Positions 1-64,000 of a stretch of DNA of 64,000 nucleotides are shown here, in pieces (position 1 is the stretch's first letter; every line of letters starts with the position of its first letter). Under the pieces are notes generated by a model. It was not told the origin of the DNA, made no database searches, and saw nothing but the letters and a program-made list of their open reading frames with translations. The stretch is from Halorarum salinum. GTDB taxonomy: Archaea > Halobacteriota > Halobacteria > Halobacteriales > Haloferacaceae. Made by a program: the position numbers and the translations under genes. The stretch lies in contig NZ_CP058579.1 of assembly GCF_013402875.1 (NCBI RefSeq), positions 2,976,001 to 3,040,000 on the forward strand, written 5' to 3'.

Positions 1-1
1 C

Positions 2-865
2 GCGACGCCGACGACGTTCGGCAAGGAGATGGCCGTCTACGCGGCCCGCCTGGGGAGGGCGCTCGGACGGATCTCCGGGGCCGCCGGGGGGCTCTCCGGA
101 AAGCTGGCCGGCGCCTCGGGCACCTACGCCGCACACCGAGCCGCGTACCCCGACGTCGACTGGCGGACGTTCTCCGGGGAGTTCGTGACCGGGCTGGGGC
201 TCGATCACACCCCGCTCGCGACGCAGGTGAACCCCTGCGACGACCTCGCGGCCCTGTTCGACGCGCTCCGCGGGGCGAACAGCGTCCTCCTGGACCTGGA
301 CCGCGACGCGTGGCTCTACGTCTCGGACCGCTACCTCGGACAGGACGCCGCGGCTGGCGAGGCCGGGTCCTCGACGATGCCCCACAAGGTCAACCCCATC
401 GACTTCGAGAACTCGGAGGGGAACCTCTCGAAGGCGAACTCCGACCTCACATTCCTGGCCGACTACGTCACCACCTCCCGGCTCCAGCGGGACCTCTCGG
501 ACTCGACCGTGAAGCGGAACGTCGGCGCGGCGCTGGCCCACTGTCTCGTCGGGTACACGAAGACCGCCGCCGGCCTCGAGACGGTCACGCCCGACGAGCG
601 GGTCATGCGCGAGGAGCTGGAGGCGAACCCCGAGGTCGTCGGCGAGGCCGTCCAGACCATCCTCCGACGCGAGGGCGACACGGAGGCGTACGAGCGCGTG
701 AAGGAGCTCACCCGCGGGAGTCGAACCACCCTGGCGGACTTCCGCGCCCTGTTCGAGGACCTCGACGTCGACGAGGCGACCCGGGAGGAGCTGAACGCGC
801 TCACGCCGGCGGGCTACACCGGCTACGCGAGCGAGCTCGTGGACGAGCTGGACGGGGAGGACTGA
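2..865 (+). CDS. purB: adenylosuccinate lyase, 3' part (partial)
   Basis: C-terminal part of adenylosuccinate lyase, which splits SAICAR to AICAR and adenylosuccinate to AMP in purine synthesis. The reading frame is open from base 2, so the start lies before the window; the first in-frame ATG at 29 is internal because the residues before it (ATPTTFGKEM) already fit the family. The fumarase/aspartase superfamily signature SSTMPHKVNPIDFE is present around codon 125, including the conserved serine loop and the lysine and asparagine that bind substrate. The frame ends in TGA at 865. About 190 bases separate it from the next gene on the same strand, with no sign of an operon downstream. Confidence 0.95.
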   Translation, partial: ATPTTFGKEMAVYAARLGRALGRISGAAGGLSGKLAGASGTYAAHRAAYPDVDWRTFSGEFVTGLGLDHTPLATQVNPCDDLAALFDALRGANSVLLDLDRDAWLYVSDRYLGQDAAAGEAGSSTMPHKVNPIDFENSEGNLSKANSDLTFLADYVTTSRLQRDLSDSTVKRNVGAALAHCLVGYTKTAAGLETVTPDERVMREELEANPEVVGEAVQTILRREGDTEAYERVKELTRGSRTTLADFRALFEDLDVDEATREELNALTPAGYTGYASELVDELDGED

Positions 866-1052
866 CCGAGCGCCGACGGCGGGAGGGTCGAACGGGAACG
901 GGACCCGTCGTGTCCGTCACCGGCGGGCACTTCCGGACGTCGAGTCGCCCCTCGACGACGAACCGTTCGGTCCTAGTCCGTTTCCTGTTGATAAGGGGCA
1001 AGCACATACAGGCAGTAGCCCTCTACTCGAACGGGAACATGGTACACGTGCG

Positions 1053-1298
1053 ATGGCACGGAACTTCACGGACGACGATCGGGACAAGCACGTGGTCACC
1101 TCCGAAGGCACCCGCATCGGCACGATCCGCGACGTGAACGACGACCGCGCGACGGTCGAGCGAAGCGACGACGACGAGGGGCTCACGGACAAGGTCAAGG
1201 ACATGCTGGGCTGGGACGACGACGACTCGAACGAGATCCGGGACGAGCACGTCGACTCCGTGAACGACGACGAGGTCCGACTGCGCGACCGACGGTGA
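1053..1298 (+). CDS. small PRC-barrel-like protein
   Basis: An 81-residue, highly acidic soluble protein. The first half has the short beta-rich pattern of PRC-barrel proteins (HVVTSEGTRIGTIRDVNDD, then a predicted strand with ATVE), and the second half is an Asp-rich tail containing a KVKDMLGW helix. PRC-barrel proteins in other systems bind RNA or partner proteins; in haloarchaea one member (CdpB1/CdpB2) acts in cell division, but those are longer and I do not claim orthology. Start at ATG 1053 was chosen because the domain begins a few residues later; an ATG at 1039 is out of frame. A T-run terminator follows. Specific function unknown. Confidence 0.75.
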   Translation: MARNFTDDDRDKHVVTSEGTRIGTIRDVNDDRATVERSDDDEGLTDKVKDMLGWDDDDSNEIRDEHVDSVNDDEVRLRDRR

Positions 1299-1311
1299 CC
1301 TGAGCCGCGAA

Positions 1312-1326
1312 CGGCCCGCTTTTTTC
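1312..1326 (+). terminator. U-rich transcription terminator
   Basis: A run of six T (1320-1325) directly after a GC-rich stretch, 15-25 bases past the stop codon of the PRC-barrel-like gene. Archaeal intrinsic termination needs mainly a U-tract, and long T-runs are rare in this GC-rich window. Confidence 0.55.
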
Positions 1327-1427
1327 GGCGCCGTATCGGTCCCGGTATTCGGGTTCCTTCCGCGTCGGTTCGAACGGGGAGCGGGAAGCGATCGTCTCGA
1401 ATCGGTACACGTCGAGGCGTTCCATTG

Positions 1428-1523
1428 CCGCCTCGGGTCAGTACACCTCGGCGGTCTTCTGGTACCGCCTCGGGTCTGTACACTCGCACGGCCACCCGGT
1501 GCCGTGCGGGGTCAGTACTCCTC
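1428..1523. repeat. three short direct repeats behind the winged-helix gene
   Basis: A 19-base motif at 1428-1446 recurs at 1465-1483 with one mismatch. A third, shorter copy at 1508-1523 matches the first at 15 of 16 positions and contains the stop codon and last codons of the winged-helix gene on the minus strand. On that strand the first copy also reads Glu-Val-Tyr-stop against the gene's Glu-Glu-Tyr-stop, so the copies look like small duplications of the gene's 3' end. Confidence 0.6.
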
Positions 1524-1865
1524 GTACGCCAGGTTCATCAACCACTGCGTGAACGCGTCGCCGTTCGGGTCGATCTCCTCCTCGCCGATGAACGGCGAGA
1601 GCAGGTCCCCCGCCATCAGCAGCGAGAAGTCCAGATCGGCGGCGGTGGGTTCGAGGTAGTAGGTGTTGTGACCGTTGTACACCGCGTTCTCGCGTTCGAT
1701 GAGCCCCAGTTCCGAGAGCCTCTCGGCGATGCGGCTGCCCTTCCGCGAGGAGACGTCGAGCTCCTTCCAGAAGTCGCTCTGGTGGATTCCGCCCGTGTCA
1801 CGGACGAGTTCGAGCCCTGCACGTTCGTCGTCCGACAGGTCGGCTTCGGCGTCGGCGGCGCTCAT
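1512..1865 (-). CDS. winged-helix (MarR-like) transcriptional regulator
   Basis: A 117-residue protein with a single winged helix-turn-helix: residues about 10-60 hold the helix-turn-helix (HQSDFWKELDVSSRKGSR, with recognition helix RIAERLSELGLI) and a wing ending in TYYLEP. The C-terminal 45 residues are acidic and probably give dimer contacts. No metal or effector site is visible. It stands alone: the NRDE gene upstream ends only 27 bases before it, but a TATA-like box on the minus strand (1889-1898) suggests its own promoter and a leaderless transcript. Target genes unknown. Family placement as MarR-like is from fold pattern only. Confidence 0.75.
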   Translation of the reverse strand: MSAADAEADLSDDERAGLELVRDTGGIHQSDFWKELDVSSRKGSRIAERLSELGLIERENAVYNGHNTYYLEPTAADLDFSLLMAGDLLSPFIGEEEIDPNGDAFTQWLMNLAYEEY

Positions 1866-1888
1866 ACCGTGTCACACGACGCCGTCCC

Positions 1889-1898
1889 CGTTTAACTT
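1889..1898 (-). promoter_or_regulatory. TATA-like box for the winged-helix gene
   Basis: Minus-strand AAGTTAAACG lies 24-33 bases before the ATG at 1865, the position expected for a leaderless haloarchaeal transcript. It overlaps the last codons of the NRDE gene. Confidence 0.5.
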
Positions 1899-2653
1899 TG
1901 GCCTTCGCCGGCGTCCGCCGGGGACGTTTCCACCACCGTCCGGTACTCGGTCCGGCAGGGCGGCCCGTCGGCGAAGTCGTACCGGCGGCTCCCGTCCGCC
2001 CCCAGCACGAGGAGCGACGACGAACGCGTGCCGTAGCCGTTCTCGTGGATGCAGACGCCGAACTCGTGGTCCCCGAGCGCCTCCCCCGCCCGTTCGATCC
2101 ACTCCGCGGGCGTCTCGTCTGGGTAGTGGCGGAGGTGTTCGGCGAGCCGTTTCGCGTTCCTCGCCTGCCGTCTCGCGATCTCCGGGCGCTCCGGGGGTTC
2201 GTAGTACGTGCCGTCGTAGCCGACGTTCCCGACGACGTGGATGCCCTGACGGAGCTCCGTGACCCGCAACGTCCCGTCCCACTCCAGCAGGAGCGCGTCG
2301 TCGGCGTCCGCGAGCACGAGGTTGAACCCATCGTAATCGTGCTCCGCACAGGAGTCCTCGACGAGGCTCGCGGCCTCGTCGGCCGACCGGCATCGGAGGC
2401 AGTCCCGGACGAGCAGTCCGCGCGAGCGTCCCGCGTTCAGCCCCTCCACCCAGCGGTTGGCGATGCCGACGAACAACCCGTCCTCGTTGTAGCCGATCCA
2501 GGTCCCCCCGGCCACCGCGTCGCGCGGCCCGACGACGCCCGGTTCGAGCTTGCCCGGCGGTTCGGAGGGTCGGTCGGCCGCCTCGTCCCGGTTCGCCGCG
2601 ACGACGACCGGGGCCTCGGCGAACGTCCGCCACGCGAGGGTGAGCGTGCACAT
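1892..2653 (-). CDS. NRDE/TANGO2-family protein
   Basis: A 253-residue member of the NRDE family (T10/TANGO2). The name motif is present near the N terminus (VVVAANRDEAADRP), followed by WIGYNEDGLFVGIANR, typical of this Ntn-hydrolase-like family. I chose the ATG at 2653 because it gives the N terminus Met-Cys-Thr-Leu; family members start with Met-Cys, the Cys being the candidate N-terminal nucleophile. An upstream in-frame ATG at 2722 would bury it. Cytoplasmic; substrate unknown, with roles proposed in lipid or heme handling in eukaryotes. A T-rich minus-strand box at 2677-2685 fits a promoter for this start. Confidence 0.88.
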   Translation of the reverse strand: MCTLTLAWRTFAEAPVVVAANRDEAADRPSEPPGKLEPGVVGPRDAVAGGTWIGYNEDGLFVGIANRWVEGLNAGRSRGLLVRDCLRCRSADEAASLVEDSCAEHDYDGFNLVLADADDALLLEWDGTLRVTELRQGIHVVGNVGYDGTYYEPPERPEIARRQARNAKRLAEHLRHYPDETPAEWIERAGEALGDHEFGVCIHENGYGTRSSSLLVLGADGSRRYDFADGPPCRTEYRTVVETSPADAGEGQS

Positions 2654-2769
2654 GTCCGTCCGTACGCGGCCGGCGGGGAAAAGGACGGGCGGTCCGGTAG
2701 CCCGCTGCCGGACGTCGGCCATCCGTCAGGTCGACCGAAGTCCGGAGCGGCCCGGATAGCCGCCCCGGT

Positions 2770-3915
2770 TCAGCCGACCAGTTCGTCGACCGCCCGCGTC
2801 GCGGCCGCCGCGGCCGTCCTGACCCTGTCGAGTCGAACGTACTCCCGGTCGGCGTGGGCGACAGCGCCCTCGTCGTCCGCGAGGCGGCCGGGGCCGAACA
2901 CGACCGTCGGCGCCGGCGCGAAGTACGACGCCTCCGTCGCGGCGCCGAACGGTCGCACCTCCCCGTCGCCGCCGGCGCCGACCGCGGCCGCCGCGTCCGC
3001 GACCGCCCGGACGAGGTCGTGCTCCGGGTCGGTGTCGAACGCCTCCAGGAACGGGGTTTCTCGCTCGGTGAGCGCGAACTCGACGCCGACGTCGTCGGGA
3101 GCCGCCTCGCGGACGGCCGCCGCCAGCGACGCGCGGAACCCCTCGGCCGTCTCGGGCGGGACCGAGCGCCGGTCCAGCGTCATCCGCGCCTCGGCGGGGA
3201 CCTGGTTGGTCGCCTCCCCGCCCGAGACGCCCGTGGCGACGAGCGTCGGCGGGCCGAGCCGGGGGTGGGGCTCCCGTCCGTCGTCGAACCGGTCGACGGC
3301 GGGGAGCGCGTTCCCGAGCGCGGCCACAGCGTTCACGCCGGATTCGGGTTCGGCGGCGTGGGCCGCGCTGCCCGAGAGCGTCAGCGTCCCCTCGAAACGG
3401 CCCCGGGCGGCGGTGCAGACGTCGCAGTCGGTCGGCTCCCCGACGACGAACAGGTCCCCGTCGAGGGGGTCGACTCTCGCGTCGCCCGTGCCGGGGCCGC
3501 CGACCCCGACGGCCTCGCCGGTCACCAGCGCGTGGGCCCCCGTCGAGTACGTCTCCTCGTCCGGGGTCACGGCGAGGGTGAGCCGACCGCCGGAGGGTTC
3601 GACGGCGAGGAACGCGGCCAGCAACGCCGCGAGCGGCCCCTTCGCGTCGCAGGCGCCGCGCCCGCGGAGAACGTCGCCCTCGCGCTCGACCGGCAGCCCC
3701 GGCGGAACCGTGTCGACGTGGGTGTTGAGCACGAGGTGGGGTCCCCCGTCGTCGCCCTTGCTCGCCCGGACGTTCCCGGCGGCGTCGACGACCGGGTCCT
3801 CCCCGGCCTCCGCAAGCGTCTCGACCAGGAACTCGCGCATCGGCTCGACGGACTCGTGTGAGTCGATCGGGACGGCCCCGGTCAGGAACCCGACCGGATC
3901 GAACGCGCGGGTCAC
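2770..3915 (-). CDS. dapE: succinyl-diaminopimelate desuccinylase-type M20 peptidase
   Basis: A 381-residue M20-family zinc hydrolase, last gene of the lysine operon. It would release succinate from N-succinyl-LL-2,6-diaminopimelate. Visible metal-site motifs: NTHVDTVPPG (His and Asp ligands, around residue 70), GRGACDAKGPLAA (bridging Asp), TPDEETYSTGA (catalytic Glu and Glu ligand), VGEPTDCDV. The start is GTG 3915 (Val-Thr-Arg-Ala-Phe), whose GTGA overlaps the dapF stop; an ORF running further upstream continues in dapF antisense frames and is not coding. The M20 family also includes acetylornithine/lysine deacetylases; operon context makes the DapE assignment likely. Confidence 0.88.
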   Translation of the reverse strand: MTRAFDPVGFLTGAVPIDSHESVEPMREFLVETLAEAGEDPVVDAAGNVRASKGDDGGPHLVLNTHVDTVPPGLPVEREGDVLRGRGACDAKGPLAALLAAFLAVEPSGGRLTLAVTPDEETYSTGAHALVTGEAVGVGGPGTGDARVDPLDGDLFVVGEPTDCDVCTAARGRFEGTLTLSGSAAHAAEPESGVNAVAALGNALPAVDRFDDGREPHPRLGPPTLVATGVSGGEATNQVPAEARMTLDRRSVPPETAEGFRASLAAAVREAAPDDVGVEFALTERETPFLEAFDTDPEHDLVRAVADAAAAVGAGGDGEVRPFGAATEASYFAPAPTVVFGPGRLADDEGAVAHADREYVRLDRVRTAAAAATRAVDELVG

Positions 3916-4820
3916 GGCTCCGCCTCGAGGGTTCCCTCGGCCTCCCGTTCGGTCGGTCCGGCGAGCGTCGCCGACCCATCGGCCGGCACGGTGACCCGGA
4001 GCTCCCCGCCCGGCGGCGACACGGTCGCGGACTCGCGGTCGGTCCGGCCGGTCCGGCGCGCGGCCGCGAGGACGGCGACCGCGCCGGTCCCGCAGGCCCG
4101 CGTCTCGTCCTCGACGCCCCGTTCGAACGTTCGCTGACGGAACTCCGCCGCGCGGGCGCCACCGGCGTCGGCTTCGTCGGCCGCGACCGGTTCGGCGAGC
4201 GTGACGTTCGCGCCCTCGGGGAACGCGTCGGCGTGGCGGACCGGCGGCGCGACCGACGCCAGGTCGACGGCGTCGAGGTCGTCGACGAACGCCACCGCGT
4301 GCGGGACGCCGGTGTTCACCGCCGTGACGGTCAGGCCTTCGACCGACCTCCCGACGAGCGGCCCTCCGCCGGCCAGCGGGACGTCGGCCGGCGCGAACGA
4401 CGGTCTCCCCATCTCCACCTCGACGCCGTCGTCGCCGACGACGGCCCGTCGGTCGCCCGCCGGGGTCCCGATCACGAACTCGCTCGCGCCGGTCCGATCG
4501 GCGGCCCACGAGGCGACACAGCGCGCGCCGTTGCCGCACATCTCGGCGACCGAACCGTCCGGCTGGACGAGCGTCATCCGAACCCGGACGGGGTCGTCGG
4601 GCCGGCCGTCGCCGTCGCGACCGGGGGCGTCGGCGGCTCCGGCGTCGAGACCGAGGAACAGGACCCCGTCGGCCCCCCGACGTGCCCCCGCGTCGACGCC
4701 GGTCTCCCGGTCGCAGCGGGCCACCGCGAACGCCGCCCGGTCCGGGACCGGTTCCTCCGCGTCGACGACGAGGAAGTCGTTCCCGGTGCCGTGGTACTTC
4801 GTGAAACCCACCCTCGTCAT
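3912..4820 (-). CDS. dapF: diaminopimelate epimerase
   Basis: A 302-residue PLP-independent racemase converting LL- to meso-diaminopimelate. Both catalytic cysteines are visible in their standard settings: MCGNGARC in the first domain and ETRACGTGA in the second. The start MTRVGFTKYHGTGNDF is diagnostic for DapF. ATG 4820 overlaps the lysA stop by the 4 bases ATGA, and its own stop overlaps the GTG of dapE. The central region has a slightly long acidic loop (Asp/Ala/Gly-rich, around residues 50-65), common in haloarchaeal versions. Confidence 0.95.
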   Translation of the reverse strand: MTRVGFTKYHGTGNDFLVVDAEEPVPDRAAFAVARCDRETGVDAGARRGADGVLFLGLDAGAADAPGRDGDGRPDDPVRVRMTLVQPDGSVAEMCGNGARCVASWAADRTGASEFVIGTPAGDRRAVVGDDGVEVEMGRPSFAPADVPLAGGGPLVGRSVEGLTVTAVNTGVPHAVAFVDDLDAVDLASVAPPVRHADAFPEGANVTLAEPVAADEADAGGARAAEFRQRTFERGVEDETRACGTGAVAVLAAARRTGRTDRESATVSPPGGELRVTVPADGSATLAGPTEREAEGTLEAEP

Positions 4821-6052
4821 CGTTCCAGCCTCGTGAGGTCCGCGAGCGACTCGCGCTCCCTGAGCACGTCGCCCGACGGCGTGACGTCCGCGGGACGCGG
4901 CCGGGAGTTGTACGTCGAGGCCATCTCGTGGCCGTACGCTCCCGCGTTCCCCAGCGCGAGGAGATCCCCCCGCTCGGGGACCGGAAGCGGTCGGCCCTCG
5001 CAGAAGACGTCGCCGCTCTCGCAGATGGGGCCCGCGACGGTGACGGGGGCCTCCTCCCGGTCGAGGGAGTCGGGTTCCAGCGAGCGAATCTCGTGGTAGG
5101 CGTCGTACATCGCCGGCCGCAGCAGGTCCGTCATGCCGGCGTCGACCCCCGCGACCAGTTCGTCCGACGCCCCCTTCACGGCGTTCACCCTGGTCAGGAG
5201 CACGGCCGCGTCTGCGACGACGTAGCGCCCGGGTTCGAGCGCCAGCGCCGCGTCGAGTCCGTCGAGTTCCTCCCGGACCGCCGCCGCGACGGCGTCCAGG
5301 TCGAGCGGCTCCTCGTCGTCGCGGTAGGGGACGCCGATGCCGCCGCCGACGTTGACGTACTCGAGGTCGTCGACGGCGGCGGCCAGTTCCGCGACGCGCG
5401 CGAGGAACTCGCGGTGGGCCGCCAGGTCCGCCTCGCCGTGGATTCCCGATCCCGCGTGGGCGTGCACGCCGACCACGTCGAACGCCGTCCTCGCACTGGC
5501 GACCACCTCGCCGACGCGGTCGGCCGGCACGCCGAACTTCGCCGCGCCGCCGGTGCGGACCTTCTCGTGGTGGCCCGCGCCGACTCCGGGGTTGACCCGG
5601 ACGCAGACCCGGCCGTCGTACCCGCGCTCGCGCAGGCGGTCGAGCGCGTCCGCCGCGCCGACCGTGATCGTGAGGTCCGCGCCCTCCTTCCACCACTCGA
5701 CGACGGCGTCCAGATCGCGGGCGGGCGGGTTGACCGCCGTGTAATCCACGTCGGCGCCGTCGAAGCCGGCGTCGAGTGCGCGACGCACCTCGCCCGCCGA
5801 GGCACACTCGGCGCCCAAGCCCGCTTCCCCAACCGCTTCCAGCACCGCGCGGGCCGTGTTCGCCTTCACCGCGTACCGCAGGTCGGCGTCGGGGAACGCC
5901 GCGCGGAGTCGGGCGCAGTTCTCGGCGACCCGGTCGAGGTCGGTGACGTAGAGCGGGGTCCCGTGCTCGTCGGCGAGTTCGGAGAGCCGGGCCGCGTCCC
6001 AGTCCGCGAGCCGGCGGACGGCCGGCGAGTCGGCGAGGGGAGCGTCGTTCAT
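4817..6052 (-). CDS. lysA: diaminopimelate decarboxylase
   Basis: A 411-residue fold-III PLP enzyme making L-lysine from meso-diaminopimelate, the last step of the pathway. The PLP lysine sits in RYAVKANTA (about residue 57), the phosphate-binding glycines in VGGGIGVPY, and the substrate-site cysteine in PICESGDVFCEGR. Start ATG 6052 (MNDAPLADSPAVRR) overlaps the dapD stop (ATGA). Translation is probably coupled along the operon. Confidence 0.95.
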   Translation of the reverse strand: MNDAPLADSPAVRRLADWDAARLSELADEHGTPLYVTDLDRVAENCARLRAAFPDADLRYAVKANTARAVLEAVGEAGLGAECASAGEVRRALDAGFDGADVDYTAVNPPARDLDAVVEWWKEGADLTITVGAADALDRLRERGYDGRVCVRVNPGVGAGHHEKVRTGGAAKFGVPADRVGEVVASARTAFDVVGVHAHAGSGIHGEADLAAHREFLARVAELAAAVDDLEYVNVGGGIGVPYRDDEEPLDLDAVAAAVREELDGLDAALALEPGRYVVADAAVLLTRVNAVKGASDELVAGVDAGMTDLLRPAMYDAYHEIRSLEPDSLDREEAPVTVAGPICESGDVFCEGRPLPVPERGDLLALGNAGAYGHEMASTYNSRPRPADVTPSGDVLRERESLADLTRLER

Positions 6053-6888
6053 TCCCGGAGCGCGTCCTCCCGCCGGGTCGCCTCGAGCGTCTCCTCCTCG
6101 ACGTGCGTCGCCACGACGGCCGGCTTGTACGCGCCGCCCTCGAAGAGGTCGTGGTCGGAGACGCTCGACTCGACGAAGCGTGCGAACGCGCGGCGGTTCT
6201 CGGGCAAGTGGCCGTGGATGACCTCCTCCTCGACGAGGTCGTACACCGGGATCCGGGGGGTGAGCAGCGTGTTCTCGCCGACGACGGAGTTCGCGCCGAC
6301 GCGGAAGCCGGACGTGACCCGGCAGCCCGCGCCGAGCGAGACGCCCTCCTCGACGATCACCGGCGCGTCCTCGACCGGTTCGAGCACGCCGCCGACGAGC
6401 GTGTTCGCGCCGAGCTTCACGCCTTCGCCCAACTGGGCGCACGAGCCGACGGTGTCACAGGAGTCGACGAGCGTCCCCTCGCCGACGTACGCGCCGACGT
6501 TGACGAACGACGGGCTCATCATGATGGCGTCGTCGCCGAGGTGGGCGCCCCGCCGGAGCACGGTCCCGTCGGGCGTGTTTCGCGCCCCGCCGGCCGCGAG
6601 GTCGTCGGTGTCCCGCAGCGGGAGCACGTCGTAGTAGCCGACCCCGCCGTACTCGCGTCGTTCGGTCTCGCGGAGCCCGAAGTTGAGCAGGACGCCGCGC
6701 TTCACCCACTCGTTCGCGACCCAGTCGGTCACGGAGGCGCCGGTCTTCTCGGCCGCGCGGACCTCGCCCGCCTCCAGCGCGTCGAGGAACGCGTCGAGGA
6801 CGGCCCGGTCCCCGTCGGTCACGTCGCCGGCCGTCAGGCCGTCGTCGTAGCGGTGCCACAGGTCGTCGACGTCGGATTGCAGACTCAT
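6049..6888 (-). CDS. dapD: tetrahydrodipicolinate N-succinyltransferase
   Basis: A 279-residue left-handed beta-helix transferase that puts a succinyl group on tetrahydrodipicolinate, committing the operon to the succinylase branch. Hexapeptide repeats run from about residue 95 to 215 (VNVGAYVGEGTLVDSCDTVG, then LGEGVKLGANTLVGGVLEP). The N-terminal helical domain and the C-terminal tail are of normal length. Start ATG 6888 (MSLQSDVDDLW) overlaps the dapB stop by 4 bases; an in-frame upstream start at 6939 lies inside dapB and is less likely. Confidence 0.93.
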   Translation of the reverse strand: MSLQSDVDDLWHRYDDGLTAGDVTDGDRAVLDAFLDALEAGEVRAAEKTGASVTDWVANEWVKRGVLLNFGLRETERREYGGVGYYDVLPLRDTDDLAAGGARNTPDGTVLRRGAHLGDDAIMMSPSFVNVGAYVGEGTLVDSCDTVGSCAQLGEGVKLGANTLVGGVLEPVEDAPVIVEEGVSLGAGCRVTSGFRVGANSVVGENTLLTPRIPVYDLVEEEVIHGHLPENRRAFARFVESSVSDHDLFEGGAYKPAVVATHVEEETLEATRREDALRE

Positions 6889-7649
6889 TCGAGTACCTCC
6901 GTGAAGTCGTAACGGCCGGGTTCGCGCCCGGCCAGCCACGCGGCCGCGTCGAGCGCGCCGGCGGCGAACACCCGTCGGGAGCCGGCCCGGTGGGTGAGTT
7001 CCAGCACGTTGTCCTCGCCCGCGAGCAGCACCTCGTGCTCCCCCGCGACGTCGCCCGCGCGGCGGGCGTGGACGCCGACCTCCCCGGGCGAGCGCGGGGC
7101 GTCCCCCTCCCGGCCGTACGTCCGCTCCTCCAGGTCGTCCCGCTCGGCCTCGATGTCGTCGAGAATCGTCAGGGCGGTCCCGCTCGGGGCGTCCCGCTTG
7201 CCGTCGTGGTGGGTCTCGGTCACCTCCACGTCGTAGCCGGGGAGCGCGACGACCGCCTCCCGGACCGCGCGGCGGAGCGCGGCGATCCCCCGCGAGAAGT
7301 TCGACGCGCGGAGGACGGGCACGTCGGCCGCGGCCTCCGAGAGCGCCGCCAGTTGCTCCTCCGTGAAGCCGGTGGTTCCGACGACCGCCGGCACGCCCGC
7401 CTCCGCGCAGGCCGCGACGCGCTCGACGCTCGACTCCGGCCCGGTGAAGTCCACCAGGGCGTCCGGGTCGTGGTCGGCCAGCAGGGCCGGCAGGTCGGCG
7501 GCGTCCCGGACCTCCACGCCCGCGATGGCCCCGCCCGGCGATCGGCTCACGGCGACGGCGACCTCGAACCGGTCGTCCTCGCCCGCGGCCTCGATCACCT
7601 CGCGCCCCATCCGGCCGGTCGCGCCGGTCACGGCGATCCGGGTGGTCAC
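6885..7649 (-). CDS. dapB: 4-hydroxy-tetrahydrodipicolinate reductase
   Basis: A 254-residue NAD(P)H-dependent reductase, second step of the diaminopimelate pathway. The nucleotide-binding loop is GATGRMGREV at the N terminus, and the substrate/catalytic motif is ETHHDGKRDAPSGTA (catalytic His pair and Lys, around residue 150). The start overlaps the dapA stop by ATGA. Length is normal for the family. Confidence 0.95.
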   Translation of the reverse strand: MTTRIAVTGATGRMGREVIEAAGEDDRFEVAVAVSRSPGGAIAGVEVRDAADLPALLADHDPDALVDFTGPESSVERVAACAEAGVPAVVGTTGFTEEQLAALSEAAADVPVLRASNFSRGIAALRRAVREAVVALPGYDVEVTETHHDGKRDAPSGTALTILDDIEAERDDLEERTYGREGDAPRSPGEVGVHARRAGDVAGEHEVLLAGEDNVLELTHRAGSRRVFAAGALDAAAWLAGREPGRYDFTEVLE

Positions 7650-8590
7650 CGCTCGGCCACCTCCGCTTCCGCGTCGTCCCCGCGGACTCGCTCGCCCCCG
7701 TCGGCCGCCTCGAGGTCTGCGAGCAGTTCAGCCAGGACCTCGCGGGTCTCGTCGGTCGCCCGGGTCAGCGGCGGGCGGAGGTCGGCGGGGCCGTACCCGC
7801 GCACGTCCATCGCCTCCTTCACCGGGATCGGGTTCGTCTCGCGGAACAGCGCCCGGCACAGCGGCGACAGTTCGTGGTGGAGTTCCCGCGCGCGGTCGGA
7901 CTCCCCGTCCAGCGCCGCGCGGACCATCGACCCGACCCGCTCGGGTTCGACGTTCGCGGCGACGCTGATCGTTCCGGTCCCCCCGACCGACAGGATCGGG
8001 AGCGTCATCCCGTCGTCGCCCGAGAGCACGTCGAACGCCTCCCCGCGGGTGCGCTCGACGATCTCCGAGATCCGGTTCAGATCGCCGGATGCGGCCTTGT
8101 ACCCCCGCACGTTGGGGTGGGAAGCCAGGTCGACGACGGTGTCCAGGTCGAGGCTCTGCCCGGTCCGCGAGGGGACGTTGTAGACGACCTGCGGGAGGTC
8201 GACGGCGTCCGCGACCGCCGCGAAGTGCTCGTACTGTCCCCGCGGTTCGGGCTTGTTGTAGTACGGGGAGATGAGCAGCAGGGCGTCCGCGCCCGCCTCC
8301 GCCGCGCGCTCCGAGAGGTGGAGCGCCTCGCGGGTCGAGTTCGAGCCGGTGCCGGCGACGACCGGAACGTCGACCGCGTCGACGACGGTCTCGACGACCT
8401 CCGCGTGCTCGTCGTGGGTGAGCGTCGCCGACTCCCCGGTGGAGCCGACGGGCACGAGGCCGTCGGTGCCCGCGGCCTCGAGCCGTCGGGCGTCGGCTGC
8501 GAGCTGTTCGTGGTCGACGTCGTCGCTGTCCGTGAACGGCGTGGTCATGGCCGGGTAGGCCCCGGCGAACGTGTCGTGGTGTATCGTCAT
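7646..8590 (-). CDS. dapA: 4-hydroxy-tetrahydrodipicolinate synthase
   Basis: A 314-residue class I aldolase condensing pyruvate with aspartate semialdehyde, first gene of the lysine operon. The Schiff-base lysine is in RGYKAASGD, the catalytic tyrosine in YNVPSRTGQ, and the phosphate-like loop in GSTGESATLT. The ATG at 8590 gives a 14-residue extension before MTTPFTDSD; the ATG at 8548 is an alternative start. No lysC, asd or diaminopimelate aminotransferase gene is next to it, so these must be elsewhere. The 432 bases upstream hold no gene and may carry the operon's promoter and leader. Confidence 0.94.
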   Translation of the reverse strand: MTIHHDTFAGAYPAMTTPFTDSDDVDHEQLAADARRLEAAGTDGLVPVGSTGESATLTHDEHAEVVETVVDAVDVPVVAGTGSNSTREALHLSERAAEAGADALLLISPYYNKPEPRGQYEHFAAVADAVDLPQVVYNVPSRTGQSLDLDTVVDLASHPNVRGYKAASGDLNRISEIVERTRGEAFDVLSGDDGMTLPILSVGGTGTISVAANVEPERVGSMVRAALDGESDRARELHHELSPLCRALFRETNPIPVKEAMDVRGYGPADLRPPLTRATDETREVLAELLADLEAADGGERVRGDDAEAEVAER

Positions 8591-9022
8591 TCGGTGGTGG
8601 GTCGGTGGTGTCGCGTGTCGGTTTGCGCGCGTCGCGTGCGTCCGGAGTCGCCCGGGACGGGGGTGCCACTCCCGCCGCGAGCGTGCTACGCGCGTTTCGG
8701 TTTCCGACCCGAGAAGGCGGCCGACACGCCGCGCTCGTGGGGGGCGGCCCCAGCGCGGCGCGACGTGTCTCGCATACTCGTGTACCGGAGTGGCGGCTAC
8801 TAATGCGTTGCGCCACGGGCCGATGTTGCTCGTCGGTCCGGTCGGATCGTCACAGCACAGTTCCCGAAAGCCCCGTGGCTGTCGACTCCGGAATCCGTTC
8901 GGTCGTCCCCCGCCGGGAGCCGGTCGTCACACTGAAAGGGAGGACGACGACTCCGAATCCGGCCCTGACCCGCGAACGGACCTGTAAACCCTTTTACCGG
9001 GGCACGCGTCATACCCGCTGTA
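8591..9022. other. 432-base gap between dapA and the phosphoribosyltransferase
   Basis: No convincing gene. It separates divergent transcripts. The right end holds the promoter of the phosphoribosyltransferase. For dapA I see no strong TATA box in the first 40 bases; a weak AT-rich patch (about 8796-8805, minus-strand CATTAGTAGC) would give a leader of roughly 180 bases. I see no tRNA-like or riboswitch-like fold. Confidence 0.5.
8991..8998 (+). promoter_or_regulatory. TATA-like box for the phosphoribosyltransferase gene
   Basis: CTTTTACC about 25-32 bases before ATG 9023, preceded by an A-rich TAAACC stretch. Consistent with a leaderless transcript. Confidence 0.55.
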
Positions 9023-9721
9023 ATGAGCGACCTCCCGGACGACTTCAGCTGCACCATCACCAACTGGGAGTACATCTACGACCTCTGTCGACAGGTCGCC
9101 GACGAGGTGAAGGCGGCCGACTTCGAGCCGGACGTGGTGGTGGCGCTCGCCCGCGGCGGCTGGTTCGCCGGCCGGTGCATCTGTGACTTCCTCGGCATGG
9201 ACGACCTCACGAGCCTGAAGATGGAACACTACGTCGGCACCGCGGAGAAGTCCGGCGAGCCGACGGTCCGCTACCCGATGCCCGAGGGGAGCGTCCAGGG
9301 GAAGGACGTGCTCATCATCGACGACATCGCCGACACCGGCGGCTCCATCAAGCGCGCCCACGAGTACGTCGACGAGCGCGACGGCGGCGAGATTCGGACC
9401 GCGACGCTCCAGCTGCTCCGCAGTTCCACGTTCGAACCCGACTTCATCGGCGAGCGCCTCGAGGAGTGGACCTGGATGGTCTACCCCTGGAACTTCATCG
9501 AGGACATGGTCGATCTCGTCTCCGGCGTGATGGAGCGGGCCGACCAGGAGCGGTTCACCGCCGAGGACGTCCGCCACTACCTCTCGGAGTTCCACGACGT
9601 CGATCGCATCGGCATGGAGATCGCCCAGCCCGGCCGCCTCGACGAGGTCATGGACGAGATGGTCCGCCGCGACGTCGTCCGCGAAACCGACGGCGGCTAC
9701 CGGCTGCTCGAGGGCGAGTAA
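9023..9721 (+). CDS. purine phosphoribosyltransferase (Gpt/Hpt-like)
   Basis: A 232-residue type I phosphoribosyltransferase. The PRPP-binding signature VLIIDDIADTGGS is at about residues 95-107, with a PPi loop at VVALARGGW. The last 60 residues form a small helical domain with a winged-helix flavour (FTAEDVRHYLSEF...VRRDVVRETDGGY). Likely role: salvage of hypoxanthine, guanine or xanthine with PRPP in the cytoplasm; the base specificity cannot be read from sequence. The DD acidic pair is typical of catalytically active members rather than of PyrR- or PurR-type regulators. Confidence 0.85.
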   Translation: MSDLPDDFSCTITNWEYIYDLCRQVADEVKAADFEPDVVVALARGGWFAGRCICDFLGMDDLTSLKMEHYVGTAEKSGEPTVRYPMPEGSVQGKDVLIIDDIADTGGSIKRAHEYVDERDGGEIRTATLQLLRSSTFEPDFIGERLEEWTWMVYPWNFIEDMVDLVSGVMERADQERFTAEDVRHYLSEFHDVDRIGMEIAQPGRLDEVMDEMVRRDVVRETDGGYRLLEGE

Positions 9722-9742
9722 CCCGGTCCACACGACCAGTCC

Positions 9743-10699
9743 GTGGCGCTGCTCGACATCTTCGTCGGCGCGATCCTCCCCATCGTCGCCATCGCCGGCG
9801 CCGGGTTCGTCCTCGGACGCCTGCGCGAGGTCGACCCGGGGCCGCTGAACACGGCGGTCGTCTACGTCCTCGTCCCCGCGCTCGTCTTCCACAGCCTCGC
9901 GACCGCACCGCTCTCGGGCGAGACCATCGCCAAACTGACCGCCGCGGTGACGGCGTACGTCCTCGGCATGGTGGTCGTCGCGGAGGGGGTCGGCAGGCTG
10001 CTGGGCGAGTCGGAGCCGGGTCTCTCGGCGCTCGTGCTGGCGGCGACGTTCCCCAACTCCGGCAACTACGGCATCCCGCTCTCCGACTTCGCGTTCCCCG
10101 CCGGCGGACGGCCGACGGCGGTGCTGTATCTCGCCATCCAGTCCGTGCTGATCTACACCGTCGGCGTCTACGTCGCCTCCCGCGCCGGCGGCAGGGGCGG
10201 CCTCTCGGGCGTGAAACGGGTGCTCTACGTGCCGCTGGTGTGGGCAGTTCCGCTGGCGCTCGGCGTGCGGTGGCTCGGCGTCGTGCCCCCCGTCGACGGC
10301 TCGGCGATGAGGACGCTCCAGCTCGTCGGCGACTCCTCCATCCCGGTGATGCTGCTCATCCTCGGGATCCAACTCGCCCGGACCGACTACGGCACCGCGC
10401 TCTCGCAGGCGTGGGTCCCGTCGCTGTTGAAGATGGGCGTCGCGCCCGCGCTGGCGGTCGGCGTCGCGCTCCTCGTGGGCTTCTCGGACCCGACGGTCGC
10501 CCGGGTGTTCGTCCTCGAGTCGGCGATGCCCGCGGCGATCACGCCGGTCATCCTGGTGGCGGAGTTCGCCGGCGAGGGCCGCATCGGCGGCGTCTCGATC
10601 GCCGAGTACGTGAGCACCATCGTGCTGGTGACGACGCTCGCGTCGCTGCCCGTCCTGACGGGGCTCATCGCGCTGTTGCAGAGCGGCCTCGTGTTGTAA
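9743..10699 (+). CDS. AEC-family transporter
   Basis: A 318-residue integral membrane protein of the auxin efflux carrier (AEC/BART) family, with about ten hydrophobic segments in two halves. Family marks: a glycine- and asparagine-rich helix FPNSGNYGIPLS in the N-terminal half and the paired segment SAMPAAITPVILVAEF in the C-terminal half. Start is GTG 9743, 21 bases after the preceding stop, so it may be cotranscribed with the phosphoribosyltransferase. Substrate unknown; relatives move organic acids or small anions. Confidence 0.88.
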   Translation: MALLDIFVGAILPIVAIAGAGFVLGRLREVDPGPLNTAVVYVLVPALVFHSLATAPLSGETIAKLTAAVTAYVLGMVVVAEGVGRLLGESEPGLSALVLAATFPNSGNYGIPLSDFAFPAGGRPTAVLYLAIQSVLIYTVGVYVASRAGGRGGLSGVKRVLYVPLVWAVPLALGVRWLGVVPPVDGSAMRTLQLVGDSSIPVMLLILGIQLARTDYGTALSQAWVPSLLKMGVAPALAVGVALLVGFSDPTVARVFVLESAMPAAITPVILVAEFAGEGRIGGVSIAEYVSTIVLVTTLASLPVLTGLIALLQSGLVL

Positions 10700-10775
10700 G
10701 GGCGCCTCGCGTCCCGGGAGGGCTCGCGTCGCATCGGTGGCTCGGGGTGGCTCGCGTCCGCCGCCCGGTCCCGGC

Positions 10776-12224
10776 CTAGTCGTCGACTGCCGCCGTCTCG
10801 CCCGTGTCCACGACCGCGGAGGCCCAGGTCCCCCGCAGCAGCCACGCGAGGACGACGGTCGCGCCGACGACGTCGCCGAAGACGACGGCCCACCAGATTC
10901 CGGTCGTCCCCCAGCCGTACTCGAACACGAGCAGGTACGTCGCGGGAACGCGGACGCCCCACAGCGCGATCAGGGAGAACGCCAGCGCGGTCGTCGTCCG
11001 ACCCGCGCCGCGTAGCGCCCCGCGCCCGACCTCGAAGGCGCCCGTGAACGCGAACATGATCGCCGCCGTCCGGAGGTAGGTCGTGGCGTAGCCGATGGTC
11101 TCGCCCGCGTCGGGGGCGTCGGGCGGGAGGAACACCTCGACGATGACCCCTGGGAACGCCGCCGCGAACAGGCTCACCGGGATCATCACCCCCACGATGA
11201 CCGAGAGCGAGGCCCTGACGGCACGCCACGCGCGGTCCGCGCGTTCGGCGCCGAGGTTCTGCCCGACGACCGTGTTCGTCGCCTGCGAGAGCCCCATCGC
11301 CGGCAGGAACACGAGCGAGATGAGCCGGTTGCCGAGGCCGTACGCGGCGACGATGCCCGGCGGGAACGTGGCGACCATCGAGGTGAGCACGACGAACGCG
11401 AGCGCGGTCCCGGACTGTTCGAGCGCCGACGGGACGCCAAGTTTCACCACGTCCCCGACGATGCCGAGGTCGGGGAGCAGGTCCCACGGCCGGACGTCCG
11501 GCCCCGCGGAGGTGCCGAACAGCACGTACCAGCCGATGACGGTCGCGACCGCGCGGGAGGCGAACGTCGCCCACGCGGCGCCCTCGATGCCGTACGCGTC
11601 GAACGGCCCCAGGCCGAAGATGAGGATCGGGTCGAGCGCGACGTTCATGGCGACCGAGACGAGCATGACCCGGAGCGGCCCGCGCGTGTCCCCGTAGCCG
11701 CGCATCAGCGCGACGAACACGTAGAAGCCGAACAGGAACGGCGTGGCGAGGAAGAACACGCGCATGTAGGCGGCCGCGAGCGGGACGACGTCCGTCGCGG
11801 TGTCCGGGTCCGCCGGGAGCAGCGAGAGCATCGGCTCGACGGCGACGTAGCCGACCGCGGCGATGGCGAGCGAGACGAGCATCACGAATCCCAGCGTCGA
11901 CCCGGCGACGCGGCCCGCCTTCCGGTCGCCGCCCGCGCCGGTGTGCTGTGCGACGAGGATGGCGCCCGCGGCGGTGAAGCCGCCGCCGACGCTGATGAAG
12001 AGGAAGACGAGCGGGAACGCGAGCGAGAGCGCGCCGACGGCGTCCGCGGAGAGGCGGCCGAGCCAGAACGTGTCCGCGACGTTGTACATCACCTGGAGGA
12101 GCTGGATCACCACCAGCGGCCAGGCGACCCGCAACATCGGCCGGAGAAGCTCCCCCTCCGTGAGTTCGTCCGCGCCGCTCTTCGTGGAGGGGCCGTCCAT
12201 GGCCCTTCGAAGCGATACACCCAT
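10776..12224 (-). CDS. MATE-family efflux transporter
   Basis: A 482-residue membrane protein of the multidrug and toxin extrusion family with about twelve hydrophobic segments in two similar six-helix halves. Family-like motifs: VADTFWLGRLSADAVGALSL in helix 1-2 and the matching region NTVVGQNLGAERADRA in the second half. It would export cationic compounds in exchange for Na+ or H+. The start was set at ATG 12224 because a GGAGG ribosome-binding site lies 6 bases upstream; ATG 12200 and an upstream start at 12260 are alternatives. The stop codon lies in a CTAG tetranucleotide, a rare word in this window. Confidence 0.92.
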   Translation of the reverse strand: MGVSLRRAMDGPSTKSGADELTEGELLRPMLRVAWPLVVIQLLQVMYNVADTFWLGRLSADAVGALSLAFPLVFLFISVGGGFTAAGAILVAQHTGAGGDRKAGRVAGSTLGFVMLVSLAIAAVGYVAVEPMLSLLPADPDTATDVVPLAAAYMRVFFLATPFLFGFYVFVALMRGYGDTRGPLRVMLVSVAMNVALDPILIFGLGPFDAYGIEGAAWATFASRAVATVIGWYVLFGTSAGPDVRPWDLLPDLGIVGDVVKLGVPSALEQSGTALAFVVLTSMVATFPPGIVAAYGLGNRLISLVFLPAMGLSQATNTVVGQNLGAERADRAWRAVRASLSVIVGVMIPVSLFAAAFPGVIVEVFLPPDAPDAGETIGYATTYLRTAAIMFAFTGAFEVGRGALRGAGRTTTALAFSLIALWGVRVPATYLLVFEYGWGTTGIWWAVVFGDVVGATVVLAWLLRGTWASAVVDTGETAAVDD

Positions 12225-12230
12225 TTGAAC

Positions 12231-12236
12231 CCTCCT
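12231..12236 (-). promoter_or_regulatory. Shine-Dalgarno site of the MATE transporter gene
   Basis: Minus-strand AGGAGG, 6 bases before ATG 12224. One of the few clear ribosome-binding sites in a window dominated by leaderless starts, so this mRNA probably has a short leader. Confidence 0.65.
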
Positions 12237-12331
12237 AACACGTGGTAACTCAGACCACACGACCGGATACCGGAGGTAAGCGATCCCTATCGAGCTCGGT
12301 CACTCCGGACCGTGCTCGTTCGCCGCCGTGC

Positions 12332-13120
12332 TCATCCCCTCGACCCCCGCTCGCCCCGTATCTGGGCGACGTGGCTCAGCGTGACCAGGCCGAGACCGCC
12401 GACCAGGTTCCCGGCCGTCGTGACGGCGGTCGTGGCGGCGAGGGCGCCCACGCCGACCTCGGCGCCGACGAGCACGCCGAAGAGGACGTGCAACACGGTG
12501 ACGACGACGTGGTCGAAGGGGCCGAGCGTCAACAGCACGCCGACGACGTAGGCGACCGCGATCCGTGCCATCGAGCCGTCGACCGACGCGAGCATGAACG
12601 AGAGGAGCGAGACGAGCGCGCCCCCGGTGATCGCCTTGACGAACTCGGCCGCGTGTGGACGGTGGGCGATCTCGGCGGCCGTCTCGGCGAGCACGCGGCC
12701 CGTGCCCGCCGGCAGGGCGCCCTCGACCGACAGGACGCCCACCAGGAGGGCGCCGCCGACGACGTTGAAGGCGAAGGTGAGGACCCACAGCCTGAGCAGT
12801 CGCGGGACCAACCACGAGCCGTCCCGCTCGACCGCCGTCGCCATGGGGTCGAAGAAGTTCTCGTTGAACAGTTCCGCCCGACCGACGACGAGGAACACGA
12901 CGCCGGGTCCGAAGGCGAGCGCCCCGGCGACGCCCGCGATCGCGCCGAACCCGGAACGGAACGCCGCCTCGACGATCCCCAGGGCGACGATGCCGAAGAC
13001 GATCGTGAAGCCGGCGATGAAGCTCGTCGCGACGAGTTCGAGCGTCGACTGGCCGAGGCGTCGCTCGCCCTCCTCGACGGCCCGCTCGAATACCTCCGAG
13101 GGCGTCGGCGGGACTCCCAC
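12332..13120 (-). CDS. formate/nitrite transporter family protein
   Basis: A 262-residue FNT-family channel-like membrane protein with about six hydrophobic segments. Family features: the N-terminal amphipathic region (PSEVFERAVEEGERRLG), an FNENFFDPMAT motif where classical members have a similar Asn-rich half-helix break, and GNLVGGLGLVTL near the C terminus. The start is GTG 13120; the ORF continues upstream without family similarity. It would pass formate, nitrite or a related small anion; the exact one is not readable. Confidence 0.85.
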   Translation of the reverse strand: MGVPPTPSEVFERAVEEGERRLGQSTLELVATSFIAGFTIVFGIVALGIVEAAFRSGFGAIAGVAGALAFGPGVVFLVVGRAELFNENFFDPMATAVERDGSWLVPRLLRLWVLTFAFNVVGGALLVGVLSVEGALPAGTGRVLAETAAEIAHRPHAAEFVKAITGGALVSLLSFMLASVDGSMARIAVAYVVGVLLTLGPFDHVVVTVLHVLFGVLVGAEVGVGALAATTAVTTAGNLVGGLGLVTLSHVAQIRGERGSRG

Positions 13121-13276
13121 GCTCAAGCGTCGCTCCAGACGGGGAAAACGTCCGGCCCTGCAGGCCACGGGTGCCGACGGTCCGCCGTGCGGTGACGGCC
13201 CGGCTCGGTTCGGGAGCCTGGAAGGGGTCACGGGGCGGGCGCGGGAATCGGGTTCGGGCCGTCGAAAGAACGGGAT

Positions 13277-14572
13277 TCAGGCCGTCGGAACGTCGTACTC
13301 GCGCGCGCGGCGGCGGACGGCCGCCGCGTCGCCGGTCAACAGCTCGCCGTCCCGGTAGAGCACCTCGCCGTCGACCATCGTGAACTCGACGTCGTCGCCG
13401 TGGGCGGCGAACACCAGATGGGAGAGCGGGTCGTGGAGCGGGGTCGCCCTCGTCACGTCGGTCGTGAGGCCGACGACGTCCGCCTTCCACCCCTCCCGAA
13501 GCCTGCCGACGCGCTCGAAGCCCGCCGCGCGGGCGCCGTTCTCGGTCGCCATCTCGAAGACGAGTTCCGCCGGGGTCGCGGTCGCGTCCAGTTCCGACAC
13601 CTTCTGGAGCAGGCTCGCCTGCCGCATCTCCGTGAACGGGTCGAGCGTGTTGTTACAGGGCGGCCCGTCGTTGCCGAGCGCGACGTTGACCCCCCGGCGC
13701 ACGTAGTCCGGGACCGGCGCGATGCCGGAGGCGAGTTTCATGTTCGAGGACGGGCAGTAGGTGACGTGGGTTCCGGTCTCCGCGAGGAGTTCGCGCTCGG
13801 ACTCGTCGGTGTGGACGCAGTGGGCGAGCACCACGTCCTCGCCGGTGAGTCCCACCTCGTCGAGCCAGTGGACGTTCCGCATCCCCGTGTCCTTCTCCAC
13901 GGCGGCGATCTCGTCGCGGTTCTCGCTGGCGTGGGTGTGGATCCGCACGCCGTCGTGTGCGTCCGCGAGTTCGCGCGCGCCGCGGAGGCACTCCTCGGTG
14001 CAGGAGACGGCGAAGCGCGGGGTGACCGCGTACCTGATGCGGCCCCCGCCTTCGCCGTGATAGCGCCGGATCAGCTCCTCGGACTCGGCGAGCGCCTCGT
14101 CGGCGTCCTCGCGCAGGCCGTCGGGGGAGTCGCGGTCCATCAGCACCTTCCCCATCCGCGCCCGGATGCCGAGTTCCTCGGCCGCCTCGAACGCCTCGGC
14201 GGCGTGGTGCACCGAGAGGTGGTCGATGACGGCGGTGACGCCGGACTCGATGCACTCGAGGTAGCCGAGTTCGGCGCCCAGCCGCATCCCCTCGGCGTCG
14301 AGGCCCGCCTCCATCGGGAGCACGTGGTCGAACAGCCAGTCGAGCAGCGGGACGTCGTCGGCGATGCCGCGGCCGAGCGACTGGACGGAGTGGACGTGGC
14401 CGCCGACGACGCCCGGGGCGATCACGTCGTAGCCCGTACGCTCGTGGTCGGGGAACTCGTCCGCGAGCGCTGCTCGGTCCCCGACGGCGACGACGGTGTC
14501 GCCCTCGACGACCACCGCGCCGTCCTCGATGACCGTCTCCGAATCCGCGATGACCGTCCCCGCGAGTAGCAT
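13277..14572 (-). CDS. amidohydrolase of the SAH/MTA/5'-deoxyadenosine deaminase type
   Basis: A 431-residue amidohydrolase of the TrzN/MtaD subgroup. Metal ligands: GGHVHS (HxH, about residue 56), IHTHASEN (His), LAHCVHT (His) and GNDGPPCNN (Asp). It has the usual flanking beta-sandwich formed by both ends (GTVIADSETVIEDGA and FTMVDGEVLYRDG). Likely reaction: deamination of S-adenosylhomocysteine, methylthioadenosine or 5'-deoxyadenosine to the inosyl form. MTA phosphorylase lies 2.1 kb away, so both could act on the same nucleoside pool, though a kinase gene lies between. Start ATG 14572 with a purine-rich stretch directly before it. Confidence 0.85.
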   Translation of the reverse strand: MLLAGTVIADSETVIEDGAVVVEGDTVVAVGDRAALADEFPDHERTGYDVIAPGVVGGHVHSVQSLGRGIADDVPLLDWLFDHVLPMEAGLDAEGMRLGAELGYLECIESGVTAVIDHLSVHHAAEAFEAAEELGIRARMGKVLMDRDSPDGLREDADEALAESEELIRRYHGEGGGRIRYAVTPRFAVSCTEECLRGARELADAHDGVRIHTHASENRDEIAAVEKDTGMRNVHWLDEVGLTGEDVVLAHCVHTDESERELLAETGTHVTYCPSSNMKLASGIAPVPDYVRRGVNVALGNDGPPCNNTLDPFTEMRQASLLQKVSELDATATPAELVFEMATENGARAAGFERVGRLREGWKADVVGLTTDVTRATPLHDPLSHLVFAAHGDDVEFTMVDGEVLYRDGELLTGDAAAVRRRAREYDVPTA

Positions 14573-15027
14573 CCCTCCCACCGTCCGCCGGGGCGACCGA
14601 AATAGCTGTCCATTCGGCCACCCTGCACGGGTTCCGCCTCGGCCGGGCGAGAACTGACCTTCCGGCGCTCGCGACCGCCCCTCCGCCGCTTCACCTGCGA
14701 ACCCGGGCATCCCACGACCCACGCGGGCGAGCGTCCGCGACGCGACGTCCGGCCCGACTGACCACGGGGTGGGACCGAAAGGGGTCAGGGGCTTTCGCGG
14801 TCGCGTCGTCAGTCATGCCCACCGGAAAGTCTCGGTTGAGACGCGTTTTCAGCCGGGACTGCTGGCGAAACTGCCGGTAAGTGGAGCCGCGTGTTCACTA
14901 TAAGACGTCCGAGGACGGTCGTCGTCCCCTCAGACGTCAGTCCGGAGAGACCTCACGGACGGAAGATACCATCCGAACGGTTCGACCGTCGCGAACTCTT
15001 ATACACGTCCTCGTGCAAAACCGCGGC
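14573..15027. other. 455-base divergent intergenic region
   Basis: Separates the deaminase (minus) from the histidine kinase (plus). It holds a TATA-like GCTATTTCG on the minus strand at 14598-14606 for the deaminase, the kinase promoter at 14997-15005, and another AT-rich ACTATAAG at 14898-14905 on the plus strand. Frames crossing this gap show no conserved protein. Confidence 0.5.
14997..15005 (+). promoter_or_regulatory. TATA box of the histidine kinase gene
   Basis: TCTTATACA sits 23-31 bases before ATG 15028. This decides the start: a longer in-frame ORF from 14881 would begin upstream of the promoter. Confidence 0.65.
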
Positions 15028-16506
15028 ATGCATGATTCCAGCCCTTCAGGGGATGGAACGATTCTCGACGTCTTCGCACGGTCACGAAACGAACCACTGA
15101 CGACGTCCGAAGTCGCTACCATGGCTGGATGCTCCCCCCGGACCACCCGTGAGACGCTCGAAGCACTCGTGGACCAGGGTCGACTCCTGACGAAGGAGGT
15201 CGGACCGGACGAGGAAGTTTGGTGGTCACCCGATCACGACCGCGAGCACGACGGAAACACAGGGATTCTCGGGAGCGCCGGTGGCGCCGCCAAACAGTTA
15301 CAGGAGATCAGCACCCGACTGATCGGGGAGGACGACATCGATGCACTCTACGAGGAGTTCCTCGAGGCCACGATCACGATCATGGACGCCGACTTCGGAA
15401 GCTTGCAGAAGTTCGATTCGGACCGAAACGAACTTCGTCTGCTGGCTCACGAGGGGTTCGATCCGGACGCCGCGGAGTTCTGGAAGTGGGTGGACCCGGA
15501 GTCGAGTAGCACCTGTAGCGTCGCCCTGGAGACCGACCAGCGGGTGGTCGTATCGGACGTCGAGACGTGTGAGTTCATGGCCGACACCGGGGACCTGGAG
15601 ATGTATCTCCGGAACGACATTCGTGCGGTACAGACGACGCCGCTGATCTCCCGAAGCGGTACCACGGTCGGGATGATCTCGACGCACTGGCGAACGCCCC
15701 ACGAACCGTCCGAGGATACGCTCCACCTTCTGGACCTGCTGGCACGGCAGGCCGCCGATCTGATCGAGCGCACCCAGGCCGAGCAAGCGCTGCGCGAGCG
15801 GGAACGGAGGCTCAAGGAATCCAACGAACGGCTCGAGCAGTTCGCGTACGCCGCCTCACACGACCTGCAGGAACCCCTGCGGATGGTCTCGAGCTACCTC
15901 CAGTTGATCGAACGCCGCTACGCGGACGAGTTCGACGATGACGGGAGGGAGTTCCTCGAGTTCGCGATCGACGGGGCCGATCGAATGCGCCACATGATCG
16001 ACGGGTTACTCAAATACTCACGCGTCGAGACGGAGGGGAATCCGTTCGAGCCGACCGACCTCGATGCCGTTCTCATGGAGGCCCGGAAGGATCTCCAGCT
16101 ACGAATCGAGGAGACCGATGCCCGGATCACCGCCGAGTCACTGCCACGCGTCAGCGGTGACAGACAGCAGCTCCGCCAGGTGTTTCAGAACCTGCTGGAC
16201 AACGCGATCGAATACAGTGGCGGCGAACCACCCCGGGTGGAGATCTGGGCCGAACGAGGGGATGCGGAGTGGACGATCTCGGTCCGTGACGAGGGCATCG
16301 GCATCGACCCGGAGTACACCGACCGCATCTTCGAGATGTTTCGGAACCTCCACGAACCCGACGAGCATTCGGGAGCGGGAATCGGGCTGGCACTCTGTGA
16401 GCGGATCCTCGAGCGCCACGGCGGGCGTATCCGGGTGGAGTCCACGCCGGGCCAGGGCTCGACGTTCTCGTTTACGCTCCCGGAAGCGAGTGACGACGAG
16501 AAGTAG
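15028..16506 (+). CDS. HTH-GAF sensor histidine kinase
   Basis: A 492-residue soluble sensor kinase. Residues 10-60 form an N-terminal winged-helix region (TTSEVATMAGCSPRTTRETL), about 95-250 a GAF domain, about 268-335 the HisKA dimer domain with the phospho-acceptor His278 in AASHDLQEPLRM, and about 380-488 the ATPase domain with N box NLLDNAIEYS, G1 DEGIGI and G2 GAGIGLAL. No membrane segment, so it senses a cytoplasmic signal through GAF. No response regulator is adjacent. Its DNA looks less GC-rich than its neighbours, which hints at a different history. The N-terminal helix-turn-helix could bind DNA or only mediate protein contacts. Confidence 0.9.
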   Translation: MHDSSPSGDGTILDVFARSRNEPLTTSEVATMAGCSPRTTRETLEALVDQGRLLTKEVGPDEEVWWSPDHDREHDGNTGILGSAGGAAKQLQEISTRLIGEDDIDALYEEFLEATITIMDADFGSLQKFDSDRNELRLLAHEGFDPDAAEFWKWVDPESSSTCSVALETDQRVVVSDVETCEFMADTGDLEMYLRNDIRAVQTTPLISRSGTTVGMISTHWRTPHEPSEDTLHLLDLLARQAADLIERTQAEQALRERERRLKESNERLEQFAYAASHDLQEPLRMVSSYLQLIERRYADEFDDDGREFLEFAIDGADRMRHMIDGLLKYSRVETEGNPFEPTDLDAVLMEARKDLQLRIEETDARITAESLPRVSGDRQQLRQVFQNLLDNAIEYSGGEPPRVEIWAERGDAEWTISVRDEGIGIDPEYTDRIFEMFRNLHEPDEHSGAGIGLALCERILERHGGRIRVESTPGQGSTFSFTLPEASDDEK

Positions 16507-16667
16507 CCGACCCGCATCGAACGATTCGCGGTTCACGCGATCACCGCAGTGAGGAGCGACCGTGTCCCCGTCAGGACGCCCCCGGGTCCGCTGAACGCAC
16601 CGCTCTCCGAATCCCCGACGAATACCACACCCTTTAGCGACGAACGACCGAACCGGACGGACGGACC

Positions 16668-17531
16668 ATGACCATCGGCTTCATCGGCGGCAGCGGCATC
16701 TACGAGGCCCTCCCGCTGGAGAACACGCGCACGGAGAAGGTCACGACGCCATTCGGCGACCCCTCGGCACCGCTCGAGATCGGCGAGTTCGGCGACACGG
16801 GCAGGGAGGTCGTCTTCCTCCCCCGACACGGCCCGGACCACCAGCGCTCGCCGACGGACCTGCCGTACGGGGCGAACGTCTACGCGCTGAAGGAGGCGGG
16901 CGTGGAGTACGTCCTCGCCAGCAACGCCGTCGGATCGCTCCGGGAGGAACTCCCGCCCCGGACGCTCGTCGTCCCCGACCAGATCTACGACCGGACGAAG
17001 CGCCGGGACCTCTCGTACTTCGGGGACGGCGTCGTCGTCCACCAGCCGTTCACGCGGCCGTACTCGCCGAAGCTCGTCTCCCACCTCGCGGAGTCGGCCC
17101 GGGCCGCGACGGACGCCGACGTCGCCGAGGGCGGCACCTACGTCTGCATCGAGGGTCCGCAGTACTCGACGCGGGCCGAGTCGGAGTTCTACCGCGACCA
17201 GGGGTGGGAGGTCGTCGGCATGACCGCGATCCCCGAGGCCAAACTCGCCCGCGAGGCGGAGATGGCCTACGCGACGCTCGCGGGCGTGACCGACTACGAC
17301 GTCTGGAAGGCGGACAGCGAGGTCACGCTGCAGGAGGTTCTCGAGAACGCGGCGGAGAACGAGGAGGCGATCAAGGAGACCGTCGAGCACGCGATCCGAA
17401 CCTTCCCCGAGGACCTCGTGTGCGAGGCCCACGGGTCGCTGGAGGGAACAATCAACACGCCCCCCGAGGCGATTCCGGCGGAGACGCGGGAGAAACTGGA
17501 GCCGTTCATCGGGTCGTACCTCGACGACTGA
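16668..17531 (+). CDS. mtnP: S-methyl-5'-thioadenosine phosphorylase
   Basis: A 287-residue PNP-family phosphorylase cleaving methylthioadenosine to adenine and methylthioribose-1-phosphate in methionine salvage. Family marks: IGFIGGSGIYE at the N terminus, phosphate-binding FLPRHGPDHQRSP, CIEGPQYSTRAE, and the substrate loop VVGMTAIPEAKLAREAEM. MTA and purine nucleoside phosphorylases differ in a few base-site residues; the Met-Thr in this loop fits MTAP. A T-rich box CCCTTTA at about 16630 gives a plausible promoter for ATG 16668. Confidence 0.93.
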   Translation: MTIGFIGGSGIYEALPLENTRTEKVTTPFGDPSAPLEIGEFGDTGREVVFLPRHGPDHQRSPTDLPYGANVYALKEAGVEYVLASNAVGSLREELPPRTLVVPDQIYDRTKRRDLSYFGDGVVVHQPFTRPYSPKLVSHLAESARAATDADVAEGGTYVCIEGPQYSTRAESEFYRDQGWEVVGMTAIPEAKLAREAEMAYATLAGVTDYDVWKADSEVTLQEVLENAAENEEAIKETVEHAIRTFPEDLVCEAHGSLEGTINTPPEAIPAETREKLEPFIGSYLDD

Positions 17532-17568
17532 CGACGGGTCGCCCCGGGCCGAGGAAGTACGGGGTTCG

Positions 17569-18450
17569 TCAGTCCGCCGTCGCCTCGTCGCCGACCGTCG
17601 GCGCGCCGGCCTCGCGCACCCAGAGGTCGCCGAACAGGTCGTCCTGCCGGAGCGTGAGCGCCCCGCGGTGTGCGAGGAACAGCAGCGCGAGGTACGTCAT
17701 GACGGGCGTCTCCGCGGCGTCGCCGCCCCGGAGTTCCCGGAACAGCACCTCCGTCCGCCCGCGGTCGTAGTGCGGGCGCAGGCGCCCCCGAACCTCCTCG
17801 ATGATCGCCTCGATGTCCTCCTCGTGGGTCGCGCCGGTAACCTCGCCCTCCCCGGGTTCGCCCTCCCGACGGAGGTCGTCGCCGCCGTGGTACTCCAGCG
17901 TCTGGGTCCCCCGGGAGAAGCCGCGGGGCGACTCGCTGGTGTCGTACTCGCGCGACTCCTTCCACCAGGAACCGCGCTCGGCGTCGCGCAGTTCCCGGAC
18001 GAGTTCGTCCAGCGTCTCCGGCGACCCGCGGGTGGACTTGCGCTCGATCCGCCGGTCCATCTCCTCCTCGAGCGCGTCGACCGGGTCGAACCCGGCGAAC
18101 TGGCCGTCGCCCGGTTCGCCCTCGACCGGGCCGCGCTCGAACGCCTGCTCCCACGGCTCGATCTCCTCGGGTTCCTCCTCCTCGTCCGTCTCGAGCAGCA
18201 CGTCCGACTTCATCCGGAGGAGCACGGAGGCGTAAAACAGCGCGCGCCCGCCGGTGCGGATGTCCGCCGAGTCGAGCTTGTCGAGGAAGGCGTCGGTCAC
18301 CTCGACGACGTCGATGTCCCACGGGTCGATCTCGCCGTCCTCGGCGAGTTGGACCAGCAGTTCGACCGGCTCGACGGCGTCCTCGTCCGAGCCCGGCGAC
18401 TTCCCGTCCGCCTCGACTCCGGACAGCACCTCGCCGGGGGACTCAATCAT
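17569..18450 (-). CDS. scpA: ScpA-family kleisin (segregation and condensation protein A)
   Basis: A 293-residue kleisin that bridges SMC heads in the condensin-like complex. N-terminal domain (residues about 25-90): VELLVQLAEDGEIDPWDIDVVEV and the hydrophobic ALFYASVLLRMKSDVLL helix, both typical of ScpA. The C-terminal winged helix (VMTYLALLFLAHRGALTLRQ) binds the SMC head. The middle is long, acidic and probably disordered. The gene overlaps the 3' end of smc by 8 bases, so the subunits are made together. No scpB gene is in the window. Confidence 0.93.
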   Translation of the reverse strand: MIESPGEVLSGVEADGKSPGSDEDAVEPVELLVQLAEDGEIDPWDIDVVEVTDAFLDKLDSADIRTGGRALFYASVLLRMKSDVLLETDEEEEPEEIEPWEQAFERGPVEGEPGDGQFAGFDPVDALEEEMDRRIERKSTRGSPETLDELVRELRDAERGSWWKESREYDTSESPRGFSRGTQTLEYHGGDDLRREGEPGEGEVTGATHEEDIEAIIEEVRGRLRPHYDRGRTEVLFRELRGGDAAETPVMTYLALLFLAHRGALTLRQDDLFGDLWVREAGAPTVGDEATAD

Positions 18451-21400
18451 CCGCGCTCACCCCGGCGTTCGCGATGTCGCCGTCCTCGCCCAGCTGGATG
18501 CCCGTCACCGCCGACACGTTGTCGTCCTGCATCGTCACGCCGATCGCCCGCTCGGACCGTTCGAGCAGCGCCGAGCGGTGGCTGACGACGACGAACTGCG
18601 CCTCGCCCGCCAGCTCGTCCACCATCTCCCCGACGCGGTCGGCGTTGACCGCGTCGAGGAACGCGTCGACCTCGTCGAGCGCGTAGAACGGCGCCGGGTT
18701 GTGCCGCTGGATCGCGAAGATGAACGCCAGCGCGGTCAGGGACTTCTCGCCGCCGGACATCGCGTCGAGCCGCTGGACGGGCTTGTCCGCCGGCTGCGCC
18801 TTCATCGTCAGCCCGCCCTCGAACGGGTCCGCCTCGTCCTCGAGGACCAGCTCCCCGGTCCCGGCCGAGAGGCGCTCAAAGATGTCCCGGAACTGCTCGT
18901 CGATGGCCTCGAACGAGTCCATGAACGTGCCCTTCTTCTCGGCCTCGAAGCGCTCGATGCGCTCCTCGATGGCGTCCCGCTCCTCGGCGAGCACGCCCCG
19001 GCGCTCCCGCATGTCCTCGAGGTCCTCCTGCACCTCGTCGTACTCGTCGATGGCGAGCATGTTGACCGGCTCCAGCGCCTCCATCTCGCCCTCGAGCTCC
19101 TCGATCTCCGACTCGACGGCGTCGTGGTCGGGCACGTCCTCCGGGTCGTAGTCGCCGACCTGCGACTCCAGCTCGTCGATCTCCCACTCGAGGCGCTCCG
19201 CGGTCTCGCGCAGCGAGTCGAGCTTCGACTCGACGCGCTCGACGTCGGCCTCCTGTTCGTCGCGGGACTCGGTCGCCTCGCGGAGGTCGGCCTTCACGCC
19301 CTCCCGGTCCTCCTTGAGGTCCGCGAGCTCCTCCTCGAGCTCCGCGATGGCGTCCCGCTTGTCCTCGAGGCCCTCCTCCCGCTCCTCGATCTCCGCCTCG
19401 AACCCGGCGATGCGCTCCTCGGCGTCCGCCTTCTTGTTCTGTGCCTCCTCCACGACGTCGTGGAGGTCGTCGACGGCGTCCTCCGCGTACTGCTTCTGGA
19501 GCTGTAGCTCGTTGAGTTCGCCGTCGAGGTCGTCCATCCGGTCCTCGAGGTCGTCGATCTCCCCCCGGATCTCGTCGGCGCGTGCCGACAGCTGGGGGAT
19601 CCTCGAGTCCTCCAGTTCGGCCTCGAGCTCCGCGATGTCGGCCTCGATCGACTCGATCTCGGCCTCGCGCCCGTCGATCTCCTCGTCGAGTTCGGTCATC
19701 TCCTCGTCGACCGACTCGCGCTCCTCTTGGAGCTCCTCGAGCCGGTCCCCGAGCGCGTCGATCCGGTCCTCCTTGGCGGCGACGTTCTGTTTCGCGAGTT
19801 CGAGGTCGCCCTCGACGTCCCGCACCTTGTCGGCCGCGTCGGCCGCCCGCGAACGCGCGTCCTCGAGGTCGTCCTCCACGTCCGAGATGTCGGATTTCAG
19901 TGCCTGCCGGTCGTCCTCCAGCGAGTGAATCTCCTCGGCGACCCGCTCCAGTTTCCCCTTCCCGGACTTCGAGAAGGAGTAGCGCGAGCCGCCGCCGGAG
20001 CCGCCGGTCATCGCGCCCGAGCGCTCCACGAGGTCGCCGTCGAGCGTGACCATCCGGAACTCGCCCATCAGGCCGCGCGCGGTGTCCATGTCCTCGACGA
20101 CGAGCGTCGAGCCGAGCACGTACGAGAAGACGCCCTCGTAGCGGGACTCGTACTCGACGAGGTTCCGCGCGAAGTCGACGACGCCCGGATCGCTCGGCAG
20201 CCTTGGGAGCCCCCGTTCGTCCATCTCGGTGATGGGGAGGAACGTCGCGCGCCCGGCGTTGCGCTGCTTGAGGTAGTCGATACACTGGGAGCCGACGCCG
20301 TCGTCGTCGACGACGACGTTCGCCATCCTGCCGCCGGCGGCCGTCTCGCACGCCTTCGCGAACCGGGAGTCGACGGACGCGAGCTTCCCGACCGGTCCGT
20401 GGACCCCCGAGAACTCCGAGTTCGTGATCGTCGTCACCGCCCGCGGCCACGAGGAGTCGCCCGAGTCCGATGCGCGCGCCTCGAGCTTCGAGTACTCCTG
20501 CTGCTTCTCGCGGATGTCCTCCTCGACCTCGCTCAAGTCCCACTGGAGCTCCTTCTTCTCCGACTGGAGCTCCTCGATGGCGTCCTTCGCGGTCGCCTCG
20601 TTCTTCCTCGCCTTGTCCAGTTCGGAGTGGAGGTCCGAGACGCGGCGTTTCAGCTCGGGAATCTCCTCCTCGGTCTCGGTCAGTTCGGCCTCCACCTCCG
20701 AGATCTCGTTGGACCGCCGACGCGCCTCGTCGAGCAGCCGGTCCTTCTCCCGCTGGAGCTCGTTCTTCGCGGCCCTGAGCTCCTCCAGTTCCGCCTTCCG
20801 CTCCGCGAGTTCGTCCTTCAGCTCGTCGAACTCGGTGTCGGCGTCGTCGATCTCGGCTTCGACCTCGGCGAGCTCCGTCCGCTTGGTGGCAAGCGTCGAC
20901 TTCCGGTTCGCCTTCTCGACTTTCACCTCGCGGACGTCGGCCTCGAGCTCCTCGATCTCCTCGCCCTTCCGGTCGATGTCGATGAACGCGCCTCGGCGCT
21001 CGTTTTCGGCCTCCTCGACGCGCTCCTCCTGGTTCTCGATCTTGCCCTCGAGCCGCGAGACCTCGCCCTTGATCTCCTCGATCTCGGCCTTGATGGCGAG
21101 CTGTTCGTCCTCGCCCTTCCGTTCGATCTCGCGGTTCAGGTCGTCGAGCTCCCCCTGCAGGTCGTCGACGACCGACTGGCGGTCCTCGAGTTCCGCGCGC
21201 AGGTCGGCGAGTTTCCCCTCGCTCGCGTCGACGCGGGACTCGGTGGAGTCGAGGTCGGCGCGTTTGTCCTCGAGTTCCGCCGCCTTCAGGTAGCCCTCGT
21301 ACTCCTCCTTCTCGTCGCGGAGGTCCCTGTACTGCAGGGCCGTCTCCCGCTCGTCCGAGAGCCGGTCGAGCCGGTCCTCCTTCTCCTCGATGCGGAGGTC

Positions 21401-22033
21401 CGCCTCGTCGATGCGTTCCTCGACCGTCTCGAGTTCGGCGAACGCGTCCTCCTTCTTCGCGTCGAACTCGGCGACGCCGGCGATCTCGTCGATGATCTCC
21501 CGGCGCTGGAACGCGGTCATGTTGATGATCTCGGTGACGTCGCCCTGCATGACGACGTTGTACCCCTCCGGGGTGACGCCCGCCTGCGCGAGCAGGTCGC
21601 GGATGTCCGAGAGGTTAACCGAGCGGTCGTTCAGGTAGTAGTAGGAGTAGTAGTTGTCGTCGGTCTCCTTCACGCGGCGCCTGATGCTGATCTCCTCGAC
21701 GTCCCCGACCTTGTCGGTGCCCGCCGCGTTGACGACCTGGGCCCGGTCGAGGGTTCCGTCGCCGTTGTTCAACACGACCTCGACGCTGGCCTCCCGCTGT
21801 CCCCCGTGGTCCGTGTCGCCCTCGTGGCCGGGGTTGTAGATGAGGTCGGTGAGTTTCTCCGCGCGTATCCCGCGCGTGCGTGCGAGGCCGAGCGCGAACA
21901 GTACGCCGTCGATGATGTTCGACTTGCCGGAGCCGTTCGGCCCCGTGATGACGGTGAAGTCCTCGTAGAAGGGGATTCGGGTCTTCCGCCCGAAGCTCTT
22001 GAAGTCGTCGAGGACGAGTTCCTTGATGTGCAT
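18443..22033 (-). CDS. smc: chromosome segregation protein SMC
   Basis: A 1196-residue SMC ATPase organising the chromosome. Walker A GPNGSGKSN at residues 31-39; two long coiled coils (about 170-510 and 680-1030); hinge domain at about 515-670 with the Gly-rich GGSGGGSRYSF; ABC signature MSGGEKSLTALAF from 1092; Walker B FYALDEVDAFLD; and the His of the switch in VVVSHRSALLE. Length is standard. It lies between a small coiled-coil gene (64 bases upstream) and scpA (8-base overlap), and all three are probably transcribed from the promoter at 22429-22438. Confidence 0.97.
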   Translation of the reverse strand: MHIKELVLDDFKSFGRKTRIPFYEDFTVITGPNGSGKSNIIDGVLFALGLARTRGIRAEKLTDLIYNPGHEGDTDHGGQREASVEVVLNNGDGTLDRAQVVNAAGTDKVGDVEEISIRRRVKETDDNYYSYYYLNDRSVNLSDIRDLLAQAGVTPEGYNVVMQGDVTEIINMTAFQRREIIDEIAGVAEFDAKKEDAFAELETVEERIDEADLRIEEKEDRLDRLSDERETALQYRDLRDEKEEYEGYLKAAELEDKRADLDSTESRVDASEGKLADLRAELEDRQSVVDDLQGELDDLNREIERKGEDEQLAIKAEIEEIKGEVSRLEGKIENQEERVEEAENERRGAFIDIDRKGEEIEELEADVREVKVEKANRKSTLATKRTELAEVEAEIDDADTEFDELKDELAERKAELEELRAAKNELQREKDRLLDEARRRSNEISEVEAELTETEEEIPELKRRVSDLHSELDKARKNEATAKDAIEELQSEKKELQWDLSEVEEDIREKQQEYSKLEARASDSGDSSWPRAVTTITNSEFSGVHGPVGKLASVDSRFAKACETAAGGRMANVVVDDDGVGSQCIDYLKQRNAGRATFLPITEMDERGLPRLPSDPGVVDFARNLVEYESRYEGVFSYVLGSTLVVEDMDTARGLMGEFRMVTLDGDLVERSGAMTGGSGGGSRYSFSKSGKGKLERVAEEIHSLEDDRQALKSDISDVEDDLEDARSRAADAADKVRDVEGDLELAKQNVAAKEDRIDALGDRLEELQEERESVDEEMTELDEEIDGREAEIESIEADIAELEAELEDSRIPQLSARADEIRGEIDDLEDRMDDLDGELNELQLQKQYAEDAVDDLHDVVEEAQNKKADAEERIAGFEAEIEEREEGLEDKRDAIAELEEELADLKEDREGVKADLREATESRDEQEADVERVESKLDSLRETAERLEWEIDELESQVGDYDPEDVPDHDAVESEIEELEGEMEALEPVNMLAIDEYDEVQEDLEDMRERRGVLAEERDAIEERIERFEAEKKGTFMDSFEAIDEQFRDIFERLSAGTGELVLEDEADPFEGGLTMKAQPADKPVQRLDAMSGGEKSLTALAFIFAIQRHNPAPFYALDEVDAFLDAVNADRVGEMVDELAGEAQFVVVSHRSALLERSERAIGVTMQDDNVSAVTGIQLGEDGDIANAGVSADD

Positions 22034-22097
22034 GAGATGTACGATTGGACCCGTCTGGTGTGTTCTCGGGGACGGGTGACCCGTGTCGGAGCGGGGT

Positions 22098-22406
22098 TCA
22101 GGCGACGATGATGTCGTCGCTCTCCTCGGTTTCCTCGTCGGCGTCGGCGGCTTCCGATCCGTCCGCCTCCTCGGCGGCCCGTTCGGCGGCGTCCGGAGAC
22201 GCGTCCTCGGCCGCCTCGGCCGTCGCCGAGGCGTTCGGCACGAACTCGGCGTGCGAATCGGTCCCCGGATCGGCGTCCGCGACGTCGCGTGCCGACTCCA
22301 GTTGGCTGATCCGCTCCTTCGTCTCGACCAGTTCCTCGGTCAATCCATCGACTGCCGCCTGCAGTTCCGCGACCTGCGTTTCCAGGTCCTCCACCCGGTT
22401 TCCCAT
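22098..22406 (-). CDS. small acidic coiled-coil protein upstream of smc
   Basis: A 102-residue protein whose first 45 residues form a clear heptad coiled coil (MGNRVEDLETQVAELQAAV, then LVETKERISQLES) and whose remaining half is Ala/Glu/Asp-rich and likely disordered, ending in the hydrophobic DDIIVA. No enzyme motif. It is the first gene of the smc-scpA operon, so it may be an accessory factor of condensin or of chromosome organisation (inference from position only). Confidence 0.8.
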   Translation of the reverse strand: MGNRVEDLETQVAELQAAVDGLTEELVETKERISQLESARDVADADPGTDSHAEFVPNASATAEAAEDASPDAAERAAEEADGSEAADADEETEESDDIIVA

Positions 22407-22428
22407 GTACGGTGTGGGTGGTCCCGCA

Positions 22429-22438
22429 CGTATAAACC
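22429..22438 (-). promoter_or_regulatory. promoter of the coiled-coil-smc-scpA operon
   Basis: Minus-strand GGTTTATACG, 23-32 bases before ATG 22406: one of the best TATA boxes in the window. Confidence 0.7.
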
Positions 22439-22461
22439 TGTGTCAGACATCCGGACGACAG

Positions 22462-22478
22462 GTTATTGGCCGCATAAC
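22462..22478. promoter_or_regulatory. small inverted repeat in the smc/presenilin divergent region
   Basis: GTTAT and ATAAC arms with a 7-base spacer, just upstream of the smc-operon TATA box. It may be an operator, but the arms are short. Confidence 0.3.
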
Positions 22479-22526
22479 TCCCGAAATCGACCGATTCGAG
22501 GGTCGTGACGGGGTGTAAAGGACTGC

Positions 22527-22536
22527 AATTATAAAC
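22527..22536 (+). promoter_or_regulatory. strong TATA-like box 120 bases before the presenilin gene
   Basis: AATTATAAAC in an AT-rich island. If used on the plus strand it would give the presenilin operon a leader of about 95-100 bases. A leaderless promoter nearer to ATG 22654 is not obvious. Confidence 0.45.
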
Positions 22537-22653
22537 GGGTTATCGCGATACGGAATCCCACGTCCGTCGCGAGACGGCCGCTCCCCCCGCCTTCCGACGG
22601 GTCGCCGTTCCCCAACCACAACCACCAAACCCGGCCCCGCCGAACCGCCGTCG

Positions 22654-23727
22654 ATGAACGCACGCACGCGCCGCGGCGTCGCGATCGCGGCACTCGTCTT
22701 TCTCGTCGTCCAGCTCGGGGCGGTTTCGCTCGTCCCCGCGTTCGACACGGCGGGGTATCAGGCGGTGGAGGACCCGCAGAACCCCACGAACAGCGTCGTC
22801 TACCTGCTCGCCATCCTCGTCGTCACGGCGCTCATGCTCGCGGCGTTCCGCTACGACCTCGACCGGGTCGTCCGCGCGGTCATCGTCCTCTCGTCGGGGC
22901 TGCTCGCGTGGTACGTCTTCTCGGTCGCGCTGCCCGCGACGGCCGCGCTCGTCGCCGCCGGACTCGTCGCGGTCGCGCTCTGGGTGTACCCCGAGTGGTA
23001 CGTCATCGACGTCGCGGGGGCGCTGATGGGCGCCGGCGCCGCGGGCCTGTTCGGCATCAGCTTCGGGCTCCTGCCGGCCATCGTCCTCCTGGTCGCGCTC
23101 GCCGTCTACGACGCCATCTCGGTGTACGGCACCGAGCACATGCTCGACCTCGCGGAGGGCGTCATGGACCTGCACATTCCCGTCGTGCTCGTCATCCCGC
23201 TCACGTGGTCCTACTCGCTGCTCGACGAGGGCTTCGGCGAGGACGACGGGACGGACGCCGGGGGAGCGGCGGAATCCGGCGACGGGGCCGAAGCCGGGGA
23301 AGCTGCGGAACGCGGTGACGGCTTCGCGAACGGGGACGCCGACGCGCGAGCGAGCGAGGCCGGAGGGACCGACGCACGGTCCGACGGCGAACGGCACGTC
23401 GAGGGAGTGGACACCGACGACCGCGACGTGTTCTTCATCGGCCTCGGCGACGCGGTGATGCCGGCCGTCATGGTCGCGTCCGCGGCGTTCTGGTCGCCCG
23501 CGGCGTCCCTCGGTATCCCGGGCTTTCCGGCGCTCGGACTCCCGGCGCTTCTCGCGATGGCGGGCACGTTCGTCGGCCTCGGGATCCTCCTCCGGATGGT
23601 GCTAAAGGGGCGACCGCACGCGGGGCTCCCGCTGTTGAACGGCGGCGCCATCGGCGGCTACCTGCTCGGATCGGTGCTCGCCGGCGTCCCGCTGGCGACG
23701 GCGCTCGGCGTCGGCGCGTACCTGTGA
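22654..23727 (+). CDS. presenilin-type intramembrane aspartyl protease (first of pair)
   Basis: A 357-residue polytopic protein of the presenilin/signal peptide peptidase family (A22). Catalytic aspartates: Asp153 in AVYDAISVY (the YD motif of TM6) and Asp266 in FIGLGDAVMP (the GxGD motif of TM7). A GLPLLNGG motif near residue 324 takes the place of the PAL motif. About nine hydrophobic segments. Between TM6 and TM7, residues about 190-257 form a long Asp/Glu/Gly/Ala-rich loop, comparable in place to the presenilin cytoplasmic loop. The next gene is a shorter paralogue starting at the stop codon. Likely job: cleaving transmembrane helices of membrane proteins or signal peptides. Confidence 0.88.
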   Translation: MNARTRRGVAIAALVFLVVQLGAVSLVPAFDTAGYQAVEDPQNPTNSVVYLLAILVVTALMLAAFRYDLDRVVRAVIVLSSGLLAWYVFSVALPATAALVAAGLVAVALWVYPEWYVIDVAGALMGAGAAGLFGISFGLLPAIVLLVALAVYDAISVYGTEHMLDLAEGVMDLHIPVVLVIPLTWSYSLLDEGFGEDDGTDAGGAAESGDGAEAGEAAERGDGFANGDADARASEAGGTDARSDGERHVEGVDTDDRDVFFIGLGDAVMPAVMVASAAFWSPAASLGIPGFPALGLPALLAMAGTFVGLGILLRMVLKGRPHAGLPLLNGGAIGGYLLGSVLAGVPLATALGVGAYL

Positions 23728-24602
23728 TGGATCGGCGCGTCCGCGGCGCGCTGGGGACCGGGGCGCTCTTCCTCTCGGTCCAGTTGCTCGCGCTCGCAGT
23801 CGCCCCCCGACTCGTCGCCGGCGGCGTCAGCTACGGCGACGGGGACGACGCGCTCGTTCCGCTGGTGCTGGGACTCGCGGTCGGGACGCTCCTCTCGCTG
23901 GCCGCCGTGCGCTATCGCCGGAGCGAGCGCCTCGTTCGCGCGGTGATGCTCCTCTCGGTCGGGGTCGCGCTCTGGGTCGCGGCGGCGGCGTTCCTCGGCG
24001 CGGTTCCCGGCGCGCTGGCCGCCGCCGTCGGCGTGGCAGTCGCGTGGCGAGTGCAGCGGTGGGAGGTCCGCAACCTCGTCGCCGTCGTCGCCGTCGCCGG
24101 CGCGGCGGGGCTGTTCGGCGCGAGCCTCTCGCCGCCGTACGCGCTCGTCGCGCTCGTCCTCGCCGCGGCGTACGACGCGTACGCGGTGTACGTCTCCGGT
24201 CACATGGCCACGATGGTCGACGCGAGCGCGCGCATGGGACTCCCGTCGGCGTTCGTCGTGCCGACGGGGGACGGCGTTCCGGACGGCGCCGTCGGCACGG
24301 GGGGGAACGGGACCACCGTCGCGACGCTGCTCGGTGCGGGCGACGCGCTGTTTCCAGCCATCCTGACCGCGAGCGCGGCCGTCGAGCAAGCGGCCGGGCC
24401 GGGTTTCGGCCACGCGCCGTCGCCCGTCCTCGGCCTCCCCCCCAGCGCGCTCGGGGCGCTCCTCGGGTCGTTCACCGGCTTCGTGGCCCTGCAGGTGCTC
24501 GTCCAGCGGCGGGGCGGGATGCACGCGGGGCTCCCGTTCGTGAACGGCGGCGCCGTGCTCGGCTATCTCCTCGCCGCGTCCATCGGCCCGGTACCCGTGT
24601 AG
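23727..24602 (+). CDS. presenilin-type intramembrane aspartyl protease (second of pair)
   Basis: A 291-residue paralogue of the preceding gene. It keeps both catalytic aspartates, Asp150 in AAYDAYAVY and Asp206 in LLGAGDALFP, and the GLPFVNGG motif. The loop between them is short, with a Gly/Thr-rich GTGGNGTT segment, unlike the long acidic loop of its neighbour. ATG 23727 shares one base with the upstream stop (TGATG); GTG 23724 is an alternative start with a 4-base overlap. The tight coupling suggests equal production and perhaps a heteromeric or partner role. Confidence 0.83.
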   Translation: MDRRVRGALGTGALFLSVQLLALAVAPRLVAGGVSYGDGDDALVPLVLGLAVGTLLSLAAVRYRRSERLVRAVMLLSVGVALWVAAAAFLGAVPGALAAAVGVAVAWRVQRWEVRNLVAVVAVAGAAGLFGASLSPPYALVALVLAAAYDAYAVYVSGHMATMVDASARMGLPSAFVVPTGDGVPDGAVGTGGNGTTVATLLGAGDALFPAILTASAAVEQAAGPGFGHAPSPVLGLPPSALGALLGSFTGFVALQVLVQRRGGMHAGLPFVNGGAVLGYLLAASIGPVPV

Positions 24603-24647
24603 GGGCGGGTTAAGAGGGAGGCGGCCGGGAACTCGACCCCGAACCGG

Positions 24648-25121
24648 TCACTCCGTACCCGCGCCGTCGCGAACCTTCACGGCCATCCCGGCGTCGAAGT
24701 CCAGCATGCCCTCCGCGGACAGTTCCGCCCGACCGACGCCGAGCAGCGTGCCGTCCCCGTGGACGACGGCCACCTCGTCGTGGGGACGAACGGCGGGGTC
24801 GACCTCCGCGACGAACTTCGCGAAGACGTTCCTGCCCTCCCGGACGAAGGGGGCGCTCTCGTCGCCGACGACGACGCTGGCGGCCGGGTGTTCGAGCGCC
24901 GCTCGCAGGCGACGACCGCCCTCGAGTCCGAGCGTGAACCGGCCGTCGGTCCGGTAGGAGACGACGCGCTCTCCGTCGGCGACGACCTGCCGCGGGCGAC
25001 CGCTCGTCGAGCGGCGGACCGTCACGGCCCCCGAATCGGGAAACAGCGCGGTCCCCGCGCCCGCCCCGAACTGGTAGTCCGCGACCGTTCGGAGGTCCGG
25101 GACGCCCGGCGTGGAACTCAC
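24648..25121 (-). CDS. PUA-domain protein
   Basis: A 157-residue soluble protein. The C-terminal 80 residues form a PUA RNA-binding domain like that at the end of archaeal tRNA-guanine transglycosylases (SAPFVREGRNVFAKFV, RPHDEVAVVHGDGTLLGVG, and the strand GMLDFDAGMAVKVRDG). The N-terminal part resembles the domain before PUA in the same enzymes (ADYQFGAGAGTALFP). No catalytic residues are visible. Start is GTG 25121, overlapping the stop of the NYN-domain gene by GTGA. Role probably in tRNA or rRNA handling; the exact RNA is unknown. Confidence 0.82.
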   Translation of the reverse strand: MSSTPGVPDLRTVADYQFGAGAGTALFPDSGAVTVRRSTSGRPRQVVADGERVVSYRTDGRFTLGLEGGRRLRAALEHPAASVVVGDESAPFVREGRNVFAKFVAEVDPAVRPHDEVAVVHGDGTLLGVGRAELSAEGMLDFDAGMAVKVRDGAGTE

Positions 25122-25615
25122 AGGAGGAACGTCTCCTCGCGCTCGCCCATGTCGACGAACGAGTCCGCGGCCTCGATGAGTTCAGTGGCGGTCGAGGACT
25201 CGAAGCCGAGCACCTCGACGCGGACGCCCTCGTGGCGGAGGTGCGAGCAGAGCCGCGAGAAGTCGCCGTCGCCGCTGCAGAGGACGACCGTGTCGACGTG
25301 GTCCGCGAGCGAGACGGCGTCCAGGCTCAATCCCAGGTCCCAGTCTGCCTTCTTCGACCCGTCGCCGAACGTCTTGATCTCCTTGATCTTCGTCTCGAAC
25401 CCGATGTCCCGGAGCGCCTCGAAGAACGACTCCTCGTCGGGCGAGTCCGCGCGGATGACGTAGGCGATGGCGCGCGTGAGGACCCGGTTCTGGACGGCCT
25501 TGTCCAGCAGCGACGAGTAGTCGATGTTCCGGGAGTAGACGCTCTGGGCGGAGTGGTACAGGTTCTGCGAGTCGGCGAGAACGGCGACCCGCTGTCCGTC
25601 GTGGATCTCGGTCAT
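25118..25615 (-). CDS. NYN-domain (LabA/DUF88-like) protein
   Basis: A 165-residue PIN-fold protein of the NYN/LabA group. Acidic residues typical of the nuclease site are visible: ADSQNLYHS at the N terminus, KADWDLGLSLDAV in the middle and CSGDGDFSRL (about residue 117), with VEVLGFESSTATEL after it. It probably cleaves RNA with Mg2+ or Mn2+. Start ATG 25615 was preferred to the longer ORF from 25729, which lacks similarity. A minus-strand ACTAAAC box at about 25640 fits its promoter. It is coupled to the PUA gene, so RNA recognition and cleavage are probably linked. Confidence 0.87.
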   Translation of the reverse strand: MTEIHDGQRVAVLADSQNLYHSAQSVYSRNIDYSSLLDKAVQNRVLTRAIAYVIRADSPDEESFFEALRDIGFETKIKEIKTFGDGSKKADWDLGLSLDAVSLADHVDTVVLCSGDGDFSRLCSHLRHEGVRVEVLGFESSTATELIEAADSFVDMGEREETFLL

Positions 25616-25776
25616 TACGTTCGACGTGTCGGACCTGCGGTTTAGTCGTATCGGGGCGGTGCGCGCGGTCGGCGGTGGGGTCGAGGCCGGTTCGGGCCCG
25701 CGAACGACCCCGTGAACCGGCACCGACACGCCGCCGGGGGCCGGAGGGACCGCGTGGACGAACTGCCGGCCTCGGC

Positions 25777-25941
25777 ACCGTCGTCCGCTCGGTCACGGCC
25801 GAGTCGAACGCCGCGCTGTACGGCGGCGAGGGGTTCCCGCCCTCCGCCGAGGTGTACGAGCGGCTGGGCGCGGACACCGTCTCCGCCGGACCGGTGTTGC
25901 CGGACGCTGGCGCGACCGTCCACGAGGAGCTCCGGGGGTGA
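25777..25941 (+). pseudogene. possible remnant of an acetyltransferase-like C terminus
   Basis: Plus-strand frame reading TVVRSVTAESNAALYGGEGF and then AEVYERLGADTV before a stop at 25941. The ESNAAL...YERLG pattern recalls the C-terminal end of GNAT acetyltransferases (typically NxxAxxLYExxGF), but it is out of order and no N-terminal part exists. Weak call; it could be chance in GC-rich DNA. Confidence 0.2.
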
Positions 25942-26036
25942 CCGGATCGGACTGGTTTCTCCGCCGTTACCGGAGCGGAGGACCGAGTGCGACCGACGGT
26001 CCGTGGGGAACCGCGATCCGTGGAGAAAGCACGTAG

Positions 26037-26046
26037 CGTTTTACCC
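26037..26046 (+). promoter_or_regulatory. TATA-like box of phzF
   Basis: CGTTTTACCC, 22-31 bases before ATG 26068; supports that start over the in-frame upstream start at 25987. Confidence 0.55.
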
Positions 26047-26067
26047 GATGACGCCACAGGTCGACCC

Positions 26068-27054
26068 ATGACCGTGTCCGACGCCGGCGGGTCCGACCCG
26101 GAGCCGCGCGAGGCCAGCCTCGTCGACGCCTTCACGACCGAACCGCTCGCGGGCAACGCCGCCGGCGTCGTGCCGGACGCCGAGGGACTCACCGACGAGC
26201 AGATGCAGGCGGTCGCGCGGGAGCTCTCCGTCAGCGAGACGGCGTTCCTGCGCCCGTCCGACGGGGCCGACCGCGCCGTCCGCTTCTTCACGCCGACGAC
26301 CGAGGTCGACCTCTGCGGGCACGCGACCGTCGCGGCACACGCCCGACTGTTCGAGACCGGCGCGATCGACGCGGGAACCCACACGCTGGGGACGAACGTG
26401 GGCGTCCTCGACGTCGAGGTGACCGACGGGGGGCGCGTCTGGATGACCCAGAACGAGCCGACGGTCCACGAGGTCGAGGCGTCCTACGAGCGGGTCGCCG
26501 ACGCGCTCGGCTGTGACCCGAACGCGCTCCTGGACGTGGGCGCGGACCTCCCGCTGGCGTACGCCAGCACCGGCCTCCCGTTCCTCGTCGTCCCGGTGAA
26601 CTTCCTCGAACAACTCGGCAGCGCGTCCCCCGATCCGGGTGCCGTCGAGGAACTGGCCGCGGAGTTCGACGCCGCCGGCGTGTACGCGTTCACGTTCGAC
26701 GCGCTCGGCGCGGACTCCACGCTCCACGGCCGCTGTTTCGCCCCCGGCGCGGGCATCCCGGAGGACCCCGTGACCGGCACGGCCTCCGGCGCGTGCGGCG
26801 CGTACCTCGACCACTTCGCCGCCTTCGACGGCGGCGAGGACGGCGTCGCGGAACGGGCCACGGACGACCCGTCCGGGAGCGGGACCCCGGAGGAGATGGT
26901 CTTCGAGCAAGGCCACTACGCCGACCGGCCGGGGACCGTGCGCGTCCGCGCCGCCGGCGGCGGCCCGCCGACCGTCGGCGGCGATGCGGTCACCGCGTTC
27001 GAGGGGACGATCAGGATCCCCCCGGACGAGGGGGACGACATCGTCGTCGCGTGA
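26068..27054 (+). CDS. PhzF-family isomerase
   Basis: A 328-residue protein of the PhzF/diaminopimelate-epimerase fold with two similar halves. Catalytic-site marks: the acidic residue in VSETAFLRP, FFTPTTEVDLCGHATVAAHA in the first half and DPVTGTASGACGAY in the second. PhzF proteins use a glutamate to move protons on small substrates. No phenazine genes are near, so the substrate is unknown and phenazine synthesis should not be inferred. An insertion rich in Glu, Asp and Gly (GGEDGVAERATDDPSGSG) precedes the last strands. Confidence 0.88.
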   Translation: MTVSDAGGSDPEPREASLVDAFTTEPLAGNAAGVVPDAEGLTDEQMQAVARELSVSETAFLRPSDGADRAVRFFTPTTEVDLCGHATVAAHARLFETGAIDAGTHTLGTNVGVLDVEVTDGGRVWMTQNEPTVHEVEASYERVADALGCDPNALLDVGADLPLAYASTGLPFLVVPVNFLEQLGSASPDPGAVEELAAEFDAAGVYAFTFDALGADSTLHGRCFAPGAGIPEDPVTGTASGACGAYLDHFAAFDGGEDGVAERATDDPSGSGTPEEMVFEQGHYADRPGTVRVRAAGGGPPTVGGDAVTAFEGTIRIPPDEGDDIVVA

Positions 27055-27203
27055 CCTCCGATTCGCCTCGGCGTCCGTCGGTTCGCGTCAGTCCGAACCC
27101 TCACCTCGCGACCGGCGGACGCGCCGTCGCCCGAGGGACACGTCCGCCCAGCGTACACTCGGGGGCGAGTAGTGCTTTCTCCGCCGCTGTGTGGGTCGGA
27201 ACC

Positions 27204-27213
27204 TTCTTTATCG
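27204..27213 (+). promoter_or_regulatory. TATA-like box of ppsA
   Basis: TTCTTTATCG, 26-35 bases before ATG 27239; fits a leaderless transcript. Confidence 0.6.
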
Positions 27214-27238
27214 AGTCGGCGGTCTCCACGAACACGAA

Positions 27239-29602
27239 ATGGCTGTACTTTGGCTGGACGACGTGTCGGCCGACGACCTGGAGACGGTCGGCGGCAAGGC
27301 GGCCTCGCTGGGCGAACTCACCGGCGCGGGCCTCCCGGTCCCGCCGGGCTTCGTGGTCACAGCAGGCACCTACCGGACGTTCATCGAGGAGGCGGGCATC
27401 GACGAGGAGCTGTTCGCCGCGATGGAGATCGACCCCGAGGACAGCGCCGAACTGAAGGCCGCCGAGGAGACCGCCCGCGAGCTCATCCTCGGAGCCGACC
27501 TCCCCGAGTCCGTCGCCGACGAGATCCTCGAGGCCTACCGCTCGATGGGCGGGGAGGAGGAGGCGTTCGTCGCCGTCCGCTCGTCTGCCACCGCCGAGGA
27601 CCTCCCCGACGCCTCGTTCGCCGGACAGCAGGAGACGTTCCTCAACGTGCGCGAGGAGGTGCTCGTCCAGCGCGTGAAGGAGTGCTGGGCGTCGCTGTTC
27701 TCCCAGCGCGCCATCTACTACCGCCAGCAGAAGGGGTTCCCGCACGACGAGGTCGACATCGCCGTCGTGGTCCAGCGGATGGTCGACGCGGACAAGTCCG
27801 GCGTCATGTTCACGAGCCACCCCTCGACCGGGGAGCCACGGATCATCGTCGAGGCCGCGTGGGGCCTCGGCGAGGCGGTCGTCTCCGGCTCGGTCTCGCC
27901 CGACAACTACGTCGTCGACCGCGAGACCGCCACCGTCGAGGAGGTGACGATCGCCGACAAGAAGGTGATGATGGAGAAGGACCCGGAGACGGGCGAGACC
28001 GTCGAGCGCGACGTCGAGGAGGACCGCCGCGAGAAACGCGTGCTCTCGGACGGCGAGATCGAACGCCTCGTCGAACTCGGCCGCCTCGTCGAGGACCACT
28101 ACGACACCCCCCAGGACGTCGAGTGGGCGATCTACGACGGGGACGTGTACATGCTCCAGTCGCGACCGATCACGACCATCTCGGAACCCGCCGGGGTCGA
28201 CGATCGCGACCGCGCCGGCGACGTGGCCGAGGAGGCGACCGGCGGCCCGGGGTCGGCCGGCAACGCGGGCTCGGCGGGCAAAACGTCCGAGGCGGCCGGT
28301 GCGACCGACGGCGGCAACGGCGACGACGACGTCCTGTTGCGCGGGCTCGGGGCCTCCCCCGGCATCGTCTCGGGGACGGTCAGGGTCGTCACGAAGCTCG
28401 ATCACCTCGACCAGGTCGCCGAGGGCGACGTCATCGTCACGGAGATGACGATGCCCGACATGGTGCCCGCGATGAAGCGGGCCGTCGGCATCGTCACCGA
28501 CGAGGGCGGGATGACCTCCCACGCGGCCATCGTCTCCCGTGAACTCGGCGTTCCGGCGGTCGTCGGCACCGGCTCCGCGACGCGGACGCTCGAGGACGGG
28601 ATGACGGTCACCATCGACGGCGACAAGGGAACGATCCGGAGGGGCTCGGCCGCCGAACGGGGGATCGAGGAGCACGAACCCGTGGAGGCGATGCGGCCGG
28701 AGACGCCCGTGAAGCCGATGACCGCGACGGAGGTCAAGGTGAACGTCTCCATCCCCGAGGCCGCGGAGCGTGCCGCCGCGACGGGCGCCGACGGCGTCGG
28801 CCTGCTGCGGATCGAGCACATGGTGCTCTCGCTCGGCAGGACCCCGGCGAAGTACATCGCGGACGAGGGCGCGGACGCCTACGTCCAGGAGCTCGTCGAC
28901 GGGATGCGGACCGTCGCGGAGGAGTTCTACCCGCGCCCCGTGCGCGCGCGGACGCTCGACGCGCCCACCGACGAGTTCCGGGAACTGGAGGGGGGCGAGG
29001 ACGAGCCCGCCGAACACAACCCGATGCTCGGCTGGCGGGGGATCCGCCGCTCGCTCGACAAGACCGACGTGTTCGAGAAGGAGCTCCGGGCGTTCCGGGA
29101 GCTGTGGGAGATGGGGTACGACAACCTCGAACTGATGCTCCCGCTCGTCAACGACGCCGAGGACGTCAGGCGGGCCAAGTCGATCATGCGCGACGTCGGC
29201 ATCGACGTGGACAAGCGCCGCTGGGGGGTGATGATCGAGACGCCCGCCTCGGCGCTCGCCATCGAGGACCTCGCGGCCGAGGACATCGACTTCGCCTCCT
29301 TCGGCACGAACGATCTCACCCAGTACACCCTCGCTGTCGACCGCAACAACAGCAACGTCGCCGGCCGGTTCGACGAACTCCACCCGGCCGTGCTGGAACT
29401 GATCGCCGAGGTCGTCGGCACGTGCCGCGAACTCGACGTCGACACGAGCATCTGCGGCCAGGCGGCCTCGAAGCCCGCGATGGTCGACTTCCTCGTCGAG
29501 GAGGGGATCACCTCCATCTCGGCGAACATCGACGCCGTGCGGGACGTCCAGCACGAGGTCAAGCGGACCGAGCAGAAGCTGGTGCTCGACTCGGTTCGCT
29601 GA
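27239..29602 (+). CDS. ppsA: phosphoenolpyruvate synthase
   Basis: A 787-residue pyruvate, water dikinase making PEP from pyruvate and ATP for gluconeogenesis. Order of domains: ATP-grasp nucleotide domain (1-about 310, with VGGKAASLGEL and VRSSATAEDLPDASFAGQQ), a low-complexity linker (about 316-363), the swivelling phosphohistidine domain with GGMTSHAAIVSRELG holding the catalytic His, and the C-terminal PEP-binding barrel (GLLRIEHMVLS, FGTNDLTQYTL, and the catalytic Cys in TSICGQAASKP). The linker of Gly/Ala/Asp is about 45 residues and longer than usual in bacterial enzymes. Start ATG 27239 (MAVLWLDDVSADD) matches the family N terminus. Confidence 0.95.
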   Translation: MAVLWLDDVSADDLETVGGKAASLGELTGAGLPVPPGFVVTAGTYRTFIEEAGIDEELFAAMEIDPEDSAELKAAEETARELILGADLPESVADEILEAYRSMGGEEEAFVAVRSSATAEDLPDASFAGQQETFLNVREEVLVQRVKECWASLFSQRAIYYRQQKGFPHDEVDIAVVVQRMVDADKSGVMFTSHPSTGEPRIIVEAAWGLGEAVVSGSVSPDNYVVDRETATVEEVTIADKKVMMEKDPETGETVERDVEEDRREKRVLSDGEIERLVELGRLVEDHYDTPQDVEWAIYDGDVYMLQSRPITTISEPAGVDDRDRAGDVAEEATGGPGSAGNAGSAGKTSEAAGATDGGNGDDDVLLRGLGASPGIVSGTVRVVTKLDHLDQVAEGDVIVTEMTMPDMVPAMKRAVGIVTDEGGMTSHAAIVSRELGVPAVVGTGSATRTLEDGMTVTIDGDKGTIRRGSAAERGIEEHEPVEAMRPETPVKPMTATEVKVNVSIPEAAERAAATGADGVGLLRIEHMVLSLGRTPAKYIADEGADAYVQELVDGMRTVAEEFYPRPVRARTLDAPTDEFRELEGGEDEPAEHNPMLGWRGIRRSLDKTDVFEKELRAFRELWEMGYDNLELMLPLVNDAEDVRRAKSIMRDVGIDVDKRRWGVMIETPASALAIEDLAAEDIDFASFGTNDLTQYTLAVDRNNSNVAGRFDELHPAVLELIAEVVGTCRELDVDTSICGQAASKPAMVDFLVEEGITSISANIDAVRDVQHEVKRTEQKLVLDSVR

Positions 29603-29842
29603 GCTCCGATTCCCGCTCCCCTCCCGCGTTTCCCCTCCGCGTGGCCGGCCAGCGACTGACCTCTCCACGTGGCGGTTCCTCGGCTGTCCGTTCGGCCCAT
29701 CTCGCGGTACGGGTGACGGACCGACGTCGGACCGCGTGGTCGAATCGGGCCCCACCCGGTCGCCGTCGAACCGCCCAGTGATTCGGATGCGACCGGCACC
29801 GAAGCGGAACCGCTAAACGGGGACCAACCGTTCGGTTCCGGT

Positions 29843-30925
29843 ATGCAGCCGTCGGTCGGCGAGCGTCGCTCGCAGTCGTTCGACCGGGTCCTGTCCTCGA
29901 TGTGCACGGAGCCACACCCCGCCGCGCGCGCCGCGGCGGAGGCCTTTCTCGCGTCGAACCCCGGCGACCCGGCCACCTACGACGCCGTCGCGGAACTGGA
30001 AGCGGAGGCGGTCGACCTGCTGGGGGAGCTGGCGGGACTCGCCGAGCCTCACGGCTACGTGACCAGCGGCGGTACGGAGGCGAACGTCCAGGCGGTCCAC
30101 GCGGCACGGAACCTGGCCGAGTCGGACGACCCGAACGTGGTCGCGCCGGAGTCGGCCCACTTCAGTTTCACCAAGGCGGCCGAACTCCTCGGGGTCGAGC
30201 TCCGGACCGTCCCCACCGACGGCGACCACCGGGCGGACGTCGACGCCGTCGCGGCCGCCGTCGACGCCGACACCGCGCTCGTGGTCGGCGTCGCCGGCAG
30301 CACCGAGTACGGGCGCGTCGACCCCATTCCGGCGCTCGCGGACCTCGCGAGCGACGCGGGGAGCCGGCTCCACGTCGACGCTGCGTGGGGCGGGTTCCAC
30401 CTCCCGTTCTCGGGCCACGACTGGGGCTTCGACGACGCGGCGGTTGACAGCCTGACCGTCGACCCGCACAAGGTCGGGCGGGCGGTGGTCCCGGCGGGCG
30501 GACTGCTCGCCCGCGACGCCCGGACGCTCGACGCGCTCGCGGTGGAGACGCCGTACCTCGAGACGCCGACGCAGGCGAGCCTGACCGGGACTCGTTCGGG
30601 CGCCGGCGTCGCCGCCGCTGCCGCCGCGCTCGAGGAACTGTGGCCCGACGGCTACCGGGCGGAGTACGAGCGGGCGATCGACCTCACGGAGTGGCTCGCG
30701 GTCGAACTCGGGGGGCGCGGCTATCCGGTCGTCGGCCCGGAACTGCCGCTCGTGGCCGTCGACCTCCCGGACGCGCTGTTCGAGGCGGTCCGCGGGGAGG
30801 GGTGGAAGCTCGCCGGAACCGGGACCGGCGAGGCCCGTATCGTCGTCATGCCGCACGTCGACCGGGGGACGCTCGAGTCGTTCCTCGACGCGCTGGACCG
30901 CTTGGCCGGAACCGTCGGAGTTTAA
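29843..30925 (+). CDS. mfnA: MfnA-type PLP decarboxylase (aspartate/tyrosine)
   Basis: A 360-residue group II PLP decarboxylase. The PLP lysine is in [15 protein letters not shown], the PLP-stacking region in [13 protein letters not shown] and the Asp ligand in HVDAAWGGF. MfnA makes tyramine for methanofuran in methanogens; in archaea without methanofuran, such as Thermococcus, the homologue decarboxylates aspartate to beta-alanine for coenzyme A. As haloarchaea lack methanofuran, the aspartate role is more likely here (inference). A GCTAAAC box about 25-31 bases before ATG 29843 fits a promoter. Confidence 0.9.
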
Positions 30926-30927
30926 CC
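30918..30927 (+). promoter_or_regulatory. TATA-like box overlapping the mfnA stop
   Basis: GAGTTTAACC includes the mfnA stop codon and lies 29-38 bases before GTG 30956, so the VTT gene may have its own promoter. Confidence 0.4.
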
Positions 30928-30955
30928 CCGCCGACCGCGATTCGCGAACGAACAC

Positions 30956-31570
30956 GTGTCCTCGCTTCCCGTGCTGGCCGTCGATCCAGCCCCTTCCGTC
31001 GCCGGCACCGCCGTCCTGTCGTCGCTCCTGCCGGAGTTCGGCTGGGTCTCCTCGCTCGTCGAGAGCGCGACCGGGTGGGGCGGGCTCGGGATCATCTTCG
31101 TCTACTCGTTTCTCATCGCGTTCGCGCTCCCGGGGGTGAGCGAGATCGTCCTTCTCGCGCCGCTCAACCTCGGGTTGAACGCGGAACTCCGCCTGCTGCT
31201 CATCGTCCTCGTCTCCGGCGTCGGGAAGGCGGTCGGGTCGGTGTTCGCCTTCCACATCGGGCAGGAGGCGAAGGAGGCCGGACCCATCGTCAGGTGGCTC
31301 GAGCGCTCCCGGTTCGACGTCATCGAGTGGTCACAGACGAAGACGGTCGACATCGCCCGCAAGTACGGCTACGCGGGGCTCGCGCTCGCGCTCTGCGTGC
31401 CCTTCTTCCCGGACACCATCTCCATCTACGCGTTCGCCGTCCTCGAGCGGGATTACTGGAAGTTCGCGCTCGCGACGTTCGCCGGGAGCGTCGGTCGTCT
31501 CCTCGTCACGCTCGGACTCTGGGGCGTCGGCAACAACGCGGTCGCGCTGCTCGACTCGTTCCCCCTGTAG
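30956..31570 (+). CDS. VTT-domain (DedA/YqaA-like) membrane protein
   Basis: A 204-residue membrane protein with four to five hydrophobic segments. The VTT domain features are visible: ALPGVSEIVLLAPLNLG in a re-entrant-like hydrophobic segment, the GVGKAVGS glycine helix, and YGYAGLALALCVPFFPDTIS, similar to the second re-entrant loop with its polar FPD. Relatives in bacteria recycle lipid carriers or keep membrane potential. Start is GTG 30956, 30 bases after mfnA. Confidence 0.83.
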   Translation: MSSLPVLAVDPAPSVAGTAVLSSLLPEFGWVSSLVESATGWGGLGIIFVYSFLIAFALPGVSEIVLLAPLNLGLNAELRLLLIVLVSGVGKAVGSVFAFHIGQEAKEAGPIVRWLERSRFDVIEWSQTKTVDIARKYGYAGLALALCVPFFPDTISIYAFAVLERDYWKFALATFAGSVGRLLVTLGLWGVGNNAVALLDSFPL

Positions 31571-31580
31571 CCGTCCGGAC

Positions 31581-31598
31581 CGGGGGGTCGAACCCCCG
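31581..31598. other. GC hairpin after the VTT gene
   Basis: CGGGGG and CCCCCG arms around a 6-base loop, 11 bases beyond the stop codon. It could act in mRNA 3'-end formation, but no U-run follows. Confidence 0.35.
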
Positions 31599-31831
31599 AA
31601 TCACGCCGAGTGCTCGTCGGACGGTCGCTCCGATTCCGCGTCCCGTCTCCCGGTTTCGTCGTCAGGGTCGGCGTCCCGGGGGCGTCCGGCCCCCGTGAAC
31701 CGTCGGGGTTCGACGGCGGCGCTCGCCTCGCGTTTCGAGCGGGACCGACGGCGGCCAGTCGGGGTTCGAGGGGGTATCGTGCCCCGTGGATTCGCGACCG
31801 AAACCCACGGACGGCGACCGGAATCGGAGAC

Positions 31832-32890
31832 CTAGCTCCCGTCCAGCGCCCTGTGGTGGACGCGGTATCCGCCCGGCGCTCCGACGACGTCGGTCACACC
31901 GTACAGACGGAGGGAGCGCTCCCCCTTCGTGACCACGCGGAAGTCGTAGTGCTGGGCGTCGTACTCCGGCCGCGCGTCCCGGCCGGCGAGGAACTCGCGG
32001 TGCTCGCGGAGCCGTCGCCGACCGCGCTCCTCGGCCAGCGCCGAAAGCCCCCCGAGCGCGTCCTCGAACGCCGCCGCGAACCCCGGGTTCCGCTCGACGC
32101 CGACGGAGTTCCGAGCGGCGGCCATCGCGGCGAGCGACGTCGTTCCCGTCCCCCAGAACGGGTCGAGCACCGTGTCGCCGTACGTGGAGAACATCGAGAC
32201 GAGTCGGTACGGGAGTTCGAACGGGAACGCGCCGGACCGGTCGCGGGGTGCCGCTTCGCCGAGCGTCTGGTCGACCCCCCGCAGGTCCTCCCACACGTCA
32301 GAGAACCACCGGTTCCGCTCCTCCCAGAAGTACGCGGCGCCGTACCGGTCCGCGTCGTGGGGCGGGAACTCACGGCGGCCGCCCCTCCGGAACACGAGCA
32401 CGTGCTCGTGTTCGAGCGTGACGTACGCGTTGGGCGGGAGCGTGCCCGAACCCATGAACTTGGTCGGGGAGTTGGTCGGCTTCCGCCAGAGGACGCCGGG
32501 AAGCTGATCGAACCCGAGCGCGGCGAACGCCTCGGCGATGCGAGCGTGGTTCGGGTACAGCCTGAACCGGCCGTCGAGCGACCGCGTGGCGTCGCCGACG
32601 TTGACGCAGGCGACCCCGCCGTCGACGAGCACCCGGTCGAGTTCGGCCCAGGCGTCCGCGAGCACCGCGTGCATCCGGTCGAACGCCTCGTCGCCGTCGC
32701 CGCTCGCCAGCGCCTCGCCGATCGCCGGCCGTAGTTCCGCGAACGGCTCGTCCCACTGCTCGATCATCGGGTACGGCGGCGACGTGACGACGAGGTCCAC
32801 CGAGTCGTCCGGAAGCGGCAACGCGCGGGCGTCGCCGACGCTCACGGCGTGTTCCGTCTCGCGCCGGGCCGGGAGGCGTGGGCCGCTCAT
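31832..32890 (-). CDS. orphan DNA methyltransferase, N4-cytosine type, probable CTAG specificity
   Basis: A 352-residue beta-class methyltransferase. Catalytic motif IV TSPPYP is at about residue 37 and the SAM-binding motif I DPFWGTGTTSLAA at about 248, the order of N4-cytosine enzymes. Target-recognition residues lie between (KFMGSGTLPPNAYVTLEHEH). From memory it resembles the widely conserved haloarchaeal orphan enzyme typified by HVO_0794 of Haloferax volcanii, linked to CTAG methylation; this needs a search. No restriction gene is adjacent. Its own stop codon lies in one of the few CTAG sites of the window. A minus-strand TATA-like GATTTAACC at 32915-32923 fits its start. Confidence 0.87.
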   Translation of the reverse strand: MSGPRLPARRETEHAVSVGDARALPLPDDSVDLVVTSPPYPMIEQWDEPFAELRPAIGEALASGDGDEAFDRMHAVLADAWAELDRVLVDGGVACVNVGDATRSLDGRFRLYPNHARIAEAFAALGFDQLPGVLWRKPTNSPTKFMGSGTLPPNAYVTLEHEHVLVFRRGGRREFPPHDADRYGAAYFWEERNRWFSDVWEDLRGVDQTLGEAAPRDRSGAFPFELPYRLVSMFSTYGDTVLDPFWGTGTTSLAAMAAARNSVGVERNPGFAAAFEDALGGLSALAEERGRRRLREHREFLAGRDARPEYDAQHYDFRVVTKGERSLRLYGVTDVVGAPGGYRVHHRALDGS

Positions 32891-32914
32891 CGAACGGGGA
32901 AGGTGACGCCCCCC

Positions 32915-32923
32915 GGTTAAATC
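32915..32923 (-). promoter_or_regulatory. TATA-like box of the DNA methyltransferase
   Basis: Minus-strand GATTTAACC, 25-33 bases before ATG 32890. Confidence 0.55.
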
Positions 32924-32986
32924 CGGCTATCGGCCCCGCGTCCCGCGGTCGGCGATCGCGACGTCACCCGTCTCACCCCGACGTCC

Positions 32987-33328
32987 CTACTCGTCGCACG
33001 CCTCGAGCCACTCCTCGGCCCAGCCCTCGATCTCGGCGAGCACCGGCCCCAGCGACTCCCCCTTCTCCGTCAGCGAGTAGAACGTGGCGACCGGCGCGTC
33101 CGGCTCCATCCGCCGGTGGACGAACCCCAGTTCCTGGAGGTCGTCGAGCACCCGCGAGAGGGTCCGCGCGCTGGCGTCGGTCGACCGCTTGAGCTCGTTG
33201 AACCGCTTCTCGCCCCCGCGGAGGTCGTGGAGGACGACGAGTCGCCACTGGGAGCCGAGCTGTTCGAGCGCGTCGATCACCGGGCACGGCCCGGACTCCT
33301 TCCCGACGGGTTCCGCTTCGACTGCCAT
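32987..33328 (-). CDS. HxlR-family transcriptional regulator
   Basis: A 113-residue winged-helix protein of the HxlR type. Characteristic pattern: CPVIDALEQLGSQWRLVVLH with an N-terminal cysteine that can sense redox or electrophiles, then RFNELKRSTDASARTLSRVL (recognition helix) and the wing VATFYSLTEKG. The C-terminal helix (GPVLAEIEGWAEEWL) makes the dimer. One Cys stands where HxlR members keep their sensing Cys; the other Cys is near the end. Targets unknown, and no adjacent divergent oxidoreductase is seen. Confidence 0.9.
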   Translation of the reverse strand: MAVEAEPVGKESGPCPVIDALEQLGSQWRLVVLHDLRGGEKRFNELKRSTDASARTLSRVLDDLQELGFVHRRMEPDAPVATFYSLTEKGESLGPVLAEIEGWAEEWLEACDE

Positions 33329-33387
33329 GGTCGCTGCTACGCCCGAGGGCTACATAGGAGTTCGGATCCGAACCGGGTATCAGACCG

Positions 33388-33657
33388 TTACTGCTCCCCG
33401 GCCCACGCCTTCAGCGCGTCGCGGACCGCGGCCAGGTCCTCCGGATCGCCCGCGTCGCGACGGTCGACGACCGTCCACCCCGCCGCCGCTTCGTATCCGA
33501 GGCCGAACAGCGTCCCGTCGACCTGCACCGCGAGCGCGCGGATCACGTCGTCCGCGACGCCCAGCGGGGCCGCCTCGACGATTGCCTCCGCCTCCCGGAG
33601 CGCGTCGAGCTCCGCGGCGCGGAGCGGGCGGCCCGGAAGCGATTTGATATAGCGCAA
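33388..33657 (-). CDS. small protein of unknown function
   Basis: An 89-residue acidic soluble protein, unrecognised. Alternating helices (AAELDALREAEAIVEAA) are followed by strands (LAVQVDGTLFGLGYEAAAGWTVVDRR). The only in-frame start is TTG 33657, six bases after the stop of the YbaK-like gene; no ATG or GTG exists in the frame between the upstream stop and the body of the protein. It is probably translated with the YbaK-like gene. Codon use is normal for the region, which argues for a true gene. Confidence 0.6.
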   Translation of the reverse strand: MRYIKSLPGRPLRAAELDALREAEAIVEAAPLGVADDVIRALAVQVDGTLFGLGYEAAAGWTVVDRRDAGDPEDLAAVRDALKAWAGEQ

Positions 33658-33663
33658 TGTGAT

Positions 33664-34140
33664 TTATCGGCCGTCGAAGGCGTCCACGGGCGTCGGATCC
33701 GCGAACCGTTCGAGTTCGTCCGGTTCGAGCGCGAACACGGCCGATGGCGTCCCCGCTGCGGCCCAGATGCGCTCGTGCGACCGGAGGGACCCGTCGAGGT
33801 ACACCGGCACGTCGGTCTCGTGGAGGAACGGCGGGACCCCGCCGATGCTCCACCCCGTGGCCGACTTCACCTCCTCCGGGCCGGCGGTCCCCACGGCGTC
33901 CGCGTCGAGTTCGGCGGCGAGTCGGTCCTCATCGACGCGGTTGTCACCGGCGGTCAGCACGACGATCGGTTCCCCGTCCGCGAGGAACACGAGGCTCTTG
34001 ACGATCTGTCCCACGTCACAGCCGACGGCCGCGGCCGCGTCCCGGGCGGTCTTGGTCCCCTCGGGGAACTCCTCGATCCGTGCCTCGAACCCGAGTTCCT
34101 CGTGCGTGCGCGTCGCGAATCGATCCGCCGTCGGATGCAT
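33664..34140 (-). CDS. YbaK/EbsC-family aminoacyl-tRNA deacylase
   Basis: A 158-residue protein of the YbaK/ProX editing family. The catalytic lysine is in VKSLVFLADGEP, followed by VVLTAGDNRVDEDRL and the conserved GGVPPF loop. Such proteins hydrolyse mischarged tRNA, often Cys or Ala on tRNA-Pro. Start ATG 34140 (MHPTADRF) was chosen because the upstream extension has no similarity and a minus-strand GTATTTCG lies about 24-32 bases before it. MetRS starts divergently 288 bases away. Confidence 0.88.
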   Translation of the reverse strand: MHPTADRFATRTHEELGFEARIEEFPEGTKTARDAAAAVGCDVGQIVKSLVFLADGEPIVVLTAGDNRVDEDRLAAELDADAVGTAGPEEVKSATGWSIGGVPPFLHETDVPVYLDGSLRSHERIWAAAGTPSAVFALEPDELERFADPTPVDAFDGR

Positions 34141-34396
34141 GGGGGAAGAAGGCGGTCTCTCGCCGAAATACCCGGCGAATCCGGCAGCCCCGGTCGTGGG
34201 GTTTACGTTCCCGCCCGACCTCACTCCGTTCCGTGATCGGACGCCCGCCGCCCCCGATGCGCGTGCGACCCTTCTAGCGGCGGGTGGAACGTTCGTCCCC
34301 GACGGTCCCGAACTCGGAAGCGGGGGATCGTGAACCCCGGCGCCCTCGAGGAACGGCCGACCGACCGACGGGCGAGGGGTTCGCCCGATTCGGCGG

Positions 34397-34402
34397 GCTT
34401 TA
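34397..34402 (+). promoter_or_regulatory. TATA-like box of metG
   Basis: GCTTTA, 26-31 bases before ATG 34428. Confidence 0.45.
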
Positions 34403-34427
34403 GGCCCGCATCCACGACAGGACAACC

Positions 34428-36530
34428 ATGAGCCACGAGGAGTTCCCGACGGAGACGCCGGCGGTGGTCACCTGTGGGTTGCCGTACGCCAACGGCGACC
34501 TCCACATCGGCCACCTCCGGACGTACGTGGGCGGCGACGTGTACGCGCGCGCCCTCGAATCGCTCGGCCAGCGGACGGCGCTCGTCAGCGGGTCGGACAT
34601 GCACGGCACGCCGGTCGCCGTCAACGCGGAGAAGGAGGGGAAGGACCCGGAGGAGTTCGCGCTCGGCTGGCACGAGCAGTACGAGGCGACGTTCCCCCGG
34701 TTCTCCGTCGAGTTCGACAACTACGGCCACACGCACGACGCGACCAACACCGAACTCACCCGGGAGTTCGTCCGGACCCTGGAGGGGAACGGCCACGTGT
34801 ACGAGAAGGAGATCATGGTGGCCTACGACCCCGAGGCCGACCAGTCGCTCCCGGACCGCTACGTCGAGGGCACCTGCCCGTACTGCGGGGCGAAGGCCCG
34901 CGGCGACGAGTGCGACGAGGGCTGCGGGCGCCACCTCGAACCGGGCGAGATCGAGGACCCCCGTTCGACGGTGACGGGGAACCCGGCGGAGTACCGCGAG
35001 CAGACGCACAAGTTCTTCCGCGTCTCGGAGTTCAAGGAGTACCTCTCCGGGTTCCTCGACAGGCTGGAGGGGACCTCGAACGCGCGGAACCAGCCCCGTG
35101 AGTGGGTCGAGGGCGAACTCCGCGACTGGTGTATCACCCGCGACATGGACTGGGGGATCGACTACCCCGATATCGAGGGCGAGGAGCCGACCGACCTCGT
35201 GTTGTACGTCTGGGTCGACGCCCCCATCGAGTACGTCGCCTCGACGAAGCAGTACACCGACCGGGTCGGCGCCGACGAGTACGACTGGGAGGAGGTCTGG
35301 CGGGACGGGGGGGAGATCGTCCACGTGATCGGCCGGGACATCATCCAGCACCACACGGTCTTCTGGCCGGCGATGCTGCGGGGGGTCGACTACAACGAGC
35401 CGCGCGCCGTGATGGCCTCCGGGTTCATGACGCTCGACGGGGACGGCTTCTCCACCTCCCGGAACCGGGCGGTCTGGGCCGACGAGTACCTCGAGGAGGG
35501 GTTCCACCCCGACCTGCTGCGCTACTACCTCGCGACCAACGGCGGCTTCCAGCAGGACGTCGACTTCTCCTGGGAGAAGTTCCGCGACCGCGTGAACAAC
35601 GAACTCGTCGGCACCGTGGGCAACTTCCTCTACCGCTCGCTGCTTTTCGCCCACCGGAACTACGACGGGACGCCCGACGCCGAGGTGTCCGACGAGGTGC
35701 GGTCGCGCATCGAGGGAGCCATCGACGACTTCGGGGAGGGCGTGAACGACTACTCCGTCCGCTCGGTCGGCAACGCCACCGTCGACCTCGCCCGGTTCGG
35801 CAACGAGTACATCCAGCGGAACGAGCCCTGGAAGCTCGTCGACGAGGACGAGGGGGCCGCCGCGGGGGTCATCCGCGACTGCGTCCAGATCGCGAAAGCG
35901 GTCGCCGTGCTCTTCGAGCCGATCGCGCCCGGCAAGAGCCGGGCGCTCTGGGAGCAGCTCGGCGAGGACGGCAGCGTCCACGACGTCCCGGTCGAGGAGG
36001 CCCTCGAGGCCCCGCCGCGGGAGTTCGGCCACCCCGAAGAGCTGTACGAGAAGATCGAGGCGGAGCGCGTCGAGGAGCTCAACGAGAAGCTCGCCGCACG
36101 CGTCGCGGAAGCCGGCGGCGACGGGGAAGCCGACGACGGGGCCGGAACCGAAACGACCGAGTCGGACGCCGACGGTGACGACGACGTGAGCGAGTTCGAA
36201 CCCATCGCGGACGAGCGGATCAGCTTCGAGGAGTTCCAGGGGCTCGACCTCCGGGTCGGCGAGATCGTGAGCGCCGAGCCGATCCCCGACGCCGACAAGC
36301 TGGTCAAGCTCGAGGTCGACATCGGCGTCGAGACGCGGAACGTCGTCGCCGGCATCAAACGTCTCCACGACGCCGACGACCTCCCCGGAACGAAGGTCGT
36401 GATCGTGGCGAACCTCGAGAAGGCGGAGCTGTTCGGCCACGAGTCGAACGGGATGGTGCTCGCCGCGGGCGAGGACGCGGACCTCCTCACCACCCACGGC
36501 GACAGCGTGCCCGGCACGAAGGTCCGATAG
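34428..36530 (+). CDS. metG: methionyl-tRNA synthetase
   Basis: A 700-residue class I synthetase charging tRNA-Met. HIGH signature NGDLHIGHLRTYV near residue 20; zinc knuckle CPYCGAKARGDECDEGCGR around 147-165; the KMSKS loop is the variant GFSTSRN around residue 341; then the anticodon-binding helical domain. An acidic linker (about 560-590) leads to a C-terminal tRNA-binding OB domain (FEEFQGLDLRVGEIVSAEPI to the end), found in MetG but as a separate protein in some archaea. Start ATG 34428 matches the family. Confidence 0.96.
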   Translation: MSHEEFPTETPAVVTCGLPYANGDLHIGHLRTYVGGDVYARALESLGQRTALVSGSDMHGTPVAVNAEKEGKDPEEFALGWHEQYEATFPRFSVEFDNYGHTHDATNTELTREFVRTLEGNGHVYEKEIMVAYDPEADQSLPDRYVEGTCPYCGAKARGDECDEGCGRHLEPGEIEDPRSTVTGNPAEYREQTHKFFRVSEFKEYLSGFLDRLEGTSNARNQPREWVEGELRDWCITRDMDWGIDYPDIEGEEPTDLVLYVWVDAPIEYVASTKQYTDRVGADEYDWEEVWRDGGEIVHVIGRDIIQHHTVFWPAMLRGVDYNEPRAVMASGFMTLDGDGFSTSRNRAVWADEYLEEGFHPDLLRYYLATNGGFQQDVDFSWEKFRDRVNNELVGTVGNFLYRSLLFAHRNYDGTPDAEVSDEVRSRIEGAIDDFGEGVNDYSVRSVGNATVDLARFGNEYIQRNEPWKLVDEDEGAAAGVIRDCVQIAKAVAVLFEPIAPGKSRALWEQLGEDGSVHDVPVEEALEAPPREFGHPEELYEKIEAERVEELNEKLAARVAEAGGDGEADDGAGTETTESDADGDDDVSEFEPIADERISFEEFQGLDLRVGEIVSAEPIPDADKLVKLEVDIGVETRNVVAGIKRLHDADDLPGTKVVIVANLEKAELFGHESNGMVLAAGEDADLLTTHGDSVPGTKVR

Positions 36531-36583
36531 ACGCCGCCGACTCCCCCCGATCGGTCCGGTCCACATCGACCCCCACCCGGACC

Positions 36584-37741
36584 CTACCTTCCACGCTCGA
36601 ACGCCGCGTCGGCGACGGCGTCGCGGTGGACCTCGTTCGGCCCGCCGGCGATGGTGAGCAGTCGGGCGTCCCGCAGGTAGCGCTCGACGGCGCGGTCGCG
36701 CGTGTACCCGACGCCGCCGAGCGTCTGGAGCGCCTCGTTGGCGTTCTCGACGGCGGCCTCGGTGGCGTTCACCTTCGCGAGCCTGAGCGCCCGCCCCGGA
36801 TCCGCGTCGCCCCTCCCGGCGTCGTCGCGCGCCCGGTCGGCCAGGTCGGCCGCCCGGAGCGTCAATAGCCGCGCGGCCTCGACGCGCTCGGTCATGTCGG
36901 CGACCCGCCAGCGGATCCCCTGGAACTCGCCGATGGCCCGGCCGAACTGCTCGCGTTCCTCGGCGTACGCCGCCGCGTCCTCGAGCGCCGCTCGGGCGAG
37001 TCCCACGGCCCGCGCGGGGACGTTCACGCCGGTCCGCACCCGCCCGCGCTCGGCGAGCGCCCCGTCGACGGAGCCGACGCGCCGGTCGTCGGGCACCCGG
37101 ACGCCCTCGAGGGTGACCCGACACGTGGAGACGCTCCTGGCGCCGAGCGTGTCCCACCGCCGATCGAGTTCCAGGTCCCCGGCCGGCAGCAGGAACGCGG
37201 TCGCGTTCCCGGAACCGTCGGCCGGCCCCGTCCGGGCGTAGGTCAGGACGACGTCCGCCTCCTCGAAGTTCGTCACCCAGCGCTTGTGCCCGTCGAGCAC
37301 CCACTCGTCGCCCTCGCGCCGGGCCGTCGTCGCGAGCGTGGACTTGTCGCTCCCCGCCTCGTCCTCGCTCAGTCCGAGCGCGCCGACCGTCCCCATTCGG
37401 GCCATCCCCGGGAGCACGTCCCGCTTCAGGTCGTCTTTCCCGAACCGCTCGACGACCGCCGCGACGCCGACGTGGAGACCGAAGGCGGCCGCCGCGGACA
37501 TCAGCCCCGCCGAGAGTTCCTCCGTGACGAGCGCGAGTTCGACGAGCCCCCCTCCGCGCCCGCCGTACTCCTCGGGGAGGAGCAGGCCAGCGAGCCCGCG
37601 GTCGCCCAACTCCGCGAGGAACTCCCCGGGGTACGCGCCCTCCCCGTCCAGGCGTGCGGCCTCGGGTTCCAGTTCCTCGCGTACGAGGCCCCTCGCCTCC
37701 TCCCGGACGGCCCGCTGCTCGTCCGTGGGTTCGAATCGCAT
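36584..37741 (-). CDS. acyl-CoA dehydrogenase-like flavoprotein
   Basis: A 385-residue member of the acyl-CoA dehydrogenase family: N-terminal helical domain (GDRGLAGLLLPEEYGGRGGG), middle beta domain with the FAD segment (GTVGALGLSEDEAGSDKS), and C-terminal helical domain (EREQFGRAIGEFQGIRW and ALQTLGGVGYTRD). At the usual catalytic-base site, the sequence is IAGGPNEVHRDAV rather than YEGT, so the standard glutamate is absent; the IVD-type alternative position also looks to be Thr. The base may lie elsewhere, or it may not be a fatty-acyl enzyme. Start ATG 37741; a GTG at 37756 is possible. No beta-oxidation partner is next to it. Confidence 0.88.
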   Translation of the reverse strand: MRFEPTDEQRAVREEARGLVREELEPEAARLDGEGAYPGEFLAELGDRGLAGLLLPEEYGGRGGGLVELALVTEELSAGLMSAAAAFGLHVGVAAVVERFGKDDLKRDVLPGMARMGTVGALGLSEDEAGSDKSTLATTARREGDEWVLDGHKRWVTNFEEADVVLTYARTGPADGSGNATAFLLPAGDLELDRRWDTLGARSVSTCRVTLEGVRVPDDRRVGSVDGALAERGRVRTGVNVPARAVGLARAALEDAAAYAEEREQFGRAIGEFQGIRWRVADMTERVEAARLLTLRAADLADRARDDAGRGDADPGRALRLAKVNATEAAVENANEALQTLGGVGYTRDRAVERYLRDARLLTIAGGPNEVHRDAVADAAFERGR

Positions 37742-37943
37742 GGGAACGAGTCGCACCGGGTCGGCAAGAAACCGCAGGGCGATCGGGCCGTGCGGAACCC
37801 GATCGGACGCGATCCGACCCGCGTCGGCGGGACGGGGTGCCTGCGCGCGTCGTTCCGAACGTCCGGCCCCGATGAGTCGGGCGGTTTACCGCCCGATAGG
37901 CTGTGCTTTCCCGCCTGCCGATCGCCCGCGGGACGGGCGCCGT

Positions 37944-37953
37944 CTTTTTATCA
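37944..37953 (+). promoter_or_regulatory. TATA box of the zinc microprotein
   Basis: CTTTTTATCA, 22-31 bases before ATG 37975. Confidence 0.6.
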
Positions 37954-37974
37954 CCTCCCTCGAAAGGGCAGCCC

Positions 37975-38145
37975 ATGAAATCGACGCGCAAGGGGCTCCG
38001 GGAGGGCGACCTCGAGAAGGACAACTACGAGCGACTCCTCTGTGGGAACTGTGAGAAGACGCTGAAGACCGAGAACCCGCCGGAGGAAGTGTACACGATC
38101 AGGACGTGTCCGGAGTGCGGGCTCGAGTGGAAGGAGCTCCGGTAA
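37975..38145 (+). CDS. HVO_0758-type zinc finger microprotein
   Basis: A 56-residue protein with two CxxC knuckles, LLCGNCEKT and TCPECGLEW, 27 residues apart, enough to bind one zinc ion. The N-terminal KSTRKGLREGDLEKDNYERL is basic and helical. The match is to the haloarchaeal HVO_0758 group, one of several tiny zinc proteins in Haloferax (from memory). Function uncertain; such proteins may bind nucleic acids or partner proteins. The start is ATG 37975, placed by the promoter; a longer frame reaches 37903. Confidence 0.88.
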   Translation: MKSTRKGLREGDLEKDNYERLLCGNCEKTLKTENPPEEVYTIRTCPECGLEWKELR

Positions 38146-38160
38146 CGGCGGCGTACGCCC

Positions 38161-39249
38161 TCACCGGAAGACGGCGTCGAACGCCGACGCCCCGAGCGGG
38201 TCGAAGGTCCCCGCGGCGACGTTCTCCCTCACGTTCTCCGGGCTGCTCGTCCCCACGAGCGCCGCGGTCACCGCCGGCGCGGAGCGGGCGAAGTTGAGCG
38301 CCCGCTGCGCGTCCGTCTCCCCCGCCAGCTCCGCCGCGACCGCGTCGGGGAGGTCCCGCGCGAGTTCGCCCTGCCCGAGGCTCGCGCTCGCGAAGACGTC
38401 CAGCCCCTCGCGGGCGGCGAACTCCAGCGCGCTCACCGTGTCGTCGCCGTGGGCGTGTGCCGGAACGGTGAACGCGTCCGCCATCGACACGTTGAACGGG
38501 AGCTGGATCGCCGCCAGCCCGTGGTCCTCGGCCCCGACCGCCTCCGCCGCGTCCTCGGCGCGCGCGAGCACCTCCGCCAGACCGAGGTGGGCGTCGTGGT
38601 CGGGCGGGACCCTGAACGCCTCCCAGGTGGCGACGCCGTACGCCCCGACGTCGCCCGCCGCCCGTCGCCGTTCGAGCGTCCGGAAGGCGTCCCCCAACCG
38701 GTCGTACACGTCGGCGCGGCTCCGCACGGCGAGTTGCGTCTCGGGGTTGTGGACGTAGTAGAGATCGACCGAGTCGAACCCGAGGGAGTCGAGCGAGCGG
38801 TCGACCATGGCGTCCAGGAATGCCGGGGCGATGCTGTGGCTGCCGCGGGCGAGGTCGGACGCGTCGACGAGCCCCGTGTCGACGAACGTCTCCCTGACGT
38901 ACCGGGCGGGGTCGTCGGGTCGGCTCCCGTCGAACGGCACGAAGCCGCCCTTCGTCGCGACGACGACCTCCTCGCGATCGACCGACGCCCCGCGGACCGC
39001 CTCGCCGACGACCCGCTCGCTCCGGCCGCAGCGGTAGTTGACGGCGGTGTCGACGAGGTTCACCCCCGAATCGAGCGCGAGCCGGATCGCACCCCGGTAG
39101 CGGTCGTCGACCGCGTCCGTGGGCTCCCCGAGGTACGTCCCGATCCCCACGCTGGAGACGACGCCCGGCCCGAACCGCCGGAAGTACGTCCGCCCGAAGG
39201 CGTCGCCGAACCGGTCGCGGTACCCCCAGGTCCCCCGCGCAGTGGCCAT
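38161..39249 (-). CDS. aldo/keto reductase
   Basis: A 362-residue TIM-barrel oxidoreductase of the aldo/keto reductase superfamily. The active-site tetrad can be seen: Asp and Tyr in NLVDTAVNYR, Lys in VVATKGGFV and His in YYVHNPETQ. Extra N-terminal residues (MATARGTWGYRDRFGDAFG) precede the barrel. Short C-terminal NADP-binding motif ALVGTSSPENVREN. Start ATG 39249; the in-frame start at 39258 is only three codons longer. Converges on the zinc microprotein gene. Substrate unknown. Confidence 0.92.
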   Translation of the reverse strand: MATARGTWGYRDRFGDAFGRTYFRRFGPGVVSSVGIGTYLGEPTDAVDDRYRGAIRLALDSGVNLVDTAVNYRCGRSERVVGEAVRGASVDREEVVVATKGGFVPFDGSRPDDPARYVRETFVDTGLVDASDLARGSHSIAPAFLDAMVDRSLDSLGFDSVDLYYVHNPETQLAVRSRADVYDRLGDAFRTLERRRAAGDVGAYGVATWEAFRVPPDHDAHLGLAEVLARAEDAAEAVGAEDHGLAAIQLPFNVSMADAFTVPAHAHGDDTVSALEFAAREGLDVFASASLGQGELARDLPDAVAAELAGETDAQRALNFARSAPAVTAALVGTSSPENVRENVAAGTFDPLGASAFDAVFR

Positions 39250-39284
39250 ACGCCCCACAGTGGCCGCTCGGACAAAAGCGCTGG

Positions 39285-40454
39285 CTACACGTCGCCGCTC
39301 ATCGCGTCGAACAGCCGATCGAGCAGCGCGTCGCCGCGGGGCGCCGACACCTCGCGGGTGCCGTCGGCCTGGACCGCCGGCGGGATCTGTCCCCCACCCA
39401 TGCGGGCGTGGCCCCCGGCGCTCGCGTTCGCGAGGTCGCCGACCGCGGCCGCGAGCGTCCGGCCCATGTGGACCCGGTCGTCGCGCGAGCGTCCCGACAG
39501 GTGTACGGTCCCGTCGCGCTCGCCGAGGACGACGACCGCAGTCACCCCCTCGAGGCCGACGAGTTCGTCGGCCGCCTGCGGGATGGCGTCCACGTTCGAG
39601 ACCGCGCCGACGTCGCTGACGGCGAACGAGCCCCGGACGTCGCGTCCCGCGATGGCCCTGGCTTTCACCTCGAGGGTCTCGGTGCTGACCTCCGGATCCG
39701 CGATGCGCGTGAGGAGGTCCTGGTCCACGCCGGGGTGGAGGTAGCTCGCGGCCTCGAAGTCGGCCGGACAGACTCCCCGGGTCAGGCGGTTCGTGTCAGA
39801 GAGGATGCCGTACAACAGTCCCGTCGCGGTGAGCGTGGGGAGCGCCGGAGGCTCGACCTCGCTGTCGTGTCTGTCCGGCGGGACCGGGGTCGCCCCGAGT
39901 TCGTTCAGGTACTCGGTGACGATGCTCGAGGTGGCGCCGTACTCGGTCCGGACGTCCGTGAACTCCTCGCCGCCGCCGCCGCCCGGGTGGTGGTCGACGA
40001 CGCATGCGGGGAGGACGCCGTCCGCCCCGGTGAACCCCCGCGGCTCGTTGTGGTCGACGAGGACGACCGCCTCGGCGTCGATCTGGGAGACGTGGTCGAG
40101 CGACTCCATCTCCACGTCGAGGACGGTCCGGAACGCGCGGTTCTCCTGTCTCCTGATCTGGCCCGAGAACTGGAGGGTGGCGTCCGTGTCGACGTGGCGG
40201 GCGATCCGCGCCACTCCGAGCGCCGCGGCCATCGCGTCGGCGTCCGGGTTCGGGTGGAGGAGGACCGCGACCTCCTCGTGCTCGGCGAGCACGGCGGCGA
40301 ACCGCTCGCCCGCCGGCCGTCTCAGCCAGCGATACGCGAGGAACCCGACCGCGACGACGAGGAGCGCCCCCACGAGGGCGGCCGCCGCCTGCTGATCGGT
40401 CAGCGACAGCGCCTCGACGCGCCTCGTCAGTTCCCCGCTCACGTCCGGTTGCAT
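39285..40454 (-). CDS. membrane-anchored DHH-family phosphoesterase
   Basis: A 389-residue DHH/DHHA1 phosphoesterase. Residues about 25-42 form one membrane helix (AAAALVGALLVVAVGFLAY). The DHH domain follows with LLHPNPDADAMAAALG (metal Asp pair), VVLVDHNEP and the name motif CVVDHHPGGG, then the DHHA1 domain with AGGHARMGGGQIP, where Gly-Gly-His binds substrate phosphate. Such enzymes degrade short oligonucleotides, pAp or cyclic dinucleotides such as c-di-AMP. The TM anchor with an otherwise soluble body suggests it faces the cytoplasm. Start ATG 40454. Confidence 0.9.
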   Translation of the reverse strand: MQPDVSGELTRRVEALSLTDQQAAAALVGALLVVAVGFLAYRWLRRPAGERFAAVLAEHEEVAVLLHPNPDADAMAAALGVARIARHVDTDATLQFSGQIRRQENRAFRTVLDVEMESLDHVSQIDAEAVVLVDHNEPRGFTGADGVLPACVVDHHPGGGGGEEFTDVRTEYGATSSIVTEYLNELGATPVPPDRHDSEVEPPALPTLTATGLLYGILSDTNRLTRGVCPADFEAASYLHPGVDQDLLTRIADPEVSTETLEVKARAIAGRDVRGSFAVSDVGAVSNVDAIPQAADELVGLEGVTAVVVLGERDGTVHLSGRSRDDRVHMGRTLAAAVGDLANASAGGHARMGGGQIPPAVQADGTREVSAPRGDALLDRLFDAMSGDV

Positions 40455-40520
40455 GTGCGTGGACTCTACCCGGGGTACCAAGAAAGTACCAGACGGTTTA
40501 ATCCTGCGGCTCCGGTTTAG

Positions 40521-41417
40521 TCACACCCCACCATTGTGAAACGTCTCGACCGCCGACCGGTACCCCTCCCGATAGGTAGGGAACGCGAACTCGTATCCGA
40601 TCTCACGTAGTCGTGCGTTGTCGCAGCGCTTGCTCGTACGGACGCGACGCTCGGCCGCCGCCGAGAGCTCCCCCTCCTCGATCCGCTCGGCTTTCGTCCG
40701 CTTCTCCGGTCGGGAGAGCCCGCACTCGTCGGCGAGCCAGTCGGCGAACTCCCACCGGTCCACCGGTTCGTCGTCGACGGCGAGGACGACCTCGCCGCGA
40801 GCGCTATCCCCCTCCAGGAGACGTGCGATCGCACCGGCCGCGTCGTCGCGGTGGATCATGTTGAGGTAACCGGCGGTTACCGGCCCCCTAACGTAGCGGT
40901 CGAGGCGGTAGCGGTCCGGCCCGTACAGGCCCCCGAAGCGAACGACCGTCCCGTCGACGTCGTACTCGACCGCACGCTCCAGCGCGACCCGTTCCGCCTC
41001 CACCAGGACCCCGGTCTTCTCGGTCGTCGGCTCCAGCGGGGTGTCCTCGGTCACCCAGTCGCCGCCGTGGTCGCCGTACACGCCGGTGCTCGAGGTGTAG
41101 ACCAGTCGGTCGGGGGTCGCCGATCGCGACCCGTACTCCGCGAGCACGTTCGCCAGCCCCTCCACGTACACCCGCCTCGCGGCTTCCGCCCCTCGACCGC
41201 CGCTGCTCGCGACGAAGACGACGGCGTCGGCGTCCGGGAGCGACCGGAGGGTGTCGGGGTCGGTCACGTCGCATCGAACGGCTCCCAGTCCGGCGGAACG
41301 AACCCGTTCCAGGCCGCCATCCGACCGACGGGCGCCGACGACGTCGTGGCCGGCGTCCGTCAGGTGTCGTCCCAGCTCGAGTCCGACGTAGCCACAGCCG
41401 ACGACGACGACCCGCAT
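40521..41417 (-). CDS. SDR-family NAD(P)-dependent epimerase-like protein
   Basis: A 298-residue Rossmann protein of the extended or atypical SDR type. The nucleotide motif is VVGCGYVGLELGRHL at the N terminus, and the active-site segment is VYTSSTGVYGDHGGDWV with the Tyr of the YxxxK site displaced, similar to YeeZ-type proteins. VVRFGGLYGPDRY follows. Start ATG 41417 shares a base with the stop of the DUF5791-like gene, so they are coupled. Substrate is probably a nucleotide sugar or similar, but not readable. Confidence 0.87.
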   Translation of the reverse strand: MRVVVVGCGYVGLELGRHLTDAGHDVVGARRSDGGLERVRSAGLGAVRCDVTDPDTLRSLPDADAVVFVASSGGRGAEAARRVYVEGLANVLAEYGSRSATPDRLVYTSSTGVYGDHGGDWVTEDTPLEPTTEKTGVLVEAERVALERAVEYDVDGTVVRFGGLYGPDRYRLDRYVRGPVTAGYLNMIHRDDAAGAIARLLEGDSARGEVVLAVDDEPVDRWEFADWLADECGLSRPEKRTKAERIEEGELSAAAERRVRTSKRCDNARLREIGYEFAFPTYREGYRSAVETFHNGGV

Positions 41418-41842
41418 CAGCCCTTGCGCTCGGCGACGAGCGCCTGGATCGCCGCCAGTTCACCCAGCGTCAGCCTCGTTCGGCCCTCGATCGCCTGCTG
41501 TACCTCCTGTCCGGTGAGGTCGGGTTCGATGTTCGCCGCGATCGTGTCGACGTCGAGGATGGCGGTCACCATCTCCATCATCAGGTGGTCGCGGACCTCG
41601 AACGCCAGGTCCTCCGGCGAGGCGTCCTCGACGAGCGCGAGCACGGTTGCCGCGTCGGCGAGTCGGACGTCCGCCACCTCCCCCGCGGCGATCGCCTCCA
41701 CCGTCCCGCGGTCGAGTCCGGTCGCCTCGACGGTTCCGTCGACTCCGAACTCGGCCACGACTCCGGCGAGCTCCTCGGCGTACGCCGCGAGGAGGTCCCC
41801 CCGCGTCGCCCCCTCCGGATCGTCGTGGGCGTCGTAGAGCAT
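41417..41842 (-). CDS. DUF5791-like haloarchaeal protein
   Basis: A 141-residue all-helical acidic protein. Two helix-turn-helix-like segments (GLDRGTVEAIAAGEVADVRL and RTRLTLGELAAIQALVAE) suggest possible nucleic-acid binding, though no clear family function is known to me. I believe it belongs to DUF5791, seen widely in haloarchaea (memory). It is the first gene of a two-gene unit with the SDR protein. A T-rich minus-strand box CGTTTTGC at about 41866-41874 fits its promoter. Confidence 0.75.
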   Translation of the reverse strand: MLYDAHDDPEGATRGDLLAAYAEELAGVVAEFGVDGTVEATGLDRGTVEAIAAGEVADVRLADAATVLALVEDASPEDLAFEVRDHLMMEMVTAILDVDTIAANIEPDLTGQEVQQAIEGRTRLTLGELAAIQALVAERKG

Positions 41843-41959
41843 ACCGCCTCTCCCCGCCGAGCGGGCAAAACGGTTGCCACTTCAGGCCTCGATGCGGCTC
41901 GCGTCGCTCCAGGCCCGAGGAACCAGGGCCCCCCGTTTCGGGGGTGTCCGGCGCCGTGG

Positions 41960-44900
41960 TTACGGTTCCCGTTCGCAGCCGGGAACGCTGGCGTCCGGAC
42001 AGGGCCACCCGTCCGACCGCTCGTCCGCGTCACCGTCCACGTCGCCGACGCCCCCTTTCCCTGCGGGTACGGCGACGAGGACGACCGTGCTCGTACGGAA
42101 CGAGACGCGTTCGTTCCGACCGACGCGTTCCGGGGCGCCGTCCCCGTCGACGTCGAACCGAACGGGGCGACCATCCCTGACGTACCGGACGACCGTTCCG
42201 GCTCCGTCCGGCGATCCGGTTCGTGCCTCCACCGCGAACTCCGGGTAGTGGCCACGCACCTCGACCGACCACGCGTTGACGGTGGCGTACCAGTAGCCCG
42301 GCGCGGGAGCGACCGGGAGTCCGGCCACTGCCGGGCCGAACGTCCCCTCCGCGTACCGGTCGCGGACCTCCTCGGCGGCACGGTCCGTCCCCGACTCGAC
42401 CGCGTCGTGGACGAGTTCGCGACCCACCCGTCGTTCGGTCGTGACCGTCGCGTTCGTCACGTCCGCCGGGACGGCGATCCGTTCGCTGCCCGCCTCCTCC
42501 GTGACCGACAGTCGCAGACGAACTGCGAGCCGGTCCCGTTCGGTCGCCGAGAACGACCCACGTTCGGCCGTCTCGCGTGCGACCGCGTCCGCGTACGACC
42601 CGTTCGTCATGGCGACCGCTCGCTCGCCGAGACCGGGGTACTCCCGGTCCGCCGCGTCGAGGGCCGCGCTGCGATCCCGAGCGGAGAGGCGATCGCCGGC
42701 GCGTCGGTCCAGCGTTCCGTCGGCGCGGGTTCGGACGCGCCGGACGGACGGCCGTACCTCGGACGCGAGGTCGTCCCGCCGTCGTTCGAGCGTCCGGTTC
42801 CCGCTCGCCCCGAGCGTCCCGTTAGCGCGCCGAAGTGCCAGGCCGGCCGAACGGAGCGACGTCGTTCGGCGCTTCGGGAGCACCGCGTCGGTGACCGTGT
42901 CGGCGACGTCGCCGGACGGGACGGTGAACACGTTCGTGTTTCGAGCGGCGAGCGGGCGGACCTCCCCCACCCGGTGGCTCGCGCCCGTTCGCTCCGGGGA
43001 CACCGACGTGAGCGTCAGATAGCCGGGGGTGGCGTCGGGCGTCAGGACGACCGGCCCGGCGGGCCCGTGACCGATCGGGCGAGGTTCGGGGGCAACCCGC
43101 TCGGCCGTCGCCTCGCTCACCTCGTCGAGGCGCTCCGAAAGCGGTACCTCCGCCTCCTCCAGCGCGTCCCTGAACGCGTCGTTCCGGCGATCCGACGTGC
43201 CGGCTCGGTCCTCGAGGAGGGCGATGAGTCCGTCGAGGAACGCCGCGCGCGCCGCGACGCGTGCGCGGTCGCTCGCGCCGTCGTACCGGGATGGGGCGTC
43301 CACGAGTGCCGCGCGTCGTTCGCGCAGCGCCGCCGCCAGTGCCGCCGGTGCGTTCGCCTCGCCGGCCGCGACGGCGTCGCGGTCGACGCGAACGGTCACG
43401 TCGCGCGTTCGCTCCCGGAGGCCTGCGACGTCGGCGTACACCCAGTCGTCGAGTTCCTCCGGCCGGTCCCCGGAGACGACGATGGTCTCGGTGTCGTCCC
43501 CCGTTTCCGGCGCGTCTCGGGCGACCCTTCGCAGTCGCTCGGGACCCGCGAGGCGTTCGAGCGCGTCGTCCCGAACGTCCGCGAGGTTCGACCCGCCGAG
43601 GGCACCGCCGGGCTCGAACGCCGGCGAGACGGGGCGGTTCGGCCCGTGTGTCGGATGACGGTACTCGGCCGACACCCTGACCCGAACCTCGTGGACGTCC
43701 GTCCACGTCGTTCGGGTCTCGCGCGTCCTCGTTCCGTTCAGCCAGGTTCGGACGGCGGCGTGTCTCACCCGCACCGTCAGCGTCGCGTCGAGGAACTCGC
43801 GCGGGTCGTCCCTCCGGCGGGTGGTTCTGTCGACGACCTCGACGGTGTTCGATCGACGGTCGGCGACGAGCGTCCAGTTCCGGCCCGGCGGCTCGGGCTC
43901 AGGGGCCTCGCCCACGTCCGAGGCCGCGAGCCGGACCGTACGCGTCACCTCGGCCCGATAGGCCGCGTCGGCGACCCGACGGGCGTCGCCGGCGAGGAAC
44001 TCCGCGAACGCCCTGTCGGCGCTCCGGTTCACGCCGACGACGAGGTCCCCGTCGCTCCCCGGGGAAGGAGTCGACCGGGCTCCCGCCGCGCCGGACTGGT
44101 CCCCGCTCGCCGACAGAACGGTGTCGGTCCACGCCGGACCTTGTCGTATCGCCGGCCCGAACAGGTCGGTCGTCCCCACCTCGGCCGTCGCGCGCACGAC
44201 TCCGGCGCGTCCTTCCGCGTCGGCACGGCCATACACCGCCCGTTGCTCACGCAGCGCCGCGGCGTTGCTCGACAGTTCTACGTGCCGGTTCGTGAGGACG
44301 TTCCGAACCGGAGCGCCGCCGTACTGGGCCAGCCCCCGCGCCTCCGCGACGCCCGTGAGCCGCCAGGTGAGCTGCCGGCCCAGTCCCGGCCCTTCGAGCG
44401 GACCGGCGTTGAGCCGTCGTTCGTACCGGAGCGTCCGCTCGTGCATCGCGAGCACCGGCACCGCCACCGTCACGACGTAGTCGGTTCGTGCGGTGGCGAC
44501 GACACGTCCGTCCCGCCTGGCTTCGATCGTCACGTTCCGTATCGTGACCGTCGTGGCCGTCCCGTCCTCGGCGGGACGGACGTCGATCCGACGGATGGCA
44601 TCGCGGAGCTCCGAAGTCGAGTTCACGGCCGGGAGACCGGCGGTTCCGACGGTCCTCCCGTCGTCGACCTCCGTCGTTCGTAGCGCCGACGCGACCGACC
44701 CGTAGATTCGAAGTCTGAGCGCGTCCCTGAACGGGGAACTCCCGTTCAGGGCGTCACCGGCCGGGGTGTCCGCCGGGCCCGTGACCGGTTCTGCCGCCGC
44801 GGCCCGTGCCGCCTCCTCCGTCGCGGTCCTGATAGCCGGACGCGCCGTCGCTTCCGTCCGGTCCAGGGTCGACTCCGCGGCGACCGTACCTCCGGTGGAC

Positions 44901-45004
44901 GCCGAGAGCGCCACGGTGTTCGCGTAGCCGACGCTCCCGAGGAGCAGCACGACGCCCACGAGCGCGAACGGGACGCGGGCGCGGTCCGTGGACTCCCGGG
45001 TCAC
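41960..45004 (-). CDS. large secreted or surface protein of the pilus-like locus (DUF7286-like)
   Basis: A 1014-residue protein, last gene of the pilus-like operon. Residues about 11-30 form one hydrophobic segment after a short positive stretch (RARVPFALVGVVLLLGSVGY), and the rest is soluble and rich in Asn-X-Ser/Thr sites (NGSS, NST, NVT, NGT, NRT), as expected outside the cell. No catalytic motif is recognised. Start is GTG 45004, overlapping the preceding stop by GTGA; the ORF continues further upstream only in antisense to that gene. Its size, one anchor helix and operon place suggest a structural or adhesin-like part of the machine (inference). Confidence 0.72.
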   Translation of the reverse strand: MTRESTDRARVPFALVGVVLLLGSVGYANTVALSASTGGTVAAESTLDRTEATARPAIRTATEEAARAAAAEPVTGPADTPAGDALNGSSPFRDALRLRIYGSVASALRTTEVDDGRTVGTAGLPAVNSTSELRDAIRRIDVRPAEDGTATTVTIRNVTIEARRDGRVVATARTDYVVTVAVPVLAMHERTLRYERRLNAGPLEGPGLGRQLTWRLTGVAEARGLAQYGGAPVRNVLTNRHVELSSNAAALREQRAVYGRADAEGRAGVVRATAEVGTTDLFGPAIRQGPAWTDTVLSASGDQSGAAGARSTPSPGSDGDLVVGVNRSADRAFAEFLAGDARRVADAAYRAEVTRTVRLAASDVGEAPEPEPPGRNWTLVADRRSNTVEVVDRTTRRRDDPREFLDATLTVRVRHAAVRTWLNGTRTRETRTTWTDVHEVRVRVSAEYRHPTHGPNRPVSPAFEPGGALGGSNLADVRDDALERLAGPERLRRVARDAPETGDDTETIVVSGDRPEELDDWVYADVAGLRERTRDVTVRVDRDAVAAGEANAPAALAAALRERRAALVDAPSRYDGASDRARVAARAAFLDGLIALLEDRAGTSDRRNDAFRDALEEAEVPLSERLDEVSEATAERVAPEPRPIGHGPAGPVVLTPDATPGYLTLTSVSPERTGASHRVGEVRPLAARNTNVFTVPSGDVADTVTDAVLPKRRTTSLRSAGLALRRANGTLGASGNRTLERRRDDLASEVRPSVRRVRTRADGTLDRRAGDRLSARDRSAALDAADREYPGLGERAVAMTNGSYADAVARETAERGSFSATERDRLAVRLRLSVTEEAGSERIAVPADVTNATVTTERRVGRELVHDAVESGTDRAAEEVRDRYAEGTFGPAVAGLPVAPAPGYWYATVNAWSVEVRGHYPEFAVEARTGSPDGAGTVVRYVRDGRPVRFDVDGDGAPERVGRNERVSFRTSTVVLVAVPAGKGGVGDVDGDADERSDGWPCPDASVPGCEREP

Positions 45005-45843
45005 GGCGACCACGCCCTGACGACGACGACGACGCGGTCGGTCCTGTCGACCTCCTCGACCGACCGCCGTTCGGTCGAGTTTCCGCGCAGGTCGGCTCGA
45101 ACCCGTTCCGCGACGATCGGACGGAGTAGCTCGTTGGCGGCACGCGGACCGCCACTCTCGAGGGGGCCGATCGTGTCGACGCCGTATCGCTCGCCGACCG
45201 CCCGGTACCGCCGTTCCACGAGTTCGGGGAGCGGCGCGTCGTCGTGGAGCGCGAACCGGAGCCGCTCGGGCGGGAAGAGCGCACGGACGATCGTTGCCGC
45301 CAGGCGGTCGTAGCCATCGGCCTCCACATCGCTCCCGGTCGCGTTTCCGGTCGCCGGGGGGACGTGAACCGGGACGGTGAATCGGGCCGCCTCGACCGCA
45401 CGTCCGGCGGGGGGTTCGGGGCCGACCGTCACGTCGCCGCGGACGTGTGAACCCGGATACGGCTCCCACCGCGCGTGTACTCGCGTCCGCGGCGGGAGCG
45501 CCTCGGCGACGGCGCGCCGCACGCCGCGACGGTAGTCGGCGGAGGCGTTCGACAGCGGACTCCCGGCGATCGATGCGTTCCTGAACGCCGCCCGTGCGAG
45601 CAGTTCCGCGAGCGTCCCGTGCGCGACCCGGTCGCGTTCACCGCTCCCGGAACTCCGCGTCCCGACTTCGCGGTCGTCCGCCGCGAGCGAGTAGCTCACG
45701 TTCCCGGTCGTGACCGCCAGCGTCTCCGCAGTCGCATCCGCCCGACCGGGGGGCAGGTCGGGCTCCTGGGTACCGACGACGGTCAGCGCCGCGGCGCTGA
45801 CGAGCAGGAGACAGAGGCCGGCGTCGAGGGCGGTCGCCGTCAC
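45001..45843 (-). CDS. DUF7284-like membrane-anchored protein
   Basis: A 280-residue protein with one N-terminal hydrophobic segment (TALDAGLCLLLVSAAALTVVG) and a soluble remainder including an EPYPGSHVRGDVTVGPEPPAG stretch (20-plus residues, positions about 126-146). Start is GTG 45843, overlapping the previous stop (GTGA); the end overlaps the next gene's GTG. The N-terminal pattern, short polar leader then hydrophobic helix with an Asp at the start, resembles archaeal pilin-like or pseudopilin-like proteins, but I see no certain cleavage motif. No enzyme motifs. Confidence 0.7.
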   Translation of the reverse strand: MTATALDAGLCLLLVSAAALTVVGTQEPDLPPGRADATAETLAVTTGNVSYSLAADDREVGTRSSGSGERDRVAHGTLAELLARAAFRNASIAGSPLSNASADYRRGVRRAVAEALPPRTRVHARWEPYPGSHVRGDVTVGPEPPAGRAVEAARFTVPVHVPPATGNATGSDVEADGYDRLAATIVRALFPPERLRFALHDDAPLPELVERRYRAVGERYGVDTIGPLESGGPRAANELLRPIVAERVRADLRGNSTERRSVEEVDRTDRVVVVVRAWSP

Positions 45844-46232
45844 GACCAGACCTCCACCGAGAGGGTCGCCCGTCGAACGACGCCCGGCCGCATCTCGACG
45901 CCGACCGACCTGGATGCGTGGCTCGCTCCCTGGGCGGGCGTCGGACCGGCCGTCCTCCGCAGGCCATCCATCACGAGCGAGACGTTCACCTCGTACCCCG
46001 ACGGACCGACGGCCCGTGCGTCGTCCAGCCGATCCGGATCGGTTACGCCGCCCGTCGTGAGCCGGTCGTGCACGCGGTCGAGCGTCGGACTCGCGAGGTC
46101 GCGCCGGGGGTCCGGCGTCACGTCGGCGAGCACGACCACGTACGCCGTGAGACCGAAGACGATCGCGAGCACGGCAGCGAGCGTCACCGTCGGCTCCGCC
46201 TGCGCCCTACGCGGCGAGGACGAGCGTCGCAT
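45840..46232 (-). CDS. DUF7285-like pilin-like protein
   Basis: A 130-residue protein. The N terminus MRRSSSPRRAQAEPTVTLAAV has a basic leader, then a polar junction (AQAEP with Glu near the start of the helix) and a hydrophobic helix to VVVLADV, like a type IV pilin signal. The rest is a small beta-rich globular part ending in ATLSVEVWS. ATG 46232 is used; GTG 46238 is an alternative. It overlaps the DUF7283-like gene by 26 bases. It may form part of a filament with the DUF7284 and DUF7286 proteins (inference). Confidence 0.66.
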   Translation of the reverse strand: MRRSSSPRRAQAEPTVTLAAVLAIVFGLTAYVVVLADVTPDPRRDLASPTLDRVHDRLTTGGVTDPDRLDDARAVGPSGYEVNVSLVMDGLRRTAGPTPAQGASHASRSVGVEMRPGVVRRATLSVEVWS

Positions 46233-46677
46233 CCTCACCCCCCAGGGAGACGCTGCGGACGACCAGCGCTTCGGCCTCGCGCCACTCCGCCGGCCGATTC
46301 TCGACCTCCGCGGTCGCGCTGCGGAAGGACCTCCCGCTCCGGAACGTCGCTCCCGATCGGTCCCCCCTCGCCACGGCGGCGAGATCAGTGCCGGGGTCCA
46401 CCGGAACGACGGGACCGAACGCGAATCGGGCGTGTGCCACCCCGGCGTCGGACCTGAGCGTGAGCCCGTCCGGACCGATCCGAACGGCGTCCGCGGCGAT
46501 CCGGTAGCTCCCGCGGGCGGGCGGCTCACTGGCCGCCACGGAGTCCACGGCGTCCGCGGCGGACGCGGCGTCCGGAGGCGGTGCCGTCGGGACGCCGTAC
46601 GCTGTTCCGAGCAACACGGTGGCGACCGCGGCCGTGCCGAGCCAGGCGTACCACGCGTCCACGGGGACGTCGAACAT
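46207..46677 (-). CDS. DUF7283-like membrane-anchored protein
   Basis: A 156-residue protein with an N-terminal hydrophobic segment (AWYAWLGTAAVATVLLGTAYG) and a proline/alanine-rich stalk, then a beta-rich domain (SGATFRSGRSFRSATAEVEN). The C terminus ends LVVRSVSLGGEDATLVLAA. Start ATG 46677, 31 bases after the PilC-like gene. Single anchor and small domain suit a minor pilin or pseudopilin-type component, though the basic leader is missing. Function unknown. Confidence 0.66.
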   Translation of the reverse strand: MFDVPVDAWYAWLGTAAVATVLLGTAYGVPTAPPPDAASAADAVDSVAASEPPARGSYRIAADAVRIGPDGLTLRSDAGVAHARFAFGPVVPVDPGTDLAAVARGDRSGATFRSGRSFRSATAEVENRPAEWREAEALVVRSVSLGGEDATLVLAA

Positions 46678-46708
46678 GGGGAGTGTGGTCCCGTCACCAC
46701 TGATAAAC

Positions 46709-48406
46709 TTACAGCAGCAACCCCGCCCCCAGGACGCCGACGAGGAAGCTCCCGACGGCCGTGACCAGCGCGATCCCGACTCGATAGGCGATCAGCGCCG
46801 CGTCGATCCCGCGTTCGAGTCCGGTCGCGAGGCCGGTCAGGAGGGTCGCGAGCAGGAGGACGTAACATCCGACCGCGCTTCCGACGAGTTCCGGCGGGAG
46901 CGGTGGCGCAGTCGCGTCCGGACCGAGCCCCCCGCCCGCGGTCGCGAGCCGTCGCGCGAGCGCCACCGTCGCACCGCCGACGAGCGGTCCGAACAGCGCG
47001 CCGGTCTGGACGAGCGTCCGGGTGACGGCTGCGAGGGAGCGCCGCCCGTCCCGTTCGCGTTCGAGGAGTTCGTCGAGCCGGTCGGCGTGCGAGCACAGCG
47101 CCTCGCCGGCGGGCTTCCCCTCCCGTGCGGCGACCGCGAGCAACGAAACCGCCGCCCGCGTGCGGGTTCCCCCCTCGTCCGCGAACGGACCGGACCGACC
47201 GAGGAACGAGTCGCGAACTCCCACGCCCAGCAGTCGCTGGCGGCGGGCGGCCTCCCGGAACGCTCCGCCCGCCCGGCCCGGCGTCCGCGCTCCGGCCCTG
47301 GCGATCGCCGTCTCGACCGCTTCGCCGTCCGCGACCGCCCTGCCGACCGCCGAGAGCGCGTCCGGGAGCCCCCGTTCCAGTTCCCGGACCCGTCGGCGCT
47401 CGCGGACGACCGGCCGTGTGAGCACGACCAGCGAGGTTCCGACCCCGACCCCGACGGCGGCGACTGAGGACGCCCACGCGTCGAGGACGATGCCGGAGGC
47501 GAACCAGGCGACCCCCGCCGCACCGCCCCCGGCCACCGCCGCGAGGACGCGTCCGTCGACGATCGACCCCCGATCGACTTCGACCGCCGGAGGTTGAAAC
47601 GCCACGGGACGGGCGGCGAGCAGCCGCACGCTCCCGACGGCGAGCGAGAACGGAAGCAGGAGGTCGTAGACGAGGACGAACGCGGCCGGGGTGACGGGAA
47701 CGCCGGCAGCGGTGGCCGCCGGGAGGGCTCCGACGAGCGCCAGGGGGAGGAGGACGCCGAACGCGTACAGTCCCGTCACCGGACCGCGGAGTTCGCCCGC
47801 GAAGGAGGCGACCCGTTCGCTGAGCGCGGTGTCGACCGCCCGTACCGTCCGGTCCAGGATCCGGTCACGACGCTCCGGGTTCGCCTCTGCCGCCGCGAGC
47901 AGTCCCGCAGTCGCCCGGTCGAGCGCCGGAAACCACGGGCTCCATTCGTCGGTGAACCCGTTCAGGCCCGTCCGGGGCGTGCCGACGCTCCGCTCGACGT
48001 GGTCCCGGAGACTCCGCGCCAGAATCCCCTCGCCCGAGCGGGCGGCGAACCGCGCGGCGCGTTCGGGCACCGGCATCAGCCGCATCCGGAGCGCCAGCAT
48101 CCCGACGAGCTCCAGCGCGTCGCTCAACGCCCGAGTCCGTCGGAAGGCGGCCAGCGTTCCCGGCGCCGCCTCGACGGCGCGCACCGATCCGATTCCGAAC
48201 GCGACCGCGAGTGCGCTCCCCGTCGACGCGCCAAGCGCGGACACGAGCGCGATCCAGACCGCGAGCGAGAGGACCGTCGCCGTCACGTACCCGGCACCCA
48301 GGACGAACTCGGGCGGGTGGGACACGTTCAGAACGCCGAGCGATCGTCGGAGGTCGGCGTCGACCCGGATCGGGAACGGCCAGACGGTCGCGAGCCGTCT
48401 CAGCAT
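46709..48406 (-). CDS. type IV pilus/secretion-type inner-membrane platform protein (PilC/TadC-like)
   Basis: A 565-residue membrane protein with a T2SSF/TadC-like arrangement: two cytoplasmic GspF-type domains, the second with RELERGLPDALSAVGRAVAD, and about eight hydrophobic segments between and after them (GYVTATVLSLAVWIALVSAL; LALVGALPAATAAGVPVTPA and others). It is the platform on which the ATPase acts to polymerise or move pilin-like subunits. The stop of the ATPase gene overlaps its start by 7 bases. The N-terminal half is shorter in its second domain than in archaellar ArlJ. Confidence 0.82.
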   Translation of the reverse strand: MLRRLATVWPFPIRVDADLRRSLGVLNVSHPPEFVLGAGYVTATVLSLAVWIALVSALGASTGSALAVAFGIGSVRAVEAAPGTLAAFRRTRALSDALELVGMLALRMRLMPVPERAARFAARSGEGILARSLRDHVERSVGTPRTGLNGFTDEWSPWFPALDRATAGLLAAAEANPERRDRILDRTVRAVDTALSERVASFAGELRGPVTGLYAFGVLLPLALVGALPAATAAGVPVTPAAFVLVYDLLLPFSLAVGSVRLLAARPVAFQPPAVEVDRGSIVDGRVLAAVAGGGAAGVAWFASGIVLDAWASSVAAVGVGVGTSLVVLTRPVVRERRRVRELERGLPDALSAVGRAVADGEAVETAIARAGARTPGRAGGAFREAARRQRLLGVGVRDSFLGRSGPFADEGGTRTRAAVSLLAVAAREGKPAGEALCSHADRLDELLERERDGRRSLAAVTRTLVQTGALFGPLVGGATVALARRLATAGGGLGPDATAPPLPPELVGSAVGCYVLLLATLLTGLATGLERGIDAALIAYRVGIALVTAVGSFLVGVLGAGLLL

Positions 48407-50259
48407 CGGTCACGATCCGTCCCTTCGGGCCCCGTCCTGCCGTCGACGGCGAGCGATTCCAGCCGGTCGGCCCGGTCGTGGATCGCCGTCCGAACGTCGT
48501 GATAGGACTCGGCCGGCCCGGCGAGCGCCGGGAGCAGGACGCTCTCGCCCCGCTCGATCACGCCGGTGGGCGCCGGTTCCCCTCCGGAACGGTCGAACAG
48601 CGGGACGATTCGGGTCGCGTCGTCGCCGACGCGTACCTCCTCGACGGCGCCGAGCCGTCGATCGGGGGCGAGCGAGACGACGAGATCGGTCGCCGCGAAC
48701 GAGGATTCGGGAACGCCGAGGTCCGAGACGACGCGTTCGCGGACCGTCTCCCCGTCGGAACCGTGGATCGTGCCGAGCACGGCGTCGGCCGCCGCCCCGA
48801 TCCGCATCGCCTCGTACAGCGCCGTCGCCTCCTCGCCCCGAACCTCCCCCACGACGAGCGCACCGTCGCCGAGTCTCAGGGCCGTCCTGACCGCGTCGGT
48901 CGAGGTGAGCGCCGCGTCCGGGCCGTTTCCGACGCGGATCGACTGGACGTCCCGGTCGGCGCCGCGAAGCGGGTCGGTGGGGAGCTCCGGCGTGTCCTCG
49001 ATGACGACCGTCCTGACGGCCTGAGGAAGCTCCCAGAGGAGCGCGCCGAGCGTCGTCGTCTTCCCGGCGCCCCGCGGACCGGCGACGAGTGCGGTCACGC
49101 CGCGTTCGACCGCGAGCGAGAGCACCCCCGCGGCGGAGGGAGGGATCGACCCGACGGAGATCAGCCGTGCGAGCGTCCACGGCTCGTCGTCCGTGCGGCG
49201 GAACGCGAACGCCGGACCGTCGCTCGCGGGGTCGGTGACGCCCGCCACCCGAACGCCGTCCAGCGAGGCGTCGACGGTGGGGGAGGCACGCGAGAACGAC
49301 CGCCCTCCCGCCGTCCGCACCCGGGACGCGAGCGCGGACAGGTCCCTTCGGGAGAACCGGACGTTCGTCGTCACGGGGTCGCCGTCGACGACCGCCCGGA
49401 CCGGGCTCCCGGCCGCCGGCGCGGTGAGGAAGGCGTCGGTGAGCCCCGAGTCCGCGAACAGGTCGTCGAGCAGGCCGTTCCCGCGCGTGTGCTTCCGGAG
49501 CACCGTCGACAGCGTCTCGACGGGGTCGTCCCGTCCCGCGACCGCACGGACCGCTCGCCCGGCGGCGCGGTCCCCGCCCCGAACGGTCCCGTCCGCGAGC
49601 GCGGCGGCTGCCTCCTCGAGGGCCACGAGCGCGTCCGCGTCGAGCGAGGCGCTCGCGGGCGTGAGGTGGTACAGTGACCTGTCGGCGTTCGTGTCGTACA
49701 GCCTGGCGGTCGCTCCGGTGTCGAGGTCTCGGACCTCGCGGAGCGTCGCGCCCGCCGGAACCCGGTCGTCAGCCCGACCGCGCGCGACCGACGGGGCGGC
49801 CGTGGGCCGGAGGACGTCCTCGTAGTCGGTCACCCCCTCCGCGCAGGCCGACAGTCCCGTCTCGGCGGCGACGCGAGCGACCGATCCGGCCCGGCCGCTC
49901 GCCGCTCGCACGGCCGCGAGGGGATCCGTCCGGGCCCGGGCGGAGAGTTTCGGGTCGTGGTGGGCGACCCGCTCGACGAACCGTCCGGCCGCGAGCAGGA
50001 ACGCGGCGGCGCGGCCGTCGTACGTTCGCTCGAGGCCGTCGGCCCGAGTCAGGACCGTCGCGGCGTCGCGCTCCGCCAGGCGGTCGACGACCGTCGACCG
50101 ACAGGCCGGAGCGGCCTCCAGCTCTCCCCGCCCCGGGCAGTCGTCGGCGTCGACGCGGAGCGTCACCCGGCCGTCGGCGGCACCGGTCGGGGTCCGGACG
50201 GCCGCGTCACACATGCACCGTCGTCCGTCGTCCGGCCGGAGGCGGTCGGGGAGGCGCAT
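48400..50259 (-). CDS. PilB/VirB11-type secretion ATPase
   Basis: A 619-residue ATPase of the T2SS/T4P/T4SS type, motor of the pilus-like system. From ATG 50259: Walker A GPRGAGKTT at 394-402, Asp box VVIEDTPEL near 418-426, Walker B LVVGEVRGEE about 468-477 and His box GTIHGSDG about 496-503. The N-terminal region carries Cys residues (CMCDAA about 15, DDCPGRG about 40, PACRST about 52) that could hold a metal. The start is uncertain: ATG 50259 makes a 97-base overlap with the upstream gene, ATG 50214 a shorter one. The gene is followed directly by its membrane partner. Confidence 0.87.
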   Translation of the reverse strand: MRLPDRLRPDDGRRCMCDAAVRTPTGAADGRVTLRVDADDCPGRGELEAAPACRSTVVDRLAERDAATVLTRADGLERTYDGRAAAFLLAAGRFVERVAHHDPKLSARARTDPLAAVRAASGRAGSVARVAAETGLSACAEGVTDYEDVLRPTAAPSVARGRADDRVPAGATLREVRDLDTGATARLYDTNADRSLYHLTPASASLDADALVALEEAAAALADGTVRGGDRAAGRAVRAVAGRDDPVETLSTVLRKHTRGNGLLDDLFADSGLTDAFLTAPAAGSPVRAVVDGDPVTTNVRFSRRDLSALASRVRTAGGRSFSRASPTVDASLDGVRVAGVTDPASDGPAFAFRRTDDEPWTLARLISVGSIPPSAAGVLSLAVERGVTALVAGPRGAGKTTTLGALLWELPQAVRTVVIEDTPELPTDPLRGADRDVQSIRVGNGPDAALTSTDAVRTALRLGDGALVVGEVRGEEATALYEAMRIGAAADAVLGTIHGSDGETVRERVVSDLGVPESSFAATDLVVSLAPDRRLGAVEEVRVGDDATRIVPLFDRSGGEPAPTGVIERGESVLLPALAGPAESYHDVRTAIHDRADRLESLAVDGRTGPEGTDRDRC

Positions 50260-50750
50260 GGACCGCCTGGTCCCGTTTCCGCACTTGAACCTTCGGCGAC
50301 CGCCACGAACACCTCCCCGTCCCCCGCCAGCCCTACGGCCCGCGTTCGATACGCCAGTTCCAGCACGTGGCGACCGGACTCCTCGAACCGGACGCCGCCG
50401 TCCGGGAGCGTCAGGTCCGCGTCGACCGGTCGGCTCGTCGACGGGCGCGTTCCCACCGCGTACTCGAGCGTGACGCCGACGCCCGGCGCCGGACAGAGTT
50501 CGACGAACCTCCCTCGTGCGGCGGTCAACGACCCCCGAGGGAGCCACACGGACACGCGGCGGCTGGCACCCGCGACGCCCGGTTCGACCGGGTCGGAGCC
50601 GGTCCGGAGGTCGGCTGCCTCGTCCTCCAGCGCCGTGCCGAACCGCGAGAGGTCGCTATCGGTCCGGTACGCGCCCGCGCCCTCGATGGCGGGAAGCGAC
50701 GTCGACACGAGCGCGACCGCCAGTACGGCCGCGAGGACGTATCTGATCAC
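50163..50750 (-). CDS. DUF7311-like membrane-anchored protein
   Basis: A 195-residue protein starting at GTG 50750 with a short hydrophobic segment (VIRYVLAAVLAVALVST), then a region resembling a beta domain (SRRVSVWLPRGSLTAARGRF, VTLEYAVGTRPST, GRHVLELAYRT). The C-terminal 25 residues (GGPCASPTASGRTTDDGACV) hold two cysteines. It overlaps the coiled-coil gene by GTGA and the ATPase by up to 97 bases. Function unknown. Confidence 0.68.
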   Translation of the reverse strand: MIRYVLAAVLAVALVSTSLPAIEGAGAYRTDSDLSRFGTALEDEAADLRTGSDPVEPGVAGASRRVSVWLPRGSLTAARGRFVELCPAPGVGVTLEYAVGTRPSTSRPVDADLTLPDGGVRFEESGRHVLELAYRTRAVGLAGDGEVFVAVAEGSSAETGPGGPCASPTASGRTTDDGACVTRPSGPRPVPPTAG

Positions 50751-51322
50751 AGTGCGTCGCGAAGCCTGCTCGCGACCCCGTCGGGGGCGGACTGATCGGC
50801 CGAATCGGAGTCCCGCTCGGGGGCAGCTCCCGATCGCAGTTCCGATCCGTGGTGCGCTTCGGACTCCGATTCGGATTCGAGGCCGGGAGCCGCATCGGAG
50901 TTCCCCTCCGACCCAGTTGGAACGCCGGGCGCGGCGTCGGCTTCGAGTCGGTCGACCGCGGCGAGCGCCGCGTCGGCCCGGCGCTCCACGTCGCGGTCGA
51001 CCGCACGGACGCCCCCGACGTATCCGCGGAGCGCCTCCGTCGCACCCTCCAGGTCCGCGAGGCGGTCCTCCAGATCCGCGAGCGAGTCCTCCACGGCGGA
51101 GAGTCGTCGGTCGAGGTCGGCCGCGTCGGACCCGCCGACGCTCGCGTGAGCGCCACCGGCGGTCGGCGTGCAGCCGTCGTCGGCGAGCGCGCGCTCGACG
51201 GCCGAGAGCCGCGCGGCGAGCGCGGCGGGATCGACGTTCCCCCCGGTACCGCCGCGGGCCCGTCGGCCCGGATCGGTCGCGTTTCGGCTCCGATTCGTCT
51301 CCCCCTCGGTCGGTTCCGACAT
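50747..51322 (-). CDS. DUF7310-like coiled-coil protein
   Basis: A 191-residue soluble, acidic protein, first gene of the pilus-like operon. Heptads occur at about residues 31-50 (PAALAARLSAVERALADDG) and 70-100 (ADLDRRLSAVEDSLADLEDR), followed by a disordered tail rich in Ser, Glu and Asp. No membrane helix. Start ATG 51322. It might be a cytoplasmic scaffold between the ATPase and other parts (inference). Confidence 0.7.
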   Translation of the reverse strand: MSEPTEGETNRSRNATDPGRRARGGTGGNVDPAALAARLSAVERALADDGCTPTAGGAHASVGGSDAADLDRRLSAVEDSLADLEDRLADLEGATEALRGYVGGVRAVDRDVERRADAALAAVDRLEADAAPGVPTGSEGNSDAAPGLESESESEAHHGSELRSGAAPERDSDSADQSAPDGVASRLRDAL

Positions 51323-51395
51323 GGGGCAACTGGTCCCGGTTCCCCTCAAGAAGTTGTGGGAAGATTCAAGCGGTCGGGTGAACTTGGCCCCTTCC
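51323..51395. promoter_or_regulatory. 73-base divergent promoter region between the pilus-like operon and cetZ
   Basis: The only space between the divergent starts at 51322 (minus) and 51396 (plus). AT-richer parts lie at about 51344-51356 and 51360-51371 (AAGATTCAAG about 26 bases before the cetZ ATG). No clear consensus TATA box, so the assignment of promoter elements is weak. The short gap makes shared control likely. Confidence 0.45.
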
Positions 51396-52484
51396 ATGAA
51401 GACGGTCCTCGTCGGGGTCGGACAGGCCGGCGGCAAGGTGACGTCGGCGCTCGTCGACTTCGACCACGAGATGGGGTTCGGCTCGATCATCGGCGCGCTG
51501 GGCGTCAACAGCGCGAAGGCCGACCTCCAGCCCCTCCAGTTCGACACGGTACTCGTCGGCCAGGATCGCGTGAAGGGTCACGGCGTCGGCGGCGACAACG
51601 AACTCGGCGCCGAGGTGATGCAGGGCGACGCCCGCGAGGTGATGGGCGAGCTCTCCGGCCGCATCACGGCCGAGGCGGAGGCGATCGTGGTCGTCGCCGG
51701 GCTCGGCGGCGGCACCGGCTCCGGCGGCGCGCCGGTGCTCGCGAAGGAGCTCAAGCGCGTGTACGACGTGCCGGTGTACGCGCTCGGCATCCTCCCCGGG
51801 CGGGGCGAGGGGACGATGTACCAGGTGAACGCCGGCCGGTCGCTCAAGACGCTCGCGCGGGAGGCCGACTCCGTCCTGCTCGTCGACAACGACGCGTGGC
51901 ACAGTTCCGGCGAGAGCGTGGAGGAGGGGTTCGGCAGCATCAACGCGAACATCGCGCGCCGCGTCGGCCTCCTGCTCGCCGCGGGCGAGGCCGTCGAGGG
52001 CGTCGGCGAGAGCGTCGTCGACACGAGCGAGGTGATCAACACCCTCAGGTCGGGGGGCATCTCGGCGCTCGGCTACGCGAGCGCGGAGGCGAGCGAGGAC
52101 CCTGACGAGAACATCAACGTCGTCACCAGCGTGACGCGCAACGCGCTGTTGACGGGCACGAGCCTCCCGAACGCCGTCGAGGCCGACTCGGCGCTGCTCG
52201 TCGTCGCCGGGGAGCCGGAGACGATCTCCCGGAAGGGCGTCGAGCGGGCGCGGAAGTGGGTCGAGGAGGAGACCGGAAGCATGCAGGTCCGCGGCGGCGA
52301 CTTCCCGCTCGAGTCCGGCCGACTGGCGTCGCTCGTCCTGCTCGGCGGCGTCGAGCGCAGCGGTCGGGTCGAGGAGTTCATGGAGCGGGCGGCCGCCGCC
52401 GTCGAGGAGGCCGACGAGCAGGAGGCGACCCGTGACTCAGAGGAGAAACTGTTCCAGAACGACGACCTCGACGGTCTGATCTGA
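51396..52484 (+). CDS. CetZ-family tubulin-like GTPase
   Basis: A 362-residue archaeal tubulin/FtsZ-superfamily GTPase. N-terminal loop GVGQAGGKVTSALVDF, the tubulin signature GLGGGTGSGGAPVL at about residue 107, the T5 region VLLVDNDAWHSSGE, and the C-terminal GDFPLESGRLASLVLLGGV typical of CetZ rather than FtsZ. The tail is acidic and short (EKLFQNDDLDGLI). CetZ proteins form filaments and control cell shape, rod development and motility in Haloferax. Which CetZ paralogue this is cannot be told. Start ATG 51396 fits the family; in-frame ORF extends upstream into the divergent gene. Confidence 0.92.
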   Translation: MKTVLVGVGQAGGKVTSALVDFDHEMGFGSIIGALGVNSAKADLQPLQFDTVLVGQDRVKGHGVGGDNELGAEVMQGDAREVMGELSGRITAEAEAIVVVAGLGGGTGSGGAPVLAKELKRVYDVPVYALGILPGRGEGTMYQVNAGRSLKTLAREADSVLLVDNDAWHSSGESVEEGFGSINANIARRVGLLLAAGEAVEGVGESVVDTSEVINTLRSGGISALGYASAEASEDPDENINVVTSVTRNALLTGTSLPNAVEADSALLVVAGEPETISRKGVERARKWVEEETGSMQVRGGDFPLESGRLASLVLLGGVERSGRVEEFMERAAAAVEEADEQEATRDSEEKLFQNDDLDGLI

Positions 52485-52572
52485 CGGTCGGCGCGTGGTT
52501 CGGGGTCGCAGGGTCGCCGGCCGGTCGCCGCGAGAACCGCCGGCGGGCACCCCGCCCGGCGGCCTTGAACAG

Positions 52573-52581
52573 CCATAAGTA
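52573..52581 (+). promoter_or_regulatory. TATA-like box of ctaA
   Basis: CCATAAGTA, 23-31 bases before ATG 52604. Confidence 0.5.
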
Positions 52582-52603
52582 GACCGGGTCCCGACATCCA
52601 CCG

Positions 52604-53464
52604 ATGACTCGCGTCCCCGACTGGCTCACGTTCCGGCGGTACGCGGCGTTCGTCACGAGCGCGACGCTGGCGCTCGTGATGCTCGGCATCTACACGGCCG
52701 CGTCCGGGGCCGGCCTCGCGTGTGCACAGCAGTGGCCGCTCTGTGACGGCGGCGTCCTCCCGCAGTCGATCCCCTCCTTCATCGAGTGGTTCCACCGCCT
52801 GTGGGCGATGATCACCGGGTTCCTCATCCTAGGGGTGGCCGCCTGGGCCTGGCGCGGGACGTTCCCGCGGCGGACGAGGTGGGCCGCGACGGTCGCGGTC
52901 GTGCTCACGCCGCTCCAGGCCGTACTCGGCGCGGTGACGGTGACGTTCAACGGGCGGCTCCCGGGCGGCTACTCGATGCCGGTCCACGCCGCCCACTTCG
53001 TCACCGGCTTCGTCATCTTCGTCGGACTGGCGTACGCGACGCTGACGGCCTACGAGGGTTCCCACCGGGGCGGGATCGACCGGGCGCGAACCGCACTGAG
53101 CGTCTCGCTGGGCGGGATGCTCGCCGGCGTCGTCTTCTCGCGGCTCCCGCCGCTGCTCGCGTACGACCCGTGGGCGCAGGCCGCCTTCTACGGCGTCTCG
53201 CTCGCGGCGTTCGGTGCGCTCCTCGCGGCGACGCGCTGGCTCGGCGCGTTCGGACGGGGACGGCTCCGCGTCGCCACGGCGCTCGCCGGCGGCCTGCTGT
53301 TCCTCGCGATGCTCCTCGGACGGGACATCGTCTACTACACCGCCACAGTCGGGCTGGTGAACGCCGCCGCGGTCGCCGGCGCGCTTGGGCTCGTCGCGGC
53401 CGTGCGGTGGCGGGTCCGCGACCGCGCGGAGCGCGGCGGGTCGACCGCCGGCACCTCGAACTGA
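52604..53464 (+). CDS. ctaA: heme A synthase
   Basis: A 286-residue COX15/CtaA-family membrane protein oxidising heme O to heme A for terminal oxidases. About eight hydrophobic segments. Heme ligand histidines are in EWFHRLWAMI and MPVHAAHFVTG, and a cysteine pair in LACAQQWPLCDG sits in the extracellular loop. The C-terminal half is degenerate in His residues, as in many archaeal members. The heme O synthase partner and oxidase genes are not nearby. Confidence 0.88.
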   Translation: MTRVPDWLTFRRYAAFVTSATLALVMLGIYTAASGAGLACAQQWPLCDGGVLPQSIPSFIEWFHRLWAMITGFLILGVAAWAWRGTFPRRTRWAATVAVVLTPLQAVLGAVTVTFNGRLPGGYSMPVHAAHFVTGFVIFVGLAYATLTAYEGSHRGGIDRARTALSVSLGGMLAGVVFSRLPPLLAYDPWAQAAFYGVSLAAFGALLAATRWLGAFGRGRLRVATALAGGLLFLAMLLGRDIVYYTATVGLVNAAAVAGALGLVAAVRWRVRDRAERGGSTAGTSN

Positions 53465-53520
53465 GGCGTTCGAGCGCCGGGTCGCGCAGGACTCCCGTAC
53501 GCAGACGTGACCGAAGGGAC

Positions 53521-53530
53521 CTTGTATACA
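53521..53530 (+). promoter_or_regulatory. TATA box of the amino acid ABC importer
   Basis: CTTGTATACA, 22-31 bases before ATG 53552; a strong box that also sets the start of the binding protein. Confidence 0.68.
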
Positions 53531-53551
53531 CCCTCGTTACGAACTGGTGTC

Positions 53552-54445
53552 ATGCAACGACGTACGTATCTGAAGTCGACCGGGGCCGCCGCGACCGGCC
53601 TCGCGATGACCGGCTGTCTCGGCGGCGACGGCAACGGTGGCGGCAACGGCGACGGCAACGGCGGCGGCAACGGCGACGGCAACGGTGGCGGCAACGGCGA
53701 CGGCAACGGTGGCGGGTCGGAGGTCATCCGGATCGGCTCCGACATCCCGTACCGGCCGTTCGAGTACGAGACCGTCGAGGGCGAACTCGTCGGCTTCGAC
53801 GTGGACATCGCCGAGGCCGTGTTCTCCGGCCAGCTCGGCTACGAGTTCGAGTTCGTGCCCAACGCCTTCGACACGATCATCCCGTCGCTGAACAACGGGA
53901 ACTTCCGGGTCATCATGTCGGCGATGACCATCAACGACGAGCGGGCAGAGCAGGTGGACTTCTCGGACCCCTACTTCACGGCCTACCAGACCATCGTGGT
54001 CCCGCAGGACTCCGACGTCACCACGAAGGAGGACCTCAGGGGCGGCCGCGTCGGCGTCCAGAAGGGGACGACCGGCGCCGGGGCCGCCGCGGAGCTCCAG
54101 GAGGAGTTCGGCGGCGAGTTGAACATCAACGAGTACGACCAGATCCCGGACGCGTTCAACGCGCTCCTGAACGGCCAGCTCGACGCGGTCATCAACGACA
54201 ACACCGTCAGCGCGGAGTTCGTCAACGGCGAGGGTGAAGGCAAGGTTCGATTCGTCGAGGGCGAGGGCGAGGCCGCGGCCCAGGGCGAGGACGCCCCGCC
54301 GTACCTGACGCTCACGGTGGAGAACTACGGCATCGCGTTCCGCCAGGACGACGACGAGTTCCGGGAGGAGGTCAACGAGGCCCTGGCGGCCATCCGCGAG
54401 AGCGGCGAGTACGACGAGATCTACGACGAGTACTTCGCCGGGTAA
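53552..54445 (+). CDS. amino acid ABC transporter substrate-binding lipoprotein
   Basis: A 297-residue extracytoplasmic binding protein. The N terminus MQRRTYLKSTGAAATGLAMT carries a twin-arginine motif, and the lipobox Cys22 (TGC) is the anchor, typical of haloarchaeal Tat lipoproteins. A glycine/asparagine/aspartate linker (about residues 25-54) is coded by tandem 24-base repeats. The mature domain is a polar amino acid binding protein (SDIPYRPFEYE, VGFDVDIAEAVF, VDFSDPYFTAYQ, GGRVGVQKGTTG). It is followed closely by its permease and ATPase. The ATG at 53552 was preferred to a start at 53507 because of the promoter and Tat signal. Confidence 0.93.
   Translation: MQRRTYLKSTGAAATGLAMTGCLGGDGNGGGNGDGNGGGNGDGNGGGNGDGNGGGSEVIRIGSDIPYRPFEYETVEGELVGFDVDIAEAVFSGQLGYEFEFVPNAFDTIIPSLNNGNFRVIMSAMTINDERAEQVDFSDPYFTAYQTIVVPQDSDVTTKEDLRGGRVGVQKGTTGAGAAAELQEEFGGELNINEYDQIPDAFNALLNGQLDAVINDNTVSAEFVNGEGEGKVRFVEGEGEAAAQGEDAPPYLTLTVENYGIAFRQDDDEFREEVNEALAAIRESGEYDEIYDEYFAG
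53639..53710 (+). repeat. 24-base tandem repeat coding the lipoprotein linker
   Basis: Three consecutive 24-base units at 53639-53662, 53663-53686 and 53687-53710, coding Gly-Gly-Asn-Gly-Asp-Gly-Asn-Gly each and differing by one base; a partial unit precedes them from 53624. Confidence 0.85.
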
Positions 54446-54451
54446 CGACCG

Positions 54452-55285
54452 ATGGCAACCGACACCGGCCGCGAGACCGGGACCGAGGCGGGCGTCATCG
54501 AGCGGATGAACGACGCGACGTTCCGGCGCATCGGCGTGTTCGGGACCTCCCTGGTCGCGGTCGGTGTCGCCGCGTTCCTGCTGTACGTCCTGCTGGTCAG
54601 GGTCGACTACGAGCTGTTCGTGGAGATCATCTACCCGCAGTTCACCCTCGCGTTCCTGCGGGTGCTGGGGATCGTCCTCGTGAGCAGCGTGCTCTCGGTG
54701 ATCGCCGGGATCGTCGTCGGGCTGGCCCGCGTCTCCCTGACGGGCGTCACGAGGAACATCGCGAAGGGGTACATCGAGTTCTTCCGCGGGACGCCGCTGC
54801 TGTTCCAGCTGTTCGCCATCTACATCGGCATCCCGCAGCTCTGGAACGGCGCCTTCCCCATCGACCAGTGGAACTACTACGCCGCGGTGATCGGCCTGAC
54901 GCTCAACCACGCCGCCTACGTCGGCGAGGCCACCCGCGGCGGCATCGAGTCCATCCCGTCCGGGCAGATGGAGGCGGCCCGGTCGCTCGGGATGTCGTAC
55001 ATCCAGTCCATGCAGAACGTCGTCCTGCCGCAGGCGTGGCGCAACTCGCTCGCGGCGATCGGCAACGATCAGGTCATCCTCGTGAAGGACACCTCGCTGC
55101 TGACGGTGCTCGCCGTGCCGGAGCTGATGACCGCGTTCCGGAACATCAACTCCGCGACGTTCGACGCGTGGACGCCGCTCATCCTCGTCGCCATCGCCTA
55201 CCTCATGTTGACCATCCCGCTCGGAAGAGTCGTCAGCTACCTCGAACGCCGCGCCGACCCCGCGTCCGCGGGGGGTGACGGCTGA
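54452..55285 (+). CDS. amino acid ABC transporter permease
   Basis: A 277-residue permease of the HisM/GlnP family. Hydrophobic segments start with GTSLVAVGVAAFLLYVLLV; the cytoplasmic EAA loop that docks the ATPase is seen as MEAARSLGMSYIQSMQNVVL, preceded by RGGIESIPSGQ. It opens 6 bases after the binding protein and its stop overlaps the ATPase start (TGATG). It would form a homodimeric channel as no second permease is present. Confidence 0.94.
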   Translation: MATDTGRETGTEAGVIERMNDATFRRIGVFGTSLVAVGVAAFLLYVLLVRVDYELFVEIIYPQFTLAFLRVLGIVLVSSVLSVIAGIVVGLARVSLTGVTRNIAKGYIEFFRGTPLLFQLFAIYIGIPQLWNGAFPIDQWNYYAAVIGLTLNHAAYVGEATRGGIESIPSGQMEAARSLGMSYIQSMQNVVLPQAWRNSLAAIGNDQVILVKDTSLLTVLAVPELMTAFRNINSATFDAWTPLILVAIAYLMLTIPLGRVVSYLERRADPASAGGDG

Positions 55286-56013
55286 TGGCGCTGCTCGAGT
55301 TCGAGAAGGTGAACAAGTACTTCGGCGAGTCACACGTCCTGAAGGACATCGACCTCGAGGTCGACGAGCGGGAGGTGTGCGTCGTCGTCGGCCCCTCCGG
55401 CTCCGGGAAGTCGACGCTGCTCCGCTGTACGAACCGCCTCGAGGAGATCCAGTCGGGCGAGATCCGGCTCGACGGGACGCCGCTGACCGACCCGAACGCG
55501 GACATCAACGTCCTCCGCCAGCGCATCGGGATGGTGTTCCAGTCGTTCAACCTCTTCCCGCACAAGACGGCGCTCGAGAACGTCGCGCTCGCGCCGATCA
55601 AGGTGAAACGGCTCCCCGAGGAGGAGGCGACCGAGCGGGCACACCGCCTGCTCGAGCGCGTCGGCCTCGGGAACCAGACCGGGTCGTACCCGTCGCAGCT
55701 CTCGGGCGGTCAGCAGCAGCGGGTCGCCATCGCCCGCGCGCTGGCGATGGACCCGCAGGTGATGCTGTTCGACGAGGTGACGAGCGCGCTCGACCCGGAG
55801 CTCGTCGGCGAGGTGCTCGAGGTGATGCGCGACCTGGCCGAGGAGGGGATGACGATGATGGTCGTCACCCACGAGATGGGGTTCGCCCGCGAGGTCGGCG
55901 ATAGCATCACGCTGATGGCCGACGGCGAGATCGTCGAGCGGACGCCGCCGGCGCAGTTCTTCGAGCGGCCGGCCACCGAACGCGGCCGGAAGTTCCTCTC
56001 GAAGCTGCTCTGA
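55285..56013 (+). CDS. amino acid ABC transporter ATP-binding protein (GlnQ-type)
   Basis: A 242-residue ABC ATPase powering the importer. Walker A GPSGSGKSTLLRC, Q-loop VFQSFNLFPHKTALEN, signature LSGGQQQRVAIARALA, Walker B VMLFDEVTSALDPEL, H-loop VTHEMGFAREV. All key residues are present. A one-base overlap with the permease gene makes equal production likely. The importer is specific for polar or charged amino acids by homology; the exact one cannot be stated. Confidence 0.95.
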   Translation: MALLEFEKVNKYFGESHVLKDIDLEVDEREVCVVVGPSGSGKSTLLRCTNRLEEIQSGEIRLDGTPLTDPNADINVLRQRIGMVFQSFNLFPHKTALENVALAPIKVKRLPEEEATERAHRLLERVGLGNQTGSYPSQLSGGQQQRVAIARALAMDPQVMLFDEVTSALDPELVGEVLEVMRDLAEEGMTMMVVTHEMGFAREVGDSITLMADGEIVERTPPAQFFERPATERGRKFLSKLL

Positions 56014-56064
56014 GCCATCGGGCGCCCGGAGCGTCCGTTCGTTTCCGCGTTCACCCGGTCCCGG

Positions 56065-57120
56065 TCAGAACGTCAACACCTCCACGCCCTCCGTCTCGTA
56101 CTCGGTCATCGCCGCGAGCCGCTGGGGTACCTCCGCCAGCGGCACCTCCCTGCCGACGAGGCTGCCCGGGTCGAGGTCGCCCGACTCCAGCAGCCCCAGC
56201 AGTTCGCCGTATCTCGTCGGCGGCATCCCGCGCGAGCCGAGGAAGTCGATCTCCCACCGCGTCATCGCGTCGGTCGGGAGCGACACCTCACCCCGCTCGG
56301 CGTCGGTCGTCAGCCCGACCTGGACGTGCCGGCCCCGCCCCCGGAGACAGCGCACCGAGTTCCGACACGTCTCGGCGCGGCCCAGCGCGTCGAGCGAGAC
56401 GTCCGCGCCGCCGCCCGTGGCGGCCTCGATCCCGGCGACGGGGTCCACATCGCGCGAGTTCACCGTCACGTCGGCGCCCGCGGCGCGGGCGCGGCCGAGT
56501 TTCCCGTCGTCGACGTCGACGGCGACGACGCGGGCGCCCATCGCGTCCGCGACGTGGACCGCCGAGAGCCCGACCCCCCCGCAGCCGTGGACCGCGACCC
56601 ACTCCCCGGCCGCCACGTCGGCCCGGTGGGCGAGCGCGTGGAACGCCGTCATGAACCGGCAGCCGAGGGCGGCGACGTCCCGCGGGGCGACCCCCTCGGG
56701 GAGCGGCATCGCGTTGTAGTCCGCGTGCGGGACGTGGACCCGCTCCGCGAACGCGCCCGGGGCCGACCGCTCGAACCCGAGCGCGCGCCCGTCGAGGCAG
56801 GTGTTCCCGTGGCCGTTCAGGCACTCGCCGCAGGCGCCACAGCCGAGGTTGAACGGGACGGCGATACGGTCGCCCTCCGCGACCGACTCGACCCGGTCGC
56901 CGACCGAGACGACCGTCCCCGCGGGTTCGTGGCCGAGGACGAAGTCGGTCGGAACCCGATCGTCGGCCCACTCGCCGTGGCCCTGCCAGGCGTGCCAGTC
57001 CGACCGACAGACGCCGCAGGCCTCCACCTCGACGACGACGCCGTGCGGTTCGAGGTCCGGTTCCGGAACGGCCGTCACCTCGAGCGGCTCCCCGTACTCG
57101 CGCAGGACTGCTGCCTTCAT
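56065..57120 (-). CDS. zinc-dependent alcohol dehydrogenase
   Basis: A 351-residue medium-chain dehydrogenase. Catalytic zinc ligands: Cys and then His in ACGVCRSDWHAWQGHG and GHEPAGTV; structural zinc cysteines in CGACGECLNGHGNTC; nucleotide-binding VHGCGGVGLSAVHVAD followed by AVDVDD, where the Asp suggests NAD. Start ATG 57120 (MKAAVLREYGEP). An upstream extension of the ORF lies in the rfcL region and is not coding. Closest by eye to alcohol dehydrogenases with a wide substrate range; substrate unknown. Confidence 0.92.
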   Translation of the reverse strand: MKAAVLREYGEPLEVTAVPEPDLEPHGVVVEVEACGVCRSDWHAWQGHGEWADDRVPTDFVLGHEPAGTVVSVGDRVESVAEGDRIAVPFNLGCGACGECLNGHGNTCLDGRALGFERSAPGAFAERVHVPHADYNAMPLPEGVAPRDVAALGCRFMTAFHALAHRADVAAGEWVAVHGCGGVGLSAVHVADAMGARVVAVDVDDGKLGRARAAGADVTVNSRDVDPVAGIEAATGGGADVSLDALGRAETCRNSVRCLRGRGRHVQVGLTTDAERGEVSLPTDAMTRWEIDFLGSRGMPPTRYGELLGLLESGDLDPGSLVGREVPLAEVPQRLAAMTEYETEGVEVLTF

Positions 57121-57184
57121 ACCCACCCGTTCGACGGGGGGAACAAAAGTCGGTGGCTCCCGGCGACGCGGGCGCGGGGTCGCC

Positions 57185-58705
57185 TCAGACGAAGTCCGAG
57201 AGGCCCGACTGGTCCTCGTCGTCCGCGTCCCCCGGGTCGGTCGACCCGTCGGCGTCGCCGGCGTCGGACCCGTCGGCGTCGCTGCCCAGCGTCGCCTGTC
57301 CGTCGTCCGCACCGTCGGACCGGTCCGAGTCCGCGGGGGAGTCCGACTCCGACCCGTCCCCCTCGACGTCGGACCCGTCGGCGTCGCCGCCCGCTACCCC
57401 GACGAACGCGCCGCCGGAGTGCTCCTCCATCAGCGCCTCGCGGAGTTCCTCGGCGTCCTCGACGATCGACTGCACCTTGTTCGTCGTCTCGCCCGAGCCG
57501 GTGACGAAGGAGACGTGCTCCGCCTCCAGGTCGTAGGCCGCGGCCATCAGGACCGTCAGGTCGCGCGGCTTGCAGTGGTGGGTCATCGCCGCGAGGTACG
57601 GCAGCACCTCGCGCCGCGCGGTCGCCATCGAGAGGCCGCCCGCCGTGGCGACGTTCCTGACGACGTGGTCGGCCGCGTTCGAGGATGAGCGGTAGAACTG
57701 CGGGCGGCCCCAGCGCGTCCACCCGCCCTTCGTCCCGTCCCGGGCGGCCGCGACGCCCGCGGCGAGGTCGTCGCCGGCGTAGCGCCAGTAGGAGTAGTCC
57801 TGGCTCGCGCGCACGCGCCCGAGCCACACGTCCGCGTCCGCGAGGTGGTCGTATGCGCGGTCGGCCTCCGCCGGTTCGTACACCTTCAGCACGTTGTCCT
57901 CGATCCACTTGGTGAGGTCGTCGGGCGTCTCGTCCACGTCGTAGGAGGAGCGGAGCGCCTCCCGCGCAGAGTCGGTCTCCTTGAGCACGAGGTCGAGGAA
58001 GGGGAAGATGCCCATCGAGCGGTCGCGGTCGCCGGTCACGACGTCCTCGAGCGCGAGCCGCTCCTTGCCGTCCGCGACCGCCTGGAGGTCGTTGACGGCG
58101 CCCCGGAGGTCCCCCGAGTTGCGCTCGGCGATGCGGTCGAGCGCGTCCGGGTCGAACTCGATCCCCTCCTTCCGGCAGACGTCGCGCAGCACCGGCACGA
58201 TGGAGCGCTTGGAGACGTCGCGGAACTCGATATCGCGGGTCGCGCCGCGGAGCCCGCGGGACATGTCGTAGTACTCGTTCGCGATGAGGACGACCGGCTG
58301 TCCGGACGACTTCACGAGCTTCGTGATGGCGCCGGCGCCGCCGCGGTCGTAGTTCCCGTGGATGTTGTCCGCCTCGTCGAGGACGACCAGCTGTCTGCCG
58401 CCGGTGTCGTCGGCGCCGCTCGCACCTTCGAGCGTCGCGTTGTTGGCGGCGCGGCCGGCGTACCGCTCGATGACGTCCGCGGTGCGCTTGTCCGAGGCGT
58501 TGAGTTCCATCGTCTCCCACCCCATGTCCGCGGCGAGCGCGTGGGCCGCGGAGGTCTTCCCGACGCCCGGCGAGCCGTGGAGGACGACGGCCTCGCGGTG
58601 GTCGTCCCACGTCTCGGCCCACTCCCGGAAGGCGTCGACGGCCTTGTCGTTGCCCCGGAGCTCCGAGAGCGAGCGCGGGCGGTACGTCTCCGTCCAGTCG
58701 GTCAT
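57185..58705 (-). CDS. rfcL: replication factor C large subunit
   Basis: A 506-residue clamp-loader subunit that opens the PCNA ring. AAA+ features: RFC box II-like TETYRPRSLSELRGND, Walker A GSPGVGKTSAAHAL (about residue 44), Walker B VVLDEADNI and sensor 1 VVLIANEYYD. The C-terminal third is acidic and repeats Asp/Ser/Gly; the last residues (QSGLSDFV) resemble a PIP box for PCNA binding. Start ATG 58705, with a minus-strand ACTAAACG box 23-32 bases before it. Confidence 0.95.
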   Translation of the reverse strand: MTDWTETYRPRSLSELRGNDKAVDAFREWAETWDDHREAVVLHGSPGVGKTSAAHALAADMGWETMELNASDKRTADVIERYAGRAANNATLEGASGADDTGGRQLVVLDEADNIHGNYDRGGAGAITKLVKSSGQPVVLIANEYYDMSRGLRGATRDIEFRDVSKRSIVPVLRDVCRKEGIEFDPDALDRIAERNSGDLRGAVNDLQAVADGKERLALEDVVTGDRDRSMGIFPFLDLVLKETDSAREALRSSYDVDETPDDLTKWIEDNVLKVYEPAEADRAYDHLADADVWLGRVRASQDYSYWRYAGDDLAAGVAAARDGTKGGWTRWGRPQFYRSSSNAADHVVRNVATAGGLSMATARREVLPYLAAMTHHCKPRDLTVLMAAAYDLEAEHVSFVTGSGETTNKVQSIVEDAEELREALMEEHSGGAFVGVAGGDADGSDVEGDGSESDSPADSDRSDGADDGQATLGSDADGSDAGDADGSTDPGDADDEDQSGLSDFV

Positions 58706-58727
58706 CGTCGGGATACAGGCGGGAGCC

Positions 58728-58737
58728 GCGTTTAGTG
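58728..58737 (-). promoter_or_regulatory. TATA-like box of rfcL
   Basis: Minus-strand CCACTAAACG, 23-32 bases before ATG 58705. Confidence 0.5.
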
Positions 58738-58874
58738 GTTCCGGACCTCCGGGACGGCGCCGTTGCTCCGCCCGCGTCGGCGCCGACGTCGCCCGGGCTC
58801 ACGCCGGCCTGACGCGACCCGACAGCCCCGACCGCACCGTAGTTCTAAGCCCCGGGAACCGCTCTGTCTCGGTG

Positions 58875-60389
58875 ATGGACGATCTCGTCGGCCTCGTCAA
58901 GCGGTCGCTCGCCGACGCCACGCGGAGCGAGTTCGACCGACGCGTCGACGAGCAGGCCGCCCTGCTCGCCGACGCCGCCCGGTCGGGACGGCTCGACAGC
59001 CCCGGTTTCGGGCTCGGGATCGAACTCGAAGCCTACGCCGTCGACGAGGAGCGCCGTCTCGCCCGGGTGCCCGAGACCGTGTTCGAGACGGACTGCGACA
59101 GGGAACTCGGGGCGCAGAACGTCGAGTTCCACACCGATCCGACCCCCTTCGACGGCGGGGGGGTCGACGCGCAGGCGGCCCAACTCCGCCGGACCCTCCG
59201 GCGCGTCCGGCGCGCCGCCGAGACGGAGGGGGTCGAGATCGTCCTCGACGGGATGTGGACCGTCCCGCCCCCGGAGGGGAGCCCCGCGTACCTCGCGGCC
59301 GTCCGGGAGCGTGAGGGCGTGCGGATCGCGGAGAACATGACCCCCTCGCCCCGATACTGTGCGATCGACAACGACGTCACGGGGCGGTGCGGGGGGGAGA
59401 TCAGCCTCTCGGTCCCCGGAGTCGAGCGTCGCTTCCCGTCGATCCTGTTCGAGTCGCTCACGAGTTCGATCCAGCCGCACGTGCAGGTTCCCGACGTCGA
59501 GGCGTTCCCGCGCTACCACGACCTCGCCGCCCGGACGCTCGGCCCGGTGCTCGCGCTGGCGACGAACTCGCCGCTGCTGCCGCCGGACCTGTACGACGTC
59601 GACGACCCGCACCGCCTGCTCGGGGAGACGTACCACGAACTCCGGATCCTGACGTTCGAGCAGTCCATCAACGGCGCGTGGCGGAAGGTTCGGTTCCCGG
59701 ACGACGTCGGGAGCGCGACCGACGCGGTGGACGAACTCGTCGCCGACCCCACGTGCGCCCCGTTCCTCCGCGAGTGGCTCGCGGACGGCGACCGGGAGAC
59801 GTTCGCGGACCGGTTCTGGGAGCTCGACCACAAACGGGGAACGTACTGGCGGTGGCTCCGGCCCGTCATCGGGGGCCAGCCGGTGGACGGGGGCGACCGG
59901 TGGTCGATCCGCCTCGAGTACCGGCCGCTCCCCACCCAACCGTCGATCACGGACAACGTCGGGTTCCAGTGTCTGGTCGCGGGGCTCGTCCGCGGGCTCG
60001 GTGCCGCCGACCATCCGCTCGCGACGCTCGACCGGGAGGCGGCCGAGCGGAGCTTCTACGACGCGGTCGAGAACGGGCTCGAGGCGGACCTCGCGTGGGT
60101 CACCGTCGACGGCGACCGGACGAGCGATCGGTCCGTCGTCTACGAGGAGGTCTTCGAGTTCGCCCGCCGCGGCCTCCGCGAGGCGGGGGTACCGCCGGGG
60201 ACGATCGAGGAGTACCTCGCGCCGATCGAGGCGCGGTGGACCGACCGGACGACGCCGAGCCGGTGGAAACTGGACCGGGTCGCGGAACGCCTCGACGCAG
60301 GCGACGGGTTCGACGACGCCGTCCGCGGCATGCAGGCCGAGTACGTCCGCCGGGCGGGGACCGGGGAGCCGTTCGCGGAGTGGTCCTGA
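58875..60389 (+). CDS. glutamate-cysteine ligase (GCS2)-family-like protein
   Basis: A 504-residue protein of the carboxylate-amine ligase/GCS2 superfamily. Marks: FGLGIELEAYAVDEE (metal-binding Glu), QNVEFHTDPTPFD, and SIRLEYRPLPTQPS near residue 345. These match glutamate-cysteine ligase-like enzymes, which make gamma-glutamylcysteine, the main thiol of many haloarchaea. At 504 residues it is longer than the usual single-domain enzymes (about 350-400), so the substrate may differ. A GTTCTAAGCC box 26-35 bases before the ATG at 58875 supports that start. Confidence 0.72.
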   Translation: MDDLVGLVKRSLADATRSEFDRRVDEQAALLADAARSGRLDSPGFGLGIELEAYAVDEERRLARVPETVFETDCDRELGAQNVEFHTDPTPFDGGGVDAQAAQLRRTLRRVRRAAETEGVEIVLDGMWTVPPPEGSPAYLAAVREREGVRIAENMTPSPRYCAIDNDVTGRCGGEISLSVPGVERRFPSILFESLTSSIQPHVQVPDVEAFPRYHDLAARTLGPVLALATNSPLLPPDLYDVDDPHRLLGETYHELRILTFEQSINGAWRKVRFPDDVGSATDAVDELVADPTCAPFLREWLADGDRETFADRFWELDHKRGTYWRWLRPVIGGQPVDGGDRWSIRLEYRPLPTQPSITDNVGFQCLVAGLVRGLGAADHPLATLDREAAERSFYDAVENGLEADLAWVTVDGDRTSDRSVVYEEVFEFARRGLREAGVPPGTIEEYLAPIEARWTDRTTPSRWKLDRVAERLDAGDGFDDAVRGMQAEYVRRAGTGEPFAEWS

Positions 60390-60484
60390 CCGCCGCGACC
60401 CGCCCCCGTCGGTCGGTCGGCGCGTGGAACCCCGCGGCAGGACGTCGGGGGACCGACGAACGGCCACCGAGCGTCCCGCCGAGC

Positions 60485-60490
60485 AGTTAG
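60485..60490 (+). promoter_or_regulatory. TATA-like box of the His-rich gene
   Basis: AGTTAG, about 25-30 bases before ATG 60515. Weak consensus but in the right place. Confidence 0.35.
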
Positions 60491-60514
60491 GTTCGTGCCC
60501 GACGTACGTCGCCC

Positions 60515-61294
60515 ATGGAGGAGCACTCCGGCGGCGGTCACGGCGACCACGAGTCCCGCACGGCCCACGGCTACGGTCCCGGCGGGCACGCCGAACCGGG
60601 CGGGTTCTCGCTGGCCGCGAACGGCCTCAGGCTCGACCCGCCACGCACCCGGTTCGAACCGGGGGTCGAAACCGGCTGGACGTTCCGCGTCCTCGACGAC
60701 GGCGGAGAGGTCGTGACCGACTTCGAGGAGTCGCACGGCGAGCGGTCACACCTGATCGTCGTGCGTCGGGACCTGACCCGGTTCCAGCACCTCCACCCCG
60801 ACCTCGATCCGGACGGGACGTGGCGCGTGGCCGGGCTGACGCTGTCCGAGCCCGGGGCGTACCGCGCCTTCGTCGACGTCGTGGTCGACGGCCGGCCGAC
60901 GACGCTGGGGTTCGACCTCCTCGCGTCCGGCGAGTGGACCGTCGAGACGCGTCCCGGGTCGACGCGTCGGGCGACCGCCGGGGAGTACGAGGCCGAACTG
61001 CTCGCGGAGGAGGTCGCCGCCCGCGAGGACGTCCGGCTCCCGTTCGAGGTCCGCAGGGACGGTCGGCCCGTCCCGGAGCTGTCCCCGTATCTCGGCGCCC
61101 TCGGCCACCTCGTGGCGCTCCGGGAGGGGGACCTGGCGTACCTGCACGTCCACCCGCGGGAAACCGCCCCCGGGAGCGGCCGCGTCGAGTTCGGCGCCCG
61201 GTTCCCCACGCCGGGCCGGTACCGCCTCTTCCTCCAGGCGAGGCCGGAGGGGACGCTCGTCACCGCGTCGTTCGACGTCCGCGTCGACGGGTAG
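60515..61294 (+). CDS. His-rich protein of unknown function
   Basis: A 259-residue protein, not recognised. The N terminus is a His/Gly-rich tail (HSGGGHGDHESRTAHGYGPG). It is followed by two similar beta-rich domains. The first contains SHLIVVRRDLTRFQHLHPD (about residues 76-94), the second GHLVALREGDLAYLHVHPRE (about 196-215). Both end with a GxYRAF/GRYRLF strand, so they are probably an internal duplication with paired HLH/HVH metal-like sites. No signal peptide is seen, so it is likely cytoplasmic or peripheral. Possible role in metal (Cu, Zn) handling, from His content alone. Confidence 0.75.
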   Translation: MEEHSGGGHGDHESRTAHGYGPGGHAEPGGFSLAANGLRLDPPRTRFEPGVETGWTFRVLDDGGEVVTDFEESHGERSHLIVVRRDLTRFQHLHPDLDPDGTWRVAGLTLSEPGAYRAFVDVVVDGRPTTLGFDLLASGEWTVETRPGSTRRATAGEYEAELLAEEVAAREDVRLPFEVRRDGRPVPELSPYLGALGHLVALREGDLAYLHVHPRETAPGSGRVEFGARFPTPGRYRLFLQARPEGTLVTASFDVRVDG

Positions 61295-61363
61295 CGGCGG
61301 TCCCGACCGGCGGGTGCCGGCGGTCCCGATCGACGGGTGCCGGCGGTCCCGATCGACGGAGGA
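61295..61363. repeat. 23-base tandem repeat just after the His-rich gene
   Basis: Three consecutive units at 61295-61317, 61318-61340 and 61341-61363, CGGCGGTCCCGATCGACGGG-type, with few differences. The stop region of the His-rich gene (GTCGACGGGTAG) resembles the end of a unit, so the array probably grew from the gene's 3' end. Confidence 0.8.
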
Positions 61364-61428
61364 GCGGCGGACGAAGATCGGCCGCCACCCCGCCCTTACT
61401 TCACCCCCGTCCGCGACCACGGGAACGA

Positions 61429-62379
61429 ATGGGAGGAGCGGAGTCGCGGACGATCACGCCCGGACCGCCGGTCGCGGCGGCGCTGTGGGGCGGGATGTAC
61501 GTCGTGAGCAAGTGGGGGTTCGAGTCGATCCCGCCCGTGACGCTCGCGTTCCTCCGGGTGCTGCTCGGCGCCGTGACGCTCCTGCTCGTCGTCCGAGTCG
61601 CGTACCCCCGACGCTCGTTCTCCCGGACGGAGTGGCGCGGGTTCGCGTTCCTCGGCCTCTGGGTCGCGATCACGATGGCGACCCAGTTCGTCGGGACCGA
61701 CCTCACGACCGCGAGCGAGGGGGCGCTGGTCACCGTGCTGACGCCGGTGTTCACGCTGCTGCTCGGCGTCGCCGTCCTGGACGAGTCCGTGAACCGTCGG
61801 ACGGCGGTCGGGATGGCGCTCGCGTTCGCCGGCACGCTCTGGGTCGTCGCGGGCCAGTACGACCTGGCGACGCCGGGCGGCGGGAACCCGGCGACGCCCG
61901 GGGGCGCGAACGCGTCGACGCTCGGCGCGGCGGGCGTGGGCGGAGTCGCCCTGCTCGTGCTCGCCAGCGTCGGATGGGCGGCCTACACCGTGTGGGGGAA
62001 GCCGCTCGTCCGCCGGTACTCCGCCCTGGAGACGGCGACCTACTCGACGGTCGCGGCGGTGCCGATGCTCGCCGCGCTCGTCCCGGTCGAACTGGCCGTC
62101 CGTGACGTTCCGCTCGCCGGGATCGCGGTCACTCCGGCGCTCGTCGCCGCGGTCGCGTACCTCGGCGTCGCGAGCACGGCCCTCGCGTGGTACTGCTGGT
62201 ACAGGGGGCTCGAGACCGCGGACGCGGGGACGGTCGCGGTGTACTTCTTCGCCCAGCCGGCCGTCGGCGCCGCGCTGGGCGCAGTCCTGCTCGACGAGAC
62301 GCTCTCGTCGGGGTTCTTCCTCGGCGGCGCGACGATGGCCGTCGGCATCTACCTCGTGAGCGTCGCCGACGCCGGGTGA
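61429..62379 (+). CDS. DMT-family transporter (EamA-type)
   Basis: A 316-residue membrane protein with ten hydrophobic segments in two EamA repeats, of the drug/metabolite transporter superfamily. First repeat: AALWGGMYVVSKWGFESIPP to VFTLLLGVAVLDESVNRRTA; second: SVGWAAYTVWGKPLVRRYS to FAQPAVGAALGAVLLDETLS. A glycine- and alanine-rich loop connects them (about residues 147-175). Start ATG 61429; the longer ORF in the same frame is antisense noise. Substrate unknown. A TATA-like CCTTACTT occurs about 29-36 bases upstream. Confidence 0.9.
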   Translation: MGGAESRTITPGPPVAAALWGGMYVVSKWGFESIPPVTLAFLRVLLGAVTLLLVVRVAYPRRSFSRTEWRGFAFLGLWVAITMATQFVGTDLTTASEGALVTVLTPVFTLLLGVAVLDESVNRRTAVGMALAFAGTLWVVAGQYDLATPGGGNPATPGGANASTLGAAGVGGVALLVLASVGWAAYTVWGKPLVRRYSALETATYSTVAAVPMLAALVPVELAVRDVPLAGIAVTPALVAAVAYLGVASTALAWYCWYRGLETADAGTVAVYFFAQPAVGAALGAVLLDETLSSGFFLGGATMAVGIYLVSVADAG

Positions 62380-62492
62380 TCGCCCGCCGGGACGTGTCGG
62401 GGGCGTGCGGGTCGGCCGACGATGACCGGTGAGCGTCCCGTGTCCGGCCGGGCGCCTCGTGACCGGCCGGCCCCGCCGACGGCCGCCGTTCG

Positions 62493-62500
62493 AGTTTTGC
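62493..62500 (+). promoter_or_regulatory. TATA-like box of the YihY gene
   Basis: AGTTTTGC, 23-30 bases before ATG 62523. Confidence 0.45.
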
Positions 62501-62522
62501 GACTGACGCCCGAACGGGCCGT

Positions 62523-63662
62523 ATGGTCAGCCTCTCCGGGGCGTGGCGGTTCCTGCGGCACGTGGGCTCGGACGTCTCCGAGAAGAACGTGACGTTCATG
62601 GCCGCCGGCATCGCCTACAACGCGTTCATCTCGCTGGCGCCGACGCTGGTGCTCCTGTTCCTGGTGCTCTCGGCCGTCGGCGGCGGCCTCGAGGAGCGCA
62701 TCGTCGAGGCGTCGGGGGAGTGGCTCCCCGGGCCCATCGCCGACGTCGTCGGGCAGCTGTTCCAGGGCGACCCCGCGGTCGGCGGCGCATCGGTCGTCGG
62801 GCTCGTCGTCCTCGTCTGGGGGACGCTGAAGATCTTCCGGGGGCTCGACACCGCGTTCTCGGAGATCTACGAGACCGAGGGCGGCAACACCTTCGTGGAC
62901 AAACTCAAGGACGGGATAGTCGTGTTCGTCGCGCTCGTCGCCGCGGTCGTGGCGACGGTCGGGCTCACCGCGGCCTTCGCCGCGTTCTCCGACAGGATCC
63001 CCTTCGTCGGAGCGTTGACGCCACTGCTGCTCGTCGTGGGGCTCGTGGTCGCGTTCCTCCCGATGTTCTACGTCTTCCCCGACACGGAGCTCGGACTGCG
63101 GGACGTGCTGCCGGGGGTCCTGTTCGCGGCCGTCGGCTGGGCGGCCTTCCAGGGGCTGTTCCAGGTGTACCTCGAGTTCAGCGACCCGGGGGCCGGGAGC
63201 TTCTTCGGCGGCGTGATCGTCGTCGTGACGTACCTCTACTTCTCGGGGCTCGTCCTGCTGATCGGCGCGGTCATCAACTCGGTGGTCGGCGGCCACTCGA
63301 CGGGGAAGCCCGGCGGCGTCGGCCGGGGCGCGACCAGCTACGAGGCGGAGCGGGAGGGCTCGCTGAACCGCGACGAACTCGCCGCGTACCTCCGGGATCT
63401 CCGCGAGGGGCTCACCGGCCACTACGAGGGGACGCGTCCGACCGCAGAGGGGGAGGAACGACCGCGTCCGCGTGGCCCCGTCGAACTCTCCGAGCACTCC
63501 TCCCTCGAGGACGGCACCCGCCGGTGGACGGTCACGCTCAGCTGGGAGGCGGACGAGTCGGAGCCCGGTTCCACTTCCCCCGCCGGCCGCGATGCCGAGG
63601 CCACCCCCGACGAACCCCACGATTCGGCCGGCCGGAGTTCCGGGGACCGCCTCGGCGGCTGA
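62523..63662 (+). CDS. YihY/BrkB-family membrane protein
   Basis: A 379-residue protein of the YihY/virulence-factor BrkB family. About six hydrophobic segments span residues 20-270. Marks: KNVTFMAAGIAYNAFISLAP at the start, VVLVWGTLKIFRGLDTAFSEIYE in the middle and VTYLYFSGLVLLIGAVIN at the end of the membrane part. The last 110 residues are acidic and soluble with a repeated Glu/Gly/Arg content, and likely face the cytoplasm. Function in bacteria is uncertain (cell-envelope related); it is not an RNase BN. Confidence 0.9.
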   Translation: MVSLSGAWRFLRHVGSDVSEKNVTFMAAGIAYNAFISLAPTLVLLFLVLSAVGGGLEERIVEASGEWLPGPIADVVGQLFQGDPAVGGASVVGLVVLVWGTLKIFRGLDTAFSEIYETEGGNTFVDKLKDGIVVFVALVAAVVATVGLTAAFAAFSDRIPFVGALTPLLLVVGLVVAFLPMFYVFPDTELGLRDVLPGVLFAAVGWAAFQGLFQVYLEFSDPGAGSFFGGVIVVVTYLYFSGLVLLIGAVINSVVGGHSTGKPGGVGRGATSYEAEREGSLNRDELAAYLRDLREGLTGHYEGTRPTAEGEERPRPRGPVELSEHSSLEDGTRRWTVTLSWEADESEPGSTSPAGRDAEATPDEPHDSAGRSSGDRLGG

Positions 63663-63711
63663 ACGGAAGCCACACCGTTATGTCCGGACGGGCCCACGAC
63701 CCCGACGACCC

Positions 63712-64000
63712 ATGAGCGAGGACCTCGGCACGCCGGTGCTCGACGACCACCTGCATCTCGACCCCGAGCACGGCCGCGGGCTCGACGCCGTCCGGGACTT
63801 CGTGCGGCTCGGGGGGACCCACATGATCGTCGTTAACAAGCCGTCCTGGCACCTCGGCGTCGAGGCCGAGACCCCCGACGACTTCCGCCCCGTGTTCGAG
63901 ACGACCGTCGACGTGGTCGAGCGGGCGTCGGCGCTGCTCGACGGGCGCGCGTGGGCCGTCCTGGGCGTCCACCCCGGCCTGGTCTCGCGGCTCGTGGACG
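63712..64000 (+). CDS. TatD-family metal-dependent hydrolase (5' part, partial)
   Basis: First 96 codons of a protein cut by the window end. It starts MSEDLGTPVLDDHLHLDPEH, where HLH is the metal-binding HxH motif of TatD/amidohydrolase-fold enzymes, and continues with HMIVVNKPSWHLGV and VLGVHPGL, typical of haloarchaeal TatD-like proteins. TatD enzymes act as Mg-dependent DNases in bacteria; the activity here is not known. The TATA-like CGTTATG at 63677-63683 lies 29-35 bases upstream of ATG 63712. Confidence 0.82.
   Translation, partial: MSEDLGTPVLDDHLHLDPEHGRGLDAVRDFVRLGGTHMIVVNKPSWHLGVEAETPDDFRPVFETTVDVVERASALLDGRAWAVLGVHPGLVSRLVD

Follow-up and report, generated by a model that had tools for sequence, protein, structure and literature searches.

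A haloarchaeal pilB2/C2 system located beside the tubulin-family gene cetZ2 has already been published (Makarova et al., 2016, PMC4858521; Brown and Duggin, 2023, PMC9856176). An FtsZ-like gene was reported near subclade 4F systems (Makarova et al., 2016), and the locus was later interpreted as a mobile element acquired recently, which the cetZ2 site of Natrialbales lacks (Brown and Duggin, 2023). In Halobacterium salinarum, the corresponding pil-2 locus combines pilB2 (OE1347R) and pilC2 with putative prepilin genes and is transcribed, pilB2 at a low level and 8.5-fold more strongly in adherent cells (PMC4292770). The PilB3-C3/PilA adhesion pili of Haloferax volcanii likewise rely on PilB/PilC-driven assembly with PibD processing expected; their PilA pilins possess a Pilin_N-type N-terminus and are encoded apart from pilB3-C3. 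In Thermococcales, a CetZ gene again lies beside a type IV pilus system (PMC9856176), with an ATPase clade and pilin set that differ according to the papers, a comparison made by description. Our literature search found no report of a filament produced by the pilB2/C2-cetZ2 locus. The locus bears on the mode of action of CetZ proteins and on the task of the pilB2/C2 machine.

We analysed a copy of this locus in Halorarum salinum, contained in a 64,000-nucleotide stretch of contig NZ_CP058579.1 (the window). It resembles the locus described in PMC9856176 in its ATPase/platform pair, predicted pilins, coiled-coil component, adjacency to cetZ2, and downstream hypothetical gene and epimerase. In contrast to H. 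salinarum, where pilC2 of strain R1 contains an in-frame stop and pilB2 of NRC-1 an insertion, the window carries an intact copy, whose candidate subunits belong to families other than the PilA pilins of H. volcanii. A preliminary description of the window, made from its sequence alone, overlooked the prior publication. The pairing itself is thus known; new here are adjacency counts, operon remnants, the comparison of the cetZ2 promoter with and without the operon, and the tracking of divergence.

Results

The locus consists of eight tightly packed genes on the minus strand (41960–51322), in the order DUF7310, DUF7311, PilB-type ATPase, PilC/TadC-type platform, DUF7283, DUF7285, DUF7284 and DUF7286, with a divergent cetZ gene upstream:

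51396–52484, plus strand: cetZ2, tubulin-superfamily GTPase, 362 aa (CetZ_C, Tubulin; 4B45)
51323–51395, no strand: divergent intergenic region, 73 bp (cetZ2 core promoter and separate operon TATA-like element)
50747–51322, minus strand: DUF7310, cytoplasmic coiled-coil protein, 191 aa (PF23991, 1.1e-26)
50163–50750, minus strand: DUF7311, one N-terminal hydrophobic helix, 195 aa (PF23993, 6.1e-37)
48400–50214, minus strand: PilB2-type secretion ATPase, 604 aa (T2SSE, 7e-18)
46709–48406, minus strand: PilC2/TadC-type membrane platform, 565 aa (T2SSF in orthologues; hydropathy)
46207–46677, minus strand: DUF7283, N-terminal membrane helix, 156 aa (PF23954, 3.8e-47)
45840–46232, minus strand: DUF7285, prepilin-like, 130 aa (PF23956, 9.2e-35)
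45001–45843, minus strand: DUF7284, pilin-like, 280 aa (PF23955, 8.2e-80)
41960–45004, minus strand: DUF7286, large prepilin-like surface protein, 1014 aa (PF23957, 1129 bits, E=0)
41417–41842, minus strand: DUF5791 gene, downstream flank of the operon (PF19104, 3.5e-41)
40521–41417, minus strand: NAD-dependent epimerase/dehydratase-like gene, next flank beyond DUF5791 (locus layouts)

Neighboring operon genes overlap at six of seven junctions, the exception being a 31-nt gap between PilC and DUF7283. The arrangement is far beyond chance because the identical eight-gene order is found again in dozens of loci. The start of cetZ (51396) and that of DUF7310 (51322) leave an intergenic gap of 73 nt. 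The preliminary description had proposed an overlapping eight-gene operon with a secretion ATPase and a PilC-like platform, and a cetZ start 73 bases away on the other strand; coordinates, families and distances all hold. Its six family names are confirmed by Pfam, and hydropathy agrees with its count of five proteins with a single N-terminal hydrophobic helix (DUF7311, DUF7283, DUF7285, DUF7284 and DUF7286). The DUF5791 flank is constant in 133/146 genomes. By position, this gene fits arCOG04674 and the epimerase/dehydratase-like gene fits arCOG03095.

The assembly motor carries intact catalytic motifs. In PilB orthologues, Walker A, the Asp box, GEVRG and His residues are invariant, as are two Cys residues at the N-terminus. 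The protein belongs to the VirB11/GspE-type ATPases, its Walker A, Walker B and His motifs are intact, and its nearest solved relatives in the PDB are 2OAP (archaeal GspE-type, 4.5e-40), CpaF and FlaI. Taken alone, the PilC-like protein of the window has no Pfam match; of the 22 orthologues aligned, 15 show T2SSF (best 5e-8), hydropathy indicates about seven TM-like segments, and the gene adjoins that of the ATPase. DUF7310, for which hydropathy indicates neither a TM segment nor an N-terminal hydrophobic helix, matches the description of the coiled-coil component arCOG07564 and is presumably that protein. A coiled-coil cytoplasmic component and an ATPase with N-terminal Cys residues are features of subclade 4F-type (PilB2) systems, and both are present here; the papers disagree on that label, H. 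volcanii PilB2 being placed in clade 4C in PMC6491452 and the FtsZ-like gene being grouped with 4F in PMC4858521.

Prepilin-like sites precede the N-terminal helix of up to three operon proteins. A FlaFind-like regex, whose +1 residues do not include the Arg found at +1 in DUF7286, scored 0/80 for DUF7286 and gave false matches inside DUF7284 ("LDA") and DUF7311; residues were therefore counted at the aligned site instead. DUF7285 has [KR][GA] at -2/-1 in 54 of 58 located orthologues (window site RRA|QAEP) and DUF7286 has R[AG] in 73 of 75 (window site DRA|RVPFAL). Both thus possess the charged residue and G/A before the helix that define a class III signal peptide, with predicted cleavage. 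DUF7284 has R[AG] before [VI]STVLDV in 49/67 orthologues, and the remaining 18 start at that site. The R-[AG] site is hence conserved in DUF7285 and DUF7286, and in most lineages in DUF7284. The window DUF7284 start codon sits at the processing site, so that the leader peptide is missing in this copy, and an earlier in-frame start was not found in the window. Among orthologue N-termini, DUF7311 shows no conserved prepilin motif and DUF7283 lacks one. Sites of the RAQ/KGQ type agree with those of the processed archaeal pilins tabulated in PMC4371748. DUF7285 and DUF7286 are thus likely processed subunits, judging from these motifs, as is DUF7284 outside Haloferacaceae-type loci, and DUF7285 is the strongest candidate for the role of small filament subunit.

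Structural models place a helix at residues 14–36 of DUF7285, followed by helices and four strands (pLDDT 89), and N-terminal helices followed by mixed alpha/beta domains in DUF7286 (pLDDT 80). Neither model has a PDB match at E<=0.001, and hence no pilin fold match for these two. The earlier suggestion that the proteins encoded behind PilC form filament parts is accordingly strengthened by the motifs but not by fold comparison. That the locus contains no prepilin peptidase or classical pilin stands in part: the single Peptidase_A24 (PibD-type) gene of the genome lies elsewhere, as do five Pilin_N genes, and the locus has no Pilin_N/PilA-family gene, but DUF7285 and DUF7286 carry prepilin-type sites that had been overlooked.

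The divergent gene is cetZ2, and it has its own promoter. Its product matches CetZ_C (2.8e-66) and Tubulin (1.4e-28) in Pfam, its best PDB match is 4B45 (H. volcanii CetZ2, 533 bits) versus 333 bits for 4B46 (CetZ1), and CetZ2 orthologues are 60–90% identical compared with about 52% for other CetZ proteins, assigning it by sequence to the CetZ2 subfamily over its whole length. The BRE/TATA-like core promoter of cetZ2, GGGAAGATTCAAG, is located about -37 to -25 from the ATG. Per-locus sequences and the conserved column profile (67 + 15 loci) show the same element, at about -38 to -26, in genomes lacking the operon. The 73-bp region has a separate TATA-like element for the operon. A shared promoter region had previously been proposed to link surface machine and cytoskeleton; since cetZ2 has the same core promoter whether or not the operon is present, we do not accept it as evidence of such a link.

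The pairing is widespread and its absence reflects repeated loss. Of the 141 haloarchaeal genomes tabulated, 62, from nine families, have DUF7310 next to cetZ2, extending the adjacency well beyond this genome, and the intact operon lies beside cetZ2 in 51 genomes from eight families. In nine of the tabulated genomes the operon occurs but cetZ2 does not, and in 26 cetZ2 is accompanied by neither an intact operon nor an adjacent DUF7310; the cetZ2 C-terminal tail is conserved where the operon is gone. Five families carry operon remnants, comprising both operon ends or internal genes, at the same site in the interval that separates cetZ2 from DUF5791 (Halorubrum coriense, Halobacterium hubeiense, Haladaptatus sp. 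QDMS2, Halostagnicola larsenii and Natronosalvus amylolyticus). Halostagnicola larsenii retains an intact cetZ2-linked DUF7310 despite loss of the adjoining operon, and its second pil locus contains no DUF7310 gene. Because of these remnants, some in Natrialbaceae, the cetZ2–operon–DUF5791–epimerase arrangement is, by comparative sequence analysis, ancestral in haloarchaea and was lost repeatedly, unlike the acquisition inferred in PMC9856176. A recently acquired mobile element beside cetZ2, as suggested by Brown and Duggin (2023), would account for the clean cetZ2–DUF5791 junctions of 136–267 bp in 15 operon-less genomes and for flanks identical with and without the operon, but is highly improbable and was rejected because of the deletion scars and operon distances that follow RpoB (rho 0.69–0.72), order and flanks also being alike in many families.

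Divergence of cetZ2 follows that of the operon. Distances of both track RpoB (rho 0.67–0.72), and after removal of the RpoB component cetZ2 and operon still correlate (partial r 0.68, 0/2000 permutations, n=34). RpoB-corrected values for cetZ2 against pilB, pilC and DUF7286 are 0.44–0.57, compared with 0.38–0.60 among the operon genes themselves; the values for cetZ2 against DUF5791 and the epimerase are 0.18 and -0.02. Correlated distances can arise from linkage, DUF5791 also giving a partial r of 0.47 in an 18-genome subset. Other CetZ paralogues yield -0.29 against the operon (n=18), a rough control in which CetZ1 is mixed with a few other CetZ proteins.

Discussion

We consider it fairly likely that the products of this haloarchaeal locus, a copy of the published pilB2/C2 system, make up a type IV-pilus-like assembly machine, with CetZ2 probably helping to place or scaffold it. 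The PilB2 ATPase and PilC2/TadC platform would push prepilin-like subunits out of the membrane; these membrane-anchored proteins, presumably processed by PibD, would enter a filament or a short pseudopilus. Candidate subunits are the small DUF7285, DUF7284 and the large DUF7286, possibly a tip protein or adhesin. DUF7311 and DUF7283 may be single-helix accessory proteins and the coiled-coil DUF7310 could act in the cytoplasm as an adaptor for the ATPase or regulate it. CetZ2 polymers would help to position the machine, and CetZ2 probably has a further role independent of it. Against this picture stand the failure to find a pilin fold match for DUF7285 or DUF7286 in the PDB, the Arg at +1 of DUF7286 and the missing DUF7284 leader in this genome. 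The distance correlation supports a functional tie between CetZ2 and the machine, but each partner occurs without the other.

That observation leads to an alternative which we take seriously without holding it probable, namely that an ancestral block was inherited intact and CetZ2 shapes cells independently of the machine. It would explain why cetZ2 with its conserved C-terminal tail survives operon loss, why the operon persists where cetZ2 is gone, and why their promoters are separate and conserved. DUF5791 and the epimerase are equally constant neighbors, and deletion of cetZ2 in H. volcanii alters cell shape in early biofilms (PMC10606840). These same neighbors, however, do not show the RpoB-corrected tracking of pilB, pilC and DUF7286 that in cetZ2 is as strong as among the operon genes, and the different CetZ-pilus adjacency reported in Thermococcales also speaks against mere linkage.

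The machine might instead be a pseudopilus secretion system, with DUF7285 and DUF7284 as components of a short piston and DUF7286 as an exported or displayed substrate. In the ancestral operon the final gene is always that for the large, conserved DUF7286, GspE- and CpaF-type ATPases are related to PilB2, and the genome keeps its Pilin_N genes away from a locus without a PilA-family gene. This reading is rather unlikely, as the N-terminus of DUF7286 is itself of prepilin type with a membrane helix, so that the protein would remain anchored or join a filament, and the locus has no separate soluble substrate gene. A bolder form of the preferred pilus reading, in which DUF7310 is an adaptor tying CetZ2 polymers to the PilB2/PilC2 motor, and an ancestral CetZ2-guided pilus was lost widely with CetZ2 and sometimes DUF7310 kept, appears more doubtful still.

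Overall, an ancestral, repeatedly deleted locus replaces the idea of recent acquisition. Genomes with scars and genomes with cetZ2 alone represent natural controls, and DUF7310 heads the candidates for a contact linking CetZ2 to the machine. If CetZ2 does position this machine, the locus would clearly exemplify an archaeal surface organelle served by a tubulin-family cytoskeleton.

The pilB2/C2-type operon and the divergent cetZ2 gene

All operon genes named in the preliminary description are present on the minus strand of the window. Six of the seven junctions overlap, with 31 nt at the remaining one. On the plus strand cetZ begins at 51396, leaving 73 nt between it and DUF7310.

Genes of the operon
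50747-51322, minus, DUF7310
50163-50750, minus, DUF7311
48400-50214, minus, PilB-type ATPase
46709-48406, minus, PilC-type platform
46207-46677, minus, DUF7283
45840-46232, minus, DUF7285
45001-45843, minus, DUF7284
41960-45004, minus, DUF7286

In an orthologue alignment the Walker A, Asp-box, GEVRG and His residues of PilB are all invariant, as are two N-terminal cysteines. Its closest solved relatives are CpaF, FlaI and the archaeal GspE-type ATPase 2OAP. T2SSF was matched in 15 of 22 PilC orthologues. PilB and PilC are thus the two central components on which a machine of the type IV-pilus type is built.

The divergent cetZ scores 533 bits against H. volcanii CetZ2 (4B45) and 333 bits against CetZ1 (4B46), both solved structures (PMC9856176). 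Across 146 genomes the CetZ2 group is 60-100% identical to the query compared to ca. 52% for other CetZ proteins, with a clear E-value gap separating the two; the nearest named cetZ2 loci are those of Halobaculum gomorrense and H. litoreum (83-84% identity). A conserved acidic C-terminal tail, F-x-N-D-x-[LI]-D-[DGS]-L-[FIL] (52390-52484 and orthologues), is reminiscent of a C-terminal binding peptide and is kept whether or not a genome has the operon.

The pairing is conserved across haloarchaea

DUF7310, DUF7286, CetZ2 and DUF5791 searches were combined over 146 genomes of the order and more than 100 loci were read. With counts that depend on the chosen thresholds and adjacency defined as cetZ2 within 1 kb of DUF7310, cetZ2 adjoins DUF7310 in 62 of the 141 genomes that were tabulated, from nine families; 51 of these 62, from eight families, carry the intact operon on the same contig. 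The remaining genomes hold both apart (8), the operon without cetZ2 (9), cetZ2 without intact operon or adjacent DUF7310 (26) or neither (36). CetZ2 and the operon are not obligate partners. The eight-gene order is constant save in a few rearranged or divergent copies, and at loci lacking cetZ2 the operon is still followed by DUF5791, usually also by the epimerase gene.

Several genomes, including Natrialbaceae-type ones, contain a divergent second copy of the whole operon with no cetZ nearby (loci L056, L058 and L059), whose DUF7286 scores only ca. 200-415 bits. Three loci of one genus (L053, L054, L055) are reordered as pilB-pilC-DUF7285-DUF7284-DUF7286-DUF7283-DUF7310 away from cetZ2, and in two genomes of a Halorussus-type family (L071, L077) the operon is split, part inverted, around cetZ2.

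Makarova et al. (2016, PMC4858521) had earlier reported a subclade 4F system of halobacteria that contains a unique coiled-coil component and lies close to an FtsZ-like gene. Brown & Duggin (2023, PMC9856176) described the pilB2/C2 regulon adjoining cetZ2 in Haloferacales and Halobacteriales, noted flanking arCOG04674 and arCOG03095 genes and proposed a possible scaffolding role of CetZ in type IV systems. The main claim of the observation is therefore already published; the operon-cetZ2 locus is real, conserved and already described.

Remnants at the cetZ2 site indicate deletion

The regulon was not seen at cetZ2 in Natrialbales and was suggested to be a mobile element of relatively recent acquisition (PMC9856176). 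Deletion scars at the same site reverse this reading. cetZ2 directly adjoins DUF5791 in 15 genomes, with 136-267 bp between them; in others operon remnants occupy this space: complete DUF7310 followed by DUF7286 residues 749-980, 83% identical to a relative's (Halobacterium hubeiense); DUF7310 1-68 followed by DUF7286 861-1041 (Halorubrum coriense); DUF7286 604-992 (Haladaptatus sp. QDMS2); DUF7310 only (Halostagnicola larsenii); and DUF7285-DUF7284-DUF7286 with no pilB or pilC (Natronosalvus amylolyticus). Such same-place remnants in five families indicate deletion; the arrangement is ancestral and was later lost in some lineages. In one genus of a further family DUF7310-pilB-pilC-DUF7283 are kept and the other operon genes are lost at the cetZ2 site. 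Divergence of the operon tracks that of RpoB (rho 0.69-0.72), the pattern expected under vertical descent.

The H. larsenii region is listed in Figure 6 of Brown & Duggin (2023), following the pili-associated examples, and was evidently taken by them as lacking the regulon. In strain XH-48 (locus L043) DUF7310 (4080-4823) is intact beside cetZ2 although this site has lost the pil operon. Another pil locus of this genome (L057) is rearranged, with pilC-pilB-DUF7311 divergent from DUF7285-7284-7286 and no DUF7310 seen there.

CetZ2 and operon distances correlate, and the promoters are separate

Among 34 genomes and after correction for RpoB, the divergence of cetZ2 is correlated with that of pilB, pilC and DUF7286 (r 0.44-0.57), close to the values of operon genes against one another (0.38-0.60); the comparison genes DUF5791 and epimerase give 0.18 and -0.02 with cetZ2. 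Against the combined operon r is 0.68, reached in 0 of 2000 permutations. Restricted to a subset of 18 genomes, the comparison yields -0.29 for other CetZ paralogues but 0.47 for DUF5791, so linkage accounts for part of the correlation.

The shared promoter initially proposed to link operon and cetZ gave way to two back-to-back promoters. A GGAA..TT[GC]A[AT]T element lies at about -38 to -26 upstream of cetZ2 and is conserved, in the same form, both in 67 loci where DUF7310 is adjacent and in 15 where it is not; the operon has a separate TATA-like element further out. Co-regulation is possible.

Candidate subunits carry prepilin-type sites

A regular expression approximating the FlaFind rule was applied; the counts given here are of residues at the aligned site. 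Sites at the N-terminal helix (slash, putative processing point) are [KR][GA]/Q[VT]EP in the majority of the 58 DUF7285 orthologues located (K/R then G/A at -2/-1 in 54), R[AG]/[VI]STVLD in 49 of 67 for DUF7284 and R[AG]/R[VI]PFAL in 73 of 75 for DUF7286. RAQI- and KGQV-type sites occur among the processed sites tabulated for pilins of Methanococcus (PMC4371748). Cleavage of the DUF proteins is inferred. In the other 18 DUF7284 loci and in the window (45835-45843) the leader is missing because the start codon sits at the processing site itself; the window sequence contains no in-frame start upstream. Those of the 18 that could be placed belong to the window's own family or Halorubrum. Such a leaderless subunit would not need PibD. 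DUF7283 and DUF7311 orthologue N-termini possess the helix with no conserved prepilin-type motif. Outside the locus, the genome has one Peptidase_A24 gene and five Pilin_N genes.

The DUF7285 model (pLDDT 89) has two short helices and four strands besides its N-terminal helix, the DUF7286 model (pLDDT 80) N-terminal helices and several alpha/beta domains; neither matched a solved structure at E<=0.001.

New here are the deletion scars, overturning the published evolutionary reading, the distance test of cetZ2 versus operon, the promoter result and the prepilin motifs worked out family by family for the DUF proteins. The system most likely works as a pilus or pseudopilus built of DUF7285, DUF7284 and DUF7286, which PilB2/PilC2 would drive, with CetZ2 as its probable, predicted helper.
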